Shown here: piece after piece, positions 1 to 64,000 of the stretch
How positions within the stretch are numbered: position 1 is the stretch's first letter
How the letters are laid out: each line of letters starts with the position of its first letter
DNA from: Herbaspirillum seropedicae
Lineage (GTDB): Bacteria; Pseudomonadota; Gammaproteobacteria; Burkholderiales; Burkholderiaceae_D
Assembly: GCF_001040945.1 (NCBI RefSeq)
Contig: NZ_CP011930.1
Location: forward strand, 2,271,704-2,335,703
Length of the DNA stretch: 64,000 nucleotides
Direction: 5' to 3'
Program-made: the position numbers and the translations under genes
Notes under the pieces: generated by a model
Seen by the model: only the letters and a program-made list of their open reading frames with translations
Told to the model about the DNA's origin: nothing
Database searches by the model: none

Positions 1-133
1 AGGGGGCCGCCGGATGCGCGGGTGCATCGGCCTGCGCCTGGTCACTGTCGAGCTGGGCCATGAGCGTGTCCAGCAGGCGAGGATTGTTGTGGGCCAGGAT
101 CAGGTAGGCGATGTTCATCGTGTTGTTCTTCAT
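1..133 (-). CDS. Partial CDS: GT14-like (core-2/I-branching) glycosyltransferase, N-terminus
   Basis: Only the first 44 codons lie in the window; the gene runs off the left edge. The frame reads from an ATG at 133 and a second in-frame ATG at 118, giving a segment with the motif IAYLILAHNNP. That opening is typical of bacterial proteins of the core-2/I-branching beta-1,6-N-acetylglucosaminyltransferase family (GT14), which act on cell-surface glycans. The divergent neighbours are an acetyltransferase, galE and a GT2 glycosyltransferase, which fits a glycan gene group. With so little sequence the family call rests on one motif and remains tentative. Confidence 0.5.
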   Translation of the reverse strand, partial: MKNNTMNIAYLILAHNNPRLLDTLMAQLDSDQAQADAPAHPAAP

Positions 134-412
134 GCTGGTTCGTGAGGGGCAGCGCCGGGCATGCTTGCGCGAGCGCCTGCACGCTTGAGGTCGATAAAGG
201 AGTACAAAGTTCCGCATGCGCAGCGATCCATTTGTTGCGCTGCACATCGCCGTGCAGGCGGGTGTGTCGCAGTCCGGCGACATCAGTTTTTTGCTCCGCA
301 ATAAGAACTTTTCGGCCTTCAGCCGCTCTGTTGAAGGTCATGTGGCGCAGCACCGATTTCACTGGCTGGCCACGTCTGTATTCCTTCAATGACCTTCCGA
401 CGAGAGACCTGG

Positions 413-979
413 ATGACGAGAGATCCCGACTGGGAAGCCGACCTGCGGCGCTATGACATGCGCCGCCCCTTCCTCAAGGAACAATCGATCTGGGCGATCT
501 GGGTGTATCGCTGGGGCCGCCGTATCGAGGCGCGTCCGGCGGGACTGTCCCGCAAGATCGCCAACCTGTTCTACTGGCTGGCCTTCCGGCTGGTCGAAAC
601 CGTATTCGGCATCAGCCTGCCGCGCACCGCCAGGATAGGCCCGGGCCTGCGCATCTGGCACTTCGGCAACATCTTCCTGCACGGCGACGTGGTCATCGGT
701 GCGGGCTGCACGCTGCGCCAGGGCGTGACCATCGGCAACCGCCGCGAAGGCGGTCCGGTGCCGGTGCTGGGCGACAACGTCGAGCTGGGTGCGTACGCCC
801 AGGTGCTGGGCGCGGTCCACCTGGGCGATGGCTGCAAGGTGGGGGCGATGTCCGTGGTGCTGGACGACGTGCCACCGGGCGCGACCGCCGTGGGCGCACC
901 CGCGCGCGTGATTGCGCGCACCTCGGCGGGCAGCCTTGCATCCGCCTCTTCCGAATTACTGCAAAAGGACATGACATGA
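413..979 (+). CDS. Serine acetyltransferase-like hexapeptide-repeat acetyltransferase
   Basis: A 188-residue protein. The C-terminal half has left-handed beta-helix hexapeptide repeats ([19 protein letters not shown], then [19 protein letters not shown]) and ends in the family pattern [15 protein letters not shown]. This is the CysE/WcaB fold, which transfers acetyl from acetyl-CoA to a hydroxyl group. The long N-terminal domain of housekeeping CysE is shortened here, and neighbours are glycan genes, so O-acetylation of a sugar or capsule precursor is as likely as serine acetylation. I chose ATG 413, preceded by GAGAGA, over the upstream in-frame ATG 389, which has no ribosome site. Its stop overlaps the galE start in an ATGA. 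Confidence 0.72.
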
Positions 980-2007
980 CCCAAGCCACCATCCTCGTCA
1001 CCGGCGGCGCCGGCTACATCGGTTCGCACACCTGCGTCGAGCTCATCCATGCCGGCTATGCCGTGGTGGTGCTGGACAACCTGTGCAACAGCCGCGCCAG
1101 CGTGATCGATCGCATCGCGCAGATTTCCGGACAACGTCCGCATTTCGTGCAGGGCGACATCCGCGACCGCGCGGTGCTGGATGGCATCTTCAAGAGCCAT
1201 CGCATCGAGGCCGTGATCCACTTCGCCGGCCTCAAGGCGGTCGGCGAATCGGTGGCGCAGCCGCTGCGCTACTACGACAACAACGTCCACGGCAGCAATG
1301 TGCTGTTCGAAGCCATGGCTGCGCATGGAGTGAAGAACATCGTCTTCTCGTCCTCGGCCACCGTCTATGGCGATCCGGCCAGCGTGCCGATCACGGAAGA
1401 ATTCCCGCTCTCGGCCACCAATCCCTATGGCCGCAGCAAGCTGATGGTGGAGCAGATCCTGGGTGACCTGCACGTGGCCGATCCCAGCTGGCGCATTGCG
1501 CTGCTGCGCTACTTCAATCCGGTCGGCGCGCATGAGAGCGGACTCATCGGCGAAGACCCCAGCGGCATTCCCAACAACCTGCTGCCCTTCATCGCGCAGG
1601 TGGCCGATGGCCGTCGCGCGGCGCTGTCGGTCTATGGCAGCGATTACCCGACCCCGGACGGCACGGGGGTGCGCGATTACATCCACGTCGTCGACCTCGC
1701 GCTGGGCCACCTGAAGACCTTGCGCAAGCTGGAGCAGGGGCCGGGCGTCTACACCTACAACCTGGGCACCGGACGCGGCAACAGCGTGCTGGAAATGCTG
1801 GCGGCCTTCGAACAGGCCTGCGGCAACAAGCTGCCTTACCAGTTGGTGGATCGCCGTCCCGGCGATATCGCCTGCTGCTACGCCGCCACCGAACGCGCAG
1901 AGCGCGAGCTGGGCTGGCGCGCCCAGCGCGGCATCGAAGCCATGTGCGCCGATACCTGGCGCTGGCAGGCATTGGCCAAGCGACTGGCCCAGGAAGAGGC
2001 TGCCTGA
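976..2007 (+). CDS. galE: UDP-glucose 4-epimerase
   Basis: GalE interconverts UDP-glucose and UDP-galactose in the cytoplasm using tightly bound NAD, supplying galactose for surface polysaccharides. The 343-residue length is normal for the family. The Rossmann motif [10 protein letters not shown] is at residues 9-18, and the catalytic YxxxK of extended short-chain dehydrogenases is YGRSK at residues 151-155, preceded by the SSSATVYG serine segment. The start overlaps the preceding acetyltransferase stop (ATGA), so the two are translationally coupled. The flanking glycosyltransferase genes suggest this copy serves glycan synthesis rather than galactose catabolism; no galK or galT is seen. Confidence 0.93.
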
Positions 2008-2048
2008 GCGGCAGCACGAGAAGCTAATTCAAACAGAGGAGTGTGATC

Positions 2049-3128
2049 ATGGCGACCATCGATGTGCTGCTGCCGGTCAAGAATGGGGTGGATTTCCTGG
2101 CGGAGTCGCTGGACAGCTTGCAAGCCCAGACGGTGACCGACTGGCGCGTGCTGGTGCTGGACCACGGGTCCACCGATGGCAGCGCCGAGATGGTGGAGCG
2201 CTATCACGAACGCGATGCCCGCATCGAACTGCATCGCTTCCCCGAAGCCGATGGCTTGTCGGGCCTGCTCAACAAGGGACTGGAGATCAGCGATTGCCGC
2301 TACGTGATGCGGCATGATGCCGACGACGTCTGCTATCCCGAACGCATGGCCATTTCCCTGGCGGCCTTTGAGGCGAACCCGCAGTGCGTGGCCATTGGCG
2401 GCCAGGCCGATGTGATCGATGCCAAGGGCGGTCCTATCCATGAGATGAAGATGCCGGTGGGCGTGCAGCGCGTGGCGGCAGCCAGCCTGTTCCGCAATCC
2501 CATTGCCCACCCCACGGCCATGCTGGATTTTGCCGAGGTGCAGCGCCAGGGGATCCGCTATGGCGTCGATTTCATGGGCGTGTTCCCGCAGGAGCAGCAG
2601 ATGATGGTCAAGAACCTGGCCGAGGATTACTTCCTCTTCGGCCAGCTCGGCATTCAAAGCAAGTGCAACAACGTGCCGCAGAAACTGATCAAGTATCGCT
2701 GGCACGGTAATAACGTCAGCGCGACCCGTTTCGATGAACAGATGAAGGTCTCCCTGCAGGTGTCGCGCTATCTGGTGCGGGCCTTTGCGCGGATGAAGCA
2801 GCAGCCCTATTTCGATCCCGCGCCGTTCTGCAATCATGGCGGCCTGCTCTTCGAGATCAATGGCCGCAGTGATTTTTCGCCCGAGTTCGAGCGCATGGCC
2901 GCAGCGGTGCGCGAGGGACTGATGCATTCGCCGGAGGTGGAGCGTGAGCTGCGCTTCCGCAAGCTCGCCACCACCCGCAATGAATTGCTGCTGCTGTGGC
3001 GCTACTTCCTGTTCCAGGCTGGCAACGAGCCCGAGACCGGCGAGTGGAATGCCGTGCGCTCCTGGCTGATCCGCCGCATTCCCGGCAAGCGGCGCATGAG
3101 CACCTTGCTGGAGACGGCCGCGGCCTGA
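2049..3128 (+). CDS. Family 2 glycosyltransferase
   Basis: A 359-residue GT-A type glycosyltransferase. The N-terminal nucleotide-sugar domain shows VLLPVKNG at residues 6-13, DHGSTDGS at 38-45 and a metal-binding acidic motif DADD at 90-93. The C-terminal 130 residues resemble no domain I recognise. It probably moves a sugar onto a polysaccharide, lipid-linked oligosaccharide or protein; donor and acceptor cannot be read from sequence. ATG 2049 is preferred to an in-frame GTG at 2043 because AGAGGAG at about 2034-2040 is well spaced for it. It lies 41 bases after galE, on the same strand and likely in the same operon. Confidence 0.85.
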   Translation: MATIDVLLPVKNGVDFLAESLDSLQAQTVTDWRVLVLDHGSTDGSAEMVERYHERDARIELHRFPEADGLSGLLNKGLEISDCRYVMRHDADDVCYPERMAISLAAFEANPQCVAIGGQADVIDAKGGPIHEMKMPVGVQRVAAASLFRNPIAHPTAMLDFAEVQRQGIRYGVDFMGVFPQEQQMMVKNLAEDYFLFGQLGIQSKCNNVPQKLIKYRWHGNNVSATRFDEQMKVSLQVSRYLVRAFARMKQQPYFDPAPFCNHGGLLFEINGRSDFSPEFERMAAAVREGLMHSPEVERELRFRKLATTRNELLLLWRYFLFQAGNEPETGEWNAVRSWLIRRIPGKRRMSTLLETAAA

Positions 3129-3173
3129 GCCTGAGGAGGCTGCTGCGTGGCGGGCAGAAAAAGAAAAATTATT

Positions 3174-3250
3174 TATATCAATGACTTAGCGGAATCTTCC
3201 CGGGCTTGTCCACAGGCTTGCCCCCATTTTTTGGGGATAACTGCCCCAGC
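3174..3250 (+). repeat. Intergenic repeat, copy A
   Basis: An imperfect direct repeat about 77 bases long, matching copy B with a 162-base offset. Shared blocks are TATxTCAATGxCTT, CTTxTCCACAGG (3205-3216), a CCCC-ATTTTT tract and an (A/G)AACT...AGCG end. The TCCACAG core followed by a GGGATAA block resembles a loose inverted DnaA-box-like pair. It lies in the 285-base gap between two convergent genes, so it is unlikely to be a promoter. I see no coding sequence in the gap. Confidence 0.6.
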
Positions 3251-3335
3251 GTGAGGACAAGTCCCGTTTCCGCATCGTCGGGGAGTGGTTTGACGGCGCT
3301 TTGCATGTCTGCGCGCCGCTCCCATAAAAACCTGT

Positions 3336-3414
3336 GTATTCAATGGCTTGCCTGGCTTTTCCCAGGCTTCTCCACAGGCCCGTCCCCGATTTTTGTGAAC
3401 AACTTGGCAGCGCT
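3336..3414 (+). repeat. Intergenic repeat, copy B
   Basis: Second copy of the repeat described at 3174-3250. It carries TATTCAATGGCTT, CTTCTCCACAGG (3367-3378), a CCCCGATTTTT tract and GAACAACTTGGCAGCG, and it runs up to the stop codon of the convergent glycerate kinase gene. The two copies are diverged, roughly three of four bases matching by eye, which suggests an old duplication or two members of a dispersed family. Confidence 0.6.
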
Positions 3415-4577
3415 CAGCGCATCGCCGCGGCGCTTTGCCACAGGCGGGCCAACTGTTCCGCGCTGGCTTGCAGCAGTTGCGGCGCCTGGGCGATGGCGTC
3501 CTGCAGCGCGCCGGGGCCGAAGACGATGGAGAAGCAGCCCGAGAAGCTGGTCTGCAGTTGCGCCAGCGAATGCCGATCGATACCGCCGGAGAGCAGGGTG
3601 GCAGGCACCCCCAGTTGACGTGCGCGCTGGCTGGCGATGAAGGGCGCTTTGCCGTGCAGGGTCTGGGCATCGCTGCGGCCTTCGCCGGTGATGAGCCAGT
3701 CGGCGCCGGTGAGGGCTTGGTCCAGGCCGATATGATCGGCGACTGTCTGCGCCCCCGAGCGGAACTGCGCGCCCAGCATCAGCAGGGCATAGCCCAGACC
3801 GCCGGCGGCGCCCGCGCCGGGCAGGGTGGCTGCCTGGCGGCCGAGCGCTTCTTCCAGCACCTGGGCAAAGTGCGCCAGGGTCTGGTCCAGGGGCGCAACC
3901 TGGTCGGGCTGCACCCCTTTTTGCGGGCCGAACACGGCGGTCGCGCCTTCTGCGCCGCAGAGCGGATTATCGACATCGGACATGGCCACGAAGTGCGCCT
4001 CTTTCACACGCGCATCGAGCCCGGAGGCGTCCACCCGCACCACTCGGTGCAGTTCGGCCGGGGCCGGCGCGACCTCAACCCCTGCCGCATCGTAGAACAC
4101 CACGCCCAGCGCGGCCAGCAGGCCGGCGCCGCCGTCATTGGTGCTGCTGCCGCCCAAGGCGACCAGGAAGCTGCGCGCGCCGCGATCGAGCAGCGCCTTG
4201 ATGGCGTCGCCCACCCCCAGCGTACTGCGGCGCTCCACGGCCACCGCCGTGCCAGCCGTATCGGTGAGACCGACGATGGCCGCTGATTCGACCACCGCGC
4301 TGCCATCCTTGAGGATGCCCACCAGCGCCTCGGTCATCTGGCCAGCGGCATTGCGGCAGGCGACGGCGAAGCGCTCGCCGCCCGCATGCATGAGCGCGTC
4401 GAGCGTGCCTTCGCCGCCATCGGCGATGGGACGCAGGCGGATTTCCGCATCCGGAATCGCCGCCTGGATGCCAGCGCCGATGGCGCGGGCTACGTCCTCG
4501 GCCGAGAGCGAACCCTTGAAGGAATCGGGGGCGATGACAACGACGGGAGGGCGAAGGGCAGGGCGGGAAGAAGTCAT
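3414..4577 (-). CDS. glxK: Glycerate 2-kinase (GarK/GlxK family)
   Basis: Phosphorylates D-glycerate with ATP to 2-phosphoglycerate, joining glyoxylate/tartronate or sugar-acid breakdown to glycolysis. The N-terminus has the family signature VVIAPDSFKGSLSA, followed by the PIADGGEGT motif, GGSSTNDGG, and a C-terminal TGEGRSDAQTLHGK. The 387-residue length is usual for GarK/GlxK. The open frame continues upstream to 4682, but the family start is at the ATG of MTSSRP (4577); no strong ribosome site precedes it. No glyoxylate carboligase or tartronate reductase is adjacent, although a hydroxyacid dehydrogenase lies 3.6 kb away. The choice of symbol between glxK and garK is arbitrary. Confidence 0.9.
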   Translation of the reverse strand: MTSSRPALRPPVVVIAPDSFKGSLSAEDVARAIGAGIQAAIPDAEIRLRPIADGGEGTLDALMHAGGERFAVACRNAAGQMTEALVGILKDGSAVVESAAIVGLTDTAGTAVAVERRSTLGVGDAIKALLDRGARSFLVALGGSSTNDGGAGLLAALGVVFYDAAGVEVAPAPAELHRVVRVDASGLDARVKEAHFVAMSDVDNPLCGAEGATAVFGPQKGVQPDQVAPLDQTLAHFAQVLEEALGRQAATLPGAGAAGGLGYALLMLGAQFRSGAQTVADHIGLDQALTGADWLITGEGRSDAQTLHGKAPFIASQRARQLGVPATLLSGGIDRHSLAQLQTSFSGCFSIVFGPGALQDAIAQAPQLLQASAEQLARLWQSAAAMR

Positions 4578-4816
4578 GGTGAATATCGCGTTGTGCTCGG
4601 TAGTCTTTATGGTCGCGCCATTATATAAGCGCAGGCGCGGCCTATTGCCGGGGCAAAGCTGCTTGCGGCAGCCAAGGCTCATGAAGTTTTTTCACGTCCG
4701 CATGAGCTTGCCGCCAGGAAGGCAGCGCGGGTAACAAATGGTAAGCGCGATGGCAGCCGCCCCCGAGCTGGTGGATAGTTTCACATTAGCCGCCATTCGG
4801 CTGAGGAGTTCGTCCC

Positions 4817-5056
4817 ATGAAATCACTTGCCTGCCTGGTCGTCCTGCCTGCCGCGCTGATGCTCGGCGGCTGTGTGGCCGTGCCCGCCGATCCGTATAAC
4901 GGCGCGGCGGTCTATCCGGCCCAGCCGGTGTATTCGCCCTACTATGCCTATCCGGCTTATCCGGCCTATCCCGCTTATCCTGCCTACAGCTATCCGTCTT
5001 CGTCCTTCTATTTCGGCTATAGCAGCGGCTGGGGCCGGCATGGCCATTGGCGTTGA
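4817..5056 (+). CDS. Small lipoprotein with YPA repeats
   Basis: A 79-residue predicted lipoprotein: a short hydrophobic signal ends in the lipobox LGGC with Cys19, the residue that would be lipidated. The mature part is very rich in Tyr, Pro, Ala and Ser, with four tandem Tyr-Pro-Ala triplets (4949-4984) and the aromatic/basic tail GWGRHGHWR. A clear ribosome site (GAGGAG) precedes the ATG. It probably sits on the periplasmic face of the outer membrane; the function is unknown. It resembles the lipoprotein at 9214-9438 in signal, Cys19 position and tail. Confidence 0.8.
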   Translation: MKSLACLVVLPAALMLGGCVAVPADPYNGAAVYPAQPVYSPYYAYPAYPAYPAYPAYSYPSSSFYFGYSSGWGRHGHWR

Positions 5057-5189
5057 GTACGGTTGCGCCTGATGGTGCATGCTGCGCGCAGGGCAAAAAC
5101 AGCTAGAATGTCGCCTTTACTGATCGGCTTCGGAACCGGGCTCAAGGCTTGGTCATCGGGCTGATTCCCAGGAGCCGCCGCCGCAAGGT

Positions 5190-6050
5190 ATGAGTTTGTT
5201 CGTTTCAGCTTCCCGTTCACAAAGCCTGTCCCGTTCCCGGCGCAGAACCGCGCTGGGGCTGGGTGCGTCCGTGCTGGTGCATGCGCTGCTGTTCCTGTTC
5301 ATCCGCGCCAAGCTCAACGAGACGCCGCCGCCCCTGAACAATCCGGGCCGGCCGGATGCGCCCTTGCAAGTGACTTTCGTGCGGCCGCCCGCACCCGTGC
5401 CGGTGGCTCAGCCTGAGCCACCCAAGCCAGCGCCGGAGCCGCCCAGGAAAGTCCAGCCGAAAAAGCCTGCGGCCAAGCCCGCAGCGCGCCGCCCAGCCGC
5501 GCCGCCGGCGCGGACTGCCCAGCCGCCGCGTCCCACCGCGCCCAGCGCGCCGGTGAGCAATGCCGCGCCCATGGCCCAGGCTGCGCCGCAAGAGGACTTC
5601 ATGACGTCGATGAATCGCCGCCGCGAGCAGCGCCAGGCCGCCGAACAGGCTGCCGCCGAGGAAAACGCCGCCGCCCGCGCCGCCGAAAATCCCTCGGCCA
5701 ACGACATCGCCCGCGCCAACATCGCTTTCCAGGACCGGCGCGGACGCGGCACCAATGGTGTCTTCCAGATCATCAGCATGGGGCCGCGCGTGGCCCAGTA
5801 CAGTTTCCGTGGCTGGACTACCGACCAGCGGCGCAGCGAGAAACAGTTGATCGAAGTGGACGCCGGCTTTGGCGGCAATGTGCAACTGGCCGTGGTCAAC
5901 AGCATGATTGCGCTGATCCGCAAATACTACAGCGGCGACTTCAGCTTTGATTCGCAGCGGCTGGGCAGGGTGGTGACCTTGTCGGCACGGCTGGAAGATA
6001 CCAAGGGCTTGCAGAATTTCCTGCTCAACGAGTTCTTCGGCGGCAATTGA
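5190..6050 (+). CDS. TonB-like proline-rich membrane-anchored protein, function unknown
   Basis: A 286-residue protein with the architecture of a TonB/TolA-like periplasmic spanner. A basic N-terminus is followed by one membrane segment (about residues 23-40), then a long Pro/Ala/Lys-rich stretch (about 48-130), an Ala/Glu/Arg-rich probable helix (about 135-170), and a compact C-terminal domain of about 110 residues. The C-terminal domain lacks the YP motif and shape of TonB, and no exbB/exbD are adjacent. I do not recognise it beyond this architecture. ATG 5190 follows GGAGCCGCCGCCGCAAGGT, a weak ribosome site. Confidence 0.7.
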   Translation: MSLFVSASRSQSLSRSRRRTALGLGASVLVHALLFLFIRAKLNETPPPLNNPGRPDAPLQVTFVRPPAPVPVAQPEPPKPAPEPPRKVQPKKPAAKPAARRPAAPPARTAQPPRPTAPSAPVSNAAPMAQAAPQEDFMTSMNRRREQRQAAEQAAAEENAAARAAENPSANDIARANIAFQDRRGRGTNGVFQIISMGPRVAQYSFRGWTTDQRRSEKQLIEVDAGFGGNVQLAVVNSMIALIRKYYSGDFSFDSQRLGRVVTLSARLEDTKGLQNFLLNEFFGGN

Positions 6051-6113
6051 GTCAGCCTGGATCGACCTCCAGGCCGGTTCTCTCACCCGTCCTCAAATTC
6101 ATTCGATTTTTGA

Positions 6114-6140
6114 GATTTTTCTGACAAATCTAGAAAAATC
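6114..6140. promoter_or_regulatory. AT-rich inverted repeat upstream of orphan gene
   Basis: GATTTTTCT at 6114-6122 and AGAAAAATC at 6132-6140 are perfect 9-base inverted arms around a 9-base centre. They lie 43 bases before the next ATG, in the most AT-rich stretch of the neighbourhood. There is no following T-run, so an operator is more likely than a terminator. Confidence 0.35.
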
Positions 6141-6182
6141 GCGATGTTATCGTCAAGGTTCTTCAAAAAGGGCTGGGCGCAC

Positions 6183-6545
6183 ATGGACATCGAACTCACA
6201 CAAGAAGAATTCTTCTGGATGCTTGAGGTGTATCGCGGCGAGTTTCGCATCATTCCGCGCCATGTGGTGCGAAGCGTGATCGGGCTCGGCCTGGGGATTC
6301 CCAACCTGGGTGGAGCGTTCAACCTGACCCCGGCTGGGCGCGAAGTGGTGCGCAGTTATATTTTTTCGGCGAACCGTGCGTGCCGCAACCGCAACCCGGG
6401 CAGGGGCGCAGCTGCAGTCGTAGCGCCTGAGGCACGCGCCAGAGCTGGGTCAGCGGCCAGGTTCAGGCATTTTGGTCCCGCTAGCCAAACGGCCTACCAA
6501 AGCGGATATGAAAAAATATTAAAAATGTTTTCCAGAAACAGTTGA
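6183..6545 (+). CDS. Hypothetical small protein
   Basis: A 120-residue protein of unknown function. The first 60 residues look like a folded helical domain ([20 protein letters not shown], then [14 protein letters not shown]), and the rest is Arg/Ala-rich and probably disordered. I use the ATG at 6183; an upstream in-frame ATG at 6144 lacks a ribosome site. Downstream it nearly abuts the tRNA-Pro promoter. It has no recognisable partner, and its surroundings are more AT-rich than the window average. Whether it is truly expressed is uncertain. Confidence 0.45.
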
Positions 6546-6569
6546 ATTAAAAACATATGCTGCTATAAT
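6542..6569 (+). promoter_or_regulatory. Sigma70-type promoter of tRNA-Pro
   Basis: TTGAAT at 6542-6547 and a perfect TATAAT at 6564-6569 are separated by 16 bases. The tRNA begins 13 bases after the -10 element, so transcription would start a few bases before the mature 5' end. Confidence 0.75.
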
Positions 6570-6582
6570 CTTTGTCTTCAGT

Positions 6583-6659
6583 CGGGGCGTAGCGCAGCCT
6601 GGTAGCGTACTTGCATGGGGTGCAAGGGGTCGTGTGTTCGAATCACACCGTCCCGACCA
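6583..6659 (+). tRNA. tRNA-Pro (anticodon GGG)
   Basis: A 77-base cloverleaf. The acceptor stem CGGGGCG pairs with CGTCCCG, the D-arm is AGCGCAGCCTGGTAGCG, the anticodon stem CTTGC/GCAAG encloses ATGGGGT with anticodon GGG, the T-loop is GTTCGAATC, and the 3' CCA is encoded. The layout matches bacterial tRNA-Pro of the proL type, decoding CCC and CCU. It stands alone, with its own promoter and terminator. Confidence 0.96.
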
Positions 6660-6696
6660 TTAGATTCAAAGCTTGTGGCGAAAGCCGTAAGAAAAG

Positions 6697-6741
6697 ACAG
6701 CACTGTATTGGGCAACTGCCTGATCCAGTGCTGTTTTGCTT
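6697..6741 (+). terminator. Terminator of tRNA-Pro
   Basis: Perfect 9-base arms ACAGCACTG (6697-6705) and CAGTGCTGT (6726-6734), followed by TTTGCTTTG. It lies 37 bases after the tRNA. Confidence 0.65.
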
Positions 6742-6962
6742 TGTGGGGCAGGGTAGCGGAAAGTCGATTCCGAGACCTGGGCAGTCATTGCCTTGATATG
6801 GATTCCGGGCGTCTGTTGCGACGCGTGTGTGCCAGGCGGGTCAGGATCTGTTCTATCGGCTGCCTCGTTCGAGCTGCAACAGTAGCGCCCAAGGCGCGCA
6901 AATCCCGAATTTGAATCCGCTCATCCGGTGGCGCGCTCTTGGGGCGATTTGATCTGGCAGGA
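6742..6962. other. Non-coding gap after tRNA-Pro
   Basis: From the tRNA end to the next gene is about 300 bases. Apart from the terminator, the only structure I see is an imperfect inverted repeat (GCGCCCAAGGCGCGC at 6885-6899 against GCGCGCTCTTGGGGCG at 6931-6946). No duplicated tRNA 3' end that would mark an integration site is visible, and short open frames here overlap the tRNA and look spurious. Confidence 0.4.
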
Positions 6963-7286
6963 TTATGCCGTGCCTGCCGTGCCGTTCTTGGCCATTTCTT
7001 TGATGCGCTCGCGAACTTTCTCCGCCAGTTTTTCCTTTTCCTCAGGTGACATCTGTTCGTACTGCTCTTTCGATACGCCCATGGAGTGCAGCACTGTAAA
7101 GAACAGCCGCTGATCCGGCGTCATCGCCAGCCACTCCTGCAGTTCCCTCGCGGGATCGGGCTTGGCTGAGCCCTTGGCCAGCTGCAGCTTGCTTTCGAAG
7201 GAGGAGGTCGCCGCATTGCTCTTGCTTTGCGCCGACGCGCTGCCCGGGTAGGACGTTCTGTTATCCAGCGAATCGATGTTGTTCAT
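6963..7286 (-). CDS. Hypothetical small acidic/helical protein
   Basis: A 107-residue soluble protein of unknown function, read from the ATG of MNNIDSL; the open frame extends 22 codons further without a better start. The N-terminal third is Ser/Asn-rich and likely disordered. The C-terminal half is strongly helical and charged (LQEWLAMTPDQRLFFTVLHS, then EQMSPEEKEKLAEKVRERIK), ending NGTAGTA. No signal peptide or membrane segment is seen. It is divergent from the TetR gene, but no shared motif ties the two together. Confidence 0.6.
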   Translation of the reverse strand: MNNIDSLDNRTSYPGSASAQSKSNAATSSFESKLQLAKGSAKPDPARELQEWLAMTPDQRLFFTVLHSMGVSKEQYEQMSPEEKEKLAEKVRERIKEMAKNGTAGTA

Positions 7287-7431
7287 GATGAGTTTGTGAT
7301 CCCCTATGAATTTATAGTGCTTGAGGCGGGCGACAGCTGCTCGTCTCTGCACTAGGATACACCAAGGTCTGCATTGGGCAATCGCCTGATTCCTTTTCTC
7401 CCTTCTTCCCGGAATGCAGAAAAATGGATAT

Positions 7432-7455
7432 ATTTGGAAGTAATCATTTCCAAAT
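7432..7455. promoter_or_regulatory. TetR operator 1 (upstream of or within the start of the repressor gene)
   Basis: ATTTGGAA (7432-7439) and TTCCAAAT (7448-7455) form perfect 8-base arms around 8 bases. The core TTGGAA-N8-TTCCAA recurs just before the dehydrogenase gene at 8110-8129. It lies immediately before the preferred TetR start, as expected for autorepression. Confidence 0.8.
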
Positions 7456-7465
7456 TAATATTTTC

Positions 7466-8095
7466 ATGCCTGCTTCTTCCTCCTCTTCCGCTCCGTCGTC
7501 CCGCCGGCGCAACCCCGGTCGGCCGCGTGAGTTCGATGCCGACCAAGCGCTGGATGGCGCAGTGCGTGTGTTCAGCGAGCGTGGCTATGCCGGCGCCTCG
7601 ATCAGTGATCTGAGCGAGGCCATGCAGCTGGCTCAAGGCAGTCTCTACAAGGCATTCCGGGATAAACAATCTCTCTTCCTGGCCGCTTTGGAACGCTATC
7701 GGACGCAGCGTTCGGAAAAACTCCGGCGCGCCATCGATGCCGGCGCCACCGGGCGTGAGCGCTTGCGCAACATGCTGCTGTTCTATGCGGAGTCTGCCCA
7801 GGGCGCGGCGGGGCGGCAGGGTTGCCTGGTCGTCAGCAGCGCCGTGGCAATCACGGGCTTCGAGCCATCCGTAGCGACGCAGATTGCTTCGACGCTGGCG
7901 CGCAACGAGGCTTTGTTGGGCGAGCTGATCCGCCAGGGGCAGCAGGATGGGTCGGTGGCTGCGCATGCCGATCCCCCCTCGACGGCGCGCCTGCTGTTGT
8001 GCCTGACCCAGGGCATGCGGGTGGTCGGGAAGGCAGGGCGCAGCCGCAAGGAAATGCTGGCGCTGGTGGAGGTGGCGCTGAAAGTGCTGGATTGA
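7466..8095 (+). CDS. TetR family transcriptional repressor
   Basis: A 209-residue DNA-binding protein. After a Ser/Pro/Arg-rich leader (RRRNPGRPREFD), the N-terminal helix-turn-helix spans the region ending GASISDLSEAMQLAQGSLYK and AFRDKQSLF, as in the TetR family; the remainder is an all-helical ligand domain. I start at the ATG of MPASSS because the alternative ATG 7424 would put the operator inside the gene; neither start has a good ribosome site, so a leaderless message is possible. The shared operator indicates that it represses itself and the downstream dehydrogenase. The inducer is unknown. Confidence 0.88.
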   Translation: MPASSSSSAPSSRRRNPGRPREFDADQALDGAVRVFSERGYAGASISDLSEAMQLAQGSLYKAFRDKQSLFLAALERYRTQRSEKLRRAIDAGATGRERLRNMLLFYAESAQGAAGRQGCLVVSSAVAITGFEPSVATQIASTLARNEALLGELIRQGQQDGSVAAHADPPSTARLLLCLTQGMRVVGKAGRSRKEMLALVEVALKVLD

Positions 8096-8108
8096 TTTTT
8101 TTACTTGG

Positions 8109-8130
8109 ATTGGAATCGATGGTTTCCAAT
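8109..8130. promoter_or_regulatory. TetR operator 2 (upstream of the dehydrogenase)
   Basis: ATTGGAA (8109-8115) and TTCCAAT (8124-8130) around 8 bases, with the same TTGGAA-N8-TTCCAA core as operator 1. It lies between the TetR stop and the dehydrogenase ribosome site. Confidence 0.8.
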
Positions 8131-8183
8131 TTATCCGGATAGGACATGCAATGAATGATTCGACAATCAAAGGAGCTGTGGCT

Positions 8184-9062
8184 ATGAAAATCGCTTTTCT
8201 CGGTCTGGGCACGATGGGCTTCCCCATGGCTGCCAACCTGGTGCGCGCCGGCTATGCCGTGCGCGCCTGGAACCGTTCACCGGCGCCCGTAGAACGGCTG
8301 GCAGCACTGGGAGCGCAGGCCGCCGCCACGCCGGCGGAGGCGGCTGCCGATGCGGATGTGCTCATCTCCATGCTGGCGGACGATGACGCCACCGAGACCA
8401 GCTTGCTGGATGCCGGCGCACTGGCCGCGCTCAGGCCGGGTGCGATCCATGTCAACATGGCAACGATATCGGTTGCGCTGGCGCTACGCCTGGCGGGATT
8501 GCATCAGGCGCGTGGCGTGGCCTATGTCGCCGCGCCGGTGCTGGGGCGGGTGAATGTGGCGGAGGCGGGGCAACTCAATATCCTGGCCGCTGGCGAAGAA
8601 CAGGCGTTGGCGGCGGTCCAGCCCTTGCTGGATGTGCTGGGCCAGAAGACCTGGCGCCTGGGGCGGCAGCCCGAGCAGGCCAATGCTGCCAAGCTGGCCA
8701 TGAACTTCATGATTGCCAGCGCCATCGGCGCCATGAGCGAGGCCGTTGCGCTGGTGCAGGGGTATGGCCTGGACAAGGCGGGATTCATCGAGCTGGCGAC
8801 GTCCACGGCCTTCGCGGCGCCGGTCTACAAGGGGTATGGGCAGGCGATTGCCGATGACCGCTTCGAGCCGGCCGGTTTCAAGCTTGCGCTCGGGCTCAAG
8901 GATGTGCGCCTGGCGCTGGAGGCGGGCGAGCAGGCCCATGTGCCGCTGTCGCTGGCCAGCGCATTGCGCGACCTGCATATCGATGGTCTGGCCCATGGTG
9001 AAGGCCATCTCGACTGGGCGGCGCTCTCGCGCGCTTCGGCGCGCCGGGCTGGCCAGGCCTGA
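8184..9062 (+). CDS. NAD(P)-dependent beta-hydroxyacid dehydrogenase (3-hydroxyisobutyrate dehydrogenase family)
   Basis: A 292-residue cytoplasmic oxidoreductase. The N-terminal Rossmann motif GLGTMG is at residues 7-12 and the family catalytic lysine lies in NAAKLAMNF (Lys170); the C-terminal half is the usual helical domain. Members reduce tartronate semialdehyde, glyoxylate or succinate semialdehyde, or oxidise 3-hydroxyisobutyrate. The substrate cannot be assigned here. ATG 8184 has the ribosome site AAAGGAG at 8169-8175; an upstream in-frame ATG at 8151 does not. It is very probably controlled by the adjacent TetR protein through operator 2. Confidence 0.87.
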   Translation: MKIAFLGLGTMGFPMAANLVRAGYAVRAWNRSPAPVERLAALGAQAAATPAEAAADADVLISMLADDDATETSLLDAGALAALRPGAIHVNMATISVALALRLAGLHQARGVAYVAAPVLGRVNVAEAGQLNILAAGEEQALAAVQPLLDVLGQKTWRLGRQPEQANAAKLAMNFMIASAIGAMSEAVALVQGYGLDKAGFIELATSTAFAAPVYKGYGQAIADDRFEPAGFKLALGLKDVRLALEAGEQAHVPLSLASALRDLHIDGLAHGEGHLDWAALSRASARRAGQA

Positions 9063-9213
9063 GCGGTCCCGGCGTTGTGGGCCGGGTTACACAAACACAC
9101 AATTTCGCGTCTGCCTGCGCTCAAGCCCAGCCGTTATCCGACCACCACGGCCACACGTGGCGTCCGGACATCGGCTCCGGAACATTCCGCCAAACACATC
9201 CAGGAGCGCAAGC

Positions 9214-9438
9214 ATGAAATCCCTATTACTGATCCCGGCACTGGCCGCCACCTTCGCCTTGGGCGGATGCGTGGTGACGCCGCCTGCAGTCCATCCTGCC
9301 TATGTCGCGCCGCCAGGCGTGGTGTATGTCGAGCCTACCTACGCGTCACCCGGGCCGGGCTGGGTCTGGGAATATCACTCCTACTATGGCTGGGGCTGGC
9401 ACCATCCGCACTATGGCTGGCACCGTGGCTGGCGCTGA
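9214..9438 (+). CDS. Small aromatic/His-rich lipoprotein
   Basis: A 74-residue predicted lipoprotein with lipobox LGGC and Cys19. The mature part is rich in Tyr, Trp, His and Gly, ending in the repeated pattern YYGWGWHHPHYGWHRGWR. Ribosome site CAGGAGCGCAAGC precedes the ATG. It resembles the 4817-5056 lipoprotein in size, signal, Cys position and Trp/Arg tail. The His/Trp-rich tail could bind metal or peptidoglycan, but this is guesswork. A strong terminator follows. Confidence 0.8.
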   Translation: MKSLLLIPALAATFALGGCVVTPPAVHPAYVAPPGVVYVEPTYASPGPGWVWEYHSYYGWGWHHPHYGWHRGWR

Positions 9439-9460
9439 GCCCTGATGGCAGCGTGATGTG

Positions 9461-9497
9461 AAAAAAGCAGCAGGCATACGGCCTGCTGCTTTTTTTT
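9461..9497. terminator. Bidirectional terminator between lipoprotein and dmeF
   Basis: AAAAAAGCAGCAGGC and GCCTGCTGCTTTTTTTT pair around a short loop, with an A-run on one side and a T-run on the other, so it can serve the rightward lipoprotein gene and the leftward dmeF gene. Confidence 0.9.
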
Positions 9498-9515
9498 GTC
9501 AGCGTGGGCAGTTGG

Positions 9516-10505
9516 TCAGGCCGGCAGTCGCCGGTATTCGAGGCTCAGATGCTGCAATTGCTCCAGGGCGGCGAGCTTTTGCCGCAAGGGCGTTTCTTCC
9601 TGCTCTGCCGGGCCGGACAGGCTGACAATGGCTGCGCGCGCGGTCGGGCCGATGCGCCAGACATGCAAGTCGTCGATCTGCACCGGCTCGTCGGCCAGCG
9701 CCTGGCGGATGCGGGTTGCCACCTGTTCATCGGTCACGTCCAGCAACACGGTCGCACTGGCGCGCAGCAGGCTGTACGACCAGCGTGCGATCACCACCGC
9801 GCCGACCACGCCCATGGCCGGATCCAGCCAGGTCCAGCCGAGGTAGAGACCGGCCAGCAGGGCGGCGATGGCCAGCACCGAGGTCAGCGCGTCGGCCACC
9901 ACATGCAGGTAGGCTGAGCGCAGGTTGTTGTCGTGGGCATGGGCATGGTGATGAGGGGGATGGTCCTTGCCGTGTCCGTGATCGGAGTGATGGGTGTGAT
10001 GGGTGTGATGGGCGTGGTGCGCATGAGCATCATGATGGGCGTGATCATGGTGATGTCCTTCCATCAGCAGCAGTGCGCTGGCAATGTTGACCATCAGGCC
10101 GATCACCGCGATCACGATGGCTTCGCCGAACTCTACCGGGCTGGGGCTGGCCAGCCGCCATAGCGATCCGCCGCCGATGCCAATGGCGATCACCGCCAGC
10201 ACCAGCGCCGAAGCGAAGCCGGCCAGGTCGCCCACCTTGCCTGTGCCGAAGCTGAAACGCTGGTCGTGCGCGTGTCGGCGTGCAAATACATAGGCGCCGG
10301 CTGCGATGGCCAGTGCGCCGGTGTGGGTGGCCATATGGAAGCCGTCGGCCAGCAGGGCCATGGAGCCGGTCAGGTAGCCGGCTGCGATCTCGGCCACCAT
10401 CATCACCGCCGTCAGGACGACCACCCACAGCGTGCGCCGGGTGTTGCGGTCGTGATTGGCGCCCAGGTAGACATGCTCATGGCGGAAGGGGGAGGTGCTT
10501 TGCAT
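9516..10505 (-). CDS. dmeF: DmeF-type cobalt/nickel exporter (cation diffusion facilitator)
   Basis: A 329-residue inner-membrane antiporter that exports divalent metal, probably Co(II)/Ni(II), against protons. There are six predicted membrane segments; the CDF signature is around GYLTGSMALLADGFHMATHT (HxxxD-type metal site) and is repeated in VVADALTSVLA. Between segments 4 and 5 lies a long loop of more than 20 histidines with interspersed Asp, characteristic of DmeF. ATG 10505 is set by AAAGGAACGCCC; the open frame runs further upstream but would overlap dmeR. It follows dmeR by 11 bases in one operon. Confidence 0.9.
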   Translation of the reverse strand: MQSTSPFRHEHVYLGANHDRNTRRTLWVVVLTAVMMVAEIAAGYLTGSMALLADGFHMATHTGALAIAAGAYVFARRHAHDQRFSFGTGKVGDLAGFASALVLAVIAIGIGGGSLWRLASPSPVEFGEAIVIAVIGLMVNIASALLLMEGHHHDHAHHDAHAHHAHHTHHTHHSDHGHGKDHPPHHHAHAHDNNLRSAYLHVVADALTSVLAIAALLAGLYLGWTWLDPAMGVVGAVVIARWSYSLLRASATVLLDVTDEQVATRIRQALADEPVQIDDLHVWRIGPTARAAIVSLSGPAEQEETPLRQKLAALEQLQHLSLEYRRLPA

Positions 10506-10516
10506 GGGCGTTCCTT

Positions 10517-10792
10517 TCATTTGGCGTAGCGGCGAATCGCTTCCAGGACTTCTTCCAGTCCCTGGCTGCGTTCGGCGTCGGTCAGGCCGGGGCGGGCCAC
10601 ATGTTCGCGTGCGTGGGCTTCGATGAGTTCGTCCATCAGGCCGTGCACCGCGCCCCGGATGGCGGCGGCGAGGTGCAAGGTCTTGGCGCAGTCGGTTTCG
10701 CCCTCCAGGGCGCGTTCCAGCGCCTGGACCTGCCCGCCGATGCGGCGGACGCGCTTGAGCAGGGCATCCTTGTCCTGCGTCAGGTGTGCCAT
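10517..10792 (-). CDS. dmeR: DmeR/RcnR-type nickel/cobalt-responsive repressor
   Basis: A 91-residue member of the CsoR/RcnR family of four-helix repressors. All four nickel/cobalt ligands of RcnR are present at the same numbering: His3, Cys35, His60 and His64. This both supports Ni/Co sensing (rather than copper) and fixes the ATG at 10792. Metal binding would release it from the G/C-tract operator that lies directly before its own start. It is co-transcribed with dmeF. No formaldehyde gene, the usual partner of FrmR relatives, is present. Confidence 0.92.
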   Translation of the reverse strand: MAHLTQDKDALLKRVRRIGGQVQALERALEGETDCAKTLHLAAAIRGAVHGLMDELIEAHAREHVARPGLTDAERSQGLEEVLEAIRRYAK

Positions 10793-10811
10793 ACCATACC
10801 CCCCTATCGTA
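10792..10811. promoter_or_regulatory. DmeR operator
   Basis: TACCATA-CCCCCC-TATCGTA: near-perfect inverted 7-base arms around a C6 tract, the layout known for RcnR/DmeR operators. It abuts and by one base overlaps the dmeR start codon. On the coding strand the G6 tract, about six bases before ATG, may also serve as the ribosome site. Confidence 0.85.
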
Positions 10812-11000
10812 TAAAGCCTGGATTGTATCAGGCATGGCGACAAGTGTGGCTGGGCTGTCAGGGAATGGGGAAAGTGCTGACCAATTCAGCTACGCGTAAG
10901 CTAGGCGCTATAGCCTCGGGACAATGCGGCGTTTCTCGTCCGCAACCATACCTGCCCGGGAGCAGGTAAAAACAAGCGGGAAATCCGCAGGGAGACAGCG

Positions 11001-12662
11001 ATGGCAGTAACGAGGGCAGCCGGCGCGACCGGCAAGCTGATGCAATGTGTCCGTGCCGTGGGGCCTTGGCTGGCCGGCCTGTTGGTGGGCAGCCTGGCGG
11101 GGCTGGCGCTGGATGCGCTTGGGGCGGGACAGTGGCTGCCTGGCCCCGTGATCCACGCTCTGGGCGTGCTGCTGGGGATGGCGGTGTTCGCGCCTTTGCG
11201 CCAGCGCAGCCAGCCGCAGGGCAATCAACTGGTCGACCGGATCAGTGGCGAGATCGATCACATCATGATCGGGGCCGCCGAGACTTCCTTCTTCGTCGAC
11301 ACCATCAAGACCAAGCTCAGCAAGGATGTGGACGCGGCCAATCGCATCGCCGCCAGCGCCGAACAGAACGCGGCGACCACGCAGCAGATTGCCGCCAATG
11401 CCGAGCGCGCCTCCTCCATCGCCTCTGAAGTGCGCACCGAGAGCGTGAGCGGACGTTCCGAGGTGGACCGCGGCTTGCAGCAGATCGGCCAGGCCCGGAC
11501 CGATGCCTTGTCGGCGTCGTCGATGATGGCGCAGTTGCAGGAGAAATCGCGCCGCATCCATGGCATCACCGAGGTGATCAGCGAGATCGCCGCGCGCACC
11601 AACCTGCTGGCGCTCAACGCCGCCATTGAAGCGGCCCGCGCTGGTGAGCAAGGGCGCGGATTTGCCGTGGTGGCGGGGGAAGTGCGCCAGTTGGCCCAGC
11701 GCACCAAGGAGGCCACCGATGATATCGGCACGATGGTGCGCGCCATTACCGAAGAGGCTGAACGGGCCGCCAGCGGCATGAATTCCCTCAGCAGCCGGGT
11801 GCTGGAAGCGGCCCAGAACGTGGAGAAGGTGCATGGGCTGTTGAACAGCATCGAGCGTTCGGCCAGCCAGTCCCAGGAGCAGATCGAGGAAATCGCGGTG
11901 GCGTCCCGCGAGCATGTGCAGACCACCCAGGAAATCGCCGACGCCATCACCGACATCCGCAACGGCATGCTGCAGACCGATACCGAATTGCCGCGCGTGG
12001 CGGCTTCGGCCATGCAGCTCTCGGAGCGCGCCGAGGCAGTCTTCGAGGCCATCGTCGAGGGCGGCGCACGCGGCGGCCACGATGACATCCGCATTGCCGC
12101 CGCCGACGCTGCGGCAGCGGTGGGCAAGCTGTTCGAGGAATCGATCCGGGCCGGGGTCATCACCGAGGCGGCGCTGTTCGACCGCCACTACAAGCCCATT
12201 CCCAACACCTCGCCGCAAAAGCATTCCAGTCAGTTCGACGCCTTCACCGACCGCGTGCTGCCAGCCATCCAGGAGGCGCTGCTGGAGCGCATGCCGCAAC
12301 TGGCCTATGCCGGGGCGGTGGACAACAATGGCTATTTCCCCACCCACAACAAGAAATTCTCCCAGCCGCTCACCGGTAACTACGACGTGGACCTGGTCAA
12401 CAACCGCACCAAGCGCATCTTCAGTGATCGCACCGGCAAGCGTTGCGGCTCCAATACCAAGCCCTTCCTGTTGCAAACTTATAAACGCGATACCGGCGAG
12501 GTGATGCACGACCTGTCGGTGCCTATTCATGTGCACGGCAAGCACTGGGGCGGCTTCCGGGTCGGTTACCGCTCCAGCCACGCGCCTGCGCCTGCGGTGG
12601 CGACGACGCCCGCGCCGGTCCCGTCGCCAGCGAAAGTATCGGTGAGAATTGCCAGGGGATGA
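11001..12662 (+). CDS. Methyl-accepting chemotaxis protein with C-terminal sensor-like domain
   Basis: A 553-residue receptor. Two closely spaced hydrophobic segments (about residues 20-38 and 46-65) come first with no periplasmic domain between them. The conserved signalling tip ([17 protein letters not shown], about residues 199-215) follows, then a helical arm, and finally about 150 residues that include [35 protein letters not shown] and [13 protein letters not shown]. That tail pattern recurs at the C-terminus of other proteobacterial receptors and looks like a Cache/PAS-type ligand domain, here predicted cytoplasmic. There is no CheR-docking pentapeptide. ATG 11001 has AGGGAGACAGCG. It opens the chemotaxis run. 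Confidence 0.88.
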
Positions 12663-12857
12663 GAGTCCCATGCACGGCTTGGGGAAATTGACTTGCCGCA
12701 ATAGCGGGAGAAAACCATTTCATTTCCGAGGTTGATTTGCTTGACCCGGCTAGACGCCTGATAGATTATTCGACAAGGGGACGCCTGCCCATGCGGGGCG
12801 GCGAGTAACAGCAAGCGGCGCGCATTTCGAGCGCGTTGCGCCAGGGAAGGAAAGATA

Positions 12858-13730
12858 GTGAAGCCTACGGTGCCAAGCAAGGGCGAATCATCCGGCAAGG
12901 AATTCGATTTCAACAGCCGTGATTTCGAACGCGTGCGTGGCCTGATCTACCAGCGGGCCGGCATCGCGCTGGCCGACAGCAAGCAGGAAATGGTTTACAG
13001 CCGCCTGGCGCGCCGCCTGCGCGCCACCGGCATCACCTCCTTCCAGCAATACCTGGACATGCTCGAACGCACCCACGACTCCGAGGAGTGGGAAGCCTTC
13101 ACCAACGCCCTGACGACCAACCTGACCTCGTTCTTCCGCGAGGCGCATCATTTCCCCATCCTGGCCGATTTCCTCAAGACCTTGAAGGAGCCGGCCACCA
13201 TCTGGTGCTCGGCGGCCTCCACCGGGGAAGAGCCCTACACCATCGCCATGACGGCCTGTGAAGCCTATGGCTCGCTCACGCCCCCGGTACAGATCGTGGC
13301 CACCGACATCGATACCAATGTGCTGGCCACCGGTTCCAATGGCGTCTATCCGATGGAGCGCATCGAGAAGATGTCGCCGGAGCGGGTCAAGAAGTTTTTC
13401 CTGCGCGGCAAGGGCAGTCATGAGGGCTACGTGCGCGTGCGCCCGGAACTGCGCAAGCTGATCACCTTCAAGCAGCTCAACCTGCTGGCCGATGGCTGGC
13501 CATTGAGCGGGCAGTTCGACGTGATCTTCTGCCGCAACGTGATGATCTATTTCGATAAACCTACCCAGAGCAAGATCCTGTCCCGATTCGTGCCATTGAT
13601 GAAGCCTCATGCCTTGCTGTTCGCCGGCCATTCGGAGAACTTCCTGTATGTCTCCGACGCCCTCAAGCTCAAGGGCAAGACGGTCTATGAACTCAACGCC
13701 ACGCAGCGCGGCGCAAGGACCAAGCCATGA
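12858..13730 (+). CDS. cheR: Chemotaxis protein methyltransferase CheR
   Basis: Methylates glutamates of chemoreceptors using S-adenosylmethionine, the adaptation step opposed by CheB. The N-terminal helical domain (about residues 15-85) is followed by the methyltransferase domain with the SAM-binding [15 protein letters not shown] and the [10 protein letters not shown] motif. At 290 residues the length is normal. The start is GTG 12858, set by GGAAGGAAAGATA. The gene overlaps cheD by ATGA, and its 195-base upstream gap to the receptor gene holds no gene. Confidence 0.95.
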
Positions 13731-14332
13731 GCCAGGCCTCGGAGCAGATTGCCTCCAATCTCTACTACGACCGCACCTTCGACTGCGACGCTGCCAAGAT
13801 CCTGCCGGGGGAGTATTACTTCACCACCAAGGACATGATGATCGTCACCGTGCTGGGCTCCTGTGTCTCGGCCTGTATCCGTGACCGCGTCTCCGGCATC
13901 GGCGGGATGAACCACTTCATGCTGCCCGATGGCGGCGGCGATGACGGCAGCCCCGTATCGGCCTCGGCGCGCTATGGCACCTATGCGATGGAAGTGCTGA
14001 TCAACGACGTGCTCAAGTCCGGTGCGCGGCGCGAGAATCTGGAGGCCAAGGTCTTTGGCGGCGGCAACGTGCTGCGCGGGTTCTCGGCCATCAACGTGGG
14101 CGAGCGCAACGCCGAGTTCGTGCGCCGCTACCTGAAGGCGGAAAACATCCGCGTGGTGGCCGAGGATCTCAACGACATCTATCCGCGCAAGGTGTATTTC
14201 TTCCCCCGTACCGGCAAGGTGCTGGTGAAGAAGCTCAAGCAGATGCACAACAACACGCTGGTGGATCGTGAAAAAGCCTACGCCAGCAAGCTGGTCACCA
14301 AGCCAGTGGGCGGCGAGGTGGATCTGTTCTGA
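13727..14332 (+). CDS. cheD: Chemoreceptor glutamine deamidase CheD
   Basis: Deamidates specific receptor glutamines to glutamates, creating methylation sites for CheR. The catalytic Cys lies in [14 protein letters not shown] and the His in GGMNHFMLP; the Thr region follows. The 201-residue length is at the long end for the family. Start ATG overlaps the cheR stop, so translation is coupled. Confidence 0.94.
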
Positions 14333-14392
14333 GGCAGTGGCGCAGGACGGGCAGGGGTTGCAGGCCTATACCGATATTTGAGTGATTGAGTG

Positions 14393-15472
14393 ATGAAAAT
14401 TAAAGTTCTTATCGTTGACGACTCGGCGCTGATCCGCAGCGTCATGCGCGAAATCATCGGCAGCCAGCCGGACATGGAAGTGGTCGGCGTAGCGCCGGAC
14501 CCCATCATTGCGCGCGAGCTGATCAAGCAGACCAATCCCGACGTGCTCACGCTGGACGTGGAAATGCCGCGCATGGATGGCCTGGACTTCCTGGAAAAGC
14601 TGATGCGCCTGCGCCCCATGCCGGTGGTGATGGTGTCCTCGCTGACCGAGCGCGGTTCGGAAATCACCTTGCGCGCGCTGGAGCTGGGTGCGATCGACTT
14701 CGTCACCAAGCCCAAGATCTCCATCCAGAGCGGCATGCAGGAATACGCCGACATGATCGCCGACAAGATCCGCGCAGCCGCCAAGGCCCGCGTGCGCGCC
14801 CGTCCGGCGCGCAGCGCCGAGCAGGCCGCCGGGGGCGGTAGCGAAGCCTTGCCGCAGATCCGCAACCCCCTCACCAGTAGTGAAAAGCTGATCATCATCG
14901 GCGCCTCCACAGGCGGTACCGAAGCGATCAAGGAATTCCTCATCCGCATGCCATCGGATTGCCCCGGCATCCTGATCACCCAGCACATGCCCGAGGGCTT
15001 CACCCGTTCCTTCGCCCAGCGCCTGAACAACCTGTGCAAGATCTCGGTGGTGGAATCGGCCGGCAATGAACGGGTGCTGCCGGGTCACGCCTATATCGCG
15101 CCTGGCCATTCGCACCTGAAGCTGGTGCGCAGCGGCGCCAACTACATGACCCAGCTGGACCAGGGTCCGCCGGTGAACCGCCATCGTCCCTCGGTGGATG
15201 TGCTGTTCCAGTCGGCGGCGACCTGCGCCGGCAAGAACGCCGTGGGCGTGATCCTGACCGGCATGGGCAAGGATGGCGCGCAGGGCATGCTGGAAATGCG
15301 CAATGCCGGCGCCTACAATTTTGCCCAGGACGAGGCTTCCTGCGTGGTCTTCGGGATGCCGCGCGAAGCCATCGCCGTGGGTGCGGCCCACGAAGTGCTG
15401 GCCCTGCAGGCCATGCCGGGCCGGGTGCTGGCGTGGCTGGCGGAACACGGAAGCCGGGCGCTGCGGGTCTGA
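14393..15472 (+). CDS. cheB: Protein-glutamate methylesterase CheB
   Basis: Removes methyl groups from receptors when phosphorylated by CheA. The N-terminal receiver domain has Asp9/Asp10 and the phospho-acceptor Asp55 ([11 protein letters not shown]). The C-terminal esterase has the triad Ser172 (GASTGG), His198 (QHMPEG) and Asp294 (GMGKDGAQG). It is 359 residues long. I use ATG 14393 rather than the GTG one codon earlier. No strong ribosome site is visible, so coupling from cheD is plausible. Confidence 0.95.
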
Positions 15473-15584
15473 AACACGACTGCCGCGCGCATTGTGCTGC
15501 CTTTTTTGGATTTGCTGCACTACAATGCCGTGGCAACCGAGAGGGAAGCGAGCGCCAGGGCGCTTGCCCATAACAGGTGGCGGC

Positions 15585-15612
15585 TCAAGTTCGTATCCGG
15601 GCTTGCCGTTAA
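15585..15612 (+). promoter_or_regulatory. Candidate sigma28-like promoter before cheY
   Basis: TCAAGTTC (15585-15592) and GCCGTTAA (15605-15612) match six and seven of eight positions of the sigma28 elements, but the spacer is 12 rather than 11 bases. It lies in the 170-base gap between cheB and cheY, 34 bases before the start codon. Confidence 0.35.
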
Positions 15613-15645
15613 CCAAGAATTCAATTGAATAGATGGAGTCTTAGC

Positions 15646-16041
15646 ATGTCGGGTCCCAATACCAAGTTCTTAGTCGTCGATGATTTCTCGACCATGCGCC
15701 GCATCGTGCGCAACCTGCTCAAGGAATTGGGCTACACCAACGTCGATGAGGCTGAAGACGGCGTGCAGGCGCTGCAGAAGCTGCGCAGCGACCAGTTCGA
15801 CTTCGTGGTCTCCGACTGGAACATGCCCAACATGGACGGCCTGACCATGCTGCAGGAAATCCGCAAGGATCCGGCGCTGTCCAAGCTGCCGGTGCTGATG
15901 GTGACGGCCGAAGCCAAGAAGGAAAACATCGTCGCCGCCGCCCAGGCCGGCGCCAACGGCTACGTGGTCAAGCCTTTCACCGCCGCCACGCTGGATGAAA
16001 AGCTGGGCAAGATCTTCGAGAAGATGGCAGCAGGTGGCTGA
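15646..16041 (+). CDS. cheY: Chemotaxis response regulator CheY
   Basis: A 131-residue single-domain receiver that, when phosphorylated, binds FliM/FliN and changes motor rotation. It carries Asp12/Asp13, the phospho-acceptor Asp57 ([12 protein letters not shown]), the switch Thr (MVTAEA) and Lys (VVKPF). ATG 15646 is preferred with GGAG nine bases before; an in-frame ATG at 15625 lacks a site. Its end overlaps cheZ. Confidence 0.95.
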
Positions 16042-16693
16042 CGTGGACAACGGCGTCAATCCCGTCCGCAACCCGGCGGCCGAAGGCGCCGGGGTCAGCG
16101 AAGAGGTGCTGGTCCGCATCGGGCACATGACCCGCAACCTGCACGACAGCCTGCGCGGCCTGGGTTTCGACCGCCTGCTTGAAAAGGCCGCCAGCGACAT
16201 GCCGGATGCGCGCGACCGCCTCGAGTACGTGGCGCGCATGACCGAGCAGGCCGCCCAGCGTGTGCTCAACGCCACCGAGCTGGCCAGCCCCTTGCAGGAT
16301 CGCATCAGCGAGGGCGCCACCGACCTCAAGGCGCAGTGGGACGCCGCCACCGCCGGCAGCTTCTCCGAGGCCCACTGCCGCGAACTGGCCGCCCGCACCT
16401 CCAGCTTCCTGGCCCAGGCCAGTGAAGACAGCAGCGTGACCAAGCAGCAACTGCTGGACATCATGATGGCCCAGGACTTCCAGGACCTGACCGGCCAGGT
16501 CATCAAGCGCGTGACCAAGCTGGCGCATGACCTGGAATCGCAACTGGTGCAACTGCTGGTGGACTATGCGCCATCGGAAGCCAAGCGCGAGGATACGGGC
16601 CTGCTCAACGGTCCGCAGATCGATCCGACCGGCAAGGACGTGATCGCCAACCAGGGGCAGGTCGATGACCTGCTGGAGAGCCTGGGTTTCTGA
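16034..16693 (+). CDS. cheZ: CheY-P phosphatase CheZ
   Basis: Dephosphorylates CheY-P in the cytoplasm. It carries the catalytic-Gln motif [11 protein letters not shown] and the C-terminal CheY-tethering peptide [11 protein letters not shown], both as in enterobacterial CheZ. It is 219 residues from GTG 16034, which overlaps the end of cheY by eight bases; a second GTG at 16043 would give a slightly shorter form. CheZ closes the chemotaxis run before flhB. Confidence 0.93.
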
Positions 16694-16703
16694 GTTCTCT
16701 GCC

Positions 16704-16745
16704 GGATGGGGTGTTGTTGTCAAGGCAATTCCCCATCCTTTGTTG
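16704..16745 (+). terminator. Possible terminator after cheZ
   Basis: GGATGGGG (16704-16711) and CCCCATCC (16731-16738) pair around a 19-base loop, followed by a short TTTGTTG. The large loop and weak T-run make it a modest candidate. The rest of the gap to flhB (to 16967) shows nothing I can name. Confidence 0.4.
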
Positions 16746-16967
16746 TGCTGGCAACACATTCCTCCCTGATGATCCCGTTCCGAGACGACGCGTACTGCCA
16801 CAGGCAGAGCCTTGCGTTTTTGCCTAGTCCGAAATGGGGGACCTTTCCGCCCTTATTCCCCTGATGCCCGCGCGGGCTGCTCGCCAATAATCCTACCCTA
16901 TTGTTCGATAAATCCGTCCAGCGCACGCGACGCCGGGCGGGCAGCAGTTTAGCAGGGGGTGCGGCGC

Positions 16968-18143
16968 ATGGCCGAAGACAGCGACATGGAGCGGACAGAA
17001 CCCGCCACGGGCAAACGCATAGAGCGTGCCCGTGAGCAGGGTGATGTGCCGCGTTCGCGCGAACTGGCCACCTGTCTGGTGCTGCTGGTCGGCGGCAGTT
17101 GCGTCTGGATGTTCAGCGGCCCGGTGGTGACCAGCCTGGACCGCATCATGGTCGCCATGATGAGCCTGGAGCGGGCGGCCATCTATGACCCGGTGGTGCT
17201 GATGAACCTGATCAGCGCGCGCTGTCTGGATGTGGCCATCGCGGTCATTCCGCTGGCCTTCCTGATGACCCTGGCGGCCATGGCCGCGCCGCTGACGCTG
17301 GGCGGCTGGCTGTTCAACGTCAGTTCGCTGGCGCCCAAGTTCAGCAAGCTCAATCCGATCAGCGGATTTGCCAACATGTTTTCGGTCAATTCCCTGGTCG
17401 AGCTGGGCAAGGCCGTCCTCAAGACCCTGCTGGTGGGGACGGTGGCCTGGGTGACCATCCGCAGCCAGCTCGATGCGGTCATGGGACTGGGGGTGGAGTC
17501 GCTCAAGACGGCGGGCGCCCACGCGGCGCAATTGCTCTGGATCAGCTTCATCACCATGGTCAGCGCGCTGATCTTCATTGCCGTGCTGGATGTGCCTTAC
17601 CAGCTCTGGAATTACGGCCGCAAGCTGCGCATGACGCGCGAAGAGGTCAAGCAGGAACACAAGGAATCCGAAGGTGACCCCCACATCAAGGGCAAGATCC
17701 GCGCGATGCAGCGCGCCATGGCCCGCCGCCGCATGATGGCCGAGGTGCCGACCGCCGATGTGGTGGTGACCAACCCGACCCACTATGCGGTCGCGCTGAA
17801 GTACAGCGAAGGCAAGATGGGCGCGCCCAAGGTGGTGGCCAAGGGCAGTGACGAGATCGCTGCCAAGATCCGCGAGCTGGCCCGCGAACATCGCGTGCCG
17901 CTGCTGGAAGCACCACCGCTGGCGCGCGCCCTGCATACCCATACCGAGATCGGCGACGAGATTCCCGAGGCCCTTTATACCGCCGTGGCCGAGGTGCTGG
18001 CCTATGTGTTCCAGCTGCGCACCTACGGCCAGTTCGGCGGTACGCGTCCGGTCGAACCGACCGGGCTGGAAGTGCCCAAGGAACTCGACCCGCTCACCGC
18101 GCCCAAGAAACCGCGCGGCTCACAGCGTAGAACCAGGCAGTAA
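16968..18143 (+). CDS. flhB: Flagellar export gate protein FlhB
   Basis: An inner-membrane component of the flagellar type III export gate that switches substrate class from hook to filament after self-cleavage. It is 391 residues: four membrane segments in the N-terminal 220, then a cytoplasmic domain with the autocleavage motif NPTH at residues 269-272, the canonical position. I use ATG 16968 with AGGGGG upstream; an in-frame GTG lies three codons before. It heads flhB-flhA-flhF-flhG-fliA. Confidence 0.96.
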   Translation: MAEDSDMERTEPATGKRIERAREQGDVPRSRELATCLVLLVGGSCVWMFSGPVVTSLDRIMVAMMSLERAAIYDPVVLMNLISARCLDVAIAVIPLAFLMTLAAMAAPLTLGGWLFNVSSLAPKFSKLNPISGFANMFSVNSLVELGKAVLKTLLVGTVAWVTIRSQLDAVMGLGVESLKTAGAHAAQLLWISFITMVSALIFIAVLDVPYQLWNYGRKLRMTREEVKQEHKESEGDPHIKGKIRAMQRAMARRRMMAEVPTADVVVTNPTHYAVALKYSEGKMGAPKVVAKGSDEIAAKIRELAREHRVPLLEAPPLARALHTHTEIGDEIPEALYTAVAEVLAYVFQLRTYGQFGGTRPVEPTGLEVPKELDPLTAPKKPRGSQRRTRQ

Positions 18144-18145
18144 CG

Positions 18146-20263
18146 ATGGCAACCAAACTCAATACCATGAAAATCCCGGCCTGGGTGCCGGTCAAGAACG
18201 CCAGGGCCATGGCGGCCCCCATCCTCATCGTCATGATGCTGGCGATGATGGTGCTGCCGCTGCCAGCCTTCATGCTGGACTTGCTGTTCAGCTTCAACAT
18301 CTCGCTGTCGGTGATCGTGCTGATGACGGCGCTCTATACCGTCAAGCCGCTGGACTTCATCGCCTTCCCGGCGGTGCTGCTGGTCTCGACCATGTTGCGC
18401 CTGTCGCTCAACGTGGCCTCCACCCGTGTCGTGCTGACCGAAGGCCATACCGGCCCGGACGCCGCCGGCAAGGTGATCGAGGCCTTCGGTCACTTCCTCA
18501 TTGGCGGCAACTACACGGTTGGTATCGTGGTGTTCGTGATCCTGACCATCATCAACTTCATGGTCGTGACCAAGGGTGCTGGCCGTATCGCCGAAGTGGG
18601 CGCGCGCTTCACCCTGGACGCCATGCCCGGCAAGCAGATGGCCATCGACGCCGACCTCAACGCCGGCTTGATCGGTGAGCCCGAAGCCCGCGCCCGCCGC
18701 AAGGAAGTGGCGCAGGAATCCGAGTTCTACGGCGCCATGGACGGTGCCTCCAAGTATGTGCGCGGCGACGCCGTGGCCGGCATCATCGTCACCGTCGTCA
18801 ACATCGTCGGCGGCCTGGTGGTGGGCATGGTGCAGCACGATCTGGCCTTCGACGCCGCCCTGAAGAACTACACCTTGCTGGCCATCGGTGACGGCCTGGT
18901 GGCGCAGATTCCCTCGCTGATCATTTCCACCGCCGCCGGTGTGGTGGTCTCGCGTGTGGCCAACGACCAGGACGTGGGCGGCCAGCTGATCAATCAGCTC
19001 TTCGCCAAGCCGGAAGTGCTCTACATTACCGCTGTCATCATCGGCGGCATGGGCCTGATCCCTGGCATGCCGCACATTGCCTTCATCCTGCTGGCCGCCG
19101 CCATGGGCGGTGGCGCCTACGCCATCAGCAAGCGCGTCGAAAAGGCCAAGACCGAGGCCGCTGCCAGCCAGGCGCAGGCCGCCGCGGGCGGTGGCGCGGC
19201 CGCGGCGCCGCAGGAAAGCGAAGAGGCCACCTGGAACGACGTCATGCCGGTCGATACCCTCGGCCTGGAAGTGGGTTATCGTCTCATCCCGCTGGTGGAC
19301 AAGGGGCAGGGCGGCGAGTTGCTCAAGCGCATCAAGGGCATCCGCAAGAAATTCGCCCAGGAAGTGGGCTTCCTCTCGCCGCCCATCCATATCCGCGACA
19401 ATCTGGAATTGAAACCCTCGGCCTATCGCATTACTCTGAAGGGAGTGGAAGTCGGCAACGGCGAGGCCCATGCTGGTCAGTACCTGGCCATCAATCCCGG
19501 CATGGTGACCGGTCCCTTGCCGGGCATGATGACCACCGACCCGGCCTTCGGGCTGCCGGCGGTATGGATCGACAATGGTCTGCGCGAGCAAGCCTCTACC
19601 ATGGGCTATACCGTGGTCGATGCCGGCACCGTGGTGGCCACGCACCTGAACCACCTGATCACCACCCATGCAGCAGAGCTGCTGGGACGCCAGGAGGTGC
19701 AGAGCCTGCTGGACCACCTGGCCAAGGATGCGCCCAAGCTGGTCGAGGACCTGGTGCCCAAGATGCTGCCGCTGGGCAGCCTGCAGAAGGTGTTGCAGAA
19801 CCTGCTCATCGAAGGCGTGCATATCCGCGATATGCGCACCATCATCGAGACCCTGGCCGAGCACGCTGCGCGCATCCAGGATCCGACCGACCTTACCGCG
19901 ATCGTGCGTATCGCGCTGGGCCGGGCGATCGTGCAGCAGATGTTCCCGGGCGAAAGCGAGTTGCCGGTCATGGCGCTCGATTCCAAGCTGGAGCGCCTGC
20001 TCATGCAAGCCCTGCAGGCCAGCGGCGAGTCCGGCGGCATCGAGCCGGGCCTGGCCGATTCGCTGGTGCAGCATACCGAGATCGCGGCGCAGCGCCAGGA
20101 ACAGATGGGGTATTCGCCGGTGCTGTTGGTGGGCGCGCCCTTGCGTACGCTGCTGGCGCGCTTCTTGCGCCGGGCCATGCCACAGTTGCGCGTGCTGTCG
20201 CACGCTGAAGTACCCGAGTCGAAAACGATTAAAGTTACCAGCCTAGTTGGAGGGCAAGCATGA
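18146..20263 (+). CDS. flhA: Flagellar export gate protein FlhA
   Basis: The largest export-gate protein, 705 residues. The N-terminal half has about eight membrane segments and the conserved RLSLNVASTRVVL region linked to the proton path. The C-terminal half is a cytoplasmic domain that docks chaperone-substrate pairs. It starts two bases after the flhB stop and overlaps flhF by ATGA, so the three are tightly coupled. Confidence 0.97.
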   Translation: MATKLNTMKIPAWVPVKNARAMAAPILIVMMLAMMVLPLPAFMLDLLFSFNISLSVIVLMTALYTVKPLDFIAFPAVLLVSTMLRLSLNVASTRVVLTEGHTGPDAAGKVIEAFGHFLIGGNYTVGIVVFVILTIINFMVVTKGAGRIAEVGARFTLDAMPGKQMAIDADLNAGLIGEPEARARRKEVAQESEFYGAMDGASKYVRGDAVAGIIVTVVNIVGGLVVGMVQHDLAFDAALKNYTLLAIGDGLVAQIPSLIISTAAGVVVSRVANDQDVGGQLINQLFAKPEVLYITAVIIGGMGLIPGMPHIAFILLAAAMGGGAYAISKRVEKAKTEAAASQAQAAAGGGAAAAPQESEEATWNDVMPVDTLGLEVGYRLIPLVDKGQGGELLKRIKGIRKKFAQEVGFLSPPIHIRDNLELKPSAYRITLKGVEVGNGEAHAGQYLAINPGMVTGPLPGMMTTDPAFGLPAVWIDNGLREQASTMGYTVVDAGTVVATHLNHLITTHAAELLGRQEVQSLLDHLAKDAPKLVEDLVPKMLPLGSLQKVLQNLLIEGVHIRDMRTIIETLAEHAARIQDPTDLTAIVRIALGRAIVQQMFPGESELPVMALDSKLERLLMQALQASGESGGIEPGLADSLVQHTEIAAQRQEQMGYSPVLLVGAPLRTLLARFLRRAMPQLRVLSHAEVPESKTIKVTSLVGGQA

Positions 20264-21744
20264 ACGTCAAGAAATTTATCGCCAATTCTTCTCGCGAGGC
20301 CTGGCGCCAGGTCCGCGAGGCGCTTGGGCCGGATGCCGTCATTCTCTCCAACCGCAATATTCCTGACGGGGTGGAAATCCTGGCCATGGCCAATGAGGAC
20401 ATGACCACCCTGGTCGCGCCCACCGGTGCGCGCGACCCGTCCGGTCGTCCGCAGGCGGCCTCGCTGCAGCAGCAGTCGGGCTTGCCGCCGGCACAGCAGC
20501 CGCGCCGTCCGGCCTTGTTGTCGTCGCCGCCGGCGCAAGCCCGCCCGGCGCGGGAAGGCGCTCCCTTGCTGGACCAGCCGGGCAGCGAACGCAGCCAGGC
20601 ACGCGCCGAGGCCGCCCCGGCAGCCGATGCCCGCGTCTGGCGCAGCCGCACCCGTGATAGCGGCAACGCTCAGCGTCGCGCCGCCGCACCAGCAGGCGCC
20701 CCGCAGGGGCAAGAACAGGAGCAGGACCGTCCGCGTTCGGCCCTGCCTGAATTCGATGGCAAGGACTATGACGAGATCCTCTCCGAGGTCATGAGCGAGA
20801 TCCGTTCCATGCGCGGCGTGCTGGAAACCCAGCTGGCCGAGATATCCTGGGGTGGCACGCAAAAGCGTGAGCCGCTCAAGGGCATCGTCCTGAAGGAAAT
20901 GCTGGCAGCCGGTTTCTCGGCAAGCCTGTCGCGTCTGATCACGGAAAACCTGCCGGCCAATTCCAAGTCCCAGGACATCATGTTCTGGGTCAAGTCGGTC
21001 CTGGCGCGCAACCTCAACACCCTGGCCAACGAAAACGAATTGCTGGAGAACGGCGGCGTCTTCGCCATGGTCGGCCCCACCGGTGTAGGCAAGACCACCA
21101 CCACCGCCAAGCTGGCAGCGCGCTGCGTGATGCGCCACGGCTCCGGCAAGCTGGCCCTGATCACCACCGACGGCTACCGTATCGGCGGCTACGAACAGCT
21201 GCGCATCTACGGCAAGATCCTGGGCGTGATGGTGCACTCGGTCAAGGATGAGACCGACCTGCGCATTGCGCTGGAAGAACTCAAGGGCAAGCACACCGTA
21301 TTGATCGACACCGCTGGCGTGGGCCAGCGCGACCAGATGGTGGCCGAGCAGGACGCCATGCTCACTGGCGCCGGCGTGGACATCAAGCGCCTGCTGTGCC
21401 TGAACGCCACCGCCACCGGCGGCACCTTGAACGAAGTGGTGCACGCCTATTCCAGCTCGGGCCTGGCTGGCTGCATCATCACCAAGCTCGACGAAGCTGC
21501 CACCATCGGCAATGTGCTGGACGTGGTGATCCGTCACAAGCTCAACCTGCACTATGTGGCCAACGGCCAGCGCGTGCCTGAAGACCTGCATGTGGCCAAC
21601 AAGCTCTACCTGGCCGACCGCGCCTTCAAGCAAAAGCGCGAGACCGCGCCCTTCGAATTCCAGGAGGGTGAGTTACCCGGCGTGATCGGTCCCACCGCCA
21701 TGTCGATGAATGACAAAGGTCTGCGCGAGGTGAGCTTTGGCTAG
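20260..21744 (+). CDS. flhF: Flagellar SRP-type GTPase FlhF
   Basis: A GTPase of the signal-recognition-particle family that sets the position and number of flagella, mainly in polar flagellates. It is 494 residues: an N-terminal region, a long Pro/Arg/Gln-rich low-complexity B domain (about 65-165), and the NG domain with P-loop GPTGVGKTTTTAKLA (about 271-285), DTAGVGQRD and TKLDEA. Overlaps flhA (ATGA) and flhG. Its presence suggests polar or spatially controlled flagella. Confidence 0.95.
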   Translation: MNVKKFIANSSREAWRQVREALGPDAVILSNRNIPDGVEILAMANEDMTTLVAPTGARDPSGRPQAASLQQQSGLPPAQQPRRPALLSSPPAQARPAREGAPLLDQPGSERSQARAEAAPAADARVWRSRTRDSGNAQRRAAAPAGAPQGQEQEQDRPRSALPEFDGKDYDEILSEVMSEIRSMRGVLETQLAEISWGGTQKREPLKGIVLKEMLAAGFSASLSRLITENLPANSKSQDIMFWVKSVLARNLNTLANENELLENGGVFAMVGPTGVGKTTTTAKLAARCVMRHGSGKLALITTDGYRIGGYEQLRIYGKILGVMVHSVKDETDLRIALEELKGKHTVLIDTAGVGQRDQMVAEQDAMLTGAGVDIKRLLCLNATATGGTLNEVVHAYSSSGLAGCIITKLDEAATIGNVLDVVIRHKLNLHYVANGQRVPEDLHVANKLYLADRAFKQKRETAPFEFQEGELPGVIGPTAMSMNDKGLREVSFG

Positions 21745-22579
21745 TTACGATGGCGACCAGGCCGCTGGACTGCGCCGGATGCTGGAGCGTCCGGTCCCCA
21801 GGCTGTTTACCTTCTTTTCCGTGCTAGCGGAAGAAGACAAGAGCGCCATGCTCATCAATCTGGCGGCTTCGCTGGCGCAGGCCAAGCACAGCGTGCTGGT
21901 CATCGATGGCGACGTGGCCACCACCGGGCTGCTTACCCGCATCGGCCTGCGCCATGACGTGGCCACGCTGCAGGAGGTGGCGCGCATGGAGCGCGCACCA
22001 CGCGAAGCGACCCGCATGTTGCCGGAAGGTTTTTCGATGGCGCGCATTGCGCGACGCAGCGTGCCCTCTGCCAGTGACCCGCAGGCCGGCCAACTGGCGG
22101 AGATCTTCGATAGCCTCATCGAGCAGGCCGAGATCACCCTGGTCAATGGCGTGCTGTCGGCGGACCAGTCGCTGCCGGTGCCGACCATGGAGATGGGAGA
22201 GATCGTGATCCAGGTCTCGACCACGGCGTCCTCGATCAAGGCTGCCTATGTGCTGCTCAAGAGCCTGAGCGACCGCATCGGTCGTCGCCCGTTCAGCCTC
22301 ATCGTCAATGATGCGACCGAAGCCGAGGCGCGCACCGTCTACGCCAACATGGCGCAGGCGGCCAGCCGCTACCTGGCGGCGCAGCTCAATTACCTGGGCG
22401 CCATCCCGGCCGACGACCATATCCGTCGCGCCACCGGGCAGGGGCGTGCGGTGATGGATGTGTTTCCGTTCGCGACGGCGGCGCTGGCTTTCCAGCGCCT
22501 GTCCAAGAAATTCACCGCGGCCGAATCGGCGCGCAGCACTTACGGGATGGCGACCGACGGTGCGAGTCTGGGAGTGTGA
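21737..22579 (+). CDS. flhG: FlhG-like (FleN/YlxH) protein with degenerate ATPase site
   Basis: FlhG is a MinD-type ATPase that limits flagellar number and activates FlhF. This 280-residue copy keeps the FlhF-activating motif DQAxxLR at residues 7-13 (DQAAGLR) and the fold signature VLVIDGD at 53-59, but the deviant Walker A expected at about 28-38 (GKGGVGKT) is replaced by VLAEEDKSAM, with no conserved glycines or lysine pair. It probably does not bind ATP normally. The start is an unusual TTG (21737), supported by the ribosome site GAGGTGA and by the DQA motif directly downstream. It overlaps flhF. Confidence 0.85.
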   Translation: MASYDGDQAAGLRRMLERPVPRLFTFFSVLAEEDKSAMLINLAASLAQAKHSVLVIDGDVATTGLLTRIGLRHDVATLQEVARMERAPREATRMLPEGFSMARIARRSVPSASDPQAGQLAEIFDSLIEQAEITLVNGVLSADQSLPVPTMEMGEIVIQVSTTASSIKAAYVLLKSLSDRIGRRPFSLIVNDATEAEARTVYANMAQAASRYLAAQLNYLGAIPADDHIRRATGQGRAVMDVFPFATAALAFQRLSKKFTAAESARSTYGMATDGASLGV

Positions 22580-22584
22580 CGTGC

Positions 22585-23319
22585 ATGTATAACGTCAAGG
22601 GAAAAAAAGGCAAGAACGATTTGCTGGAGCAGCATGCGCCGCTGGTGAAGAAGCTGGCGCATCAGCTCAAGGCAAAGTTGCCTCCCAGCGTGGAGGTGGA
22701 CGACCTCATCCAGGCCGGCATGATGGGCCTGCTCGACGCCGTCAACCGCTACGAGGAAACCCATGGCGCGCAGTTCGAGACCTATGCCGTGCAACGTATC
22801 CGCGGCGCCATGCTCGATGAGCTGCGCAGCAGCGACTGGCTGCCGCGCAGCATCCGCCAGAACGCCCGCAAGGTCGAAGAAGCCATGCAGACGCTGCTGC
22901 AGCAACTGGGCCGGCAGCCGAAGGAAGCCGAACTGGCGCAGCACATGCAGATCAGCCTGGAGGACTACCAGTCCCTGCTGAGTGAGTGTGGCGGCCATCA
23001 GTTGATCTACTACGAAGATTTCCATGACGACGATGGCGGCCACGAGCACTTCCTGGACCGTCACCAGACCTCGGACTCCGACGATCCTCTACAGAACCTG
23101 ATCAATGGCGGCTTCCGCGAAGCAGTGGTGGATTCGATCAAGGCGCTGCCCGAGCGCGAGCAGATCCTGATGGCGCTGTATTACGAGCAGGAGATGAATC
23201 TCAAGGAAATCGGCGCCGTCATGGGCGTGTCCGAGTCGCGCGTCTGCCAGCTGCACAGCCAGGCCATTTCGCGCATGCGCTCCTATCTGCGCGAGCATTC
23301 CTGGAGCGGCGTGGCCTGA
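22585..23319 (+). CDS. fliA: RNA polymerase sigma28 factor FliA
   Basis: Directs RNA polymerase to late flagellar promoters. It has 244 residues with regions 2 (PPSVEVDDLIQAGMMGLLDA), 3 and 4 (EQEMNLKEIGAVMGVSESRV, the -35 helix-turn-helix). ATG 22585 has GGAG ten bases before; the GTG at 22576 is too close to that site. Its inhibitor FlgM is encoded convergently 0.6 kb away. Sites matching its consensus precede flgM, flgK and fliC. Confidence 0.96.
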   Translation: MYNVKGKKGKNDLLEQHAPLVKKLAHQLKAKLPPSVEVDDLIQAGMMGLLDAVNRYEETHGAQFETYAVQRIRGAMLDELRSSDWLPRSIRQNARKVEEAMQTLLQQLGRQPKEAELAQHMQISLEDYQSLLSECGGHQLIYYEDFHDDDGGHEHFLDRHQTSDSDDPLQNLINGGFREAVVDSIKALPEREQILMALYYEQEMNLKEIGAVMGVSESRVCQLHSQAISRMRSYLREHSWSGVA

Positions 23320-23343
23320 TCCCATCGGCGGCCCTCCAGCATG

Positions 23344-23384
23344 AAAAAAGCCCGGCAATTTGCATTGCCGGGCTTTTGCTTTTC
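23344..23384. terminator. Bidirectional terminator between fliA and flgN
   Basis: AAAGCCCGGCAAT and ATTGCCGGGCTTT pair around TTGC, flanked by an A6 run and a T-rich run. It serves the convergent fliA and flgMN operons. Confidence 0.93.
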
Positions 23385-23408
23385 TGCTGAGGCAGGGAAG
23401 GGGGGGGC

Positions 23409-23867
23409 TTACACTACACCCAGCCTGCGGCCAGAGGCGCTGATACTGTTCTGGCCATCGGGGCCATAGAAATTGCCGGCGCCGGTCTTGCCTTGCAGGA
23501 TGGTCAGGGCGCTCTGGTTGAGCGAGATCTTCTTGCCGATCAGCAGGCCGTTGACGCGGTTCAGTTCCTTGGCGTCCTGCGCCAGTTCGAACAGGGCGGC
23601 CCAGTGCTCACGGTCAGTCTCGCTGCCGTGCTCATTCATCCATTTCTGCATGCCGGCTTCGTCTTCGCTGTAGCCCAGCTGGCCCAGGAGAGCGTGGCGG
23701 TTGCCGGCCAGGGTGGCCATGTCGGCGACGATGGTGGCTTTTTCGGAGATCACCTCGGTTAGGCCTTCCGGCGTGGCGTCGGCCAGCAGCGCCTGTTCCT
23801 GGCGCAGTTTTTCGACCAGGCGCGACAAGGCCGCTTGTTCCTGTTGCAGTTGGCTAGCCGGGTTCAT
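23409..23867 (-). CDS. flgN: Flagellar export chaperone FlgN
   Basis: A 152-residue, mostly helical cytoplasmic chaperone for the hook-filament junction proteins FlgK and FlgL. The sequence shows amphipathic helices (QEQAALSRLVEKLRQEQALL) and the family region with LGY and W. Read from the ATG of MNPASQ with AGGA upstream. It is co-transcribed after flgM, whose sigma28 promoter would drive it late, at the time its clients are needed. Confidence 0.88.
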   Translation of the reverse strand: MNPASQLQQEQAALSRLVEKLRQEQALLADATPEGLTEVISEKATIVADMATLAGNRHALLGQLGYSEDEAGMQKWMNEHGSETDREHWAALFELAQDAKELNRVNGLLIGKKISLNQSALTILQGKTGAGNFYGPDGQNSISASGRRLGVV

Positions 23868-23891
23868 GCAGATCAATCCTGTACTGGGGGA

Positions 23892-24209
23892 TCAGGCGCG
23901 ACGGGCGTTGATCAGGGTCTTGACGGTGTCGATGAGGCCGTTGGCCACCTTGTCGGCGTCGATCTGGAAGGTGCCATTGGCGATGGCGGCCTTGATCTCG
24001 GCGACTTTCTTGGCATCGAAGCTGCCGCTGCTGCTGCTGACCTTGGTTTCCAGCGACTGGTAGGTCGCCGACAAGCGCACGCTGTCGGAAGCGGCAGAAC
24101 TGGCGGCGTTGTTGCCGGCAGTCGCGCCCGCCTGGGCGTTGTTGCGAGGCTGGGCCTGGGTCTGCTCAGTGTTGAGCGCGGCGGATTTGAGGGCGTCGTT
24201 AACGTTCAC
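23892..24209 (-). CDS. flgM: Anti-sigma28 factor FlgM
   Basis: Binds and blocks FliA until the hook is finished and FlgM is exported. It is 105 residues: a disordered Ala/Asn/Gln-rich N-terminus and the sigma-binding C-terminus (FDAKKVAEIKAAIANGTFQI, then a segment beginning ADKVANGLI). The start is GTG 24209, preceded by AAGGAA and by a strong sigma28 site 52 bases upstream. It lies between flgA and flgN. Confidence 0.92.
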   Translation of the reverse strand: MNVNDALKSAALNTEQTQAQPRNNAQAGATAGNNAASSAASDSVRLSATYQSLETKVSSSSGSFDAKKVAEIKAAIANGTFQIDADKVANGLIDTVKTLINARRA

Positions 24210-24260
24210 GGCAGTATTCCTTGTAGGGTGGGGGCGCTTTGCACCCGCCTGTCGCATTGA

Positions 24261-24287
24261 TTATCGACCATTTCCGCGCAAACTTTA
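24261..24287 (-). promoter_or_regulatory. Sigma28 promoter of flgMN
   Basis: On the minus strand: TAAAGTTT (24280-24287, perfect) - 11 bases - GTCGATAA (24261-24268, seven of eight). This is nearly the enterobacterial consensus TAAAGTTT-N11-GCCGATAA and it faces flgM. Confidence 0.9.
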
Positions 24288-24373
24288 ACAGCCAGCGCAT
24301 CTAATTGAGGGGTGTGAAGGATATTTCTTCACATTCTCTCATATGACGAGACCCGAGGAGGAATTGCCCTGTA

Positions 24374-25111
24374 TCAATAGTTGATTTCCAGAATCCCGCC
24401 GGCCTTGGCAATCCCGCTGACCACCTGGCCTGCAGCGGTGCGCGCCTGCGTCATCTGGCCCTCGTTGGCATTGGACAGCGCGCGCGCTTCGGTGGAAATC
24501 TGGAAGCCGGGGCCATTGGAGACCACGCGCACTGACTGGCCCTGCTGTACCACCCGCTGGTTGCGGATGGCGTCCATACGCAGGGGCGTGCCGGCGCGCA
24601 GGGACATGCCGGCCACACGGCCGATGACCTGCGATTCTTCGGTGATCACGCCGGCTGGCAGGGCCGACATGTCGCCGCGCACCCGGCTGATGTCGCTGGC
24701 GCTGATGGTCTGGCCCTGGGCCAGCGGCACGGCGGCGATCAGGTAGTCCGAGATCACCTGGACATTGGCGCGCACGTAGATGGTCCACGGAGCAGGGGCG
24801 ACGCACTTCACGCCCACCGAGGTGCGGCCCCACAGGCGCGCGCCATTCGGCATGAAGGCCTGGGGATCCAGGCAGGCCGGCAACATCATGCGCTGGTCGA
24901 TGGGGTCGGTCTGGATGGTGATGCTGCCCGGCAGTCCGGCGGTCTGGGCCTTGAGGAATTGCTCGGCCGTCTGTTGCACGATCTGCAAGTCCTGGCGTTG
25001 CGGGGCAGTGGGATCGTTTTGCGCCGAGGCGGGGGACAAGGCCAGCAGTCCGCCAGCCAGCAAGGCCAAGGCGGCGCAGGCGTGACGCAATACGCGGAGA
25101 GGGTGTTTCAT
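24374..25111 (-). CDS. flgA: Flagellar P-ring assembly chaperone FlgA
   Basis: A periplasmic chaperone for P-ring assembly of FlgI. It has 245 residues with a signal peptide (VLRHACAALALLAGGLLALS, cleaved near ASA-Q) and a C-terminal SAF domain (VVPLAQGQTISASDIS region, ending AGGILEINY). ATG 25111 gives a normal signal; an upstream ATG at 25138 is also possible. Divergent from flgB across about 210 bases. Confidence 0.92.
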   Translation of the reverse strand: MKHPLRVLRHACAALALLAGGLLALSPASAQNDPTAPQRQDLQIVQQTAEQFLKAQTAGLPGSITIQTDPIDQRMMLPACLDPQAFMPNGARLWGRTSVGVKCVAPAPWTIYVRANVQVISDYLIAAVPLAQGQTISASDISRVRGDMSALPAGVITEESQVIGRVAGMSLRAGTPLRMDAIRNQRVVQQGQSVRVVSNGPGFQISTEARALSNANEGQMTQARTAAGQVVSGIAKAGGILEINY

Positions 25112-25321
25112 CTTGAGCAACTTGTCCCAAGGGGACATTGGCGAATCTTGGCAGCAATGTTACTTCGCGCGCGCGAGCTCAAAAGGGCAAACAGGGGAGG
25201 CTTTTCTCTCTTTATCGCCCCTTAGAGTCGCGGGTGGAAACGTATGATCAAGCCTACGTAATTCCATCATCGGCGTAGTGCGCGGACAGCGCGGGCGGCG
25301 CCGGGTTATCTGGAGGGCCTG

Positions 25322-25750
25322 ATGGTCTCTAAGCTAGACGATTTCTTCCGCTTCAATGAGATGGCGATGAACCTGCGCGCCCAGCGTCAGCAGGTGCTGG
25401 CGTCCAACATTGCCAATGCGGATACCCCCAACTACAAGGCGCGCGACGTCAATTTCGCCGATGCGCTCAAGAACGCCCTCGACAACAAGGCCACTGCCAT
25501 GCCGCCGCTGGAGCTGGCGCGCACTGCTGCGACCCATGTGCCCGGAACAGCGCCCGAGAATGGCCCGGGCAGCATCGGCGGCTCGCCCCTGCTGTATCGC
25601 ACCGTGACCCAGGGCAGCGTGGACGGTAATACCGTTGACCTGGATGTGGAACGCAATGAATTCGTCGACAACGGCCTTCGCTACGAAGCCGGCGTCACTG
25701 CTGTGAACGGCCAGATCAAGGCCATGCTCAACGCCATCCAACCGGGCTGA
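25322..25750 (+). CDS. flgB: Flagellar proximal rod protein FlgB
   Basis: A rod protein secreted through the export gate. It has 142 residues with the N-terminal rod motif ([20 protein letters not shown]) and the C-terminal coiled segment. First gene of flgBCDEFGHIJ(KL), preceded by TCTGGAGGGCCTG as a ribosome site. Confidence 0.95.
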   Translation: MVSKLDDFFRFNEMAMNLRAQRQQVLASNIANADTPNYKARDVNFADALKNALDNKATAMPPLELARTAATHVPGTAPENGPGSIGGSPLLYRTVTQGSVDGNTVDLDVERNEFVDNGLRYEAGVTAVNGQIKAMLNAIQPG

Positions 25751-25756
25751 TAAACC

Positions 25757-26161
25757 ATGTCTCTTTCCAATATCTTCAATGTCGCAGGGTCGGCCATGAG
25801 CGCGCAGTCGCAGCGTCTCAACGCCACTGCCAGCAACATCGCCAACGCCGACAGCGCCACCAGCCCTGACGGCACGCCCTACAAGGCCAAGCAGGTGGTG
25901 TTCCAGGCCATCCCGGTGGGCGGGGTCAAGGACAGCGGCGTCAAGGTGGCCGCGGTGGTGGAAGACCAGGCTCCTCCCAAGCTGGTCTACGACCCCAAGC
26001 ATCCCATGGCTGATGGCAACGGCTACGTCGCCATGCCCAACGTCAACCCGGTCGAGGAAATGGTCAACATGATCTCGGCCTCGCGCGCTTACCAGACCAA
26101 CGTGGAAACCATGAACACGGCCAAGGCCATGCTGGTCAAGACTCTTACTATCGGACAATAG
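25757..26161 (+). CDS. flgC: Flagellar proximal rod protein FlgC
   Basis: A 134-residue rod subunit with the N-terminal [13 protein letters not shown] motif and the C-terminal [20 protein letters not shown] helix typical of axial proteins. It begins six bases after flgB. Confidence 0.95.
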
Positions 26162-26171
26162 GACCTGATCA

Positions 26172-26894
26172 ATGGCTACCGTCTCCAATGACCTGCTCAC
26201 CGCGATGAATGGCACGAGCAGCAGCTCGTCCACTTCCAATTCCTCGGGCCTGACCGACAACAGCCCGGATGCGATCCAGAACCGTTTCCTGACGCTGCTG
26301 ATGGCGCAGATGAAGAACCAGGATCCGAACAATCCCATGGACAACTCGCAGCTGACCTCGCAGATGGCGCAGCTGTCCACCGTCTCGGGCATCAGCCAGC
26401 TCAATAGCACCCTGGCCACGCTGATGGGCAACCTCAATTCGTCCCAGGCGCTGTCCTCGGCCAACATGATCGGCCACAGCGTGCTGGCGCCGGGCAATAG
26501 TGTCCAGCTGACCTCCGAGACCACCAAGGACGCCAGCGGCAACGACGTCACCAAGCAGCACGCCGTGATGGGCGTGAACCTGGCCACCAACGCTTCCTCG
26601 GTCGTGGTCACGGTCAAGGATTCCACGGGCGCGGTCGTGCGCACCATGGACCTGGGTACGCAGGCTTCCGGCGTGGTGCCGGTGATCTGGGACGGCACCA
26701 ACGACGCCGGCAGCAAGGCTGCCGATGGCAACTACACCTTCTCCGTCGCCGCCTCCAACAATGGCACCGCCGTGAACGCCACCGCGCTGGCATTCGGCAC
26801 CGTGGCCAGCGTTTCGACCGCTGCGGACGGCATCAAGCTCAACGTCTCCAACATCGGCACCATCAAGCCGACTGACGTTGTGCAAATTCTTTAA
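26172..26894 (+). CDS. flgD: Hook scaffold protein FlgD
   Basis: The hook cap needed to polymerise FlgE. It has 240 residues, including the family motif FLTLLMAQMKNQDPNNPMDN and a C-terminal tudor/FnIII-like part (VVPVIWDGTNDAGSKAADGN). The N-terminus is Ser/Thr-rich and disordered, as usual for an export signal. Confidence 0.94.
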   Translation: MATVSNDLLTAMNGTSSSSSTSNSSGLTDNSPDAIQNRFLTLLMAQMKNQDPNNPMDNSQLTSQMAQLSTVSGISQLNSTLATLMGNLNSSQALSSANMIGHSVLAPGNSVQLTSETTKDASGNDVTKQHAVMGVNLATNASSVVVTVKDSTGAVVRTMDLGTQASGVVPVIWDGTNDAGSKAADGNYTFSVAASNNGTAVNATALAFGTVASVSTAADGIKLNVSNIGTIKPTDVVQIL

Positions 26895-26933
26895 TCGTTA
26901 CTACCGACAAATTTCGGGGCAAGGGGATATCTC

Positions 26934-28232
26934 ATGGGTTTTCAACAAGGTCTGAGTGGACTGAACGGCGCTGCCAAGAGCCTGGACGTCATCGGTAATA
27001 ACGTCGCCAACGCCAGCACGGTCGGCTTCAAGCAGTCGCAGGCGCAATTTGCCGACATGTACGCCAACTCGATGAACCGCTCCGGCAACTCGCCGGTCGG
27101 TATCGGTGTGAGCGTACCCGCCGTGGCCCAGCAGTTCACGCAAGGCAATATCAGTTCGTCCAACAATCCGCTGGATATCGCCATCAATGGCGACGGTTTC
27201 TTCCAGCTCTCGGCCTCGTTGACCAACAAGTCGCCCATGTATGGTCGCAATGGCCAGTTCCAGCTCGACAAGAGCGGCTACATCGTCAACCCCAGCATGA
27301 ACGGCGCTTATCTGATGGGTTGGGCCGCCGGTGCACAGGGCGGTGATCCGGTGCCGCTGCAGATCGACACCTCGTCCATCCCGGCCACGCCGACGACCAC
27401 CATCTCGACCAAGGTCAACCTGGACTCGCGCCTGTCGGTGCCGACCACCACACCGTTCAACGCCGCCGATCCGACCAGCTACAACAGCTCCACCGGCGTG
27501 GATCTGTATGACAGCCTGGGCAATCCCTACAGCATGCAGACCTATTATGTGAAGGCTGCGCCGACGGGTACGCCCCCGACCACCACCTGGACCGTCTACG
27601 CGAAGATCGACAACACCACCCTGAACAATGGCGCCACGCCTGCGGTGCCCGTGGCCCTGGGGACGATGACGTTCGACTCCACCGGTACGATGACCCAGAT
27701 CAATGGCGCGGCCATCTCCCCCACCAACAACACCCTGACCATCTCCACGGCGCAACTGGCCACCGTGGCCAAGGCCGGTGGCGTGTTCGCCGCACCGATC
27801 AATATTTCCTACTCCGGCTCGACCCAGACCGGCTCGGCCTTCGTCAACCTGGCGCAGGTGCAGAACGGCATGCCGCCGGGTTCCCTGTCGAGCTTCTCGG
27901 TGGACAAGGATGGCAGCATCATCGGTTCCTACAGCAACCAGCAGACCAAGAACCTGGGCACCGTGGTGCTGGTGAACTTCGCCAACCCCAACGGCCTGCA
28001 GCCGCTGGGCAACAACCTCTACCAGGCCAGCAGTGCGGCAGGCAGCCCCCTGGTGGGCAAGCCCACCACCGGCACCTTCGGCACCCTGCAGGCGCGTGCG
28101 AAGGAAGACTCCAACGTCGACCTGACCGCCGAGCTGGTCAACATGATCGTGGCCCAGCGCGTCTACCAGGCCAACTCGCAGACCATCAAGGTGCAGGATA
28201 CCGTGCTGCAGACGCTGGTCAGCCTGCGCTGA
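26934..28232 (+). CDS. flgE: Flagellar hook protein FlgE
   Basis: A 432-residue subunit of the hook. The N-terminal GLSGLNGAAKSLDVIGNNVA and C-terminal ELVNMIVAQRVYQANSQTIK helices form the core; the Thr/Ala-rich middle forms the surface domains. The 110-base gap to flgF contains a GC-rich palindromic stretch (GCCGGCCTTGCCGGC) but no gene. Confidence 0.96.
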   Translation: MGFQQGLSGLNGAAKSLDVIGNNVANASTVGFKQSQAQFADMYANSMNRSGNSPVGIGVSVPAVAQQFTQGNISSSNNPLDIAINGDGFFQLSASLTNKSPMYGRNGQFQLDKSGYIVNPSMNGAYLMGWAAGAQGGDPVPLQIDTSSIPATPTTTISTKVNLDSRLSVPTTTPFNAADPTSYNSSTGVDLYDSLGNPYSMQTYYVKAAPTGTPPTTTWTVYAKIDNTTLNNGATPAVPVALGTMTFDSTGTMTQINGAAISPTNNTLTISTAQLATVAKAGGVFAAPINISYSGSTQTGSAFVNLAQVQNGMPPGSLSSFSVDKDGSIIGSYSNQQTKNLGTVVLVNFANPNGLQPLGNNLYQASSAAGSPLVGKPTTGTFGTLQARAKEDSNVDLTAELVNMIVAQRVYQANSQTIKVQDTVLQTLVSLR

Positions 28233-28346
28233 TAAGGCGGGCAGGGCGCGTCCGGGGGCGCGCATCAAGTACCACGGTCGCCGGCCTTGCCGGCGGCCGG
28301 TTTCAATCGGTGGCGCCGCAGGCTGGCGTCACGCCAAAGGGGTTTT

Positions 28347-29084
28347 ATGGATCGTCTGGTCTACACCGCCATGTCGGGCGCCAAGCATACGCTTGAGCAG
28401 CAAGCGACCGCCAGCAACAACCTGGCCAATGCTACGACGACGGGCTTTCGCGCCCAGTTGAATACCTTCCGCGCTGCGCCCGTGGTGGGCGATGGCTTGC
28501 CCACGCGTACCTTCGTAGTCGATTCGACCGCGGGCAACGATTTTTCGCAAGGGCCGATCCAGGATACTGGCCGTGCGCTGGATGTGGCCATCCAGGGCCG
28601 TGGCTGGATCGCCGTGCAGACCGCCGACGGCGGCGAAGCCTATACCCGCAACGGTAGTTTCAAGATCAACGAGAACGGCATCCTCCAGACCCAGTCCGGC
28701 CAGACCGTGCTGGGCGATGGCGGTCCGATCACGATCCCGCCCGACGCCACCGTGGCCATTGCCGCCGACGGTACGGTGTCGGCCATCCCGACCAACGGCA
28801 TTCCCAATGCGGTCAACGTTTTGGGACGCATCAAGCTGGTCAACCCGGATGAAAAGAACATGAAGCGCGGTGATGACGGCCTGTTCCGCACCATCACCGG
28901 CGCGGCACAGCCAGACGCCAATGTGCGCCTGGCCAGCGGTGCGCTGGAAGGCAGCAACGTCAATGTGGTGGAGGCGATGGTCAACATGATCAATCTCTCG
29001 CGCCAGTTCGAAATGAACATGAAGATGATCCAGACCGCCGAAAGCGATGCGACCAAGGCGACCTCGATCCTGTCGCTGTCCTGA
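28347..29084 (+). CDS. flgF: Flagellar proximal rod protein FlgF
   Basis: A 245-residue rod subunit: N-terminal MDRLVYTAMSGAKHTLEQQ, the ATASNNLANATTTGFRAQLN motif, and the C-terminal VEAMVNMINLSRQFEMNMK helix. ATG 28347 has AAAGGGGT upstream; the frame opens 60 bases earlier without support. Confidence 0.95.
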   Translation: MDRLVYTAMSGAKHTLEQQATASNNLANATTTGFRAQLNTFRAAPVVGDGLPTRTFVVDSTAGNDFSQGPIQDTGRALDVAIQGRGWIAVQTADGGEAYTRNGSFKINENGILQTQSGQTVLGDGGPITIPPDATVAIAADGTVSAIPTNGIPNAVNVLGRIKLVNPDEKNMKRGDDGLFRTITGAAQPDANVRLASGALEGSNVNVVEAMVNMINLSRQFEMNMKMIQTAESDATKATSILSLS

Positions 29085-29121
29085 TGCACCTGTAGCGTAC
29101 GCGCTCAATACGGAGAAATAA

Positions 29122-29904
29122 ATGATTCGTTCCCTGTGGATTTCCAAGACCGGCCTGGATGCGCAACAAACGCAACTGGACGTGATCTCCAACAACCTGG
29201 CCAACGTCAGCACCAACGGCTTCAAGCGTTCGCGCGCGGTCTTCGAAGACCTGCTCTACCAGACCGTGCGCCAGCCCGGCGCCCAGTCCTCGCAGCAGAC
29301 GCAATTGCCCTCGGGCCTGCAGATCGGTACCGGCGTGCGTCCGGTGGCGACCGAGCGCATCTTCACCCAGGGCAACGTCAACCAGACCAACAATGACAAG
29401 GATCTGGCGATCCAGGGCAATGGCTTCTTCCAGATCCTGCTGCCTGACGGCACCACCGCCTATACCCGCGATGGCGCCTTCCAGACCGACAGCCAGGGCC
29501 AGCTGGTGACCTCCAGCGGCTACACCCTGCAGCCGCCGATCACCGTGCCCTTGAACACCACCAAGCTGACCGTGGGCCGTGACGGCGTGGTCTCCATCAT
29601 GCAGGCTGGCTCGACCGCCACCACCCAGATCGGCACCATCCAGGTGGCCACCTTCATCAACCCGGCCGGCCTGGAAAGCCGCGGCGAAAACCTCTACATG
29701 GAGACCGCCGCCTCCGGTGCGCCCAACCCCAACAACCCCGGCACCAACGGCGCCGGTGCGCTGTGGCAGGGCTACGTGGAAACCTCCAACGTGAACGTGG
29801 TGGAAGAACTGGTCAACATGATCCAGACCCAGCGCGCCTACGAAATCAACAGCAAGGCCATCACCACCTCGGATCAGATGCTGGCCAAGCTGTCGCAGCT
29901 GTAA
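29122..29904 (+). CDS. flgG: Flagellar distal rod protein FlgG
   Basis: A 260-residue distal rod subunit: N-terminal [20 protein letters not shown], the [19 protein letters not shown] motif, and the C-terminal [20 protein letters not shown] helix. Ribosome site GGAGAAATAA. Confidence 0.97.
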
Positions 29905-29969
29905 GCCGGGCAGGGTAGTTGGATTCATTGAACAAGGTAGTTGGCAGCACAAGCAAGGACGAGGCAGAG

Positions 29970-30629
29970 ATGAAGAGCATGCTGAAATGGGTGACCCTCG
30001 CGGGAATATTGGCTGTGGCTGGTTGCACCACCGTGCCCGACAGCATCGTGGCGGGACCGAAGTCGGCGCGCCCGCAGCCTGCCTCCTATGCGCCGCCAAC
30101 CTCGGGCGCGATCTTCCAGGGCGCGGTCTATCGTCCGCTGCTGGAAGACCGCCGTGCACGCCTGGTGGGCGACACCCTGACCATCGTGATCAATGAGAAG
30201 ACCAGCGCCGGCAAGTCCGCCGCCAGTTCGGCCAGCAAGACGGGTGCGGTGAATTCGCCGGTGCCGACTTTTTTTGGCACCTCCATCAAGGAATTGACGG
30301 CCAACGGCAGTTCCTCGGCCAAGTTCGATGACAAGGGGGCGACCACCTCCAGCAATACCTTCACCGGTACCATCGGCGTGACCGTGGTGGAAGTGCTGCC
30401 CAATGGCAATCTGGTGGTGGCCGGCGAGAAACAGGTGGCGCTGGACAAAGGCGTGGAGTACGTGCGCTTCTCCGGCACCGTCAGTCCTGACAACATCCAG
30501 ACCGGCAATACCGTGTCTTCTACCCTGGTGGCCGACGCCAAGGTCGAATACCGTACCAATACCCGCGTGGACATGGCTGACTTCATGTCCTCGCTGGGAC
30601 GTTTCTTCTTCAGTATTTCTCCTTTCTGA
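29970..30629 (+). CDS. flgH: Flagellar L-ring lipoprotein FlgH
   Basis: Forms the outer-membrane bushing of the rod. It has 219 residues from the ATG of MKSML with lipobox AVAGC and Cys19. Conserved motifs include GDTLTIVINEKTSA and the end FMSSLGRFFFSISPF. The frame opens upstream at 29919 but that start would bury the signal. Confidence 0.95.
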   Translation: MKSMLKWVTLAGILAVAGCTTVPDSIVAGPKSARPQPASYAPPTSGAIFQGAVYRPLLEDRRARLVGDTLTIVINEKTSAGKSAASSASKTGAVNSPVPTFFGTSIKELTANGSSSAKFDDKGATTSSNTFTGTIGVTVVEVLPNGNLVVAGEKQVALDKGVEYVRFSGTVSPDNIQTGNTVSSTLVADAKVEYRTNTRVDMADFMSSLGRFFFSISPF

Positions 30630-30667
30630 TGTGGAGTAGTGTGATGACCCGGAAAGGATTGTTTCCG

Positions 30668-31798
30668 ATGCAATGGACCCGGATAGGCCGCAAGCTGCTG
30701 GGTGCGGCTGGTGTCGCCGCGCTGGCCCTGGCCGCTGCCATGCCGGCGCAGGCTGAACGGCTCAAGGACCTGGCCAGTATCCAGGGCGTGCGGCAGAACC
30801 AGTTGGTGGGCTATGGCCTGGTAGTGGGCCTGGACGGCAGTGGTGACCAGACCACCCAGACCCCCTTCACCGTGCAAAGCGTCATCAGCATGCTGCAGCA
30901 GCTGGGCGTGAATGTGCCCACCGGCACCAGCAGCAACATGCAGCTCAAGAACGTGGCGGCGGCCATGGTGACGGCCAACCTGCCGGCCTTCGCCCAGCCG
31001 GGCCAGTTGATCGACGTGACCGTGTCCTCCATCGGCAATGCCAAGAGCATCCGTGGCGGCACCTTGCTGATGGCGCCCTTGAAGGGTGCGGACGGCCAGA
31101 TCTATGCGATCGCCCAGGGCAACATCGTGGTCGGCGGCGCGGGTGGATCGGCGGCGGGTAGCAGCACCGTCATCAACCAGCTGTCGGCCGGCCGCATCTC
31201 GGGCGGAGCAACGGTGGAACGCGCCGTTCCCAGTTCGCTGGGCAGCAGCGACATGATCGTGCTGGAATTGAATGACAACGATTTTTCTACCGCCAGCCGG
31301 GTGGTGGACGCCCTCAACAAGCGCTTCGGCAACGAGACCGCCGTGGCGCAGGATGGCCGCGTCATCCGTGTGCGCGCGCCGATCTCCAGTGGCGACCGCG
31401 TGGCCTTTTTGGGTGCGCTGGAAAACGTCGATGTGACGCCGGGCAAGCTGGCCGCCAAGGTCATCCTCAATGCGCGCACTGGTTCGGTGGTGATGAACCA
31501 GAGCGTCATGCTGGATACCTGCGCAGTCTCGCACGGCAACCTTTCGGTGGTGATCCAGGCCGACAACGCCGTGAGCCAGCCCAATGCCCTGGCCGGTGGC
31601 CAGACGGCGGGTGTGCAGAATGCCCAGATCTCGATCAACAAGGAGCCGGGCAAGGTGATGCTGTTGAAGGGCGGTGCTTCGTTGGCCGAGGTGGTCAAGG
31701 CGCTCAACGCCATCGGCGCTACGCCCCAGGACCTGCTGGCGATCCTGCAGGCCATGAAGGCAGCCGGTTCGCTGCGGGCTGAACTCGAAGTGATCTGA
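30668..31798 (+). CDS. flgI: Flagellar P-ring protein FlgI
   Basis: A periplasmic ring around the rod. It has 376 residues with a cleaved signal (ending MPAQA-ERLKDLASIQGVR) and the family motifs NQLVGYGLVVGLDGSGD and GGTLLMAPLKGADGQIYAIA. ATG 30668 has AAAGGA nine bases before; ATG 30644 with GGAG is an almost equal alternative. Its chaperone FlgA is encoded in the divergent operon. Confidence 0.95.
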   Translation: MQWTRIGRKLLGAAGVAALALAAAMPAQAERLKDLASIQGVRQNQLVGYGLVVGLDGSGDQTTQTPFTVQSVISMLQQLGVNVPTGTSSNMQLKNVAAAMVTANLPAFAQPGQLIDVTVSSIGNAKSIRGGTLLMAPLKGADGQIYAIAQGNIVVGGAGGSAAGSSTVINQLSAGRISGGATVERAVPSSLGSSDMIVLELNDNDFSTASRVVDALNKRFGNETAVAQDGRVIRVRAPISSGDRVAFLGALENVDVTPGKLAAKVILNARTGSVVMNQSVMLDTCAVSHGNLSVVIQADNAVSQPNALAGGQTAGVQNAQISINKEPGKVMLLKGGASLAEVVKALNAIGATPQDLLAILQAMKAAGSLRAELEVI

Positions 31799-31891
31799 TG
31801 TAACAGGACGGACCCGGCAGACCGGCCCAGGCGGCAAGGGTGGCCGGGGCGGCTGCGATCCAACAACAAACGCTCTCATCCAAGGTATTCC

Positions 31892-32866
31892 ATGCTCAAC
31901 AAGATCAACCCATCCAATCCGACCGAAAGTCTGGCCGTCGATGCGAATGGGCTGAACGGCCTGCGCGAGGCGGCCAAGCAGAACTCGCCGGAATCCATCA
32001 AGGGCGCGGCCAAGCAGTTCGAGGCCTTGTTCTTGAACATGATGATGAAGAGCATGCGTGACGCCACGCCGCAGAATGGCCCCTTCGACAACGAGCAGAC
32101 CAAGATGTTTACGTCCATGCTGGACCAGCAGCTCAGCCAGACCCTGGCCCAGCGCGGGGTCGGCCTGGCCGATGTCCTGACGCGCCAGCTCTCGGCGTCG
32201 CTGCCCAAGAAGCTGCCCGACGCGCAGGAGCTCGATGGCCAGACACCGGGCGGCGATGAAGGCTTGCCCATGGGCATCCCGCTGGTCAAGGACATGAGCG
32301 AGGCCGACCGGGCCAAGTTCATCCAGAGCTTCGCCAGCCAGCAGGCCGCCGAGAACACCGACCAGGATGGCCGCAACGGCAAGCAGCGCCGCAGCACCAA
32401 CAAGCCGGCCCACGTGGAAGCCTTCCAGAACCGTCTGCAGGCCGATGCCGAGATCGCCAGCAAGATGACCGGCATCCCGGCCAAGTTCATGCTGGCCCAG
32501 GCGGCACTGGAAACCGGTTGGGGCAAGAAGGAAATCATCACCCGCGATGGTCGCTCGGCGCACAACCTGTTCGGCATCAAGGCCACCGGCAACTGGACCG
32601 GCAAGGTGGTCGAGGCCACCACCATCGAATACATCAACGGCAAGCCGCAGAAGCGCGTGGAGAAATTCCGCGCCTATGATTCCTATGCGGACGCCTTCAA
32701 GGATTACGCCAACTTGCTGCGCAGCAATCCGCGCTACGAGAAGGTGCTGGCCAGCGCCCAGGATGCCCATGGCTTCGCCTACGGCCTGCAGCGCGCCGGC
32801 TATGCCACCGACCCGCACTACGCCGAGAAGCTCTCGCGCATCATCCGCCAGTCGCTGTCGGCCTGA
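31892..32866 (+). CDS. flgJ: Rod-cap peptidoglycan hydrolase FlgJ
   Basis: A dual-domain protein that caps the growing rod and cuts peptidoglycan. It has 324 residues: the N-terminal rod-binding domain (AAKQFEALFLNMMMKSMRDA) and the C-terminal glucosaminidase domain with catalytic Glu207 (AALETGWGK) and SAHNLFGIKA. A Gln/Asp-rich linker joins the two. Both domains look intact. Confidence 0.95.
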   Translation: MLNKINPSNPTESLAVDANGLNGLREAAKQNSPESIKGAAKQFEALFLNMMMKSMRDATPQNGPFDNEQTKMFTSMLDQQLSQTLAQRGVGLADVLTRQLSASLPKKLPDAQELDGQTPGGDEGLPMGIPLVKDMSEADRAKFIQSFASQQAAENTDQDGRNGKQRRSTNKPAHVEAFQNRLQADAEIASKMTGIPAKFMLAQAALETGWGKKEIITRDGRSAHNLFGIKATGNWTGKVVEATTIEYINGKPQKRVEKFRAYDSYADAFKDYANLLRSNPRYEKVLASAQDAHGFAYGLQRAGYATDPHYAEKLSRIIRQSLSA

Positions 32867-32935
32867 GCGCTGGCGCTGCGGCGGTCTAGGCCAGCTCATC
32901 GGTACTGGACGGAAACAATTTCGGCCAGTGTCGTC

Positions 32936-32962
32936 TAAAGTTTTGGCCAATGCTGCCGTTGA
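32936..32962 (+). promoter_or_regulatory. Sigma28 promoter of flgKL
   Basis: TAAAGTTT (32936-32943, perfect) - 11 bases - GCCGTTGA (32955-32962, six of eight). It lies 42 bases before flgK, in the 138-base gap after flgJ, so flgKL can be transcribed as a late operon separate from flgB-J. Confidence 0.82.
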
Positions 32963-33004
32963 CTTGGTTATTCCGCTAAAAGCTTTCAGGGACGACAACC
33001 TAGC

Positions 33005-35341
33005 ATGGCAACTAATATCTTCAGTATCGGGCAAAGCGCGTTGCAGGCGGCCATGGCGGCCCAGGCCACCACCAGCCATAACATCTCCAACGGCAAGACG
33101 CCCGGCTACAATCGCCAGGAAGTCGTGCAAAGCTCGGCAGGCGGTATCAACTATGGCTACGGCTTCGTCGGCCAGGGTACCCAGGTCAACGAGATCAAGC
33201 GCGTCTACAACGACTTCCTGAACAAGCAGGCGCTGGCCTCGCAGACCTCGGCCAGCTCGCTGGATTCGTACTATTCCGAGATCTCGCAGATCAACAACAT
33301 GGTGGCCGACACCAAGGCCGGCCTGTCGCCGGCGCTGCAGGATTTCTTCAGCGCGGTGCAGAACCTGGCCTCCAACCCCAACACCCAGGCGTCGCGCCAG
33401 TCGGTGCTGTCGCAGGCCTCCACGCTGGTGGCGCGCATCTCCAGCATCAACGACCAGCTCTCCTCGAGCAGCGCCAGCGTCAACAGCCAGATCACCTCGA
33501 CCGTCACGTCGATCAATTCCTTCGCGCAGCAGATCTCCCAGCTCAACCAGGCCATCGTCAAGGCCATCGGCACCGGTGGCGGCCAGCCGCCCAACGATCT
33601 GCTGGACCAGCGCGACCAGGTCATCTCCCAGCTCAACAAGCTGGTCAAGATCACCACCGTGCCGCAGGATACCGGTTCGGTGAGCGTGTTCATCGGCACC
33701 GGCCAGTCGCTGGTGGCGGGTGACAACGTCACCCAGATGGTGGTGACCAATTCGCCCACCGATGTCTCACGTCTGCAGATCGGCCAGGCCATTCCCGGTG
33801 GCGGCACCTCGACCATCCCCGACAGCTTCTTCTATGATGGCGGTAGCCTCGGCGGCCTGCTCAAGTATCGTTCCGAAACCCTGGACCCGACCCAGAACGC
33901 GCTGGGCCGTATCGCCATCGCCATGGGCACGGCGTTCAACCAGCAGCAGAAGCTGGGCCTGGACCAGAACGGCAACCAGGGCACGGCGCTGTTCAATGTC
34001 AGCTCGCCCAACCTGATCGGTTACCCGGGCAACACCGGCACGACCAACCTGACCACCACCATCACGGATCCGTCGGCACTGACCACCAGCGACTACACGC
34101 TGAGCTACGACGGCACCAACTACACCTTTACCCGTCTGTCCGACAACACCAAGACCATCAAGGCGCCCGGCGCCTTCCCGGTCACGCTGGACGGGGTGAC
34201 CTATTCCAATGGTGCGGCCGCGCCGGGTCCGTTTGCGCCCACCATGGCCGCTGGCAATACCTACAAGATCCAGCCGACCGCCAATGGCGCGGCGGGCTTC
34301 TCGCTGGCGCTGAACAATACCCAGCTGCTGGCCACGGCCGCTCCGATCGCCACCTCGATCAACGCGACCAACAACGTCAACGCCAGCATGCCGGCCAGCA
34401 ACACCGGCAACGCCATCATCTCCAACACCTCGCTGGATTCCAGCCAATATCAGCAGGGCTCATCGGTGTCCTTCACTGCCGCCCTGGACGCCTCGACGCC
34501 GCCCAAGATGCAGTTGTCGGCAGCCTGGACAGGCGCCGCGCCGGTTCCCGGGGTGACGGTGAACTACGCCGATGGCACCACCGCCAGCGTGACTGGCGCA
34601 ACGCCCTTCGACTACAAGTCGGGCATGACCATCACCAGCGGTGGCGTGACCTACGCCCTGACCGGTTCGCCCGCCGCCGGCGACAAGTTCAACTTCGCAC
34701 CGGTCTCCGCCAACAAGGGGACGGCCACCATCAGCACCGGTTCGGTCACCCCGGCTTACCTGACCACCACGACGCCGCTGACCAAGCCAACCACGCTGAC
34801 CTACAACAGCACGGCCGCGCCGCCGGTATTCAACATCTCGCCTGCAGTGCCCGCTGGCGGCGGCACCATCACCCACAAGGATGGCACCACCACCACCATC
34901 GCCGGTGGCGCGACCACGCTGTCCTACACGGCAGGCGATAGCTACGAGATCAGCGGCGTGCAGTTCGCCATTTCCGGCCAGCCCGGCAATGGCGACCAGT
35001 TCACCATCGCGGCCAATACCAATGCCGCCTCGGACAACCGCAATGCCCTGGCCATGGGCAAGCTGCAGACGGCCAACACCATCAACGGCACCAGCTTCCA
35101 GGGTTCGTATTCCCAGCTGGTGGCCACCATCGGCAACAAGACCAACGAGATCAACGTCACCAACACCGCTGAAAAGGCGCGCCTGACCGCGATCCAGAAT
35201 CAGCAGCAGTCCGAGTCCGGGGTCAACCAGGACGAAGAACTGGCCCATATGATCCAGAACCAGCAGCAGTACCAGGCCGCCGCCAAGATCATCCAGGCGG
35301 CCAGCGACATGATCAACGTGCTGTTGTCGTTGGGCAGTTAA
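33005..35341 (+). CDS. flgK: Hook-filament junction protein FlgK (enlarged)
   Basis: The first junction protein between hook and filament. It has 778 residues, about 230 more than the enterobacterial protein. The N-terminal IGQSALQAAMAAQATTSHNI and C-terminal VNQDEELAHMIQNQQQYQAA core helices are conserved. The extra length is in the middle and is Thr/Gly/Ala-rich. It includes two related blocks: one around GMTITSGGVTYALTGSPAAG (about residues 540-558) and one around EISGVQFAISGQPGNGDQF (about 644-662), roughly 102 residues apart. Confidence 0.94.
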   Translation: MATNIFSIGQSALQAAMAAQATTSHNISNGKTPGYNRQEVVQSSAGGINYGYGFVGQGTQVNEIKRVYNDFLNKQALASQTSASSLDSYYSEISQINNMVADTKAGLSPALQDFFSAVQNLASNPNTQASRQSVLSQASTLVARISSINDQLSSSSASVNSQITSTVTSINSFAQQISQLNQAIVKAIGTGGGQPPNDLLDQRDQVISQLNKLVKITTVPQDTGSVSVFIGTGQSLVAGDNVTQMVVTNSPTDVSRLQIGQAIPGGGTSTIPDSFFYDGGSLGGLLKYRSETLDPTQNALGRIAIAMGTAFNQQQKLGLDQNGNQGTALFNVSSPNLIGYPGNTGTTNLTTTITDPSALTTSDYTLSYDGTNYTFTRLSDNTKTIKAPGAFPVTLDGVTYSNGAAAPGPFAPTMAAGNTYKIQPTANGAAGFSLALNNTQLLATAAPIATSINATNNVNASMPASNTGNAIISNTSLDSSQYQQGSSVSFTAALDASTPPKMQLSAAWTGAAPVPGVTVNYADGTTASVTGATPFDYKSGMTITSGGVTYALTGSPAAGDKFNFAPVSANKGTATISTGSVTPAYLTTTTPLTKPTTLTYNSTAAPPVFNISPAVPAGGGTITHKDGTTTTIAGGATTLSYTAGDSYEISGVQFAISGQPGNGDQFTIAANTNAASDNRNALAMGKLQTANTINGTSFQGSYSQLVATIGNKTNEINVTNTAEKARLTAIQNQQQSESGVNQDEELAHMIQNQQQYQAAAKIIQAASDMINVLLSLGS

Positions 35342-35362
35342 ACTGATTAGAGGAAGAAGACC

Positions 35363-36496
35363 ATGCGTATTAGCACCCAGATGATCTATCAGTCGAGCAA
35401 CAACGACCTGACCAGCATGCAGAGCCAGTTCCTGAAGCTGTCGCAGCAGGTGACTGCACAGCAGCGGGTGCTGCTGCCTTCGGATGACCCGGTGGCTGCC
35501 GCCCGCGCCCTGGATATGCAGCAGACTGCGGACCTGAACGAGCAGTACAAGACCAATCGCCAGAACGCCAACAGCGCCTTGTCCAGCGTGCAAGGCAACC
35601 TGGAGAGCATGACCAACATGCTGACCAAGTTGAAATCCAACGTGATCACCGCGGGCAATGCCTCGTATTCGAATGCCGAGCGCATCAACATGGCCTCCGA
35701 GATCAAGGGCAACCTGGCTGAAGTGCTGGGTTACGCCAATGCCCAGGACGGCCAGGGCAACTACCTTTTCGCCGGGTTCAAGAGCACCACCCAGCCGTTC
35801 ACCCTCGATGGCACGGGCGGCGTGGTCTACAACGGCGACCAGGGCGCCATGAGCCTGCAGGTCGATTCGACCCGCGTGATGGATATCAGCGCTTCCGGCC
35901 AAGCCATCTTCCAGGGCAATGGCCAGGATATCTTCAAGACCATGAACAACTTCATCAACGTCTTGTCGGTACCCGTGACCGAGGCTGCCAACAAGGCTGA
36001 TGAGACTGCCGCCAACAACTTCGTCTATCCGGCCGGTTCCGGCCTCACGCCGATTGCCGCCTACAAGACCTCGCTGGCGCAGTTGAATGCGTTGAGCCCC
36101 ACCGATCCGACCTACCAGGCGGTCTTTACGGCCACGGCAGCGCTCAAGCTGCAGTCTGACGCCGCCGACGCCGCACGCACCCCGGTGGTGGGCAGCCAGG
36201 CCGCGCTGACCCGTAATCTGGCTTCGTTCAATACCCAGATCGACTCGCTCTTGAGCAATGTCACCACCGCCAAGGCCTCCATCGGTGCGCGTCAGAACGA
36301 GCTGGACAATCTGGATGCGGCAGGTGAGGTCAACAAGGAAAACTACACCCAGACCATCAACAACCTGCTGGGCCGCAACCCGTCCGATGTCAACCAGCTC
36401 ATCAGCGACTACACGCTGACCCAGACCTATCTGTCGGCGGCGCAGAAGGTGTTCGTCACCACCAGCGGTCTGAGCTTGCTGAACTATCTGAAGTAA
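35363..36496 (+). CDS. flgL: Hook-filament junction protein FlgL
   Basis: The second junction protein. It has 377 residues with flagellin-like ends: N-terminal MRISTQMIYQSSNNDLTSMQ and C-terminal ISDYTLTQTYLSAAQKVF. Follows flgK by 21 bases with AGAGGAAGAAG as ribosome site, and is closed by a strong terminator. Confidence 0.95.
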   Translation: MRISTQMIYQSSNNDLTSMQSQFLKLSQQVTAQQRVLLPSDDPVAAARALDMQQTADLNEQYKTNRQNANSALSSVQGNLESMTNMLTKLKSNVITAGNASYSNAERINMASEIKGNLAEVLGYANAQDGQGNYLFAGFKSTTQPFTLDGTGGVVYNGDQGAMSLQVDSTRVMDISASGQAIFQGNGQDIFKTMNNFINVLSVPVTEAANKADETAANNFVYPAGSGLTPIAAYKTSLAQLNALSPTDPTYQAVFTATAALKLQSDAADAARTPVVGSQAALTRNLASFNTQIDSLLSNVTTAKASIGARQNELDNLDAAGEVNKENYTQTINNLLGRNPSDVNQLISDYTLTQTYLSAAQKVFVTTSGLSLLNYLK

Positions 36497-36534
36497 GTCA
36501 GCCCGACCGGTCCTTCAGGATCGTGGCGAACAGT

Positions 36535-36566
36535 CAAAAAAGGCGAACCCTCGGGTTCGCCTTTTT
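36535..36566. terminator. Bidirectional terminator after flgL
   Basis: AAAAAAGGCGAACCC and GGGTTCGCCTTTTT pair around TC, with A and T runs outside. It separates flgL from the convergent outer-membrane channel gene. Confidence 0.93.
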
Positions 36567-36593
36567 GCTTGAGGCCTGCTTCGCTCGCCGCAC

Positions 36594-38006
36594 TCACGGC
36601 GCACTGATGGCCGCTGGCACGCTGGCGTCTCCGCCTAACGCCTGGTACAGCGTCATCTGGTTCTTCAACTGATTCAGGCGCACCTGGGCCAGCGAGATTT
36701 CAGCGGTGCGCCGCTTGTCCTGCTGGTCCAGCCAGAGCTGCAAGGTGGCCGAGCCGGCCCGGTAGCGCACTTCCAGCAAGCGTTCGGCGGCCTGCGCGGC
36801 GTCCAGGTTGCGCACCAGCAGCGCTTGCTGGCGGGCGTACTGCTGGCGCGCCGACAGGGCGTTCTCGACCTCGCTGAAGGCGGTGTAGAGACCCTTGCGG
36901 AAGTTGAGCACCGCGGTATCGAAGTCGGCCTGGGAGATGCCGACCTTGAACTTCATCTCGCTGTGCTGCAGGAAGGGCAGCGTCAGCGCGCCGCCCAGCG
37001 TGGCCACGGGATTCTGTACCAGGCGCAGCAGGGCGTCGCTGCTGGTGCCGAGCGTGCCGGTCAGGCTCAGTTGCGGATAATAATTCAGGCGCGCCTGGTC
37101 CACGCCCGCCAGGGCGCTGCGGATGCGCAATTCAAGCGCACGCAGGTCGGGCCGCCGCCCCAGCAGTTCGGCCGGCACGCCAGCGGCCAGCACGGGCAGC
37201 GCTTGTTCCGGCAGCCGTGCCGGCAGGGCGATGGCCTTGCCGGGCGGCTGGTCGAACAGGATGGCCAGGGCATTGTCGTTCTCCACCCGTTGCTGCACCA
37301 GTTCGGTATAGCTCGACTGCTGGCTGTAGAGATTCTGCTGCGCCGACAGCACTTCCACCGACGACACCGCTCCTGCCTGGTATTGGGTGCGCACCAGTTC
37401 CAGGGTCTTTTCTGCATAGGCGATGCTCTGCTCGGCCGTTGCCACGCGCTGGTTCAGGTAGGCCCCGGTCCAGTAGAGATTGGCGGTAGTGCCGATGAGT
37501 GTGAGCGCTGTGCTCTGGCGATCCTGCTCGGTGGCCAGGGCTTCCCAGCGACTGAGGTCGGAGGCGGCTGCCAGGCGGCCCCACAGATCCACTTCATAAC
37601 TGAGTTTGACCGAGCTCTGGCTGGCGCGCGTGCTGATGCGGTCGCCATCGAGCTGCTTGCTGCTGCTCGCTCCCAGGCTGGCGCTGAGCGCTGGCACGAA
37701 AGCGTCATCGGCCAGGCCAGCCTGCGCCTGGGCGCGCCTGAGCTTGATGGCCGCCAGGGCCAGGTCATTGTTCTTGCGCAGGGCTTCATCGATGAGTGCG
37801 GTCAGCGTGGCGTCGCCAAAGCCTTGCCACCAGCGCTGCACATCCGCTTCGGGCTGGCTGCCGCGCTGCTGCCAGCTGGCGGGCGTCTGCGTGGACACGG
37901 GTGTGTAGGCGCTGCGGGTGAGCGGGCTGCAGGCCCCCAGCAGCGTGAGCGCGAGCAGCAGCGAGAGACGGAATGGGACGGGCAGGGACATGGGCAGTGA
38001 TTTCAT
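36594..38006 (-). CDS. Outer-membrane efflux channel lipoprotein (NodT/OprM family)
   Basis: A TolC-like outer-membrane channel of tripartite exporters. It has 470 residues with a signal ending in lipobox LLGAC (Cys26), then two outer-membrane efflux repeats; the family segments [20 protein letters not shown] and the C-terminal [15 protein letters not shown] are clear. Its ATG overlaps the macB stop, making it the last gene of a macA-macB-channel operon. Confidence 0.92.
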
Positions 38007-39976
38007 TCGCGGGCCAGGGCGTCGACCGGATTCAAGCGCGCCGCGTTGCGCGCCGGCAGGAAGCCAAAGACTACGCCGATCAGGGTTGAGCAGGCGAAGG
38101 CGCTGACGATGGACGCCGTGGAGTAGATCATGCGGAAGCTGCTGACGAAATGCGAGAACAGGGCGCCGAAGGACAGCGCCAGCAACACGCCCAGCAGGCC
38201 ACCAGCCAGGCAGACCAGCACGGCTTCGATCAGGAACTGTTGCATGATGTCGCTCTGGCGCGCTCCCACGGCCATGCGCACACCGATCTCGCGGGTGCGT
38301 TCGGTCACCGAGACCAGCATGATGTTCATCACGCCGATGCCGCCCACCACCAGCGAGATCAGGGCGATCATCGACACCAGCAAGGTCAGCGTGGCGGTGG
38401 CTTTCTCGACCGTCTGGCGGATGCTGTCGGTGTTGAAGAGGTAGAAATCCTTGGTGCGATGGCGCAACGTCATCAGCTCGACGATGCCTTGCTCGGCCGC
38501 GGCGCTGGGCACCTGATCATTCACGCGCACGGTGATGCCGCTGAGGTGGCGCTGGCCGATCACGCGGCTCATGGCGGTGGTGTAGGGGACCCAGACATTG
38601 AGGGCATTGTTGTTGCCAAAGCCGTTCTCGCGCTTTTGCGTCACACCGATGATGCGGCAGGGGACGCTGCCCAGGAAGATCACTTCGCCCAGGGCGTTGC
38701 CGCCGTCGGGGAAGAGCTTCTTGTAGCTGTTGGCATCGATCACCACTTCCTGGGCGTAGCGGCGGATGCCCTCGGTATCGAAGCTCTTGCCTTGCGCCAT
38801 CTTCAGGCCGCGCACCCGGAAGTATTGTTCGCCCACGCCGTTGATGGTGGCGGTCACGGAGATGTTGCCGTACCGGGCCGAGGATGACGTGGCCACGCTG
38901 GGCGTGACGCTGTCCACGAAGTTCTGCTCGGCCAGCGCCGCAGCGTCGGCGGGCGTGAGGGTGCGGATGGAGGCCGACTTCATGTCGCCGAAATCGGCGC
39001 CCGGAAAGATGTCGATGGTATTGGTGCCCATCGCGCTGATGTCGGCCAGGATCTGCTCGCGCGAGCCGCTGCCCAGGGCTACCACCGAGACCACCGAGGC
39101 GATCCCGATGATGATGCCCAGCATGGTCAGGAAGCTGCGCAGGCGGTGCGCATTCATGGCCAGGAGCGACATGCGCAGCGCTTCCTTGAAGCGGTCCAGC
39201 CAGGCGCGCCAGGGACGGGCCTGGCGGCCTTGCCGGGCAGAGGCGCCGGTATTGTTGCTGGCCGTGGTAGCGAGGGCAGGGACCGTCTCCTCGTTGCGGC
39301 GGTCGGCGATGATGACGCCGTCCTTGATCTCGATGATGCGCTGGGCGTGGCTGGCCACCTGCATGTCGTGCGTGACGATGATGATGGTGTGGCCCTCGGC
39401 ATGCAGTTCCTTGAGGATCTTGATGACTTCCTGCCCGCTGTGGCTGTCCAGCGCACCGGTGGGCTCGTCGGCCAGGATGACGTCGCCGCCGTTCATCAGC
39501 GCGCGCGCAATCGAGACGCGCTGCTGCTGCCCACCTGATAATTGCCCGGGCTTGTGATGGCTGCGCTCGGCCAGCCCTAGCCGGGCCAGCAGTTCCCCGG
39601 CGCGCTGGCGGCGCTGCAGCGGCTCCAGGCCGGCGTAGACCGAGGGGACTTCGACGTTGGCGGTGGCGTCCAGGTCCGACAGCAGATGATAGCGCTGGAA
39701 GATGAAGCCGAAATGCTCGCGCCGCAACTGCGCCAGTTCATCCGCATCGAGCTTGCCGGTCTCGCGGCCAGCGACGAGATAGCTGCCGGCGCTGGGCTTG
39801 TCCAGGCAGCCCAGGATGTTCATCAGCGTGGACTTGCCCGAACCGGACGCGCCGACGATGGCCACCAGTTCGCCGGCATGGATGTCCAGGTTGACGTCAT
39901 TGAGGACGGTGATCTTCTCATCGCCAGCCGGAAAGTCGCGCCGCAGGCCACGCAGCTGTAACAGGGGAGTGCGCAT
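38003..39976 (-). CDS. macB: MacB-type ABC transporter, fused ATPase and permease
   Basis: An inner-membrane transporter of macrolides, peptides or siderophores working with MacA and an outer channel. It has 657 residues: an ATPase domain (about 1-230) with Walker [10 protein letters not shown], signature LSGGQQQR and Walker [14 protein letters not shown], then one membrane helix (about 275-300), a large periplasmic domain and three C-terminal membrane helices. The linker is Arg/Ala-rich. Substrate unknown. Confidence 0.93.
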
Positions 39977-39984
39977 GGCCGGCC

Positions 39985-41208
39985 TTACATGTGCGGCGGC
40001 GGGCCGTCATGCGCGCTGCTGCTGGCGGCGGCGCCGGGCAGGACGGTGCCGGTGACCACGCGTTCACCGGCCTTGACGCCCTCGACGATCTGTACCAGGG
40101 CATTGGTGTTGATGCCTATCCTGACTTTGCGCTCATGCGCCTGGCCCTGATCGTCCAGCACGCGCACGGTGTAGCTGCCATCGGCGGCTTTGGCGCCCAG
40201 CGCGGTGGAAGGCAGCACCAGCGCATTGCTGGCTTCGGACAGCACGATATTGACCTGCGTGGTCATGGAGATGCGCAGCTTGCCATCGGGATTGGGGACA
40301 TCCAGCAGGCCGTTGTAGTAGATCGCCGTGGAGCTGGCGCTACTGCTGCTGGTGATGGATGTCGTGCTGCTGGAAGTATCGTCCTGGAGGATGGAGTCCG
40401 GCGCCGGCTCGATGGCGCGCAGCGTGGTGCGGTAGCGGTGGTCAGGATCGCCCAGGATGGTGAAGAAGACCGGCTGGCCGGGCTTGACGCGGACCACGTC
40501 GGCTTCGGAGATCTGCGCCTTGATGGTCACCGTATCCATGCGCGCCACCTTGATGATGGTGGGGGTGCTCTGGTTGGCGTTCACGGTCTGGCCTTCCTGC
40601 GCCACGATGGCCACCACCTGGCCCTCGATGGGCGAGCTGATGCGGGTGTAGCCCAGGTTCAGGCGGGCGGTATCGACCTTGATGGCGCCATCCTTGATCT
40701 GCGCCTGCAGGGCGGCAATGTCGGCCTGGGTGGTGTTGAGGGTGGCTTCGGCGCTTTCGAAATTCTCGCGCGAGCTGGCGTCGCCGGCCAGCATCATCTT
40801 CTGGCGCGCGTAGGCCAGTTGCGCCTGTTTCAGGCTGGCTTCCTTGGCGCGCAACTGGGCTTGCAGGTTCTGCAGCGAGAACTCCGCGCTGGCCAGGGCA
40901 TTGGCCTGGGTCAGCGAATCGATCTCGGCCACCAGCTGTCCCTTCTTGACCTGGTCGCCCAGCGCCACCTTGAGCGACTTGATCTGGCCCGATACCTGGG
41001 CGCCCACGCTGACCTGCTTGTAGGCCTTGACGGTGCCGCTGGCCAGCACCACGTCCTGGATGTCGGCCACGCGGGCGGTGGCGCTGAGGTAGGTGGGCGG
41101 CGCTGGCGGGGTCAGTACACTGCGGATGATCCAGGCCGCGATGAGCAGCACGAGCAGGGCCAGGAAGATGAATTTGGGACGACGTAGCTGGGCAAGTTTC
41201 ATGCGCAA
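39985..41208 (-). CDS. macA: MacA-type periplasmic adaptor
   Basis: The adaptor joining MacB to the outer channel. It has 407 residues with one N-terminal membrane anchor ([20 protein letters not shown]), lipoyl halves ([20 protein letters not shown]), a long coiled-coil hairpin (about 110-185), beta-barrel and C-terminal domain. A Ser/Thr-rich insert (about 275-290) lies in the barrel region. It is the first gene of the exporter operon, 110 bases after fliR on the same strand. Confidence 0.9.
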
Positions 41209-41318
41209 AAAAGACCTGCAGCGGCCTGGGAAAGATCAGGCGCTAGTGTGAACGGAGAATGACGGCAAGATCGTCAGATCAGGTAAATGTCGCCTCGGTT
41301 AGCGGCGGCGCCCTGGCC

Positions 41319-42122
41319 TCAAGGCTTGGGTAGCGCGTTGACCGGCGGCACGCTGCCCAGCAGGCGCACCATCTCCACGCCATCGGAGAGCAGCTTCTGG
41401 ACCGGCGTGAGCATATAGGGCAGGGTGATGCCGATCAAGATGAAACCCGCCAACATGGTAATCGAAAAACCGATACCGAACAGGTTCAGCTGCGGCGCGG
41501 CGCGCGTGAGCACGCCCAGCGCGAAGTTGGTGATCAACAGGGCAATGAGCAGCGGCAGCGACAATTGCAGGCCCATGCTGAAGATCTTGGCGCCCCACAG
41601 CACCAGTTGATGGAAGCCCTCGGTGGTGATGGGCTGGCCGGTGATGGGCAGGGTGTGGAAGCTCTCGGCCATCACCTGCAGCAGGATCAGGTGGCCGTTC
41701 AGGTTCAGGAACACCATCGTGGCCAGCAAGGAGAAGACCTGGCTGATGACGGCGGTACGACCCTGGGTCTGGGGATCGAAGAAGGCGGCGAAGGACAGGC
41801 CCATGGTGGTGCTGGTGAATTCACCGGCCGCTTCCACGGCGGCAAAGACGATGCGCATGGCAAAGCCCATGGACAGTCCGATGAGCAACTGCTGCAAGAG
41901 GATCATGATGCCCGTCATCGAGGTGGGCTCGATGGCTGGCGGGATCGGGACGTCGGGCGCGATCACCGCGCCGATGGCCACGCCCAGCAAGACCTTCACC
42001 AGCATCGGGACGCTGGCGCTGCCAAACGGGGGCGCAATGGCCATGAGGCCCAGGATGCGCGTGGTCGGCCAGATGAACATGGCGACCCAGACATAGAGTT
42101 GCTGGCTGGAGAAGGTAAGCAT
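41319..42122 (-). CDS. fliR: Flagellar export gate protein FliR
   Basis: An integral membrane component of the FliPQR export channel. It has 267 residues with about six hydrophobic segments and the motif MGLSFAAFFDPQTQG. Last gene of the fliF-fliR run. Confidence 0.94.
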   Translation of the reverse strand: MLTFSSQQLYVWVAMFIWPTTRILGLMAIAPPFGSASVPMLVKVLLGVAIGAVIAPDVPIPPAIEPTSMTGIMILLQQLLIGLSMGFAMRIVFAAVEAAGEFTSTTMGLSFAAFFDPQTQGRTAVISQVFSLLATMVFLNLNGHLILLQVMAESFHTLPITGQPITTEGFHQLVLWGAKIFSMGLQLSLPLLIALLITNFALGVLTRAAPQLNLFGIGFSITMLAGFILIGITLPYMLTPVQKLLSDGVEMVRLLGSVPPVNALPKP

Positions 42123-42161
42123 GCATCGGAGGCCGCAAGCTGCGCTGCGGCCACGGACCTA

Positions 42162-42431
42162 CTACTGGACCATGGCGGGAATGCCGCTGAACATGGTGTG
42201 CATGTAATCCACGATCACCGTCAGAATCCATGGACCGGCCACGATCATGGCCAGGAACACGCCCAGCAGCTTGGGAATGAAGGCCAGGGTCTGTTCGTTG
42301 ATCTGGGTGGCGGCCTGGAAGATGCTCACCAGCAGGCCAATGAGCAGGGCCGTGAGCAGCATCGGCGCGGCGATCAGGAGGGTGATTTCCATGGCCTGGC
42401 GGCCCATGGTCATGACGCTTTCTGGAGTCAT
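42162..42431 (-). CDS. fliQ: Flagellar export gate protein FliQ
   Basis: An 89-residue export-channel subunit with two membrane helices and the family start MTPESVMTMGRQAMEITLLI. It sits 21 bases after fliP and 39 before fliR. Confidence 0.95.
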   Translation of the reverse strand: MTPESVMTMGRQAMEITLLIAAPMLLTALLIGLLVSIFQAATQINEQTLAFIPKLLGVFLAMIVAGPWILTVIVDYMHTMFSGIPAMVQ

Positions 42432-42452
42432 CAGGCTCTTCCTTGTCCTAGG

Positions 42453-43250
42453 CTAGTAAAAACTCTGGGCCAGCGACCCGATGAGCAGCTGCCAGCCGTC
42501 CACCAGCACGAACAGCATCAGCTTGAAGGGCAGCGACACCAGCGCTGGCGACATCATCATCATGCCCATGGACATGAGGATACTGGCCACCACCATGTCG
42601 ATGATGAGGAAGGGCAGGAAGATGGCAAAGCCGATCTGGAACGCCGTCTTCAGTTCGCTGGTGACGAAGGCTGGCACCAGGAGGCGTAGCGGCACGTCTT
42701 CCGGGCCCTGCAGGGCGGGACCGCGCGAGAGCTTCACATACAGCGCCAGGTCCGACTCGCGGGTCTGCTTGAGCATGAATTCCTTGAGCGGCTGCGCGCC
42801 CTTGTCGAGCGCTTCCATCATCTGGATCTTGTTTTCCGCGAAGGGCTGGTAGGCGTCGGTATAGATGCGGTCGAACACCGGGCTCATGACGAAGAAGGTC
42901 AGGAACAGCGACAGCCCCACCAGCACCTGCGTGGGCGGGGTCGACTGGGTGCCCAGCGCCTGGCGCAGCAGCGAGAGCACGATGACGATGCGGGTGAAGC
43001 AGGTCATCATCAGCAAGGCCGCCGGCAGGAAGGACAGCGAGGTGAGCAACAGCATCGTCTGGATCGGCAGCGAATAGTTCGTGCCGCCGCCCGGAGCGGG
43101 CATGCTGTTGAGTGCGGGAATACCCTGCTGGGCCGAGGCTGCCAAGGGCAGGCACAGCAGCGCCAGCCAGCAGTAACGGTTGCGCAGCAGCGCAGCAGCC
43201 TTGCGGGCCGCAGTGGAGACGATGCCTTGCGGCTTAGGAAGTGCTGCCAT
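42453..43250 (-). CDS. fliP: Flagellar export gate protein FliP
   Basis: The core channel subunit. It has 265 residues with a cleavable signal (ending [10 protein letters not shown]) and four membrane segments; conserved [18 protein letters not shown] and [20 protein letters not shown] are present. The start is uncertain: ATG 43250 overlaps the fliO end by 17 bases, and ATG 43286 preceded by GGATAA would add 12 residues. Confidence 0.94.
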
Positions 43251-43854
43251 CTTGACCCGGGCGCTCGCCGTTGCCGGCTGCGCCATTACGTTTATCCATG
43301 GTGTGCTTGAGCCAGGTGGCGAAGGCCGGCGCATGGCCGGTAGCGCCCGCCTGTGCGGCGGCAAGCGTCTGGCGCGGCATGGTGGCCAGCGCATTGACCC
43401 GGCCAGGCGCGACCCCGACCACGATCCATTGCTCACCCACCTCGATGACCATCACCCGCTCGCGGGTGCCCACGCTCACGCCGCCCACCACCTTGGCCGC
43501 GGCGTTGCCGGCCAGGCCCTGGTTGAGGCCGAAGCGCTTGAACAGCCACGCCACCGCCGCCAGCACGGCCAGCACGACGGTCAGGCCGAGCAGCATGGTG
43601 AAGACGCTGCCGCCGGAAGACGGCAGGGCCGCGCCAGCGCTCTGCGCCGCCGCAGCCGCCGAATTCGCGGTGGCATGGGCGGCAGCAGCGGGGGTGCTCA
43701 GGGTGTTGGCTGCCGTGTTGGCGGCAGCGCCGTTGTCGGCCCAGGCAGCACTGCTGCCGAGCATGGCGCCGCCCAGAAAGAGCAGGGCGGACACAAGGCC
43801 CGCCCGGCACTGTTGCAGGCTGCGCGAAAGAGAGGCTGCCACCGGATGATTCAT
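43234..43854 (-). CDS. fliO: Flagellar biosynthesis protein FliO
   Basis: A bitopic membrane protein that helps assemble FliP rings. It has 206 residues with a signal-like N-terminus, an Ala-rich periplasmic linker (about 45-80), one membrane helix ([20 protein letters not shown]) and a cytoplasmic beta domain ([20 protein letters not shown]). The C-terminal tail is poorly conserved. Confidence 0.88.
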
Positions 43855-43873
43855 CAACGACCGACCATCCCGT

Positions 43874-44329
43874 TCAGCGGTTGAGCTTGCGGATGCGTTC
43901 GGCCGGCGTGATGATGTCGGTGAGACGGATACCGAACTTGTCGTTGACCACCACCACTTCGCCCTGGGCGATCAGGCAGCCGTTGACCAGCACGTCCATC
44001 GGTTCACCGGCCATGCCGTCCAGTTCCACCACCGAGCCCTGCGCCAGTTGCAGCAGGTTCTTGATGGCGATCTTGGTGCGTCCCAGTTCCACGGTCAGCT
44101 GGACCGGGATATCGAGGATGAAGTCGATGTCGTTGGGGGTATTGGTCTTGATATCGTCCGCGGAGAGATCCTTGAAGACCGTGGCCATCGCGGGTGCCGC
44201 GCTGATGCCTTTCTCGTCTTCCATCTCGCCTTTTTTCTGCGCCTCTTCAGCCTGCGTCTGCTCGGCCATGGCCGCGCCCCACGGATCGTCTTCCGCTGCG
44301 CCTGCGCCTGCTACGTTCTCATCAGCCAT
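43874..44329 (-). CDS. fliN: Flagellar motor switch protein FliN
   Basis: A C-ring component that binds CheY-P and FliH. It has 151 residues with an acidic disordered N-terminus (about 1-65) and the SpoA domain (IPVQLTVELGRTKIAIKNLL, then GEVVVVNDKFGIRLTDII). It starts two bases after fliM. Confidence 0.96.
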   Translation of the reverse strand: MADENVAGAGAAEDDPWGAAMAEQTQAEEAQKKGEMEDEKGISAAPAMATVFKDLSADDIKTNTPNDIDFILDIPVQLTVELGRTKIAIKNLLQLAQGSVVELDGMAGEPMDVLVNGCLIAQGEVVVVNDKFGIRLTDIITPAERIRKLNR

Positions 44330-44331
44330 TA

Positions 44332-45336
44332 CTAATCTCCTTGAAAGCTTTCCGGTGTTTCTTGATGGGTGATGGACAGCAGTTTTTCAACGCGCAAGGC
44401 GTATTGGCCATTGGATTGGCCATAGCTGCATTCCATCACCGGCACGCCGTCAACCTGTGCCTCGACGGTCGTATTGGTCTGCAGCGGAATGACGTCGCCC
44501 ACCTGCATGTGCAGCAGGTCGGTGAAGTTGACCCGGGCGGTGCCGAAATTGACGATCAGTTCGACCTCGGCGGTCTGGATCTGCTGCTTCATCAGGCGGA
44601 TCCAGCGCTTGTCGACTTCCAGCGCCTCACCCTGCATGCTGCTGGTGAGGCGGTCACGCACCGGCTCGATCATCGAGTAGGGCGTGCAGATATGGATTTC
44701 GCCCGACACCGGCCCCAGCTCGACGGTGAAGGTGGTCGAGACCACCACTTCGTTGGGCGTGGCGATGTTGGCGAACTGGGTATTCATTTCCGAGCGGATG
44801 AATTCGAATTCGATCGGATAGATCGGTTCCCACGACTTGGCGTAGGTTTCGAAGGTGATCTCCAGCACGCGCATGATGATGCGCTGCTCGGTGGGCGTGA
44901 ATTCGCGGCCTTCGATGCGGGTGTGGAAGCGGCCATCGCCGCCGAACATGTTGTCCACCAGCATGAAGACGAACTGTGGGTCGAACACCACCAGCCCGAT
45001 ACCGCGGAAGGGCTTGATGTGGACCAGGTTCAGGTTGGTGGGCACCACCAGGTTGCGGATGAACTCGCTGTACTTGGACACCTTCACCGGCCCGACCGAG
45101 ATCTCGGCGGTACGGTGGATGAAGTTGAACAAGCCGATGCGGAACAGGCGTGCAAAGCGCTCGTTGATGATTTCGAGCGTGGGCATGCGCCCGCGCACGA
45201 TGCGTTCCTGCGTAGCCAGGTTGTAGGTACGTACCGTACCAGGAGCTTCTTCGACGACTTTTTCTTCGTCTTCATCTCCCGTCACGCCCTTCAAAAGGGC
45301 ATCGACTTCTTCCTGTGATAGAAAATGCTCGGCCAT
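44332..45336 (-). CDS. fliM: Flagellar motor switch protein FliM
   Basis: A C-ring protein with the N-terminal CheY-P binding peptide (LSQEEVDALLKGV at residues 6-18), a middle CheC-like domain with GGDGRFHTRIEGREFTPTEQ, and a C-terminal SpoA domain. Its 334 residues are typical. Confidence 0.97.
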   Translation of the reverse strand: MAEHFLSQEEVDALLKGVTGDEDEEKVVEEAPGTVRTYNLATQERIVRGRMPTLEIINERFARLFRIGLFNFIHRTAEISVGPVKVSKYSEFIRNLVVPTNLNLVHIKPFRGIGLVVFDPQFVFMLVDNMFGGDGRFHTRIEGREFTPTEQRIIMRVLEITFETYAKSWEPIYPIEFEFIRSEMNTQFANIATPNEVVVSTTFTVELGPVSGEIHICTPYSMIEPVRDRLTSSMQGEALEVDKRWIRLMKQQIQTAEVELIVNFGTARVNFTDLLHMQVGDVIPLQTNTTVEAQVDGVPVMECSYGQSNGQYALRVEKLLSITHQETPESFQGD

Positions 45337-45365
45337 GGTCGACGATCTCTGACTTCGATGCGGTG

Positions 45366-45881
45366 TTACTGCTGTTGGATCACGAACGAGGTGTAGAACA
45401 CGTCGGTGATCTGCGGTCCCTTGCCCTTGCCCGAGAACGGTTCGCCCAGTTGGTCGATGATCTCGTCGGTCAGGCGGCGCTTGCCTTCGCTGGTGAGCAG
45501 TTCCGAGGCCTTCTTGCTGGAGAGCACCATGAGCAGGCGGCTGCGCACCTGCGGCATGTACAGCTTGAGCGCTTCGGCAGTCTGGCCGTCCGGCACCTGC
45601 AGGGTCATCGCCACTTGCAGGTATTGGTCACCGCTTTCCTGCTGCAAGTTCACCACGAAGGGCTCGATCACCACGAAGGTCGGGGCCTTGGCCTCGGCCT
45701 TTTCTTCGGCATGATCCTCACCCTTCTTGCCCTTGCCGCCCATCATGAAGAAGGCTGCCGCACCACCGATGACCAGCACCAGCACTGCGCCGACGATGAT
45801 GAAGAGCATCTTCTTGCTCGATTTTGCCGGTGCTGCATCTGCTTCAGCTCCCTTGGCCGGGGCTTTTCCTTTTGTTGCCAT
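45366..45881 (-). CDS. fliL: Flagellar basal body-associated protein FliL
   Basis: A stator-associated membrane protein. It has 171 residues: a Lys/Ala-rich cytoplasmic start, one membrane helix (MLFIIVGAVLVLVIGGAAAF), a Lys/Glu-rich linker and the periplasmic FliL domain ending in TDVFYTSFVIQQQ. AAAGGAA precedes the ATG. The 135-base gap to fliK holds no gene. Confidence 0.94.
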   Translation of the reverse strand: MATKGKAPAKGAEADAAPAKSSKKMLFIIVGAVLVLVIGGAAAFFMMGGKGKKGEDHAEEKAEAKAPTFVVIEPFVVNLQQESGDQYLQVAMTLQVPDGQTAEALKLYMPQVRSRLLMVLSSKKASELLTSEGKRRLTDEIIDQLGEPFSGKGKGPQITDVFYTSFVIQQQ

Positions 45882-46016
45882 CTACTATTCCTTTCAGTTC
45901 GTCAGCGCGTGGTATGCGGATATCTGCTTAACGGCAAAGTTTTCTTATTGTTGAGTCCTGCGCGGACGATATTGCATTGCGTGGCCTTGCATCAGGGCGT
46001 CGATCTTCCCCTGCGC

Positions 46017-47312
46017 TCAGGCGAAGGTATCGACCAGGCCCAGGCCGCTGGTGGTCGTTGCGGTGGCCGCGCCGGTGATGGCGATCTCGCCGTCCTGTTC
46101 CTGGCCGGCACCGCCGGCGCCAGAAGAGCTACGCGCCTGCTGCTGGCCGCCGTTGGCGCCTTGCTGCTGGTTGGGCATGCCGGTGTTGACGGTGGCCTGG
46201 CCCAGCTGGATGCCGGCCTGGTCCATCATTTCACGCAGCTTGGGCATGGCCGCTTCCAGGGCTTGCTTGACTTCCGGTTGGGCGGTGATGAAGGTGGCGT
46301 CGGCCTGCTGGTTGTGCACGTTCAGCACCACCTGCATCGGTCCCAGGTCGGGCGGGTTCAGCGTCAACGAAGCGCTCTGGATGCCGCCAGTGGCCATCCA
46401 GGTGATCTTGTTGCCCACGGCCTGGTCCCAGCCGGCGCTGCCCACATTGGGCTGGATCTTGTCGGTGTAGGTGGTGCCGAAGACGGCCTGCGTCTGGTTG
46501 GCCGCCAGCGCCTGCTGCATGGCGGGCATGACCACCGGGGTCGGCGTGGCCTGGGGCAGCTCCTGCTTGGCCGTCGCGACGGTCTCGGTGGTGGCTTTGC
46601 CATACTGGGCGCGGTTGGCCAGGGTGCTGGCGTCTTCCTTGGACAGCGCCTGGGCTTTTTCGCTGCCCAGATCGACGGCCGGCTTCTCGCCCTTGGCGGC
46701 ATGGGCGTCGGTGGGATTGGCTTCGGCTGCATTGGCCTTGCGCGCCAGGTCGGCGGCAGCACCGTCCTGCTTGCCCTTGTTGGCGGCCAGGCTGCTCTGC
46801 AGGCCGGCCAGGTCGATCTTGCCATCCTTGCCGTCGCCTGCCAGGGCTTGCTGCTCATCGGCCAGCGACAGGCTGGCGCCGCCGCGCTTGGCCTGGGCCA
46901 GCAGGTCGGCGTCGGTATGTTCGCTCTTGCCGTCCGTCACCGGTTTGACGGCGTTCTGGGCAATATTGGCCACCAGGGCCAGCAGTTCTGCCGAGGCCTG
47001 GGTGGCGGTGTCGTCGCTATCCTTGTCCTCGTCTTTGGCGCTGTCCTGTTTCTGCTCGCTGCCATTGGCCGCGCTGGCCTTGGCGCTGCTGGCGCTCTGG
47101 GTCGGCTGGCTGGGCGCGGCGGGCTGCTGCTCCTGGGCGGCCTGGGGCTTGTCCTGGGACGGGTTCTGCTGGTTGCGGGTGCTGACCTGGCTGTTGAGGA
47201 CCTGGTTGAAAGGCACATCGGCGCTGAAGCTGTCGGCCGGATTGGCGGAGCGCGCGCCGGTAGCGGCTTGCGAGCCGGTGATCACATTCAACAGCGGCAG
47301 GGAAGTGTTCAT
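46017..47312 (-). CDS. fliK: Hook-length control protein FliK
   Basis: The secreted molecular ruler that triggers the FlhB switch. It has 431 residues: a long Ala/Gln/Lys/Ser-rich disordered N-terminus and a C-terminal Flg_hook domain (SLTLNPPDLGPMQVVLNVHN, then EVKQALEAAMPKLREMMDQA). The ATG is followed by MNTSLPLLN. A second gene with the same C-terminal domain lies at 54645. Confidence 0.92.
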   Translation of the reverse strand: MNTSLPLLNVITGSQAATGARSANPADSFSADVPFNQVLNSQVSTRNQQNPSQDKPQAAQEQQPAAPSQPTQSASSAKASAANGSEQKQDSAKDEDKDSDDTATQASAELLALVANIAQNAVKPVTDGKSEHTDADLLAQAKRGGASLSLADEQQALAGDGKDGKIDLAGLQSSLAANKGKQDGAAADLARKANAAEANPTDAHAAKGEKPAVDLGSEKAQALSKEDASTLANRAQYGKATTETVATAKQELPQATPTPVVMPAMQQALAANQTQAVFGTTYTDKIQPNVGSAGWDQAVGNKITWMATGGIQSASLTLNPPDLGPMQVVLNVHNQQADATFITAQPEVKQALEAAMPKLREMMDQAGIQLGQATVNTGMPNQQQGANGGQQQARSSSGAGGAGQEQDGEIAITGAATATTTSGLGLVDTFA

Positions 47313-47360
47313 GATGGTGGCCTGTCGGTAACTTGCGGGTACGTGCTGTCTGGTCGGGCG

Positions 47361-47801
47361 TCAACGCTTGTAGAACGTGATGCGCGATGCGTGTTCATCC
47401 ATGGACTTCTGGTCGCGCTTGTTCTGCTTCTGCATTTCCTTGTCCCGCGCGCGCGTGGCCAGCGTGTCATAGGACATGCGCTTGCGCTCGCACGCTTGCC
47501 AGGCCGCACGCGCTTCTGCGACGCGCTGCTGGCTGCTTCTGACCACATCTTCCTGGCCGGCAATGGCGTTGTCGATCTTTTCGATGAACAACTGGAAATT
47601 GCGGTAGCTCAGGGCGGTGAGGCCATTGCTCAGGGTTTCCTGGAAACGCGCGGCGTAATCGTCGCGGTACTGCTGCAGGATGCCCAGCTTCTGCTGTGCT
47701 TCCTCACTCACGCGCACGGCCCGACCGAGACGCTTGGTTGCTTCGTCGGTCTCTTTGGTCGCCAATTCGATCAGCGTGTCGAGTGCGGAGGGAGTCGCCA
47801 T
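47361..47801 (-). CDS. fliJ: Flagellar export protein FliJ
   Basis: A small coiled-coil stalk protein of the export ATPase and a chaperone escort. It has 146 residues, almost all heptad-rich helices. It sits between fliI and fliK. The ribosome site is weak. Confidence 0.93.
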   Translation of the reverse strand: MATPSALDTLIELATKETDEATKRLGRAVRVSEEAQQKLGILQQYRDDYAARFQETLSNGLTALSYRNFQLFIEKIDNAIAGQEDVVRSSQQRVAEARAAWQACERKRMSYDTLATRARDKEMQKQNKRDQKSMDEHASRITFYKR

Positions 47802-47838
47802 GATTGCACTGATTATATTTTTGGCCGCTTGCGCTCAA

Positions 47839-49245
47839 TCACCCGAATAGAGCGGTAAGTTGCCTCAAGCTCTCTGATACATCGGCTTGCTCATGGATGC
47901 CCTGTTGCAAAAAAGCTTCCATTCTTGGCAATAAGGCAATGGCCTCGTCCAGGATGGGGTCGCTGCCGGCAGCGTAGGCGCCCACGCTGATGAGGTCGCG
48001 GTTACGCTGGAAGCGTGAGTACAACTGCTTCAGATGGCGCGAGCTGCGCTGATGTTCGGCGTCGGTGATGCTGTGCATGGCGCGGCTGATGGACTGCTCG
48101 ATGTCGATGGCCGGATAGTGGCCGGCCTCGGCAAGCTGGCGGTTGAGCACGATATGGCCGTCCAGGATGGCGCGGGCGGCGTCAGCAATGGGGTCCTGCT
48201 GGTCATCGCCCTCGGTGAGCACGGTGTAGAAGGCGGTGATGGAGCCGCCGCCTTCGTCGCCATTGCCGGCGCGTTCCACCAGCGCTGGCAGCTTGGCGAA
48301 CACCGAAGGCGGGTAGCCCTTGGTGGCAGGCGGCTCACCGATGGCCAGGGCGATCTCGCGCTGCGCCATGGCGTAGCGGGTCAGTGAATCCATGATGAGC
48401 AGCACGTCCTTGCCCTGATCGCGGAAATACTCGGCAATGGAGGTGCAATAGGCCGCTCCCTGCAGGCGCATCAGCGGCGGGGTATCGGCCGGGGCGGCCA
48501 CGACCACGGAGCGGGCCAGGCCCTCGGCGCCGAGGATCTGTTCGATGAATTCCTTGACTTCGCGGCCGCGCTCGCCGATCAGGCCGACCACGATCACGTC
48601 GGCGCTGGTGTAGCGCGCCATCATCCCCAGCAGCACGCTCTTGCCCACGCCGGACCCGGCAAACAGGCCCATGCGTTGGCCGCGGCCAACGGTGAGCATG
48701 GAATTGATGGCGCGAATGCCGGTATCGAGGATGTCGCGGATGGGTGCGCGGCCCAGCGGGTTGGCCGCGCGCACGGCCAGGGGCGCAGAGCGTTCGGTAT
48801 GCAGCGGCCCGAGGTTGTCCAGCGGGCGGCCAGCGCCGTCGAGCACGCGACCCAGCAATTCCTCGCCCACGGGCAGGCGGCGGCTGTGCTCATCGGCGCG
48901 GCGCGGGGTGAAGCTGATGGGGCCGGTGCGCGGCGGCGGGCGGACCGGTTCGACCGGATAGACCCGGGTGCCGGGAACGATGCCTTCGACATCGCTTTGC
49001 GGCATCAGGAAGAGGCGATCATCCTGGAAACCGACCACTTCTGCCTCGATCATGGTGCCATTGGGCAGGGGGACGTTGCAGGGGCTGCCTACCGGCAGCT
49101 TCAGGCCGACCGCTTCCATCACCAGGCCCGCCACGCGGGTGATGCGGCCAGCGGTCATGGTGGGCTCGGCCATGGCGACCAGGCTGCGACAGTTGTGCAG
49201 GTAGGCTTGCCACAGGCTGCTATGGGATGGCATCGGGGAGTTCAT
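47839..49245 (-). CDS. fliI: Flagellum-specific ATPase FliI
   Basis: A hexameric ATPase that energises export and unfolds substrates. It has 468 residues with Walker [10 protein letters not shown], Walker [20 protein letters not shown], and the F1-like [23 protein letters not shown] precedes ATG 49245; a second ATG lies four codons in. Confidence 0.96.
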
Positions 49246-49283
49246 GCGGGTCTCCCGTTCAGGTCGGTATCACTTGAAAGACA

Positions 49284-49985
49284 TCATTCCAGCCAGTCGA
49301 GCTGCTTGGACAGCGACTCGCCCAGGCGCTTCCAGCGCGTCGCGGTGGTGGCGTCGATCTGGTTGGTGCGGGTTTCGACCTGGCAGCCGCCGCGATCGAG
49401 CAGGGCGTCTTCCTCGATCTTCCAGCCTTGCTGGGTCAGTTCTTCGCCCAGGTGCTTGCGCACCAGGGCGGCGTCTTCGGGATGCAGCCTCAGGCTGGCC
49501 GGCAGCTGCAGCACGGGCAGGGCCTGGATGGCCGCGCTCACGGTGGGCAGCACCAGCTCAGGCCGCGCCTTGAGCGCGGTCTTGAGCATGGACTTGGCCA
49601 GGTCCAGCGCCAGGTCCAGCAGCTCGGGGGCCATCTTTTCACTGCATTGCGAGACTTCGGTGCTGAAATTGACGGCAATCTGGCGGAAGTGCTGGATGAC
49701 TTCGTTGATTTCCTGCTGACCCTGCTGCAGCCCAGCCATGTAGCCTTCCGAACGGCCTGCCTGCAGGCCGTGTTCGCGGCCTTCGGCAAAGCCTTCCTGG
49801 CGGGCGGCCTCGCGGATGGCGTCGAGTTGCTCGGCCGTCAGTTGCGGCACCGGTGGCGGTTCTTCGAGGAATTCTTCCTCTTCCGGCAGCGGTTCCGGCT
49901 CCGGTTCGGGCTCGTCGTGGAAGGACGCCAGCTCCCAGCGCTGGTAGGGCGTCATTTCTTCCTTGGGAATGATCTTTGCACGCAT
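49284..49985 (-). CDS. fliH: Flagellar assembly protein FliH
   Basis: Regulates FliI and tethers it to FliN. It has 233 residues: an acidic Pro/Glu-rich N-terminus (DEPEPEPEPLPEEEEF), a GxxxG-type helix stretch (EGFAEGREHGLQAGRSEGYM) and a C-terminal V-ATPase-E-like domain. AGGAG lies 12 bases before the ATG. Confidence 0.94.
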   Translation of the reverse strand: MRAKIIPKEEMTPYQRWELASFHDEPEPEPEPLPEEEEFLEEPPPVPQLTAEQLDAIREAARQEGFAEGREHGLQAGRSEGYMAGLQQGQQEINEVIQHFRQIAVNFSTEVSQCSEKMAPELLDLALDLAKSMLKTALKARPELVLPTVSAAIQALPVLQLPASLRLHPEDAALVRKHLGEELTQQGWKIEEDALLDRGGCQVETRTNQIDATTATRWKRLGESLSKQLDWLE

Positions 49986-50038
49986 GGCTTCTTTGACTCC
50001 TCAGGCCGGCATGCCGACAGCAGACTGCATCAGGCGCA

Positions 50039-51034
50039 TCAGATGAACGCGTCCTCGCCCTTGGCGCCCAGCACGATCTGGCCTTCGTCGGCCAGGCGGC
50101 GCACGATCTGCAGGATGGCTTTCTGCTGCGCATCCACTTCGGACAGTCGCACCGGTCCCTTGGACTCCAGGTCTTCCTTCATCATCTCGGCCGCACGCTG
50201 CGACATGTTGGCGAAGATCTTGTCGCGCAGGCCTTGCGAGGCGCCCTTCAGGGCCACGATCAGCGACTCGGACTGGACTTCGCGCAGCAGCAGCTGGATG
50301 CCGCGGCCGTCGATATCGATGATGTTCTCGAAGACGAACATCTCGTCCATGATCTTCTGCGCCATGTCCTCGTCGTAGGAGCGCAGGTTGTTCATGACCG
50401 AGGTCTCGTTCTCGCCGGACATGAAGTTCAGGATCTCGGCTGCGGTACGGATACCGCCCATCTGTTGCTTCTTCAGGCTTTCGTTGCCGGTCAGCAGCTT
50501 GGTCAGCACATCATTGAGTTCACGCAACGCGGCCGGCTGCACACCGTCCAGGGTTGCAATACGAAGGATGACGTCGTTGCGCAAACGTTCCGTGAAATTG
50601 TTGATGATGCCGCAGGCATGGTCGCGCTCCAGGTGCACCAGGATGGTGGCAATGATCTGCGGGTGCTCGTTGCGGATGAGTTCGGCCACCGACTGCGCGT
50701 CCATCCACTTGAGGCTTTCGATGCCGGAAGCATCGCGCCCGCCCAGGATGCGGTTGAGCAGGGAAGTGGCCTTGTCGTCGCCCAGCGCCTTGGTCAGGAC
50801 GCTGCGGATGTATTCGTCCGAATCCAGACCCAGCGAAGAAGCCTGGCCGGTCTCGGCGACGAAGGCTTCCAGCACTTCATTGATTTCTTCGAAGCTCACG
50901 TTGCGCAGGGCCGACATGGCCGCACCCAGCTTCTGGACCTCTTTCGGGCCCAGGTATTTCATCACTTCGGCGGCCTCATCCTCGCCCAGGGCGAGCATGA
51001 GGATGGCACCTTTCTGAACGCCGTCGTTACTCAT
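50039..51034 (-). CDS. fliG: Flagellar motor switch protein FliG
   Basis: The torque-generating C-ring protein. It has 331 residues with N, middle (EHPQIIATILVHLERDHACG, the EHPQ motif) and C-terminal domains; the C-terminal charged helix with the segment DIDGRGIQLLLREVQSESL is intact. The start overlaps the end of fliF by eight bases, which couples the two. Confidence 0.97.
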   Translation of the reverse strand: MSNDGVQKGAILMLALGEDEAAEVMKYLGPKEVQKLGAAMSALRNVSFEEINEVLEAFVAETGQASSLGLDSDEYIRSVLTKALGDDKATSLLNRILGGRDASGIESLKWMDAQSVAELIRNEHPQIIATILVHLERDHACGIINNFTERLRNDVILRIATLDGVQPAALRELNDVLTKLLTGNESLKKQQMGGIRTAAEILNFMSGENETSVMNNLRSYDEDMAQKIMDEMFVFENIIDIDGRGIQLLLREVQSESLIVALKGASQGLRDKIFANMSQRAAEMMKEDLESKGPVRLSEVDAQQKAILQIVRRLADEGQIVLGAKGEDAFI

Positions 51035-52808
51035 TGTTCACCCATGACTTGATGATGCTTGCCACCAGTTTCGGATCATTCTTGGCCCACTGCTTGGCGG
51101 TTTCGAGGTTGGCCTTGTACTGGGCGCGTTCGTCGACTTCGGATTCGCCGGAGAGGTTGACGATGGCGTCCGGATCGTCCGGATCGAAGCCGGCGGCAAC
51201 TGCTGCGGCAGCGGCGGCGGCTTCGGCCTCGGCCTTTTCCTTGGCCAGGCGTTCGCGTTCTTCGCGGCCGGACAGCTTCCAGACGATAGGGCGCAGGACG
51301 CGGAAGTACAGGAACAGCAGGACAGCGGCCACCAGCACGTACTTGCCGATCTCCTTGGCCAGGTCGATCATGCCAGGCTGCTTCCACAGCGGCACTTCCG
51401 GCTCCATGTCGGTGCTGAACTGGGTATTGACCACGTTGAGCGAGTCGCCGCGATCCTTGTTGTAACCCATCGCTTCCTTGACCAGGTCGGTGATCTGGTT
51501 GCGCTCGGCCTCGGTCAGCGGACGCATCACGATCTTGCCGGTATTGTCCATGGTGCGCTTGTAGTTCACCACCACGGCCACCGTCAGGCGACGCACGCCG
51601 CCCATCGGTTGCTGGGTATAGCGCACGGTCTTGTCGACCTCGTAGTTGATGGTCTCGTCCTTGCGCGAGTTGCCCGTGGCAGTCGGGGTCGGCAGGGCGC
51701 CATTGGGGGTGGCCGCGCCAGTCTGGTTGGCCGCACCGTTGGCCACTGCCGGATTGACGATGGGCGCCGTCGCCGGAGCCGGAGGCTGGTTCGACAGCGC
51801 GCCCGGCACACCCGAGGTGCCGTTGGAGGCGCTGTTGGCTTCGCTGCTCTGCTTGCTGCGAACGGCGGCGCTATCCTTGGTCTGGTTGGGCTTGTAGGCT
51901 TCCGACGCCTGCTCAGAACGGGAGAAATCGACGTCCGCCGTGGCTTCGGCGCGCACATTGCCGTTGCCGACGATGGGCGCGATGATGGATTCGACGCGCT
52001 TGACGATGTCCTGCTGCATGTCCTGGACATACTTCAGCTGGGTCGGATCGAGCGTATTCGGTTGGGCTTGCTTGGTGGTGTCGGAGAGCAGGTTGCCGTT
52101 CTGGTCAACGATGGTGACCGCCTTGGGCGAGAGTTCCGGCACGCTGCTGGCCACCAGGTGGACAATTGCGCTGACCTGCTGCGGGTCGAGGTAGCGGCCC
52201 GGATACAGGCTCAGGACGACCGAGGCGGTCGGCTTCTGCTGGTCGCGCACGAACACCGAAGCCTTGGGCAAGGCCAGGTGGACGCGGGCGGTCTGGACGG
52301 ACGCCAGGGAGCCCACGGAGCGCGCCAGCTCGCCTTCCAGGGCGCGCTGGAAATTGACCTGTTCCAGGAACTGGGAAATGCCCAGCTTCTGGTTCTCCAT
52401 CAGCTCGAAGCCGACGTTGCCGCCCTTGGGCAGGCCCTGCGCCGCCAGTTTCAGGCGGGCGTCATGCACCATGTTCTCGGGCACCAGGATGGCCGTGCCG
52501 CCATCGGAATACTTGTAGGGCACGTTCATCTGCTGCAGCGACGCCACGATGGCGCCGCCGTCGCGGTCATTGAAATTGGAGAAGAGGACGCGGTACTCGA
52601 CCTTCTGGCTCCACAGCCAGATGCCGGCCATCACCGCCAGGGTGGCGGCGGCGGCGATGATGAGCAGGATGCGCTTGCCCTGCGGCGAGCGGGCGTAACC
52701 CATCATGCCGTTCTGGGCAGGCTGAGATCCGGGCATGGCCTCGTTAGTGCCGAGCTCGCCCGTATTGTTGGTGTCGCCGGTCATTGTGCCATCGGCTGCT
52801 ACCGCCAT
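51027..52808 (-). CDS. fliF: Flagellar MS-ring protein FliF
   Basis: Forms the inner-membrane ring on which the motor is built. It has 593 residues, with two membrane helices (about 45-65 and 485-505), a large periplasmic part with the Ala/Pro/Asn-rich insert (about 320-385), and a C-terminal FliG-binding tail ending in KNDPKLVASIIKSWVNNE. First gene of the leftward block, divergent from fliE. Confidence 0.96.
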   Translation of the reverse strand: MAVAADGTMTGDTNNTGELGTNEAMPGSQPAQNGMMGYARSPQGKRILLIIAAAATLAVMAGIWLWSQKVEYRVLFSNFNDRDGGAIVASLQQMNVPYKYSDGGTAILVPENMVHDARLKLAAQGLPKGGNVGFELMENQKLGISQFLEQVNFQRALEGELARSVGSLASVQTARVHLALPKASVFVRDQQKPTASVVLSLYPGRYLDPQQVSAIVHLVASSVPELSPKAVTIVDQNGNLLSDTTKQAQPNTLDPTQLKYVQDMQQDIVKRVESIIAPIVGNGNVRAEATADVDFSRSEQASEAYKPNQTKDSAAVRSKQSSEANSASNGTSGVPGALSNQPPAPATAPIVNPAVANGAANQTGAATPNGALPTPTATGNSRKDETINYEVDKTVRYTQQPMGGVRRLTVAVVVNYKRTMDNTGKIVMRPLTEAERNQITDLVKEAMGYNKDRGDSLNVVNTQFSTDMEPEVPLWKQPGMIDLAKEIGKYVLVAAVLLFLYFRVLRPIVWKLSGREERERLAKEKAEAEAAAAAAAVAAGFDPDDPDAIVNLSGESEVDERAQYKANLETAKQWAKNDPKLVASIIKSWVNNE

Positions 52809-52935
52809 GATTTCCCCTCTGGCGACCCCTTGATTGCCAGCTTGATAAAGACTTGGTCCACTGCTTACCTTTGTGAGGTTTTTTGCTCAGTGTGGATTGT
52901 CCGTTCGTGGCGGGAATTTGATCGCCCGAACAGAA

Positions 52936-52952
52936 TGGCAAATTCCCCGCTT
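52936..52952 (+). promoter_or_regulatory. Weak candidate sigma54-like element before fliE
   Basis: TGGC at 52936-52939 and GC at 52949-52950 have the exact -24/-12 spacing, but the -12 block reads CCGCTT rather than TTGCW. It lies in the 250-base fliF/fliE gap. Betaproteobacterial flagella are usually under FlhDC and sigma70/sigma28, so this may be chance. Confidence 0.2.
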
Positions 52953-53058
52953 ATCGGTTCGATTTGTCAATGCAATGATGTTAATGTGCTCGTGTACAAG
53001 GCCGCAGTGCGTGTCAGCATGTGGCAGGAATGCAAAAGATCAAACCAAGAGGTGGGAA

Positions 53059-53415
53059 ATGGCGATCGAAAGTGTGATTGATACCAGCAAGATCGAAGCG
53101 ATGGTGGCCCAGCTGAAAGCTGCCGCTGCACGCGCCCAGGGCGTGTCGGAACCGGCCCAGATCGGCCTGAAGGTCGAGAAGGCCGCGCCGCGCGTGGACT
53201 TTTCGGAGGTGCTCAAGGGCGCCATCGACCAGGTCAATGATTCGCAGCAGAAGGCTTCCAAGATGTCGCAGGCTTTCGCCATGGGCGATGATAATGTGAA
53301 CTTGTCCGATGTGATGATTGCGTCGCAGAAGGCCAGCATTTCCTTCCAGACCAGCATTCAGGTGCGCAACAAGCTGGTGTCGGCTTACCGTGACATCATG
53401 ACGATGCAGGTGTGA
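53059..53415 (+). CDS. fliE: Flagellar hook-basal body adaptor FliE
   Basis: Joins the MS ring to the rod. It has 118 residues with the C-terminal motif VMIASQKASISFQTSIQVRN, then KLVSAYRDIMTMQV. ATG 53059 has AGAGGTGGGAA; the frame opens 186 bases upstream with a Cys-rich, non-family extension that I discard. Transcribed opposite to fliF. Confidence 0.94.
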   Translation: MAIESVIDTSKIEAMVAQLKAAAARAQGVSEPAQIGLKVEKAAPRVDFSEVLKGAIDQVNDSQQKASKMSQAFAMGDDNVNLSDVMIASQKASISFQTSIQVRNKLVSAYRDIMTMQV

Positions 53416-53465
53416 GATATCGGCTGTTTCCCGGCGTCTGCAGGGCAGGCGCCGGGTGGCAGGGC

Positions 53466-53513
53466 AAAAAAACACCCCAGCAGCCGGTGGTCCGGTTGCT
53501 GGGGTGTTTTTTT
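53466..53513. terminator. Bidirectional terminator between fliE and ycgR
   Basis: AAAAAACACCCCAGCAGCCGG pairs with TCCGGTTGCTGGGGTGTTTTTTT. A long stem with A and T runs serves both converging units. Confidence 0.95.
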
Positions 53514-53535
53514 GCGATCTCCGGTCTTGGCGGGC

Positions 53536-54291
53536 TTACATCATCCCCGAGGCCTTGGCGTTCTGCTCGCGTTCCAGCTTGGTGATGAAGCGCTGGATCG
53601 CGGCCAGGACGGTGCGCGGGATATCGATGAACTGGCAGCCGAAACGGTTGACGATCTTGCCATTGGTCATCTTGAATTCCTTGCAGTCACGTACCTGCAG
53701 CTTGACTGAGACCAGGGTGTTGTCGCCCAGCTCCAGTTGGCAGTCTTCATAGATCACGCCGGGCGTGGTGGAGAGCAGCTTCTTTTCATCGGTGATGCCC
53801 ACGCCGCCGGCGCTGATGTTGTTGAGCATCGTGACCACGGTGACAAACGAGCCATCCGACTGGGTGATGCGGAAAGTACAGCGCAGCGGCTTGGCAATGG
53901 GCGTGGGGATGCGGAAGAACTCGCGTCGCTGCAGGCGCACCAGGCTTTCCGGGATGTCGACCTGCAGCGCAGGGCGGCCCTGGTATTCGATCTGGCGCGC
54001 ACCCTCGACGGCGAAGGTGATGCGGATGCTGTTGTAGATCGCCTCGAAGTCGATCTGCTTGCTGGAGACGATGCTCTCATTGAGCATCGCACTGGGCGCG
54101 GCGTCCAGGGTGATCGCATCTTCATCTGCATCGACCTCCAGGATGGAGGTGATCACTGACTCGGAGCCGCCCTTGATCATCAGGCTCAGCAGCTGATTCT
54201 TTTCCATCATGCTGGTGAGCAGGGAAATGATCTCCCTCCGGGAGCGGACCCGGTAAGGACTGTCGTCGTCGATCTCGTCTTGGTTGGCCAT
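53536..54291 (-). CDS. ycgR: Flagellar brake protein YcgR (PilZ domain)
   Basis: A cyclic-di-GMP effector that slows the motor. It has 251 residues: an N-terminal YcgR domain (about 15-120) and a C-terminal PilZ domain with both c-di-GMP binding motifs, RREFFR and NISAGG (canonical RxxxR and [D/N]xSxxG). It lies 22 bases after the FlhB-like gene and is the last gene of the filament operon. Confidence 0.92.
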   Translation of the reverse strand: MANQDEIDDDSPYRVRSRREIISLLTSMMEKNQLLSLMIKGGSESVITSILEVDADEDAITLDAAPSAMLNESIVSSKQIDFEAIYNSIRITFAVEGARQIEYQGRPALQVDIPESLVRLQRREFFRIPTPIAKPLRCTFRITQSDGSFVTVVTMLNNISAGGVGITDEKKLLSTTPGVIYEDCQLELGDNTLVSVKLQVRDCKEFKMTNGKIVNRFGCQFIDIPRTVLAAIQRFITKLEREQNAKASGMM

Positions 54292-54313
54292 CTGTGCGTC
54301 GATACGTCTGAAT

Positions 54314-54658
54314 TCAGCGAGTGGGATCGCTTTCCCCTGGGGAATTATTGGAATAATTTAGTCCCGTATCATACATCACCGATGAATTTAATTGCATATT
54401 TTCAATACGATATAGCCAGGCTAGCAACTCGGCGACGGTGCGGTACAGGGCAGGGGGGATCTGCTGGTCCAGTTCCACCTGCATCAGCAGGGAAACGAGT
54501 TCCTTGGATTCGTGAACATAGACGCCGCTTTCGCGGGCGCGCGCGATGATGGCCTCGGCCACCAGGCCGCGGCCCTTGGCCACGACCTGGGGTGCTGCCT
54601 GACTGGCGTTATAGGCCAGCGCGACGGCATTCTGCAGGGGAATGTTAGGTTTCTCCAT
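54314..54658 (-). CDS. Stand-alone FlhB C-terminal homologue (FhlB type)
   Basis: A 114-residue soluble protein similar to the cytoplasmic domain of FlhB/YscU after the cleavage site: NAVALAYNASQAAPQVVAKG, then IIARARESGVYVHESKELVS. It has no membrane part and no NPTH. Such orphan homologues can stand in for the FlhB C-terminal fragment in some species. Its start overlaps the upstream FliK-like gene, which suggests a shared role in export switching. Confidence 0.82.
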   Translation of the reverse strand: MEKPNIPLQNAVALAYNASQAAPQVVAKGRGLVAEAIIARARESGVYVHESKELVSLLMQVELDQQIPPALYRTVAELLAWLYRIENMQLNSSVMYDTGLNYSNNSPGESDPTR

Positions 54659-55829
54659 GGCTTTGCTTGACGATCAGGGAATCCAGCGACGTTCCGGCCG
54701 CTGCCATGGCGTCGGCAAAGAGGCTGCTGTTGCCGCGCAGGGCGGCGGCGGTGCTTTCATTGTCGGCCTTGACCTGGACGTGGATCTGCTGGCCGATCAG
54801 GCGGATCGACGCCGACACACCGCCCAGGTGCGCGAAGTCGAAGCGCACCACGCTGTGCCAACTGGGCGGCGCTTCATCGTCCGCCTGCGCGTTGGACTCT
54901 TGCTGGCCATGTTCCTGGCTGATTTCCCAGTCCATCTTCTGGCCCGGCCACACTTCGCCGTGCCACAGCACGCGTTGCTGCTCCAGTGCATTGAGCTGGA
55001 GGTTGATGATCTGGCCAAGCTGGTTCTGGGCTGGATCGTTCTGGCTCAGCAGATTGATTTCGCCGCCATGTTTGGCCGCCACCTGGGCCTGGGGTTCGCG
55101 TAGCAATTCCTCGGCCGGACGCTGGCCGGCGGCCCAGGCCGAGACATGGGATTCGTAGAACACGCCGCTGTAGGCGATGGCGTCCTTGAGCGCCCCGGCC
55201 ATCTGCTCCGGCGGCAGTCCGGCGCGAGGCAGCAGCGGAGCGGGGGCGCTGACGTGGTCGGCCATGTCGCCCTGCTGGGAGGCGTGCAAGAGGCTGTCGA
55301 TGAGTCTGGCTGCGTTGCTCAGGGTCGTGGTGGTGCTGGCGGGCGCGCCGGTCTGTCCCGGGCGTGCGCCCTTGGCCTGGGCATCGGCGGCGATGTCCTC
55401 GTTCTGGGCGATCTGGCCGGCGCCGGCGTCATCCCGGGTGACGAATTGCAGGGACTTGAGGTCTTTCTGCATGGCGCGCCCGGCATTGCTGAGGGCCACC
55501 GAGGCGCTTTCTTCGTCGGGACGGATGCTGCCTTCGTTGACCGAGAAGGTCGGGCGAGGATCCTTGGACACCAGGGTCAGCACCAGCGCATCACCGACCT
55601 TGGCATTGTTGGGCAGCACCATGCGCGCTGCCGTATTGGCGATGCGCACCAGGAAGGTGCCGTCACTGAAGTTGGAGAGGATGCGCCCTGACATCTGCTG
55701 GCCCACTGCAATCTGGGCCAGGCGGCTGAAGGCTTCCTGCCGGGTGTCGGCGACCGAGACGACGGCCGTGGCGGGTTCCACGGCGTTGACGGGATGGACG
55801 GCGCTGGCGATGTCGGCCCGCGGCAACAT
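54645..55829 (-). CDS. FliK-like protein with C-terminal Flg_hook domain
   Basis: A 394-residue second FliK-type protein. The C-terminal about 110 residues match the hook-length control domain (DFAHLGGVSASIRLIGQQIH). The N-terminal region (about 30-95) is beta-rich (GQQMSGRILSNFSDGTFLVR) and the middle is low-complexity Ala/Gln/Thr. The true fliK is at 46017-47312, so this is a paralogue of uncertain role. ATG 55829 lies two bases after the fliT stop; the gene overlaps the FlhB-like gene. Confidence 0.8.
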   Translation of the reverse strand: MLPRADIASAVHPVNAVEPATAVVSVADTRQEAFSRLAQIAVGQQMSGRILSNFSDGTFLVRIANTAARMVLPNNAKVGDALVLTLVSKDPRPTFSVNEGSIRPDEESASVALSNAGRAMQKDLKSLQFVTRDDAGAGQIAQNEDIAADAQAKGARPGQTGAPASTTTTLSNAARLIDSLLHASQQGDMADHVSAPAPLLPRAGLPPEQMAGALKDAIAYSGVFYESHVSAWAAGQRPAEELLREPQAQVAAKHGGEINLLSQNDPAQNQLGQIINLQLNALEQQRVLWHGEVWPGQKMDWEISQEHGQQESNAQADDEAPPSWHSVVRFDFAHLGGVSASIRLIGQQIHVQVKADNESTAAALRGNSSLFADAMAAAGTSLDSLIVKQSHGET

Positions 55830-55831
55830 GG

Positions 55832-56161
55832 TCAACTACCCATGCCGTAGGTATTGAGCAGCTTCTGTTCGGTCTGGTTGCTTTGGATGAGGGCAGACAG
55901 CTTGCGCAATCCCGGTTCGGTCAGGTTGCGGATGTCGCGGTCGTCTTCCAGGATCTTCTTGATGATGTCGACCTTGCGGCTGCGCAGCTCATCGGACAGC
56001 GAGATGCTCTCCTCGCAATTGCGCAGGTTGCTGATGTGCTTGCCGCACTGGGTCTCCAGCGTGGCCAACAGTTCCCAGTCGGCAGCGCGGGCGGCTGCCA
56101 GCATTTCATCAGTCAATCGGGAGATCGACTCGTAGATGGCGATGACCTCGTCACCATTCAT
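55832..56161 (-). CDS. fliT: Flagellar export chaperone FliT
   Basis: A chaperone of the cap protein FliD, and in enterics an FlhDC antagonist. A 109-residue helical protein (AIYESISRLTDEMLAAARAA) with a conserved C-terminal amphipathic helix. ATG 56161 lies just after the fliS stop. Family similarity is weak, so the call relies also on the fliD-fliS-fliT order. Confidence 0.8.
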   Translation of the reverse strand: MNGDEVIAIYESISRLTDEMLAAARAADWELLATLETQCGKHISNLRNCEESISLSDELRSRKVDIIKKILEDDRDIRNLTEPGLRKLSALIQSNQTEQKLLNTYGMGS

Positions 56162-56166
56162 GTCAG

Positions 56167-56631
56167 TCAAGCCTTTGCGAAGCTGGGTTGGGAAAATGCA
56201 GCGGTCGGGGCAGGAGCAGCCTGCATCGAGGCCGGCTGGCCATTGGGGCCGATCTGTTCCCAGGCCGAGCGGATGTCTTCGAGCAGGCTGTGCACTTCAT
56301 CCAGGATGGCGGGATTGTTGGTGGCGTTGGCCTCGAACAGGCGGCGGCTCATGTACTCGTACAGCGAATCCAGGTTGAGCGCCAGTTCACCGCCGACTTC
56401 CTTGTTCAGGCTGGCGCGCAGGCCGTTGTCCACGATCAGGATGGCCTTGGTGATCGATTCACCCTTGTCCTTGATGTTGCCTTCGGCCATGTACTTCTTG
56501 CCCAGCGCGATAGCCACCAGGGCGCCATCGAACAGCATGGTGATGAGCTTGTGCGGGCTGGCGGCGAGGACGCCGGTTTCCACCCCGATATTGGCGTAGG
56601 CGTTGGCCCCGCGTTTCATGGTTCCGAACAT
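56167..56631 (-). CDS. fliS: Flagellin export chaperone FliS
   Basis: Binds the C-terminus of flagellin to stop premature polymerisation. It has 154 residues with the family start AYANIGVETGVLAASPHKLI followed by TMLFDGAL. An Ala/Pro-rich tail of about 25 residues follows. AGGAG lies before the ATG. It is 28 bases after fliD. Confidence 0.95.
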   Translation of the reverse strand: MFGTMKRGANAYANIGVETGVLAASPHKLITMLFDGALVAIALGKKYMAEGNIKDKGESITKAILIVDNGLRASLNKEVGGELALNLDSLYEYMSRRLFEANATNNPAILDEVHSLLEDIRSAWEQIGPNGQPASMQAAPAPTAAFSQPSFAKA

Positions 56632-56659
56632 GACTTTCTCCTATGTTCGCGGATTCAGC

Positions 56660-58732
56660 TCAACCGCTGCTCTTGGCCAGGTTGGCCAGTTGCTGGGTCA
56701 GGTAGCTCTGGGTCGACTGCATGCTGGAGAGCGTGAGATTGAGCTGGTTGAACTGGTTGGTGTAGGCATCTTTCAGGTTGGACAAGCGGCTCTGCACCGC
56801 CGTCTGGCGGTCCTGATTGATCTTCAGGCTGGCTTGCAGGCCGCTGGTCTTGGTGGCGATGATGCCGTTGTCGCTGAGCAGACTGGTCATCAAGGTCTGC
56901 AACTTGGTGACAATACCATTTTTGGACGAAGTGGTGTTGGTCGGATCAGGGTCTGTACCAGCGAACAGATTGGCGATGCCAGCGAAATTGTTGGTCGCGG
57001 CCGTCGACAATTTGGTCGAATCCAGCGCCAGCGTGCCGTCCTTCTGGAACGAAATGCCGATGTCGGACAGGGTGTTGATGCCATTGCCGCCATCCACCGT
57101 GCTGAACAGCGTATTGCGCAGCTGGCTCATGATGGTCTGCACCGAGGACTCGCTGGCCAGCGGCGCCGAGGTGTTGGCCTGGCCCAGGGTGGTCGAAGGC
57201 GTCTGCGCGGTCATGCCGGCCACTGCCTTGGCCAGCGTGTTGTAGGCTGTCACAAAGGAGTTGGCCGCAGTGGTGATGCCCGAGGTGTCGTTGCTGATGT
57301 TGAGGGTGAAGTTGTCTGCCGAGGTGGTGACCTTGGACAGGTTCAGCGTCACGCCCGAAATCACGTTCTCGACCTTGTTGGTCGGGCTGGTCACGTTCAC
57401 GCCGTCGATGGACAGCTTGGCGTCCTGCGCCTTGAGCAACTGGCCCATGCCGCTCATGCTCAGGCCGGCATAGTCGCTGGTGCCGGTCAGCGAGACGGCT
57501 GCAGTGGCGCTGGACCCGGTTGGCGTGAGCACCAGGTGGTCGTTGCTGCCGTCATTGGTGATGGAGGCGGTGACACCGGCGTTGGCGTTGTTGATAGCCA
57601 GCTTCACCTGGGTCAGGTCGATATTGCCGCTGCCGTTGGCCACGGGAGCGATATTGAAGCTGCTGTCGCCCACCTTCAGGGTCAGGTTGCCGGCACTGTA
57701 GGTCTGGCCGCTGGCGACATTGGGCGAAGTCACCGTGCCGCTGGGGTCCGAGTTGAAGACGGCGAAGTTCTCGGTGCCGGTGATCTTGATGGTGTTGGTC
57801 GAACCACTGTTCTTGGCGGTGACGACCAGGTGGTCATTGGTGCCGTCGCTGACGATGGTGGCATTGACGCCGGCATCGCTGCTGTTGATGGCGTCACGCA
57901 CGCCGGCCAGGGTGTTGGTGGTCGGCTTGATGATGGTGGTGCTGCCGCTGCCGGTCTTGATGGCCAGCAGGCCGTTGTCGAAGGTGCTGCCCGGGGCGAT
58001 GCTGGCCGAGCTCAGCTTCTCGGCCTGCGCCAGCTGGGACACCGCAACGGCGTAGTTGCCCGAGGCCGCCTTGGTGGCGTCGCGCGGGGCCTGCGTCTGC
58101 GTCATGGTGCTGGGCGTGGAGCTGGACGGATCGTAGAAGAAGCCGGACAGGCTGTTGTTGGCCGTGACCTTGATGGTATTGGCGGTGCCGCCGGTATTGG
58201 ATTCCAGCACCAGGTGGTCGCCCGCGCCATCGGTGACGATGGAAGCCGTCGCGCCGGTCTTGCCGGCGTTGATGGCGTCACGCACGCCGGCCAGGGTGGA
58301 ATTGGCCTGCAGGGTGACGAAGACGGGGGAATTGGTGCCGATCTTGATGGCGATGGAGTCGCCCGCATTGAAGGTGGTGCCGCTGCTGATGCCGGCAGAC
58401 TGGATCTTTTGCGCCAGGATCTTGGTGGAGTCATCGCCGTTGATGTCGGCCGAGAACGGATCGGTGGTCAGGTTGCTGCCGGTGCCGGCGTTGCTGACCG
58501 AGCTTTTCTGGGCGCTGAAGCTGGCGGAGGTCATCGCCTTGATGGCCGACTGATAGGTCGACATGGCGCTCTTCAAGCTGCCGTAGGCCGAGATCAGCGT
58601 GTTGTAGCTGCTGGCCTGGGTGGTCAGGGGAGTGAGTTGCGACTGGCTTTCGGCCGAAATCAGCTGGCTGACCAGGGTGGCGACGTCGAGTGGGCCTGCT
58701 GAAGTGGAAATGGTGCCGGTGGATGTAGCCAT
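56660..58732 (-). CDS. fliD: Flagellar filament cap protein FliD (enlarged, with repeated domains)
   Basis: The filament cap required for flagellin assembly. It has 690 residues, more than 200 longer than the enterobacterial protein. The N-terminal DVATLVSQLISAESQSQLTP and the C-terminal coiled region (KDAYTNQFNQLNLTLSSMQS) are conserved. Between them are three related blocks of about 75 residues (about 115-190, 245-312, 339-417), each with the pattern AIN...GxxAxIxxDGxxDHLV. This is the Flagellin_IN-type motif. The extra copies explain the length. Confidence 0.94.
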   Translation of the reverse strand: MATSTGTISTSAGPLDVATLVSQLISAESQSQLTPLTTQASSYNTLISAYGSLKSAMSTYQSAIKAMTSASFSAQKSSVSNAGTGSNLTTDPFSADINGDDSTKILAQKIQSAGISSGTTFNAGDSIAIKIGTNSPVFVTLQANSTLAGVRDAINAGKTGATASIVTDGAGDHLVLESNTGGTANTIKVTANNSLSGFFYDPSSSTPSTMTQTQAPRDATKAASGNYAVAVSQLAQAEKLSSASIAPGSTFDNGLLAIKTGSGSTTIIKPTTNTLAGVRDAINSSDAGVNATIVSDGTNDHLVVTAKNSGSTNTIKITGTENFAVFNSDPSGTVTSPNVASGQTYSAGNLTLKVGDSSFNIAPVANGSGNIDLTQVKLAINNANAGVTASITNDGSNDHLVLTPTGSSATAAVSLTGTSDYAGLSMSGMGQLLKAQDAKLSIDGVNVTSPTNKVENVISGVTLNLSKVTTSADNFTLNISNDTSGITTAANSFVTAYNTLAKAVAGMTAQTPSTTLGQANTSAPLASESSVQTIMSQLRNTLFSTVDGGNGINTLSDIGISFQKDGTLALDSTKLSTAATNNFAGIANLFAGTDPDPTNTTSSKNGIVTKLQTLMTSLLSDNGIIATKTSGLQASLKINQDRQTAVQSRLSNLKDAYTNQFNQLNLTLSSMQSTQSYLTQQLANLAKSSG

Positions 58733-58883
58733 GCTTCAACTCCTCAATCTTTGCTGGGGCACAGCGCCATGCGGGCGGCGGCGCGGTCAAGAGGAGAGTG
58801 GCTCTCAAGTACGGCGTCGGTGCAGGAGGGACGCTGTGCGGATGTCTAGGTGAATCCGTTATGAACTGGGGTAGTCGAATCCA

Positions 58884-58914
58884 TCATGCGCAATGATGGT
58901 CCATTGGCGCATGA
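58884..58914. repeat. Inverted repeat between flaG and fliD
   Basis: TCATGCGCAATG and CATTGGCGCATGA pair with one bulge around six bases. There is no T-run, so it is a weak attenuator or RNA-stability element inside the filament operon. Confidence 0.45.
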
Positions 58915-58958
58915 CGTCATTCGAGCCACTGCAGTTCGTAGCAGACTCGAGGTATAAC

Positions 58959-59318
58959 TCAAGCCTTGTGGTTGATCAGCAAGCCTTGCATCTTGTCGAT
59001 CGATTTTGCGATGGCAATCGCTTCTTCGCTGGGGATCTGACGGATCACCGTGTCGGTGGCGGTGTCCATGACCTTGACGATGGTCTTGCCAGTGTCTTCA
59101 TCTTTCGAGAAGTTCAGTGCTGCGGCATTGCTGGCGGCGAAATCATTGAGCTTGCTGACGGCGTCGTTGACTTCGCTATCGGTAGCGCGACGGGCGTCCG
59201 GAGCGGCTACTGGTGCGACGGTCGATACCACGGGGTCAGGCTTGGCTGCGGTCTTCGGCAGTGCGTAAGCGGTGCCGGAGTCAGCCGCGGATGCGATATT
59301 GAGTGGGGCAATCGACAT
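58959..59318 (-). CDS. flaG: FlaG family flagellar protein
   Basis: A 119-residue protein of the FlaG family, which affects filament length. The C-terminal domain (LNFSKDEDTGKTIVKVMDTA, then TDTVIRQIPSEEAIAIAKSI) is typical; the N-terminal half is Ala-rich. It lies 78 bases after fliC in the same orientation. Confidence 0.9.
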   Translation of the reverse strand: MSIAPLNIASAADSGTAYALPKTAAKPDPVVSTVAPVAAPDARRATDSEVNDAVSKLNDFAASNAAALNFSKDEDTGKTIVKVMDTATDTVIRQIPSEEAIAIAKSIDKMQGLLINHKA

Positions 59319-59342
59319 GGTGCTACTCCCTTCCTTAAAGGA

Positions 59343-59375
59343 ACGTGCGGAGAATATGGACTATCCCCCGCACGT
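59343..59375. repeat. Inverted repeat between fliC and flaG
   Basis: ACGTGCGG (59343-59350) and CCGCACGT (59368-59375) are perfect 8-base arms around 17 bases. Without a T-run it may act as a partial terminator or as an mRNA 3' stabiliser that keeps flagellin more abundant than downstream products. Confidence 0.45.
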
Positions 59376-59396
59376 CATCCTACCTAGCTATCAGGC

Positions 59397-60485
59397 TTAT
59401 TTCAACAGCGAGAGGACCTGCTGCGGAGCCGAGTTCGCCTGCGACAGCATCGCGTTACCAGCTTGTTGCAGGATCTGCGCACGGGTCAGGTTCGCGGTTT
59501 CCTGCGCGTAGTCGGTATCCATGATACGGCTGCGCGACGAGGTGATGTTCTCGCTCGACACTTGCAGGTTGCTGATGACGGCGCTGAAGCGGTTCTGCAC
59601 GGCACCGAACTCTGCACGCTTGGACGAGATCAGGCTGATGGCCTTGTCCAGGTTCTGGATCGCCTTCTGTGCATCGCTTTGAGCCGACGGGGCGGCAACA
59701 GCTTGGTCCAGAGCCAGCTTGGCGCTGTCAACGGTAGCTTGCAGGGTCACAGCCGAGGAAGCCAGGGCCGACGAGGACAGCGAGGAACCGGTAGCGAACA
59801 GGTTGTCCAGGGCAGCCTTGGCCGAGGTGTAGGTCGCTTGCGCGGTGCTCACGCCGGAGGTGTTGCCCAGACCGATCAGGCCCTTGGCGCTGGTGCCGAT
59901 GACGTTGGCCATCGTGCCGTTGTTCGACAGGTCATCCAGGGTGATGGTGATCTGGTCGTTCAGCTTGTTGTCCGACACGTTGGCGCCGACCTGGAAGGAC
60001 AGGGTCAGGGAAGCCGACACGTTGGCCGAATCAGAGCCGGTGCCAGCCGAAGCGCCTTGGCCGGTACCGGTGAACAGGTTCTGGCCGTTGAAGCTGGTGC
60101 CGTTCAGGACGCGGAACACTTCCTGGGACAGCTGGGTGTATTCGTCGTTGAGGGTCTTGCGGTCTTGTGCGCTGTTGGTGCCGTTGGCAGCCTGGACAGC
60201 CAGTTCACGCATACGTTGCAGGTTGTCGCCGACGGTCGACAGAGCGCCTTCAGCGGTTTGCGCCATCGAGATACCGTCGTTGGCGTTACGTTGTGCAACT
60301 GCCAGACCCTTGACCTGGGAGTTCATGCGGTCGGCGATGGCCAGGCCGGCGGCGTCGTCCTTGGCGCTGTTGACGCGCAGACCGGAGGACAGACGTTGAA
60401 TCGAGGTGTTCAGGGACGATTGCGACGCATTCAGGTTCCGTTGCGTATTGAGCGACGGGATGTTGGTATTGATGACTGATGCCAT
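59397..60485 (-). CDS. fliC: Flagellin
   Basis: The filament subunit, 362 residues. The conserved N-terminal (SLNTQRNLNASQSSLNTSIQ, then RLSSGLRVNSAKDDAAGLAI) and C-terminal (FGAVQNRFSAVISNLQVSSE, ending QVLSLLK) D0/D1 helices are intact. The central region (about 140-265) is Ser/Thr/Ala-rich and short, giving a compact filament surface with many possible O-glycosylation residues. AGGAG precedes the ATG. Codon use is strongly biased, as in highly expressed genes. Two sigma28 sites lie upstream. Confidence 0.97.
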   Translation of the reverse strand: MASVINTNIPSLNTQRNLNASQSSLNTSIQRLSSGLRVNSAKDDAAGLAIADRMNSQVKGLAVAQRNANDGISMAQTAEGALSTVGDNLQRMRELAVQAANGTNSAQDRKTLNDEYTQLSQEVFRVLNGTSFNGQNLFTGTGQGASAGTGSDSANVSASLTLSFQVGANVSDNKLNDQITITLDDLSNNGTMANVIGTSAKGLIGLGNTSGVSTAQATYTSAKAALDNLFATGSSLSSSALASSAVTLQATVDSAKLALDQAVAAPSAQSDAQKAIQNLDKAISLISSKRAEFGAVQNRFSAVISNLQVSSENITSSRSRIMDTDYAQETANLTRAQILQQAGNAMLSQANSAPQQVLSLLK

Positions 60486-60585
60486 GTTAATTCTCCTAAG
60501 ATTTGAGACCGATGATCCGAGTTTCAGTGCTTAACTTTGGTCTTCTACCCATGAGCCCCAGGCGTTTCAACCTCTGTTGATTGCT

Positions 60586-60612
60586 TTATCGGGCAGTCTT
60601 GGAAAAAGTTTA
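60586..60612 (-). promoter_or_regulatory. Sigma28 promoter of fliC, proximal
   Basis: On the minus strand: TAAACTTT (60605-60612, seven of eight) - 11 bases - CCCGATAA (60586-60593, seven of eight). Predicted leader about 90-95 bases. Confidence 0.85.
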
Positions 60613-60687
60613 GGGTTTTACGCAAAAAAATCTTTTTCAAGACTTTCCGAACTAAAACTGCGTGCTTTGAAACTCCAAGCAAATCCT

Positions 60688-60714
60688 TTTTCGACGGCAA
60701 TCTGAAAAACTTTA
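60688..60714 (-). promoter_or_regulatory. Sigma28-like promoter of fliC, distal
   Basis: On the minus strand: TAAAGTTT (60707-60714, perfect) - 11 bases - GTCGAAAA (60688-60695, six of eight). It lies 102 bases upstream of the proximal site in the same orientation. Confidence 0.6.
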
Positions 60715-60754
60715 GGAAAATATCTGTTGTGGTAAAGAAATTTCTCAGAAACGA

Positions 60755-60784
60755 CAAGGCCGCCCTAGTGGGCGGCCTTTTTTG
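60755..60784. terminator. Terminator between the TPR glycosyltransferase gene and fliC
   Basis: AAGGCCGCCC and GGGCGGCCTT pair around TAGT. The long T-run is on the plus side; leftward transcripts meet only TTGTCGTTT, so termination of the leftward TPR gene is plausible but weaker. It separates that gene from the fliC promoters. Confidence 0.7.
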
Positions 60785-60818
60785 TGGTGTCAATCTGATA
60801 ATTGTTGGAGGGAAACCT

Positions 60819-62795
60819 TCATCTTCCGGCTTTCTTCTGCTGCAGCGCGACCAGTTCCTGGCCCACCTTGGTCAGTACGGACTCCCAGTCGCTCAGTGCC
60901 GGTTGACGGAACAGCCGCATGCCCGGGTACCAGGGCGAGTCCTCGCGGTCCTGCAGCCAGCGCCAGTCCGGCACATGGGGCAGCAGTACCCAGGTGGGGT
61001 GTCCCAGGGCGCCGGCGAGGTGGACCACCGAGGTGTCCACGCTGACCACCAGGTCCAGGTTGGCGATGGCCGCGGCCGTGTCCGCGAAGTCTTGGCAGTC
61101 ATCGCCCAGGTTGAAGATCGGCAGGCCCGGGGGCAGGGCCTTGAAGGCATCCAGGGGCTTGCCTTTCTGCAACGAGTAGAACTCGATATTGGGCAGTTGG
61201 AACAGAGTGGCGAACTTGTCCATGGCAATGGAGCGGTGGCGGTCGTTGCCGTGTTCCGGGTTGCCACCCCAGACCACACCCACGCGCAGCTTCTCGGGGG
61301 ACTGGCTCAACTGCCGGATCTTCTCGCCCCAGCTGCTCTTGAGGATGGGATCGGCTGACAGGTAGCCGCCGGGCACGCTGGGGATGTCGTCCACGGTATC
61401 GGTGCCCATGGCGTAGGGTAGGCTCATGAGCACGTAGGCGCAGTCGCAGGGCGGCAGCGGATCGCTTTCGCGGACCAGCGTCACCTCTGGGGAATAGGAC
61501 TGGAACAGGCGGTACAGCGGATTCTTGACGTGCAGCGCCACGCGTGCGCCCTGGTCCAGCACCATGCGCACGTAGCGCAGGAACTGGATGCTGTCGCCGA
61601 AACCTTGTTCGTGCATCAGCAGGATGTACTTGCCCGCCAGGGAGGACTTGCCGTCCCACTTCGGGATCAAGTCGAACAATTTATGGATCAGGCGGTAGAC
61701 GTGCGAGCGTTCGCGCGTCACCAGGCGGCTCTCATGGCACTCCCAGCCTTCCTTGAGGTGACCCTGCAGCAGCAGGCTCAGGGCGATATTGTGCCTGGCT
61801 GTGGGATAGTTGGGGCGCAGTTCCAGTGCCTTGCGGAAGTTGCCGATGGCGTCTTCGAGGTCACCGTGATCGTGCTGGATGGCGCCGATGTTGTTGTAGG
61901 TGAGGGCGTGTTTGGAATCCACCTCCAGCGCCTTGTTGAACATGCGCATGGCATCGTCAAAACGGTCACTGGTGGAGAAATAGCTCGATCCCAGCTTGAC
62001 GTAGGCATTGGGATCCTTGGGGGCGATTTCGATGACGCGCAACAGGTGTTCGTGGGCCTCGTCGATCCGGTTCAGCTTCAGGTAGGAATCGGCAATCTTG
62101 TTGTGCGCATAGGTATCCTGCGGATCGAGCAGGATGGCCGTCTTGTGGGACTCGATGGCTTCCTTGTACATCTCCATGGCATGGAAGGCCTCGCCCAGGG
62201 CGGTATGGGACGGCGCGAAACTGATCTGCAGTTCCAGCGACTTCAGGATCACAGCCACGGCTTCGTTGTAGCGTTTGCATTCGATCAGGGCGCGGCCGAG
62301 GTGGGAGAGGGGGCCGGGCGCATTGGGTTCGCGCTTGACGGCGTCCTCGAAGTAGGCGACCGAGGCTTCCGGGTCGTTCTTCTCGTGCAGCGCATTGGCC
62401 AGGCCTATGCGCGAGGCGCGGTGGTCCCGGTCGATGCGGATGGCGTGTTCGTAGAGGGCGATGGCTTCGTCGATGCGATCCTGGCTCAGCACCGTGCCGG
62501 CCAGGTTGCTCATGTATTCGGCGTTTTCCGGATCGGCTTCGATGGCCTTGCGCAGATAGGCTTCGGCGTCGGCGAACTTGCCTTCGTGCATGGCCACCAG
62601 TCCGCGCGCATGATTGGCGAACACCAGCGTGGGATTGCGCGACAGGACCGCCATGCATAACGCCTTGGCTTCGTCGGTCTTGCGGCTATCCAGCAGGTCA
62701 AGCGCCTTGCGCACGTCGAGCAGGTCTTGCAGGGGATGCTTGGGCGGCGGGGTGGCCGGCTTGCCGTGCTTGTTGCTGTTCTTGCGCGTCGACAT
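60819..62795 (-). CDS. TPR-repeat protein with glycosyltransferase-like C-terminal domain
   Basis: A 658-residue cytoplasmic protein. After a Lys/Pro-rich start come about nine tetratricopeptide repeats (about residues 35-345; for example ADAEAYLRKAIEADPENAEY). The C-terminal about 280 residues look like a GT-B glycosyltransferase of the heptosyltransferase/O-GlcNAc-transferase type: ILLMHEQGFGDSIQFLRYVR, LRVGVVWGGNP, and VVSVDTSVVHLAGALGHPTW. ATG 62795 with AAGGAC is preferred to the longer frame. Its place next to fliC suggests modification of flagellin; the substrate is inferred only from position. Confidence 0.85.
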   Translation of the reverse strand: MSTRKNSNKHGKPATPPPKHPLQDLLDVRKALDLLDSRKTDEAKALCMAVLSRNPTLVFANHARGLVAMHEGKFADAEAYLRKAIEADPENAEYMSNLAGTVLSQDRIDEAIALYEHAIRIDRDHRASRIGLANALHEKNDPEASVAYFEDAVKREPNAPGPLSHLGRALIECKRYNEAVAVILKSLELQISFAPSHTALGEAFHAMEMYKEAIESHKTAILLDPQDTYAHNKIADSYLKLNRIDEAHEHLLRVIEIAPKDPNAYVKLGSSYFSTSDRFDDAMRMFNKALEVDSKHALTYNNIGAIQHDHGDLEDAIGNFRKALELRPNYPTARHNIALSLLLQGHLKEGWECHESRLVTRERSHVYRLIHKLFDLIPKWDGKSSLAGKYILLMHEQGFGDSIQFLRYVRMVLDQGARVALHVKNPLYRLFQSYSPEVTLVRESDPLPPCDCAYVLMSLPYAMGTDTVDDIPSVPGGYLSADPILKSSWGEKIRQLSQSPEKLRVGVVWGGNPEHGNDRHRSIAMDKFATLFQLPNIEFYSLQKGKPLDAFKALPPGLPIFNLGDDCQDFADTAAAIANLDLVVSVDTSVVHLAGALGHPTWVLLPHVPDWRWLQDREDSPWYPGMRLFRQPALSDWESVLTKVGQELVALQQKKAGR

Positions 62796-62897
62796 CGAAG
62801 GGGGTCCTTGTGGTTGGGTGCTGTAGTTGCACCGGATATAGCTTTCCAGCAGGGATGATATGCGCGCCGAAGTCCAGGCGAAGAGGAAAACAGAAAG

Positions 62898-62928
62898 CAA
62901 AAAACCTTCGTTTTAGACGAAGGTTTTG
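62898..62928 (-). terminator. Terminator of lexA
   Basis: AAAACCTTCGT and ACGAAGGTTTT pair around a five-base loop, with A and T runs on both sides. It sits about 65 bases after the lexA stop and upstream of the TPR gene. Confidence 0.88.
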
Positions 62929-62992
62929 CATGAACGGGTGCTTCCGGGCCGCAGTGCAGAGCTTTCTGCGGCGCGGTGGCGGCCCCTGGCGC

Positions 62993-63643
62993 CTAGTTCC
63001 AGCTGCGCATGAGCCCTACGGCCAGGCCTTCCAGGGCGAACTGTTCTTCGTTGGGCTTGACGATGATGGGTTTGAAGTCGGGATTTTCGGGGAAGAGGGT
63101 GATCACCGAGCCGGTCTTCTGGTAGCGCTTGACCGTGACTTCGTCAGCCAGCCGGGCCACGACGATCTGGCCATTGCGGGCCTGGTCGGTCTTGCGCACG
63201 GCCAGCAGGTCGCCATCGAGGATGCCGGCGTCGCGCATGGACATGCCGCGTACCTTGAGCAGATAGTCCGGCTTGCCGGAGAACATGGCTGGGTCGACCT
63301 GGTAGGTCTTTTCCACGTGTTCCTGTGCCAGGATGGGGGAGCCTGCGGCCACGCGCCCGATCAGCGGCAGGCTCAGTTGCATCAGGGCCGGGTGGGGCAG
63401 CGCCATCTGGCGGCTGGCAGCCTGGCCGCCCGGTTCGCGCAGGCGGATGCCGCGCGAGGTGCCGGGCGAGATCTCGATGGCGCCCTTGCGCGCCAGGGCC
63501 TGCAGGTGCTCTTCGGCAGCATTGGCAGAGCGAAAGCCCAGCTCTGCGGCAATCTCGGCGCGCGTGGGAGGGAAGCCGGTGTTCTCGATGGCGTTCTTGA
63601 TCAGGTTCAGGATTTGTTCCTGGCGCGCGGTCAGTTTGAGCAT
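62993..63643 (-). CDS. lexA: LexA repressor, SOS regulator
   Basis: Represses DNA-damage genes and self-cleaves with RecA. It has 216 residues: an N-terminal winged helix ([20 protein letters not shown]), the cleavage bond Ala100-Gly101 (RVAAGSP), and a protease dyad Ser135 (GMSMRDAG) and Lys151 (AVRKTD). All catalytic parts are intact. An SOS box lies 43 bases before its start, so it is autoregulated. Confidence 0.97.
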
Positions 63644-63685
63644 GGAAGGGCCTTTCTCTCGGGGAAGGCTGTGTGGATGAACAGT

Positions 63686-63701
63686 CTGTATTTTTATACA
63701 G
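63686..63701. promoter_or_regulatory. lexA: SOS box (LexA operator)
   Basis: CTGTATTTTTATACAG: perfect CTGTA and TACAG arms, only two bases from CTGTATATATATACAG. It overlaps the -10 region of the lexA promoter. Confidence 0.95.
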
Positions 63702-63719
63702 GTGCAATCCTTGTGTCAA
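63696..63719 (-). promoter_or_regulatory. lexA promoter
   Basis: On the minus strand TTGACA (63714-63719, perfect -35) is followed at 17 bases by TAAAAA, which falls in the SOS box. LexA binding there would block RNA polymerase directly. Confidence 0.7.
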
Positions 63720-64000
63720 CGGCAACATGCATTTCCAGCGGTCGAAAAAGCGGCTTTTGCGGTTTTTCTTCACTTATGTTCACTTATGGATAGATGGGCA
63801 GCTGGCCCTCTATATATAGAGGGGTTGAAAATGGTGAGGGGATCGCTCTCTTCCTGCGCCCAGCGCCTTCCTGCGTCTTCTTGTCCTTCAATGAAGGTGA
63901 TTTGTCTCTGCCAGGCGTCGGTCGGACCTGCCGATGATTGCTGTTCTATCCAAAAGCTTGTATGATCTTGGGTTTTCCTCTTCCCACACCCGTCTTGACG
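63720..64000. other. Non-coding gap upstream of lexA with palindrome and outgoing promoter candidate
   Basis: I see no convincing gene in the last 280 bases. The stretch contains a tandem decamer TTCACTTATG (63769-63778 and 63779-63788), a perfect 18-base palindrome CCCTCTATATATAGAGGG (63806-63823), and a candidate rightward promoter TTGCTG-N17-TATGAT (63938-63943, 63961-63966) that would serve a gene beyond the window. Confidence 0.5.

Follow-up and report, generated by a model that had tools for sequence, protein, structure and literature searches.

The flagellar locus around flhG

In the 64,000-nucleotide stretch of the Herbaspirillum seropedicae genome analysed here (the window), flhG was found directly downstream of flhF, as in other members of the FlhG/FleN/YlxH group, within a Herbaspirillum-like flagellar cluster. 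A CheY-like receiver, cheZ, flhB and flhA are placed upstream of flhF and flhG, and flgN, flgM and flgA lie on the opposite strand downstream of fliA. The genes discussed below are:

20260..21744, + strand: flhF, the partner GTPase, P-loop intact GPTGVGKTTTTAKLA
21737..22579, + strand: flhG, ORF of 280 aa with a TTG start, putative pseudo-ATPase form
22576..23319, + strand: fliA (sigma-28), downstream neighbour of flhG, with sigma-70 regions 2, 3 and 4
44332..45336, - strand: fliM, C-ring protein and candidate FlhG partner, beginning with MAEHFLSQEEVDALL (Pfam FliM, 1.3e-68)

The TTG start of flhG and its overlap with flhF, both pointed out earlier from the sequence alone, were found as described, the overlap being 8 bases long and the TAG stop of flhF lying at 21742-21744. 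The genome consists of one 5.51-Mb contig, in which FlhG gave a single strong match (7e-174), the next one reaching only 0.005. With Pfam, CbiA was the only family above its cut-off for this protein (28.8 vs 25.4 bits), and with NCBIfam no family passed the cut-off. The nearest solved protein by sequence is FleN (6e-19), the named close homologues among the matches listed are from Herbaspirillum, and the predicted model has a MinD-like fold. Judged by its sequence, the product of 21737-22579 is an FlhG by descent and not an FlhG ATPase.

Loss of the canonical P-loop in the window protein and in the sampled order

The sequence-only reading held that DQAAGLR is preserved at residues 7-13, that VLVIDGD is present and that the P-loop is lost, and all three statements agree with what we found. 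The features involved are:

21755..21775, + strand: DQAAGLR, residues 7-13, motif of the FlhF GTPase-activating helix (sequence)
21824..21844, + strand: LAEEDKS, residues 30-36, standing where other FlhG have the deviant Walker A, KGGVGKT (alignment, model, homologue count)
21905..21913, + strand: DGD, residues 57-59, aligned with a DxD that sequences from outside the order have without exception (alignment)
22145..22147, + strand: N137, replacing the Walker B Asp (alignment)
22526..22576, + strand: C-terminal tail, residues 264-280, at the site of the membrane-targeting helix of other FlhG, pLDDT <50 (motif, model)

In the alignment K35 and S36 occupy the K-T positions of the P-loop, while neither the signature Lys nor any of the three Gly is left; the deviant Walker A with signature Lys that marks MinD/ParA ATPases is thus absent. 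A Walker A shifted elsewhere in the protein was considered and rejected, since a pattern scan found no [AG]xxxxGK[ST] anywhere in the flhG ORF, its four matches in the window belonging to other ORFs. In the predicted model, helix 32-48 begins inside the former P-loop site. The second Asp of DGD is present in the window protein (it is Cys in 20 of the 31 family sequences aligned), and at the Walker B position, D in 59/59 sequences from outside the order, the same 31 divide into 22 with D and 9 with N. Because, among the best 120 of 211 homologues, none carries KGGxGK[ST], all 120 have D or E at residue 34, in place of a P-loop glycine, and K follows at residue 35 in 115, the loss is, by this sequence comparison, due neither to chance nor to a sequencing error.

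In order to place this loss, FlhF was sought in 120 genomes of the order (Burkholderiales) and in 140 genomes of the class, the stretch downstream was fetched and FlhG was aligned. Outside the order, where FlhF was matched at E <= 1e-20 in 72 genomes and the loci of 60 of them were fetched, the full KGGxGK[ST] is found in 59/59 alignable sequences of the same class and DQAxxLR in 36/59. The 59 do not include locus L176 (genome G305), whose reading frame breaks and which has KGGVGKS in another frame, pointing to either an assembly frameshift or a broken gene. Inside the order, own family excluded, KGGxGK[ST] is found in 0/73 sequences, 17 of which retain ..GK[ST] without the full signature, and DQAxxLR in 73/73, a figure that is partly due to selection as these sequences were retained only on a [DE]QAxxL match. 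They come from 77 fetched loci; FlhF reached E <= 1e-50 in 79 genomes, of which G222 and G233 are not included, the FlhF of G233 lying at contig ends. Four of the 77 were left out: L089 and L110 (G240 and G235), in which flhF is present and no recognisable FlhG was found in the downstream stretch fetched; L108, which has DQAAGLR but a profile E of 0.002; and L099 (G211). The FlhG-like protein of this last locus reads HQASGLQ for DQAxxLR and has no GK[ST] at the P-loop, both motifs thus being lost. When the dropped loci are counted in, DQAxxLR is present in 74/77 loci of the order vs 36/59 outside it (Fisher p 2e-7, kinship ignored).

In its own family, where 125 of 145 genomes had any match, the window together with the 30 loci scoring best gave KGGxGK[ST] in 0/31 and DQAxxLR in 31/31, and nine FlhG unlike these (eight low-scoring matches plus that of G025) gave 0/9 and 9/9. 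These counts lend support to the earlier proposal that two activities are split here, at least in the sense that their motifs appear separable. Four family loci (L064, L113, L114, L115) carry a second, unlike type of FlhG, also without P-loop, which groups with a Caballeronia-like one (L065) on a quick tree and may have been transferred or belong to a second flagellar system. With one Caballeronia-type query, no GK[ST] was seen at the site in 20/20 loci read from Caballeronia, Paraburkholderia, Burkholderia sp., Variovorax and a Gallionellaceae bin. A GVGKT-type query gave KGGxGK[ST] in 1 and GxGK[ST] in 93 of the 120 matches listed, which are ranked by likeness to the query; the only one with the full motif, P0215, is not placed in a lineage. 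Since two Paenibacillus FlhG carry DQAEGLR together with KGGVGKS, the presence of both motifs may be suggested as the ancestral state. On this sequence evidence the loss of the P-loop is not private to the window gene, and is partial or whole in the sampled relatives of the order.

The P-loops of MinD and FlhF are retained in relatives. MinD keeps KGGxGK[TS] in 13/13 genomes of the order with a MinD above the family cut-off (25 searched), the own genome encodes a MinD with KGGVGKT (L187), and the P-loop of FlhF is intact in 8/8 loci read, window included. In addition, flhG is under purifying selection, dN/dS being 0.07-0.11 against seven of eight congeners and 0.20 against the eighth, the most distant. 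No internal stop was found in the window gene nor in 29 other fetched family loci. Elsewhere in the family (G053, G121, G004) there are FlhG-like matches with one in-frame stop, possibly decaying genes or sequence errors.

A single loss event is not supported: the quick FlhG tree, built with the P-loop columns omitted, needs at least five changes between kept and lost, and at least three are forced by the starred branches for the lost state, a rough count given that the model was a simpler one and that long branches meet. This tree has 92 rows, namely 6 of the 59 from outside, 9 of the 31 of the family, and the remaining rows of the order and the family minus L079, L090, L111, L112 and L117.

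The C-terminal membrane-targeting amphipathic helix is, by motif and predicted model only, also absent from the window FlhG. The tail FFx[ED][RQK][LIM] was found in 60/60 sequences from outside the order, 0/73 in the order and 0/31 in the family; a looser F-x-x-R-L tail, membrane-helix-like, is present in 25/73 from the rest of the order and in 0/31 of the family. Moreover, a FleQ receiver-like domain (E <= 1e-7) was detected in 30/40 genomes outside the order and 0/40 within it. The best PF06490 match in the own genome has an E of 1.3e-4, in a 273-aa frame, and a divergent FleQ could escape such detection. All of the ten outside genomes without a FleQ match at this threshold keep KGGxGK[ST]. 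The lack of FleQ matches fits the loss of the P-loop at the level of the order, in what is nearly a one-clade comparison that does not show cause. The master regulator FlhDC was rejected as a correlate of the loss within the order, GK[ST] being kept in 6/27 loci with FlhC and 11/46 without (Fisher p = 1.0).

Retained segments and the mini-FlhG of Rhodocyclaceae

Apart from DQAxxLR, all groups have preserved Y171 and K175 and, with less strictness, a G-x-[IV]-P-x-D segment; DQA-GLRR, Y171 and K175 are invariant over 92 aligned sequences. Two stretches of the C-terminal half are of interest:

22247..22261, + strand: Y171-K175, K175 aligning with K177 of Geobacillus FlhG (alignment)
22346..22375, + strand: N204-L213 (NMAQAASRYL), Y212 aligning with Geobacillus F215 and N204 with R207 (alignment)

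The N-terminal DQAxxLR helix is present in the window protein, the predicted model placing a helix at residues 8-16 with lower confidence (block means 57 and 67). According to PMC12826062 this EH helix stimulates FlhF through its Gln. Among the best 120 of 211 homologues the motif was read in 108, the other 12 starting at an internal Met just after it. In these (P0006, P0007, P0010, P0011, P0021, P0026, P0027, P0029, P0045, P0064, P0091 and P0114) the start, MLERP or similar, follows DQAxGLRR. The gene callers have probably cut the FlhF-activating helix off these 12 database proteins, the start of the window gene being TTG.

In Geobacillus, FlhG is reported to need K177, an Arg (given as 277 in two places of the paper and as R207 in another) and F215 for binding FliY, and to bind the FliY N-terminus independently of nucleotides and lipids only as a homodimer (PMC12327844). 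The window protein keeps the K177 and F215 types (K175 and Y212, matched by counting along the PDB chain with an 8-residue offset) and has N204 for R207. The K177 position is K in 59/59 sequences outside the order, 70/73 within it (R in three) and 31/31 of the family, and the F215 position is F or Y in 59/59, 58/73 and 31/31, respectively. The FliM encoded in the window retains EVDALL near its start.

In some Rhodocyclaceae, FlhG appears from its sequence to be reduced to 87-136 residues, the FlhF-activating helix being joined to the C-ring-binding segment. We found 51 such mini-FlhG, with DQAxxLR in 51/51, YxxIK in 51/51, YLG in 50/51 and GxGK[ST] in 0/51; the length window of this search excludes full-length FlhG, and some of the 51 may be contig-end fragments. 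Several are named Rhodocyclaceae or Sulfuritalea. The one of Sulfuricystis multivorans (G163; P0241, named 'hypothetical protein') has 117 aa, is placed between flhF and fliA, and consists of a DQAEGLRRLL helix and a segment corresponding in the alignment to residues 162-220 of a full-length relative. Mini-FlhG are flanked by flhF and fliA in four loci; the widest aligned segment among these four genomes is 155-239 of the full-length relative, and no further FlhG match was found in them; one of the four genomes, G480, is incomplete and has stops in the matched stretch. Two mini-FlhG searched against Pfam gave no match. Since other species of the same family have GMGKT or GVGKT, ACGRT (Arg for Lys) or unrelated letters at the site, a graded series of P-loop states exists there at the sequence level.

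A proposed FlhG without an ATP cycle and its comparison with known systems

FlhG helps bacteria to control the number and the placement of their flagella. A MinD-like ATPase alternating between a monomer and an ATP-bound dimer is how it is described (PMC12826062). Losing the ability to bind ATP does harm in at least one species, because the Walker A mutants of Vibrio alginolyticus FlhG lose function, an ATP-binding, non-hydrolysing mutant being only slightly affected (PMC7226244).

As read from alignment and model, the window protein has lost the P-loop, the Walker B Asp and the C-terminal membrane helix and has kept the DQAxxLR helix and two of the three known C-ring-binding residues. It is probably a pseudo-ATPase FlhG that keeps the activation of FlhF and the capture of C-ring subunits without an ATP-driven dimer/membrane cycle. 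Such an FlhG would not bind ATP in the manner of MinD and would stay a soluble monomer; its N-terminal helix would stimulate GTP hydrolysis by FlhF, and its C-terminal half would capture FliM/FliN subunits. No ATP-driven cycle between dimer and membrane would take place, and flagellar number, if timed at all, would be timed by the GTP cycle of FlhF, by the assembly of the C-ring and by protein levels. The FleN dimer switches off the ATPase of FleQ/FlrA, and that this partner is undetected in the sampled order would be a likely reason why the ATP-dependent functions could go. The retained residues map to functions reported to be nucleotide-free, namely FlhF activation by the helix and C-ring capture, and the missing motifs and partner map to the ATP dimer, lipid binding and FleQ. 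This split is not clean, however, because binding to FleQ is reported for FleN even as a monomer free of nucleotide (PMC10723142), and the lipids and ATP were present when FlhG was seen to promote the assembly of FliM/FliY on FliG in vitro (PMC12327844). A pseudo-ATPase adaptor is nevertheless the simplest account. Also counting against this account are the 17/73 FlhG of the order with ..GK[ST], which may bind ATP, and the 25/73 with a membrane-helix-like tail.

The sequence-only reading proposed that the protein may be an FlhF activator without an ATP switch. The lost P-loop and the intact motif agree with this; the C-ring-binding residues are largely kept, so that the protein is probably more than an FlhF activator. 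That it is one and nothing else, the conserved C-terminal residues supporting the fold and no longer binding the C-ring, seems to us unlikely. The N-terminal region is indeed the one reported to stimulate FlhF (PMC12826062, PMC7226244), the R207 position is N in 31/31 family sequences, 11/73 sequences of the order have H or N at the F215 position, and Y171 and K175 could be kept for folding alone; yet mini-FlhG sheds most of the fold and preserves YxxIK and, with one exception, YLG, and the FliM of the window still has its EVDALL. Still more doubtful is a remodelled site that binds ATP differently, or a ligand other than ATP, so that a switch persists. The nearly fixed acidic-Lys pair at residues 34-35, the first Asp of DGD (D57), kept in 31/31 family sequences, and the conserved predicted fold would speak for it. 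Against it, acidic side chains replace Gly beside the P-loop Lys, the model helix starts there, the Walker B Asp is N in the window protein, and mini-FlhG has no such site at all.

The presence of an intact MinD in the own genome raises the idea of a heterodimer in which an ATPase of this kind supplies the ATP site. The signature Lys acts in trans in MinD-type dimers, and because of this its loss in 31/31 family sequences counts against such a partnership, which we regard as very improbable. Least credible of all is a decaying gene without remaining function. The divergence from FleN, the weak profile scores and the three family matches with an in-frame stop might invite this idea, but the open frames of the window gene and the 29 other loci, a dN/dS well below 1 against all eight congeners, a result that refutes decay, and the invariant DQA-GLRR, Y171 and K175 all oppose it.

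The earlier reading had overlooked that, on the sequence evidence, the loss is order-wide, the membrane-targeting helix is lost, the C-ring residues are largely kept and the ATPase core is deleted in other relatives. With chances only just better than even, we are inclined to extend the pseudo-ATPase reading to the whole of the Burkholderiales: their FlhF/FlhG switch would run without a MinD-type ATP cycle, FlhG serving as a nucleotide-free FlhF activator and C-ring adaptor, reduced in some Rhodocyclaceae to both modules. If this is true, the mini-FlhG of some Rhodocyclaceae reveal the minimal FlhG. Being small, mini-FlhG would be convenient for solving structures together with FlhF and FliM. 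Across the sampled part of an entire order, the wild-type FlhG is without the canonical motif and has an FlhF-activating motif more conserved than in other orders. Ranging from GVGKT to complete deletion, these forms make up a natural separation-of-function series, which bears on where the control of flagellar number depends on ATP. The FlhF/FlhG switch is said to be far less understood outside monotrichous species in a review (PMC12826062), the parts covered of which make no mention of P-loop-less or mini FlhG. Among the matches listed from the open-licence literature, no title or abstract opening refers to FlhG without Walker A, to Rhodocyclaceae FlhG or to mini-FlhG.

The window protein shares with FlhG/YlxH of Geobacillus and Bacillus (4RZ2, 4RZ3) the MinD-like fold, the DQAxxLR N-terminal helix, the K177- and F215-type residues and the position after flhF, but it is without their deviant Walker A, Walker B Asp and C-terminal membrane helix. 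Its closest solved relative by sequence and fold is FleN of Pseudomonas (5J1J, 7EJW, 8P53), and the gene order flhA-flhF-fleN-fliA reported for P. putida (PMC6424431) is that of the window. Pseudomonas FleN binds ATP, dimerises and inhibits FleQ, whereas in the window FlhG the ATP site is lost and the best FleQ-domain match of its genome is weak. With the MinD/ParA ATPases it has in common the predicted fold; the nucleotide motif that defines them is absent, and an N-terminal DQAxxLR helix is added. The mini-FlhG (P0241) has, like the window protein, the DQAxGLRRL helix, YxxIK and the F..L..V...YLG segment, and lies between flhF and fliA, whereas in mini-FlhG of 87-136 aa the P-loop, the Walker B and the membrane helix have been deleted altogether.
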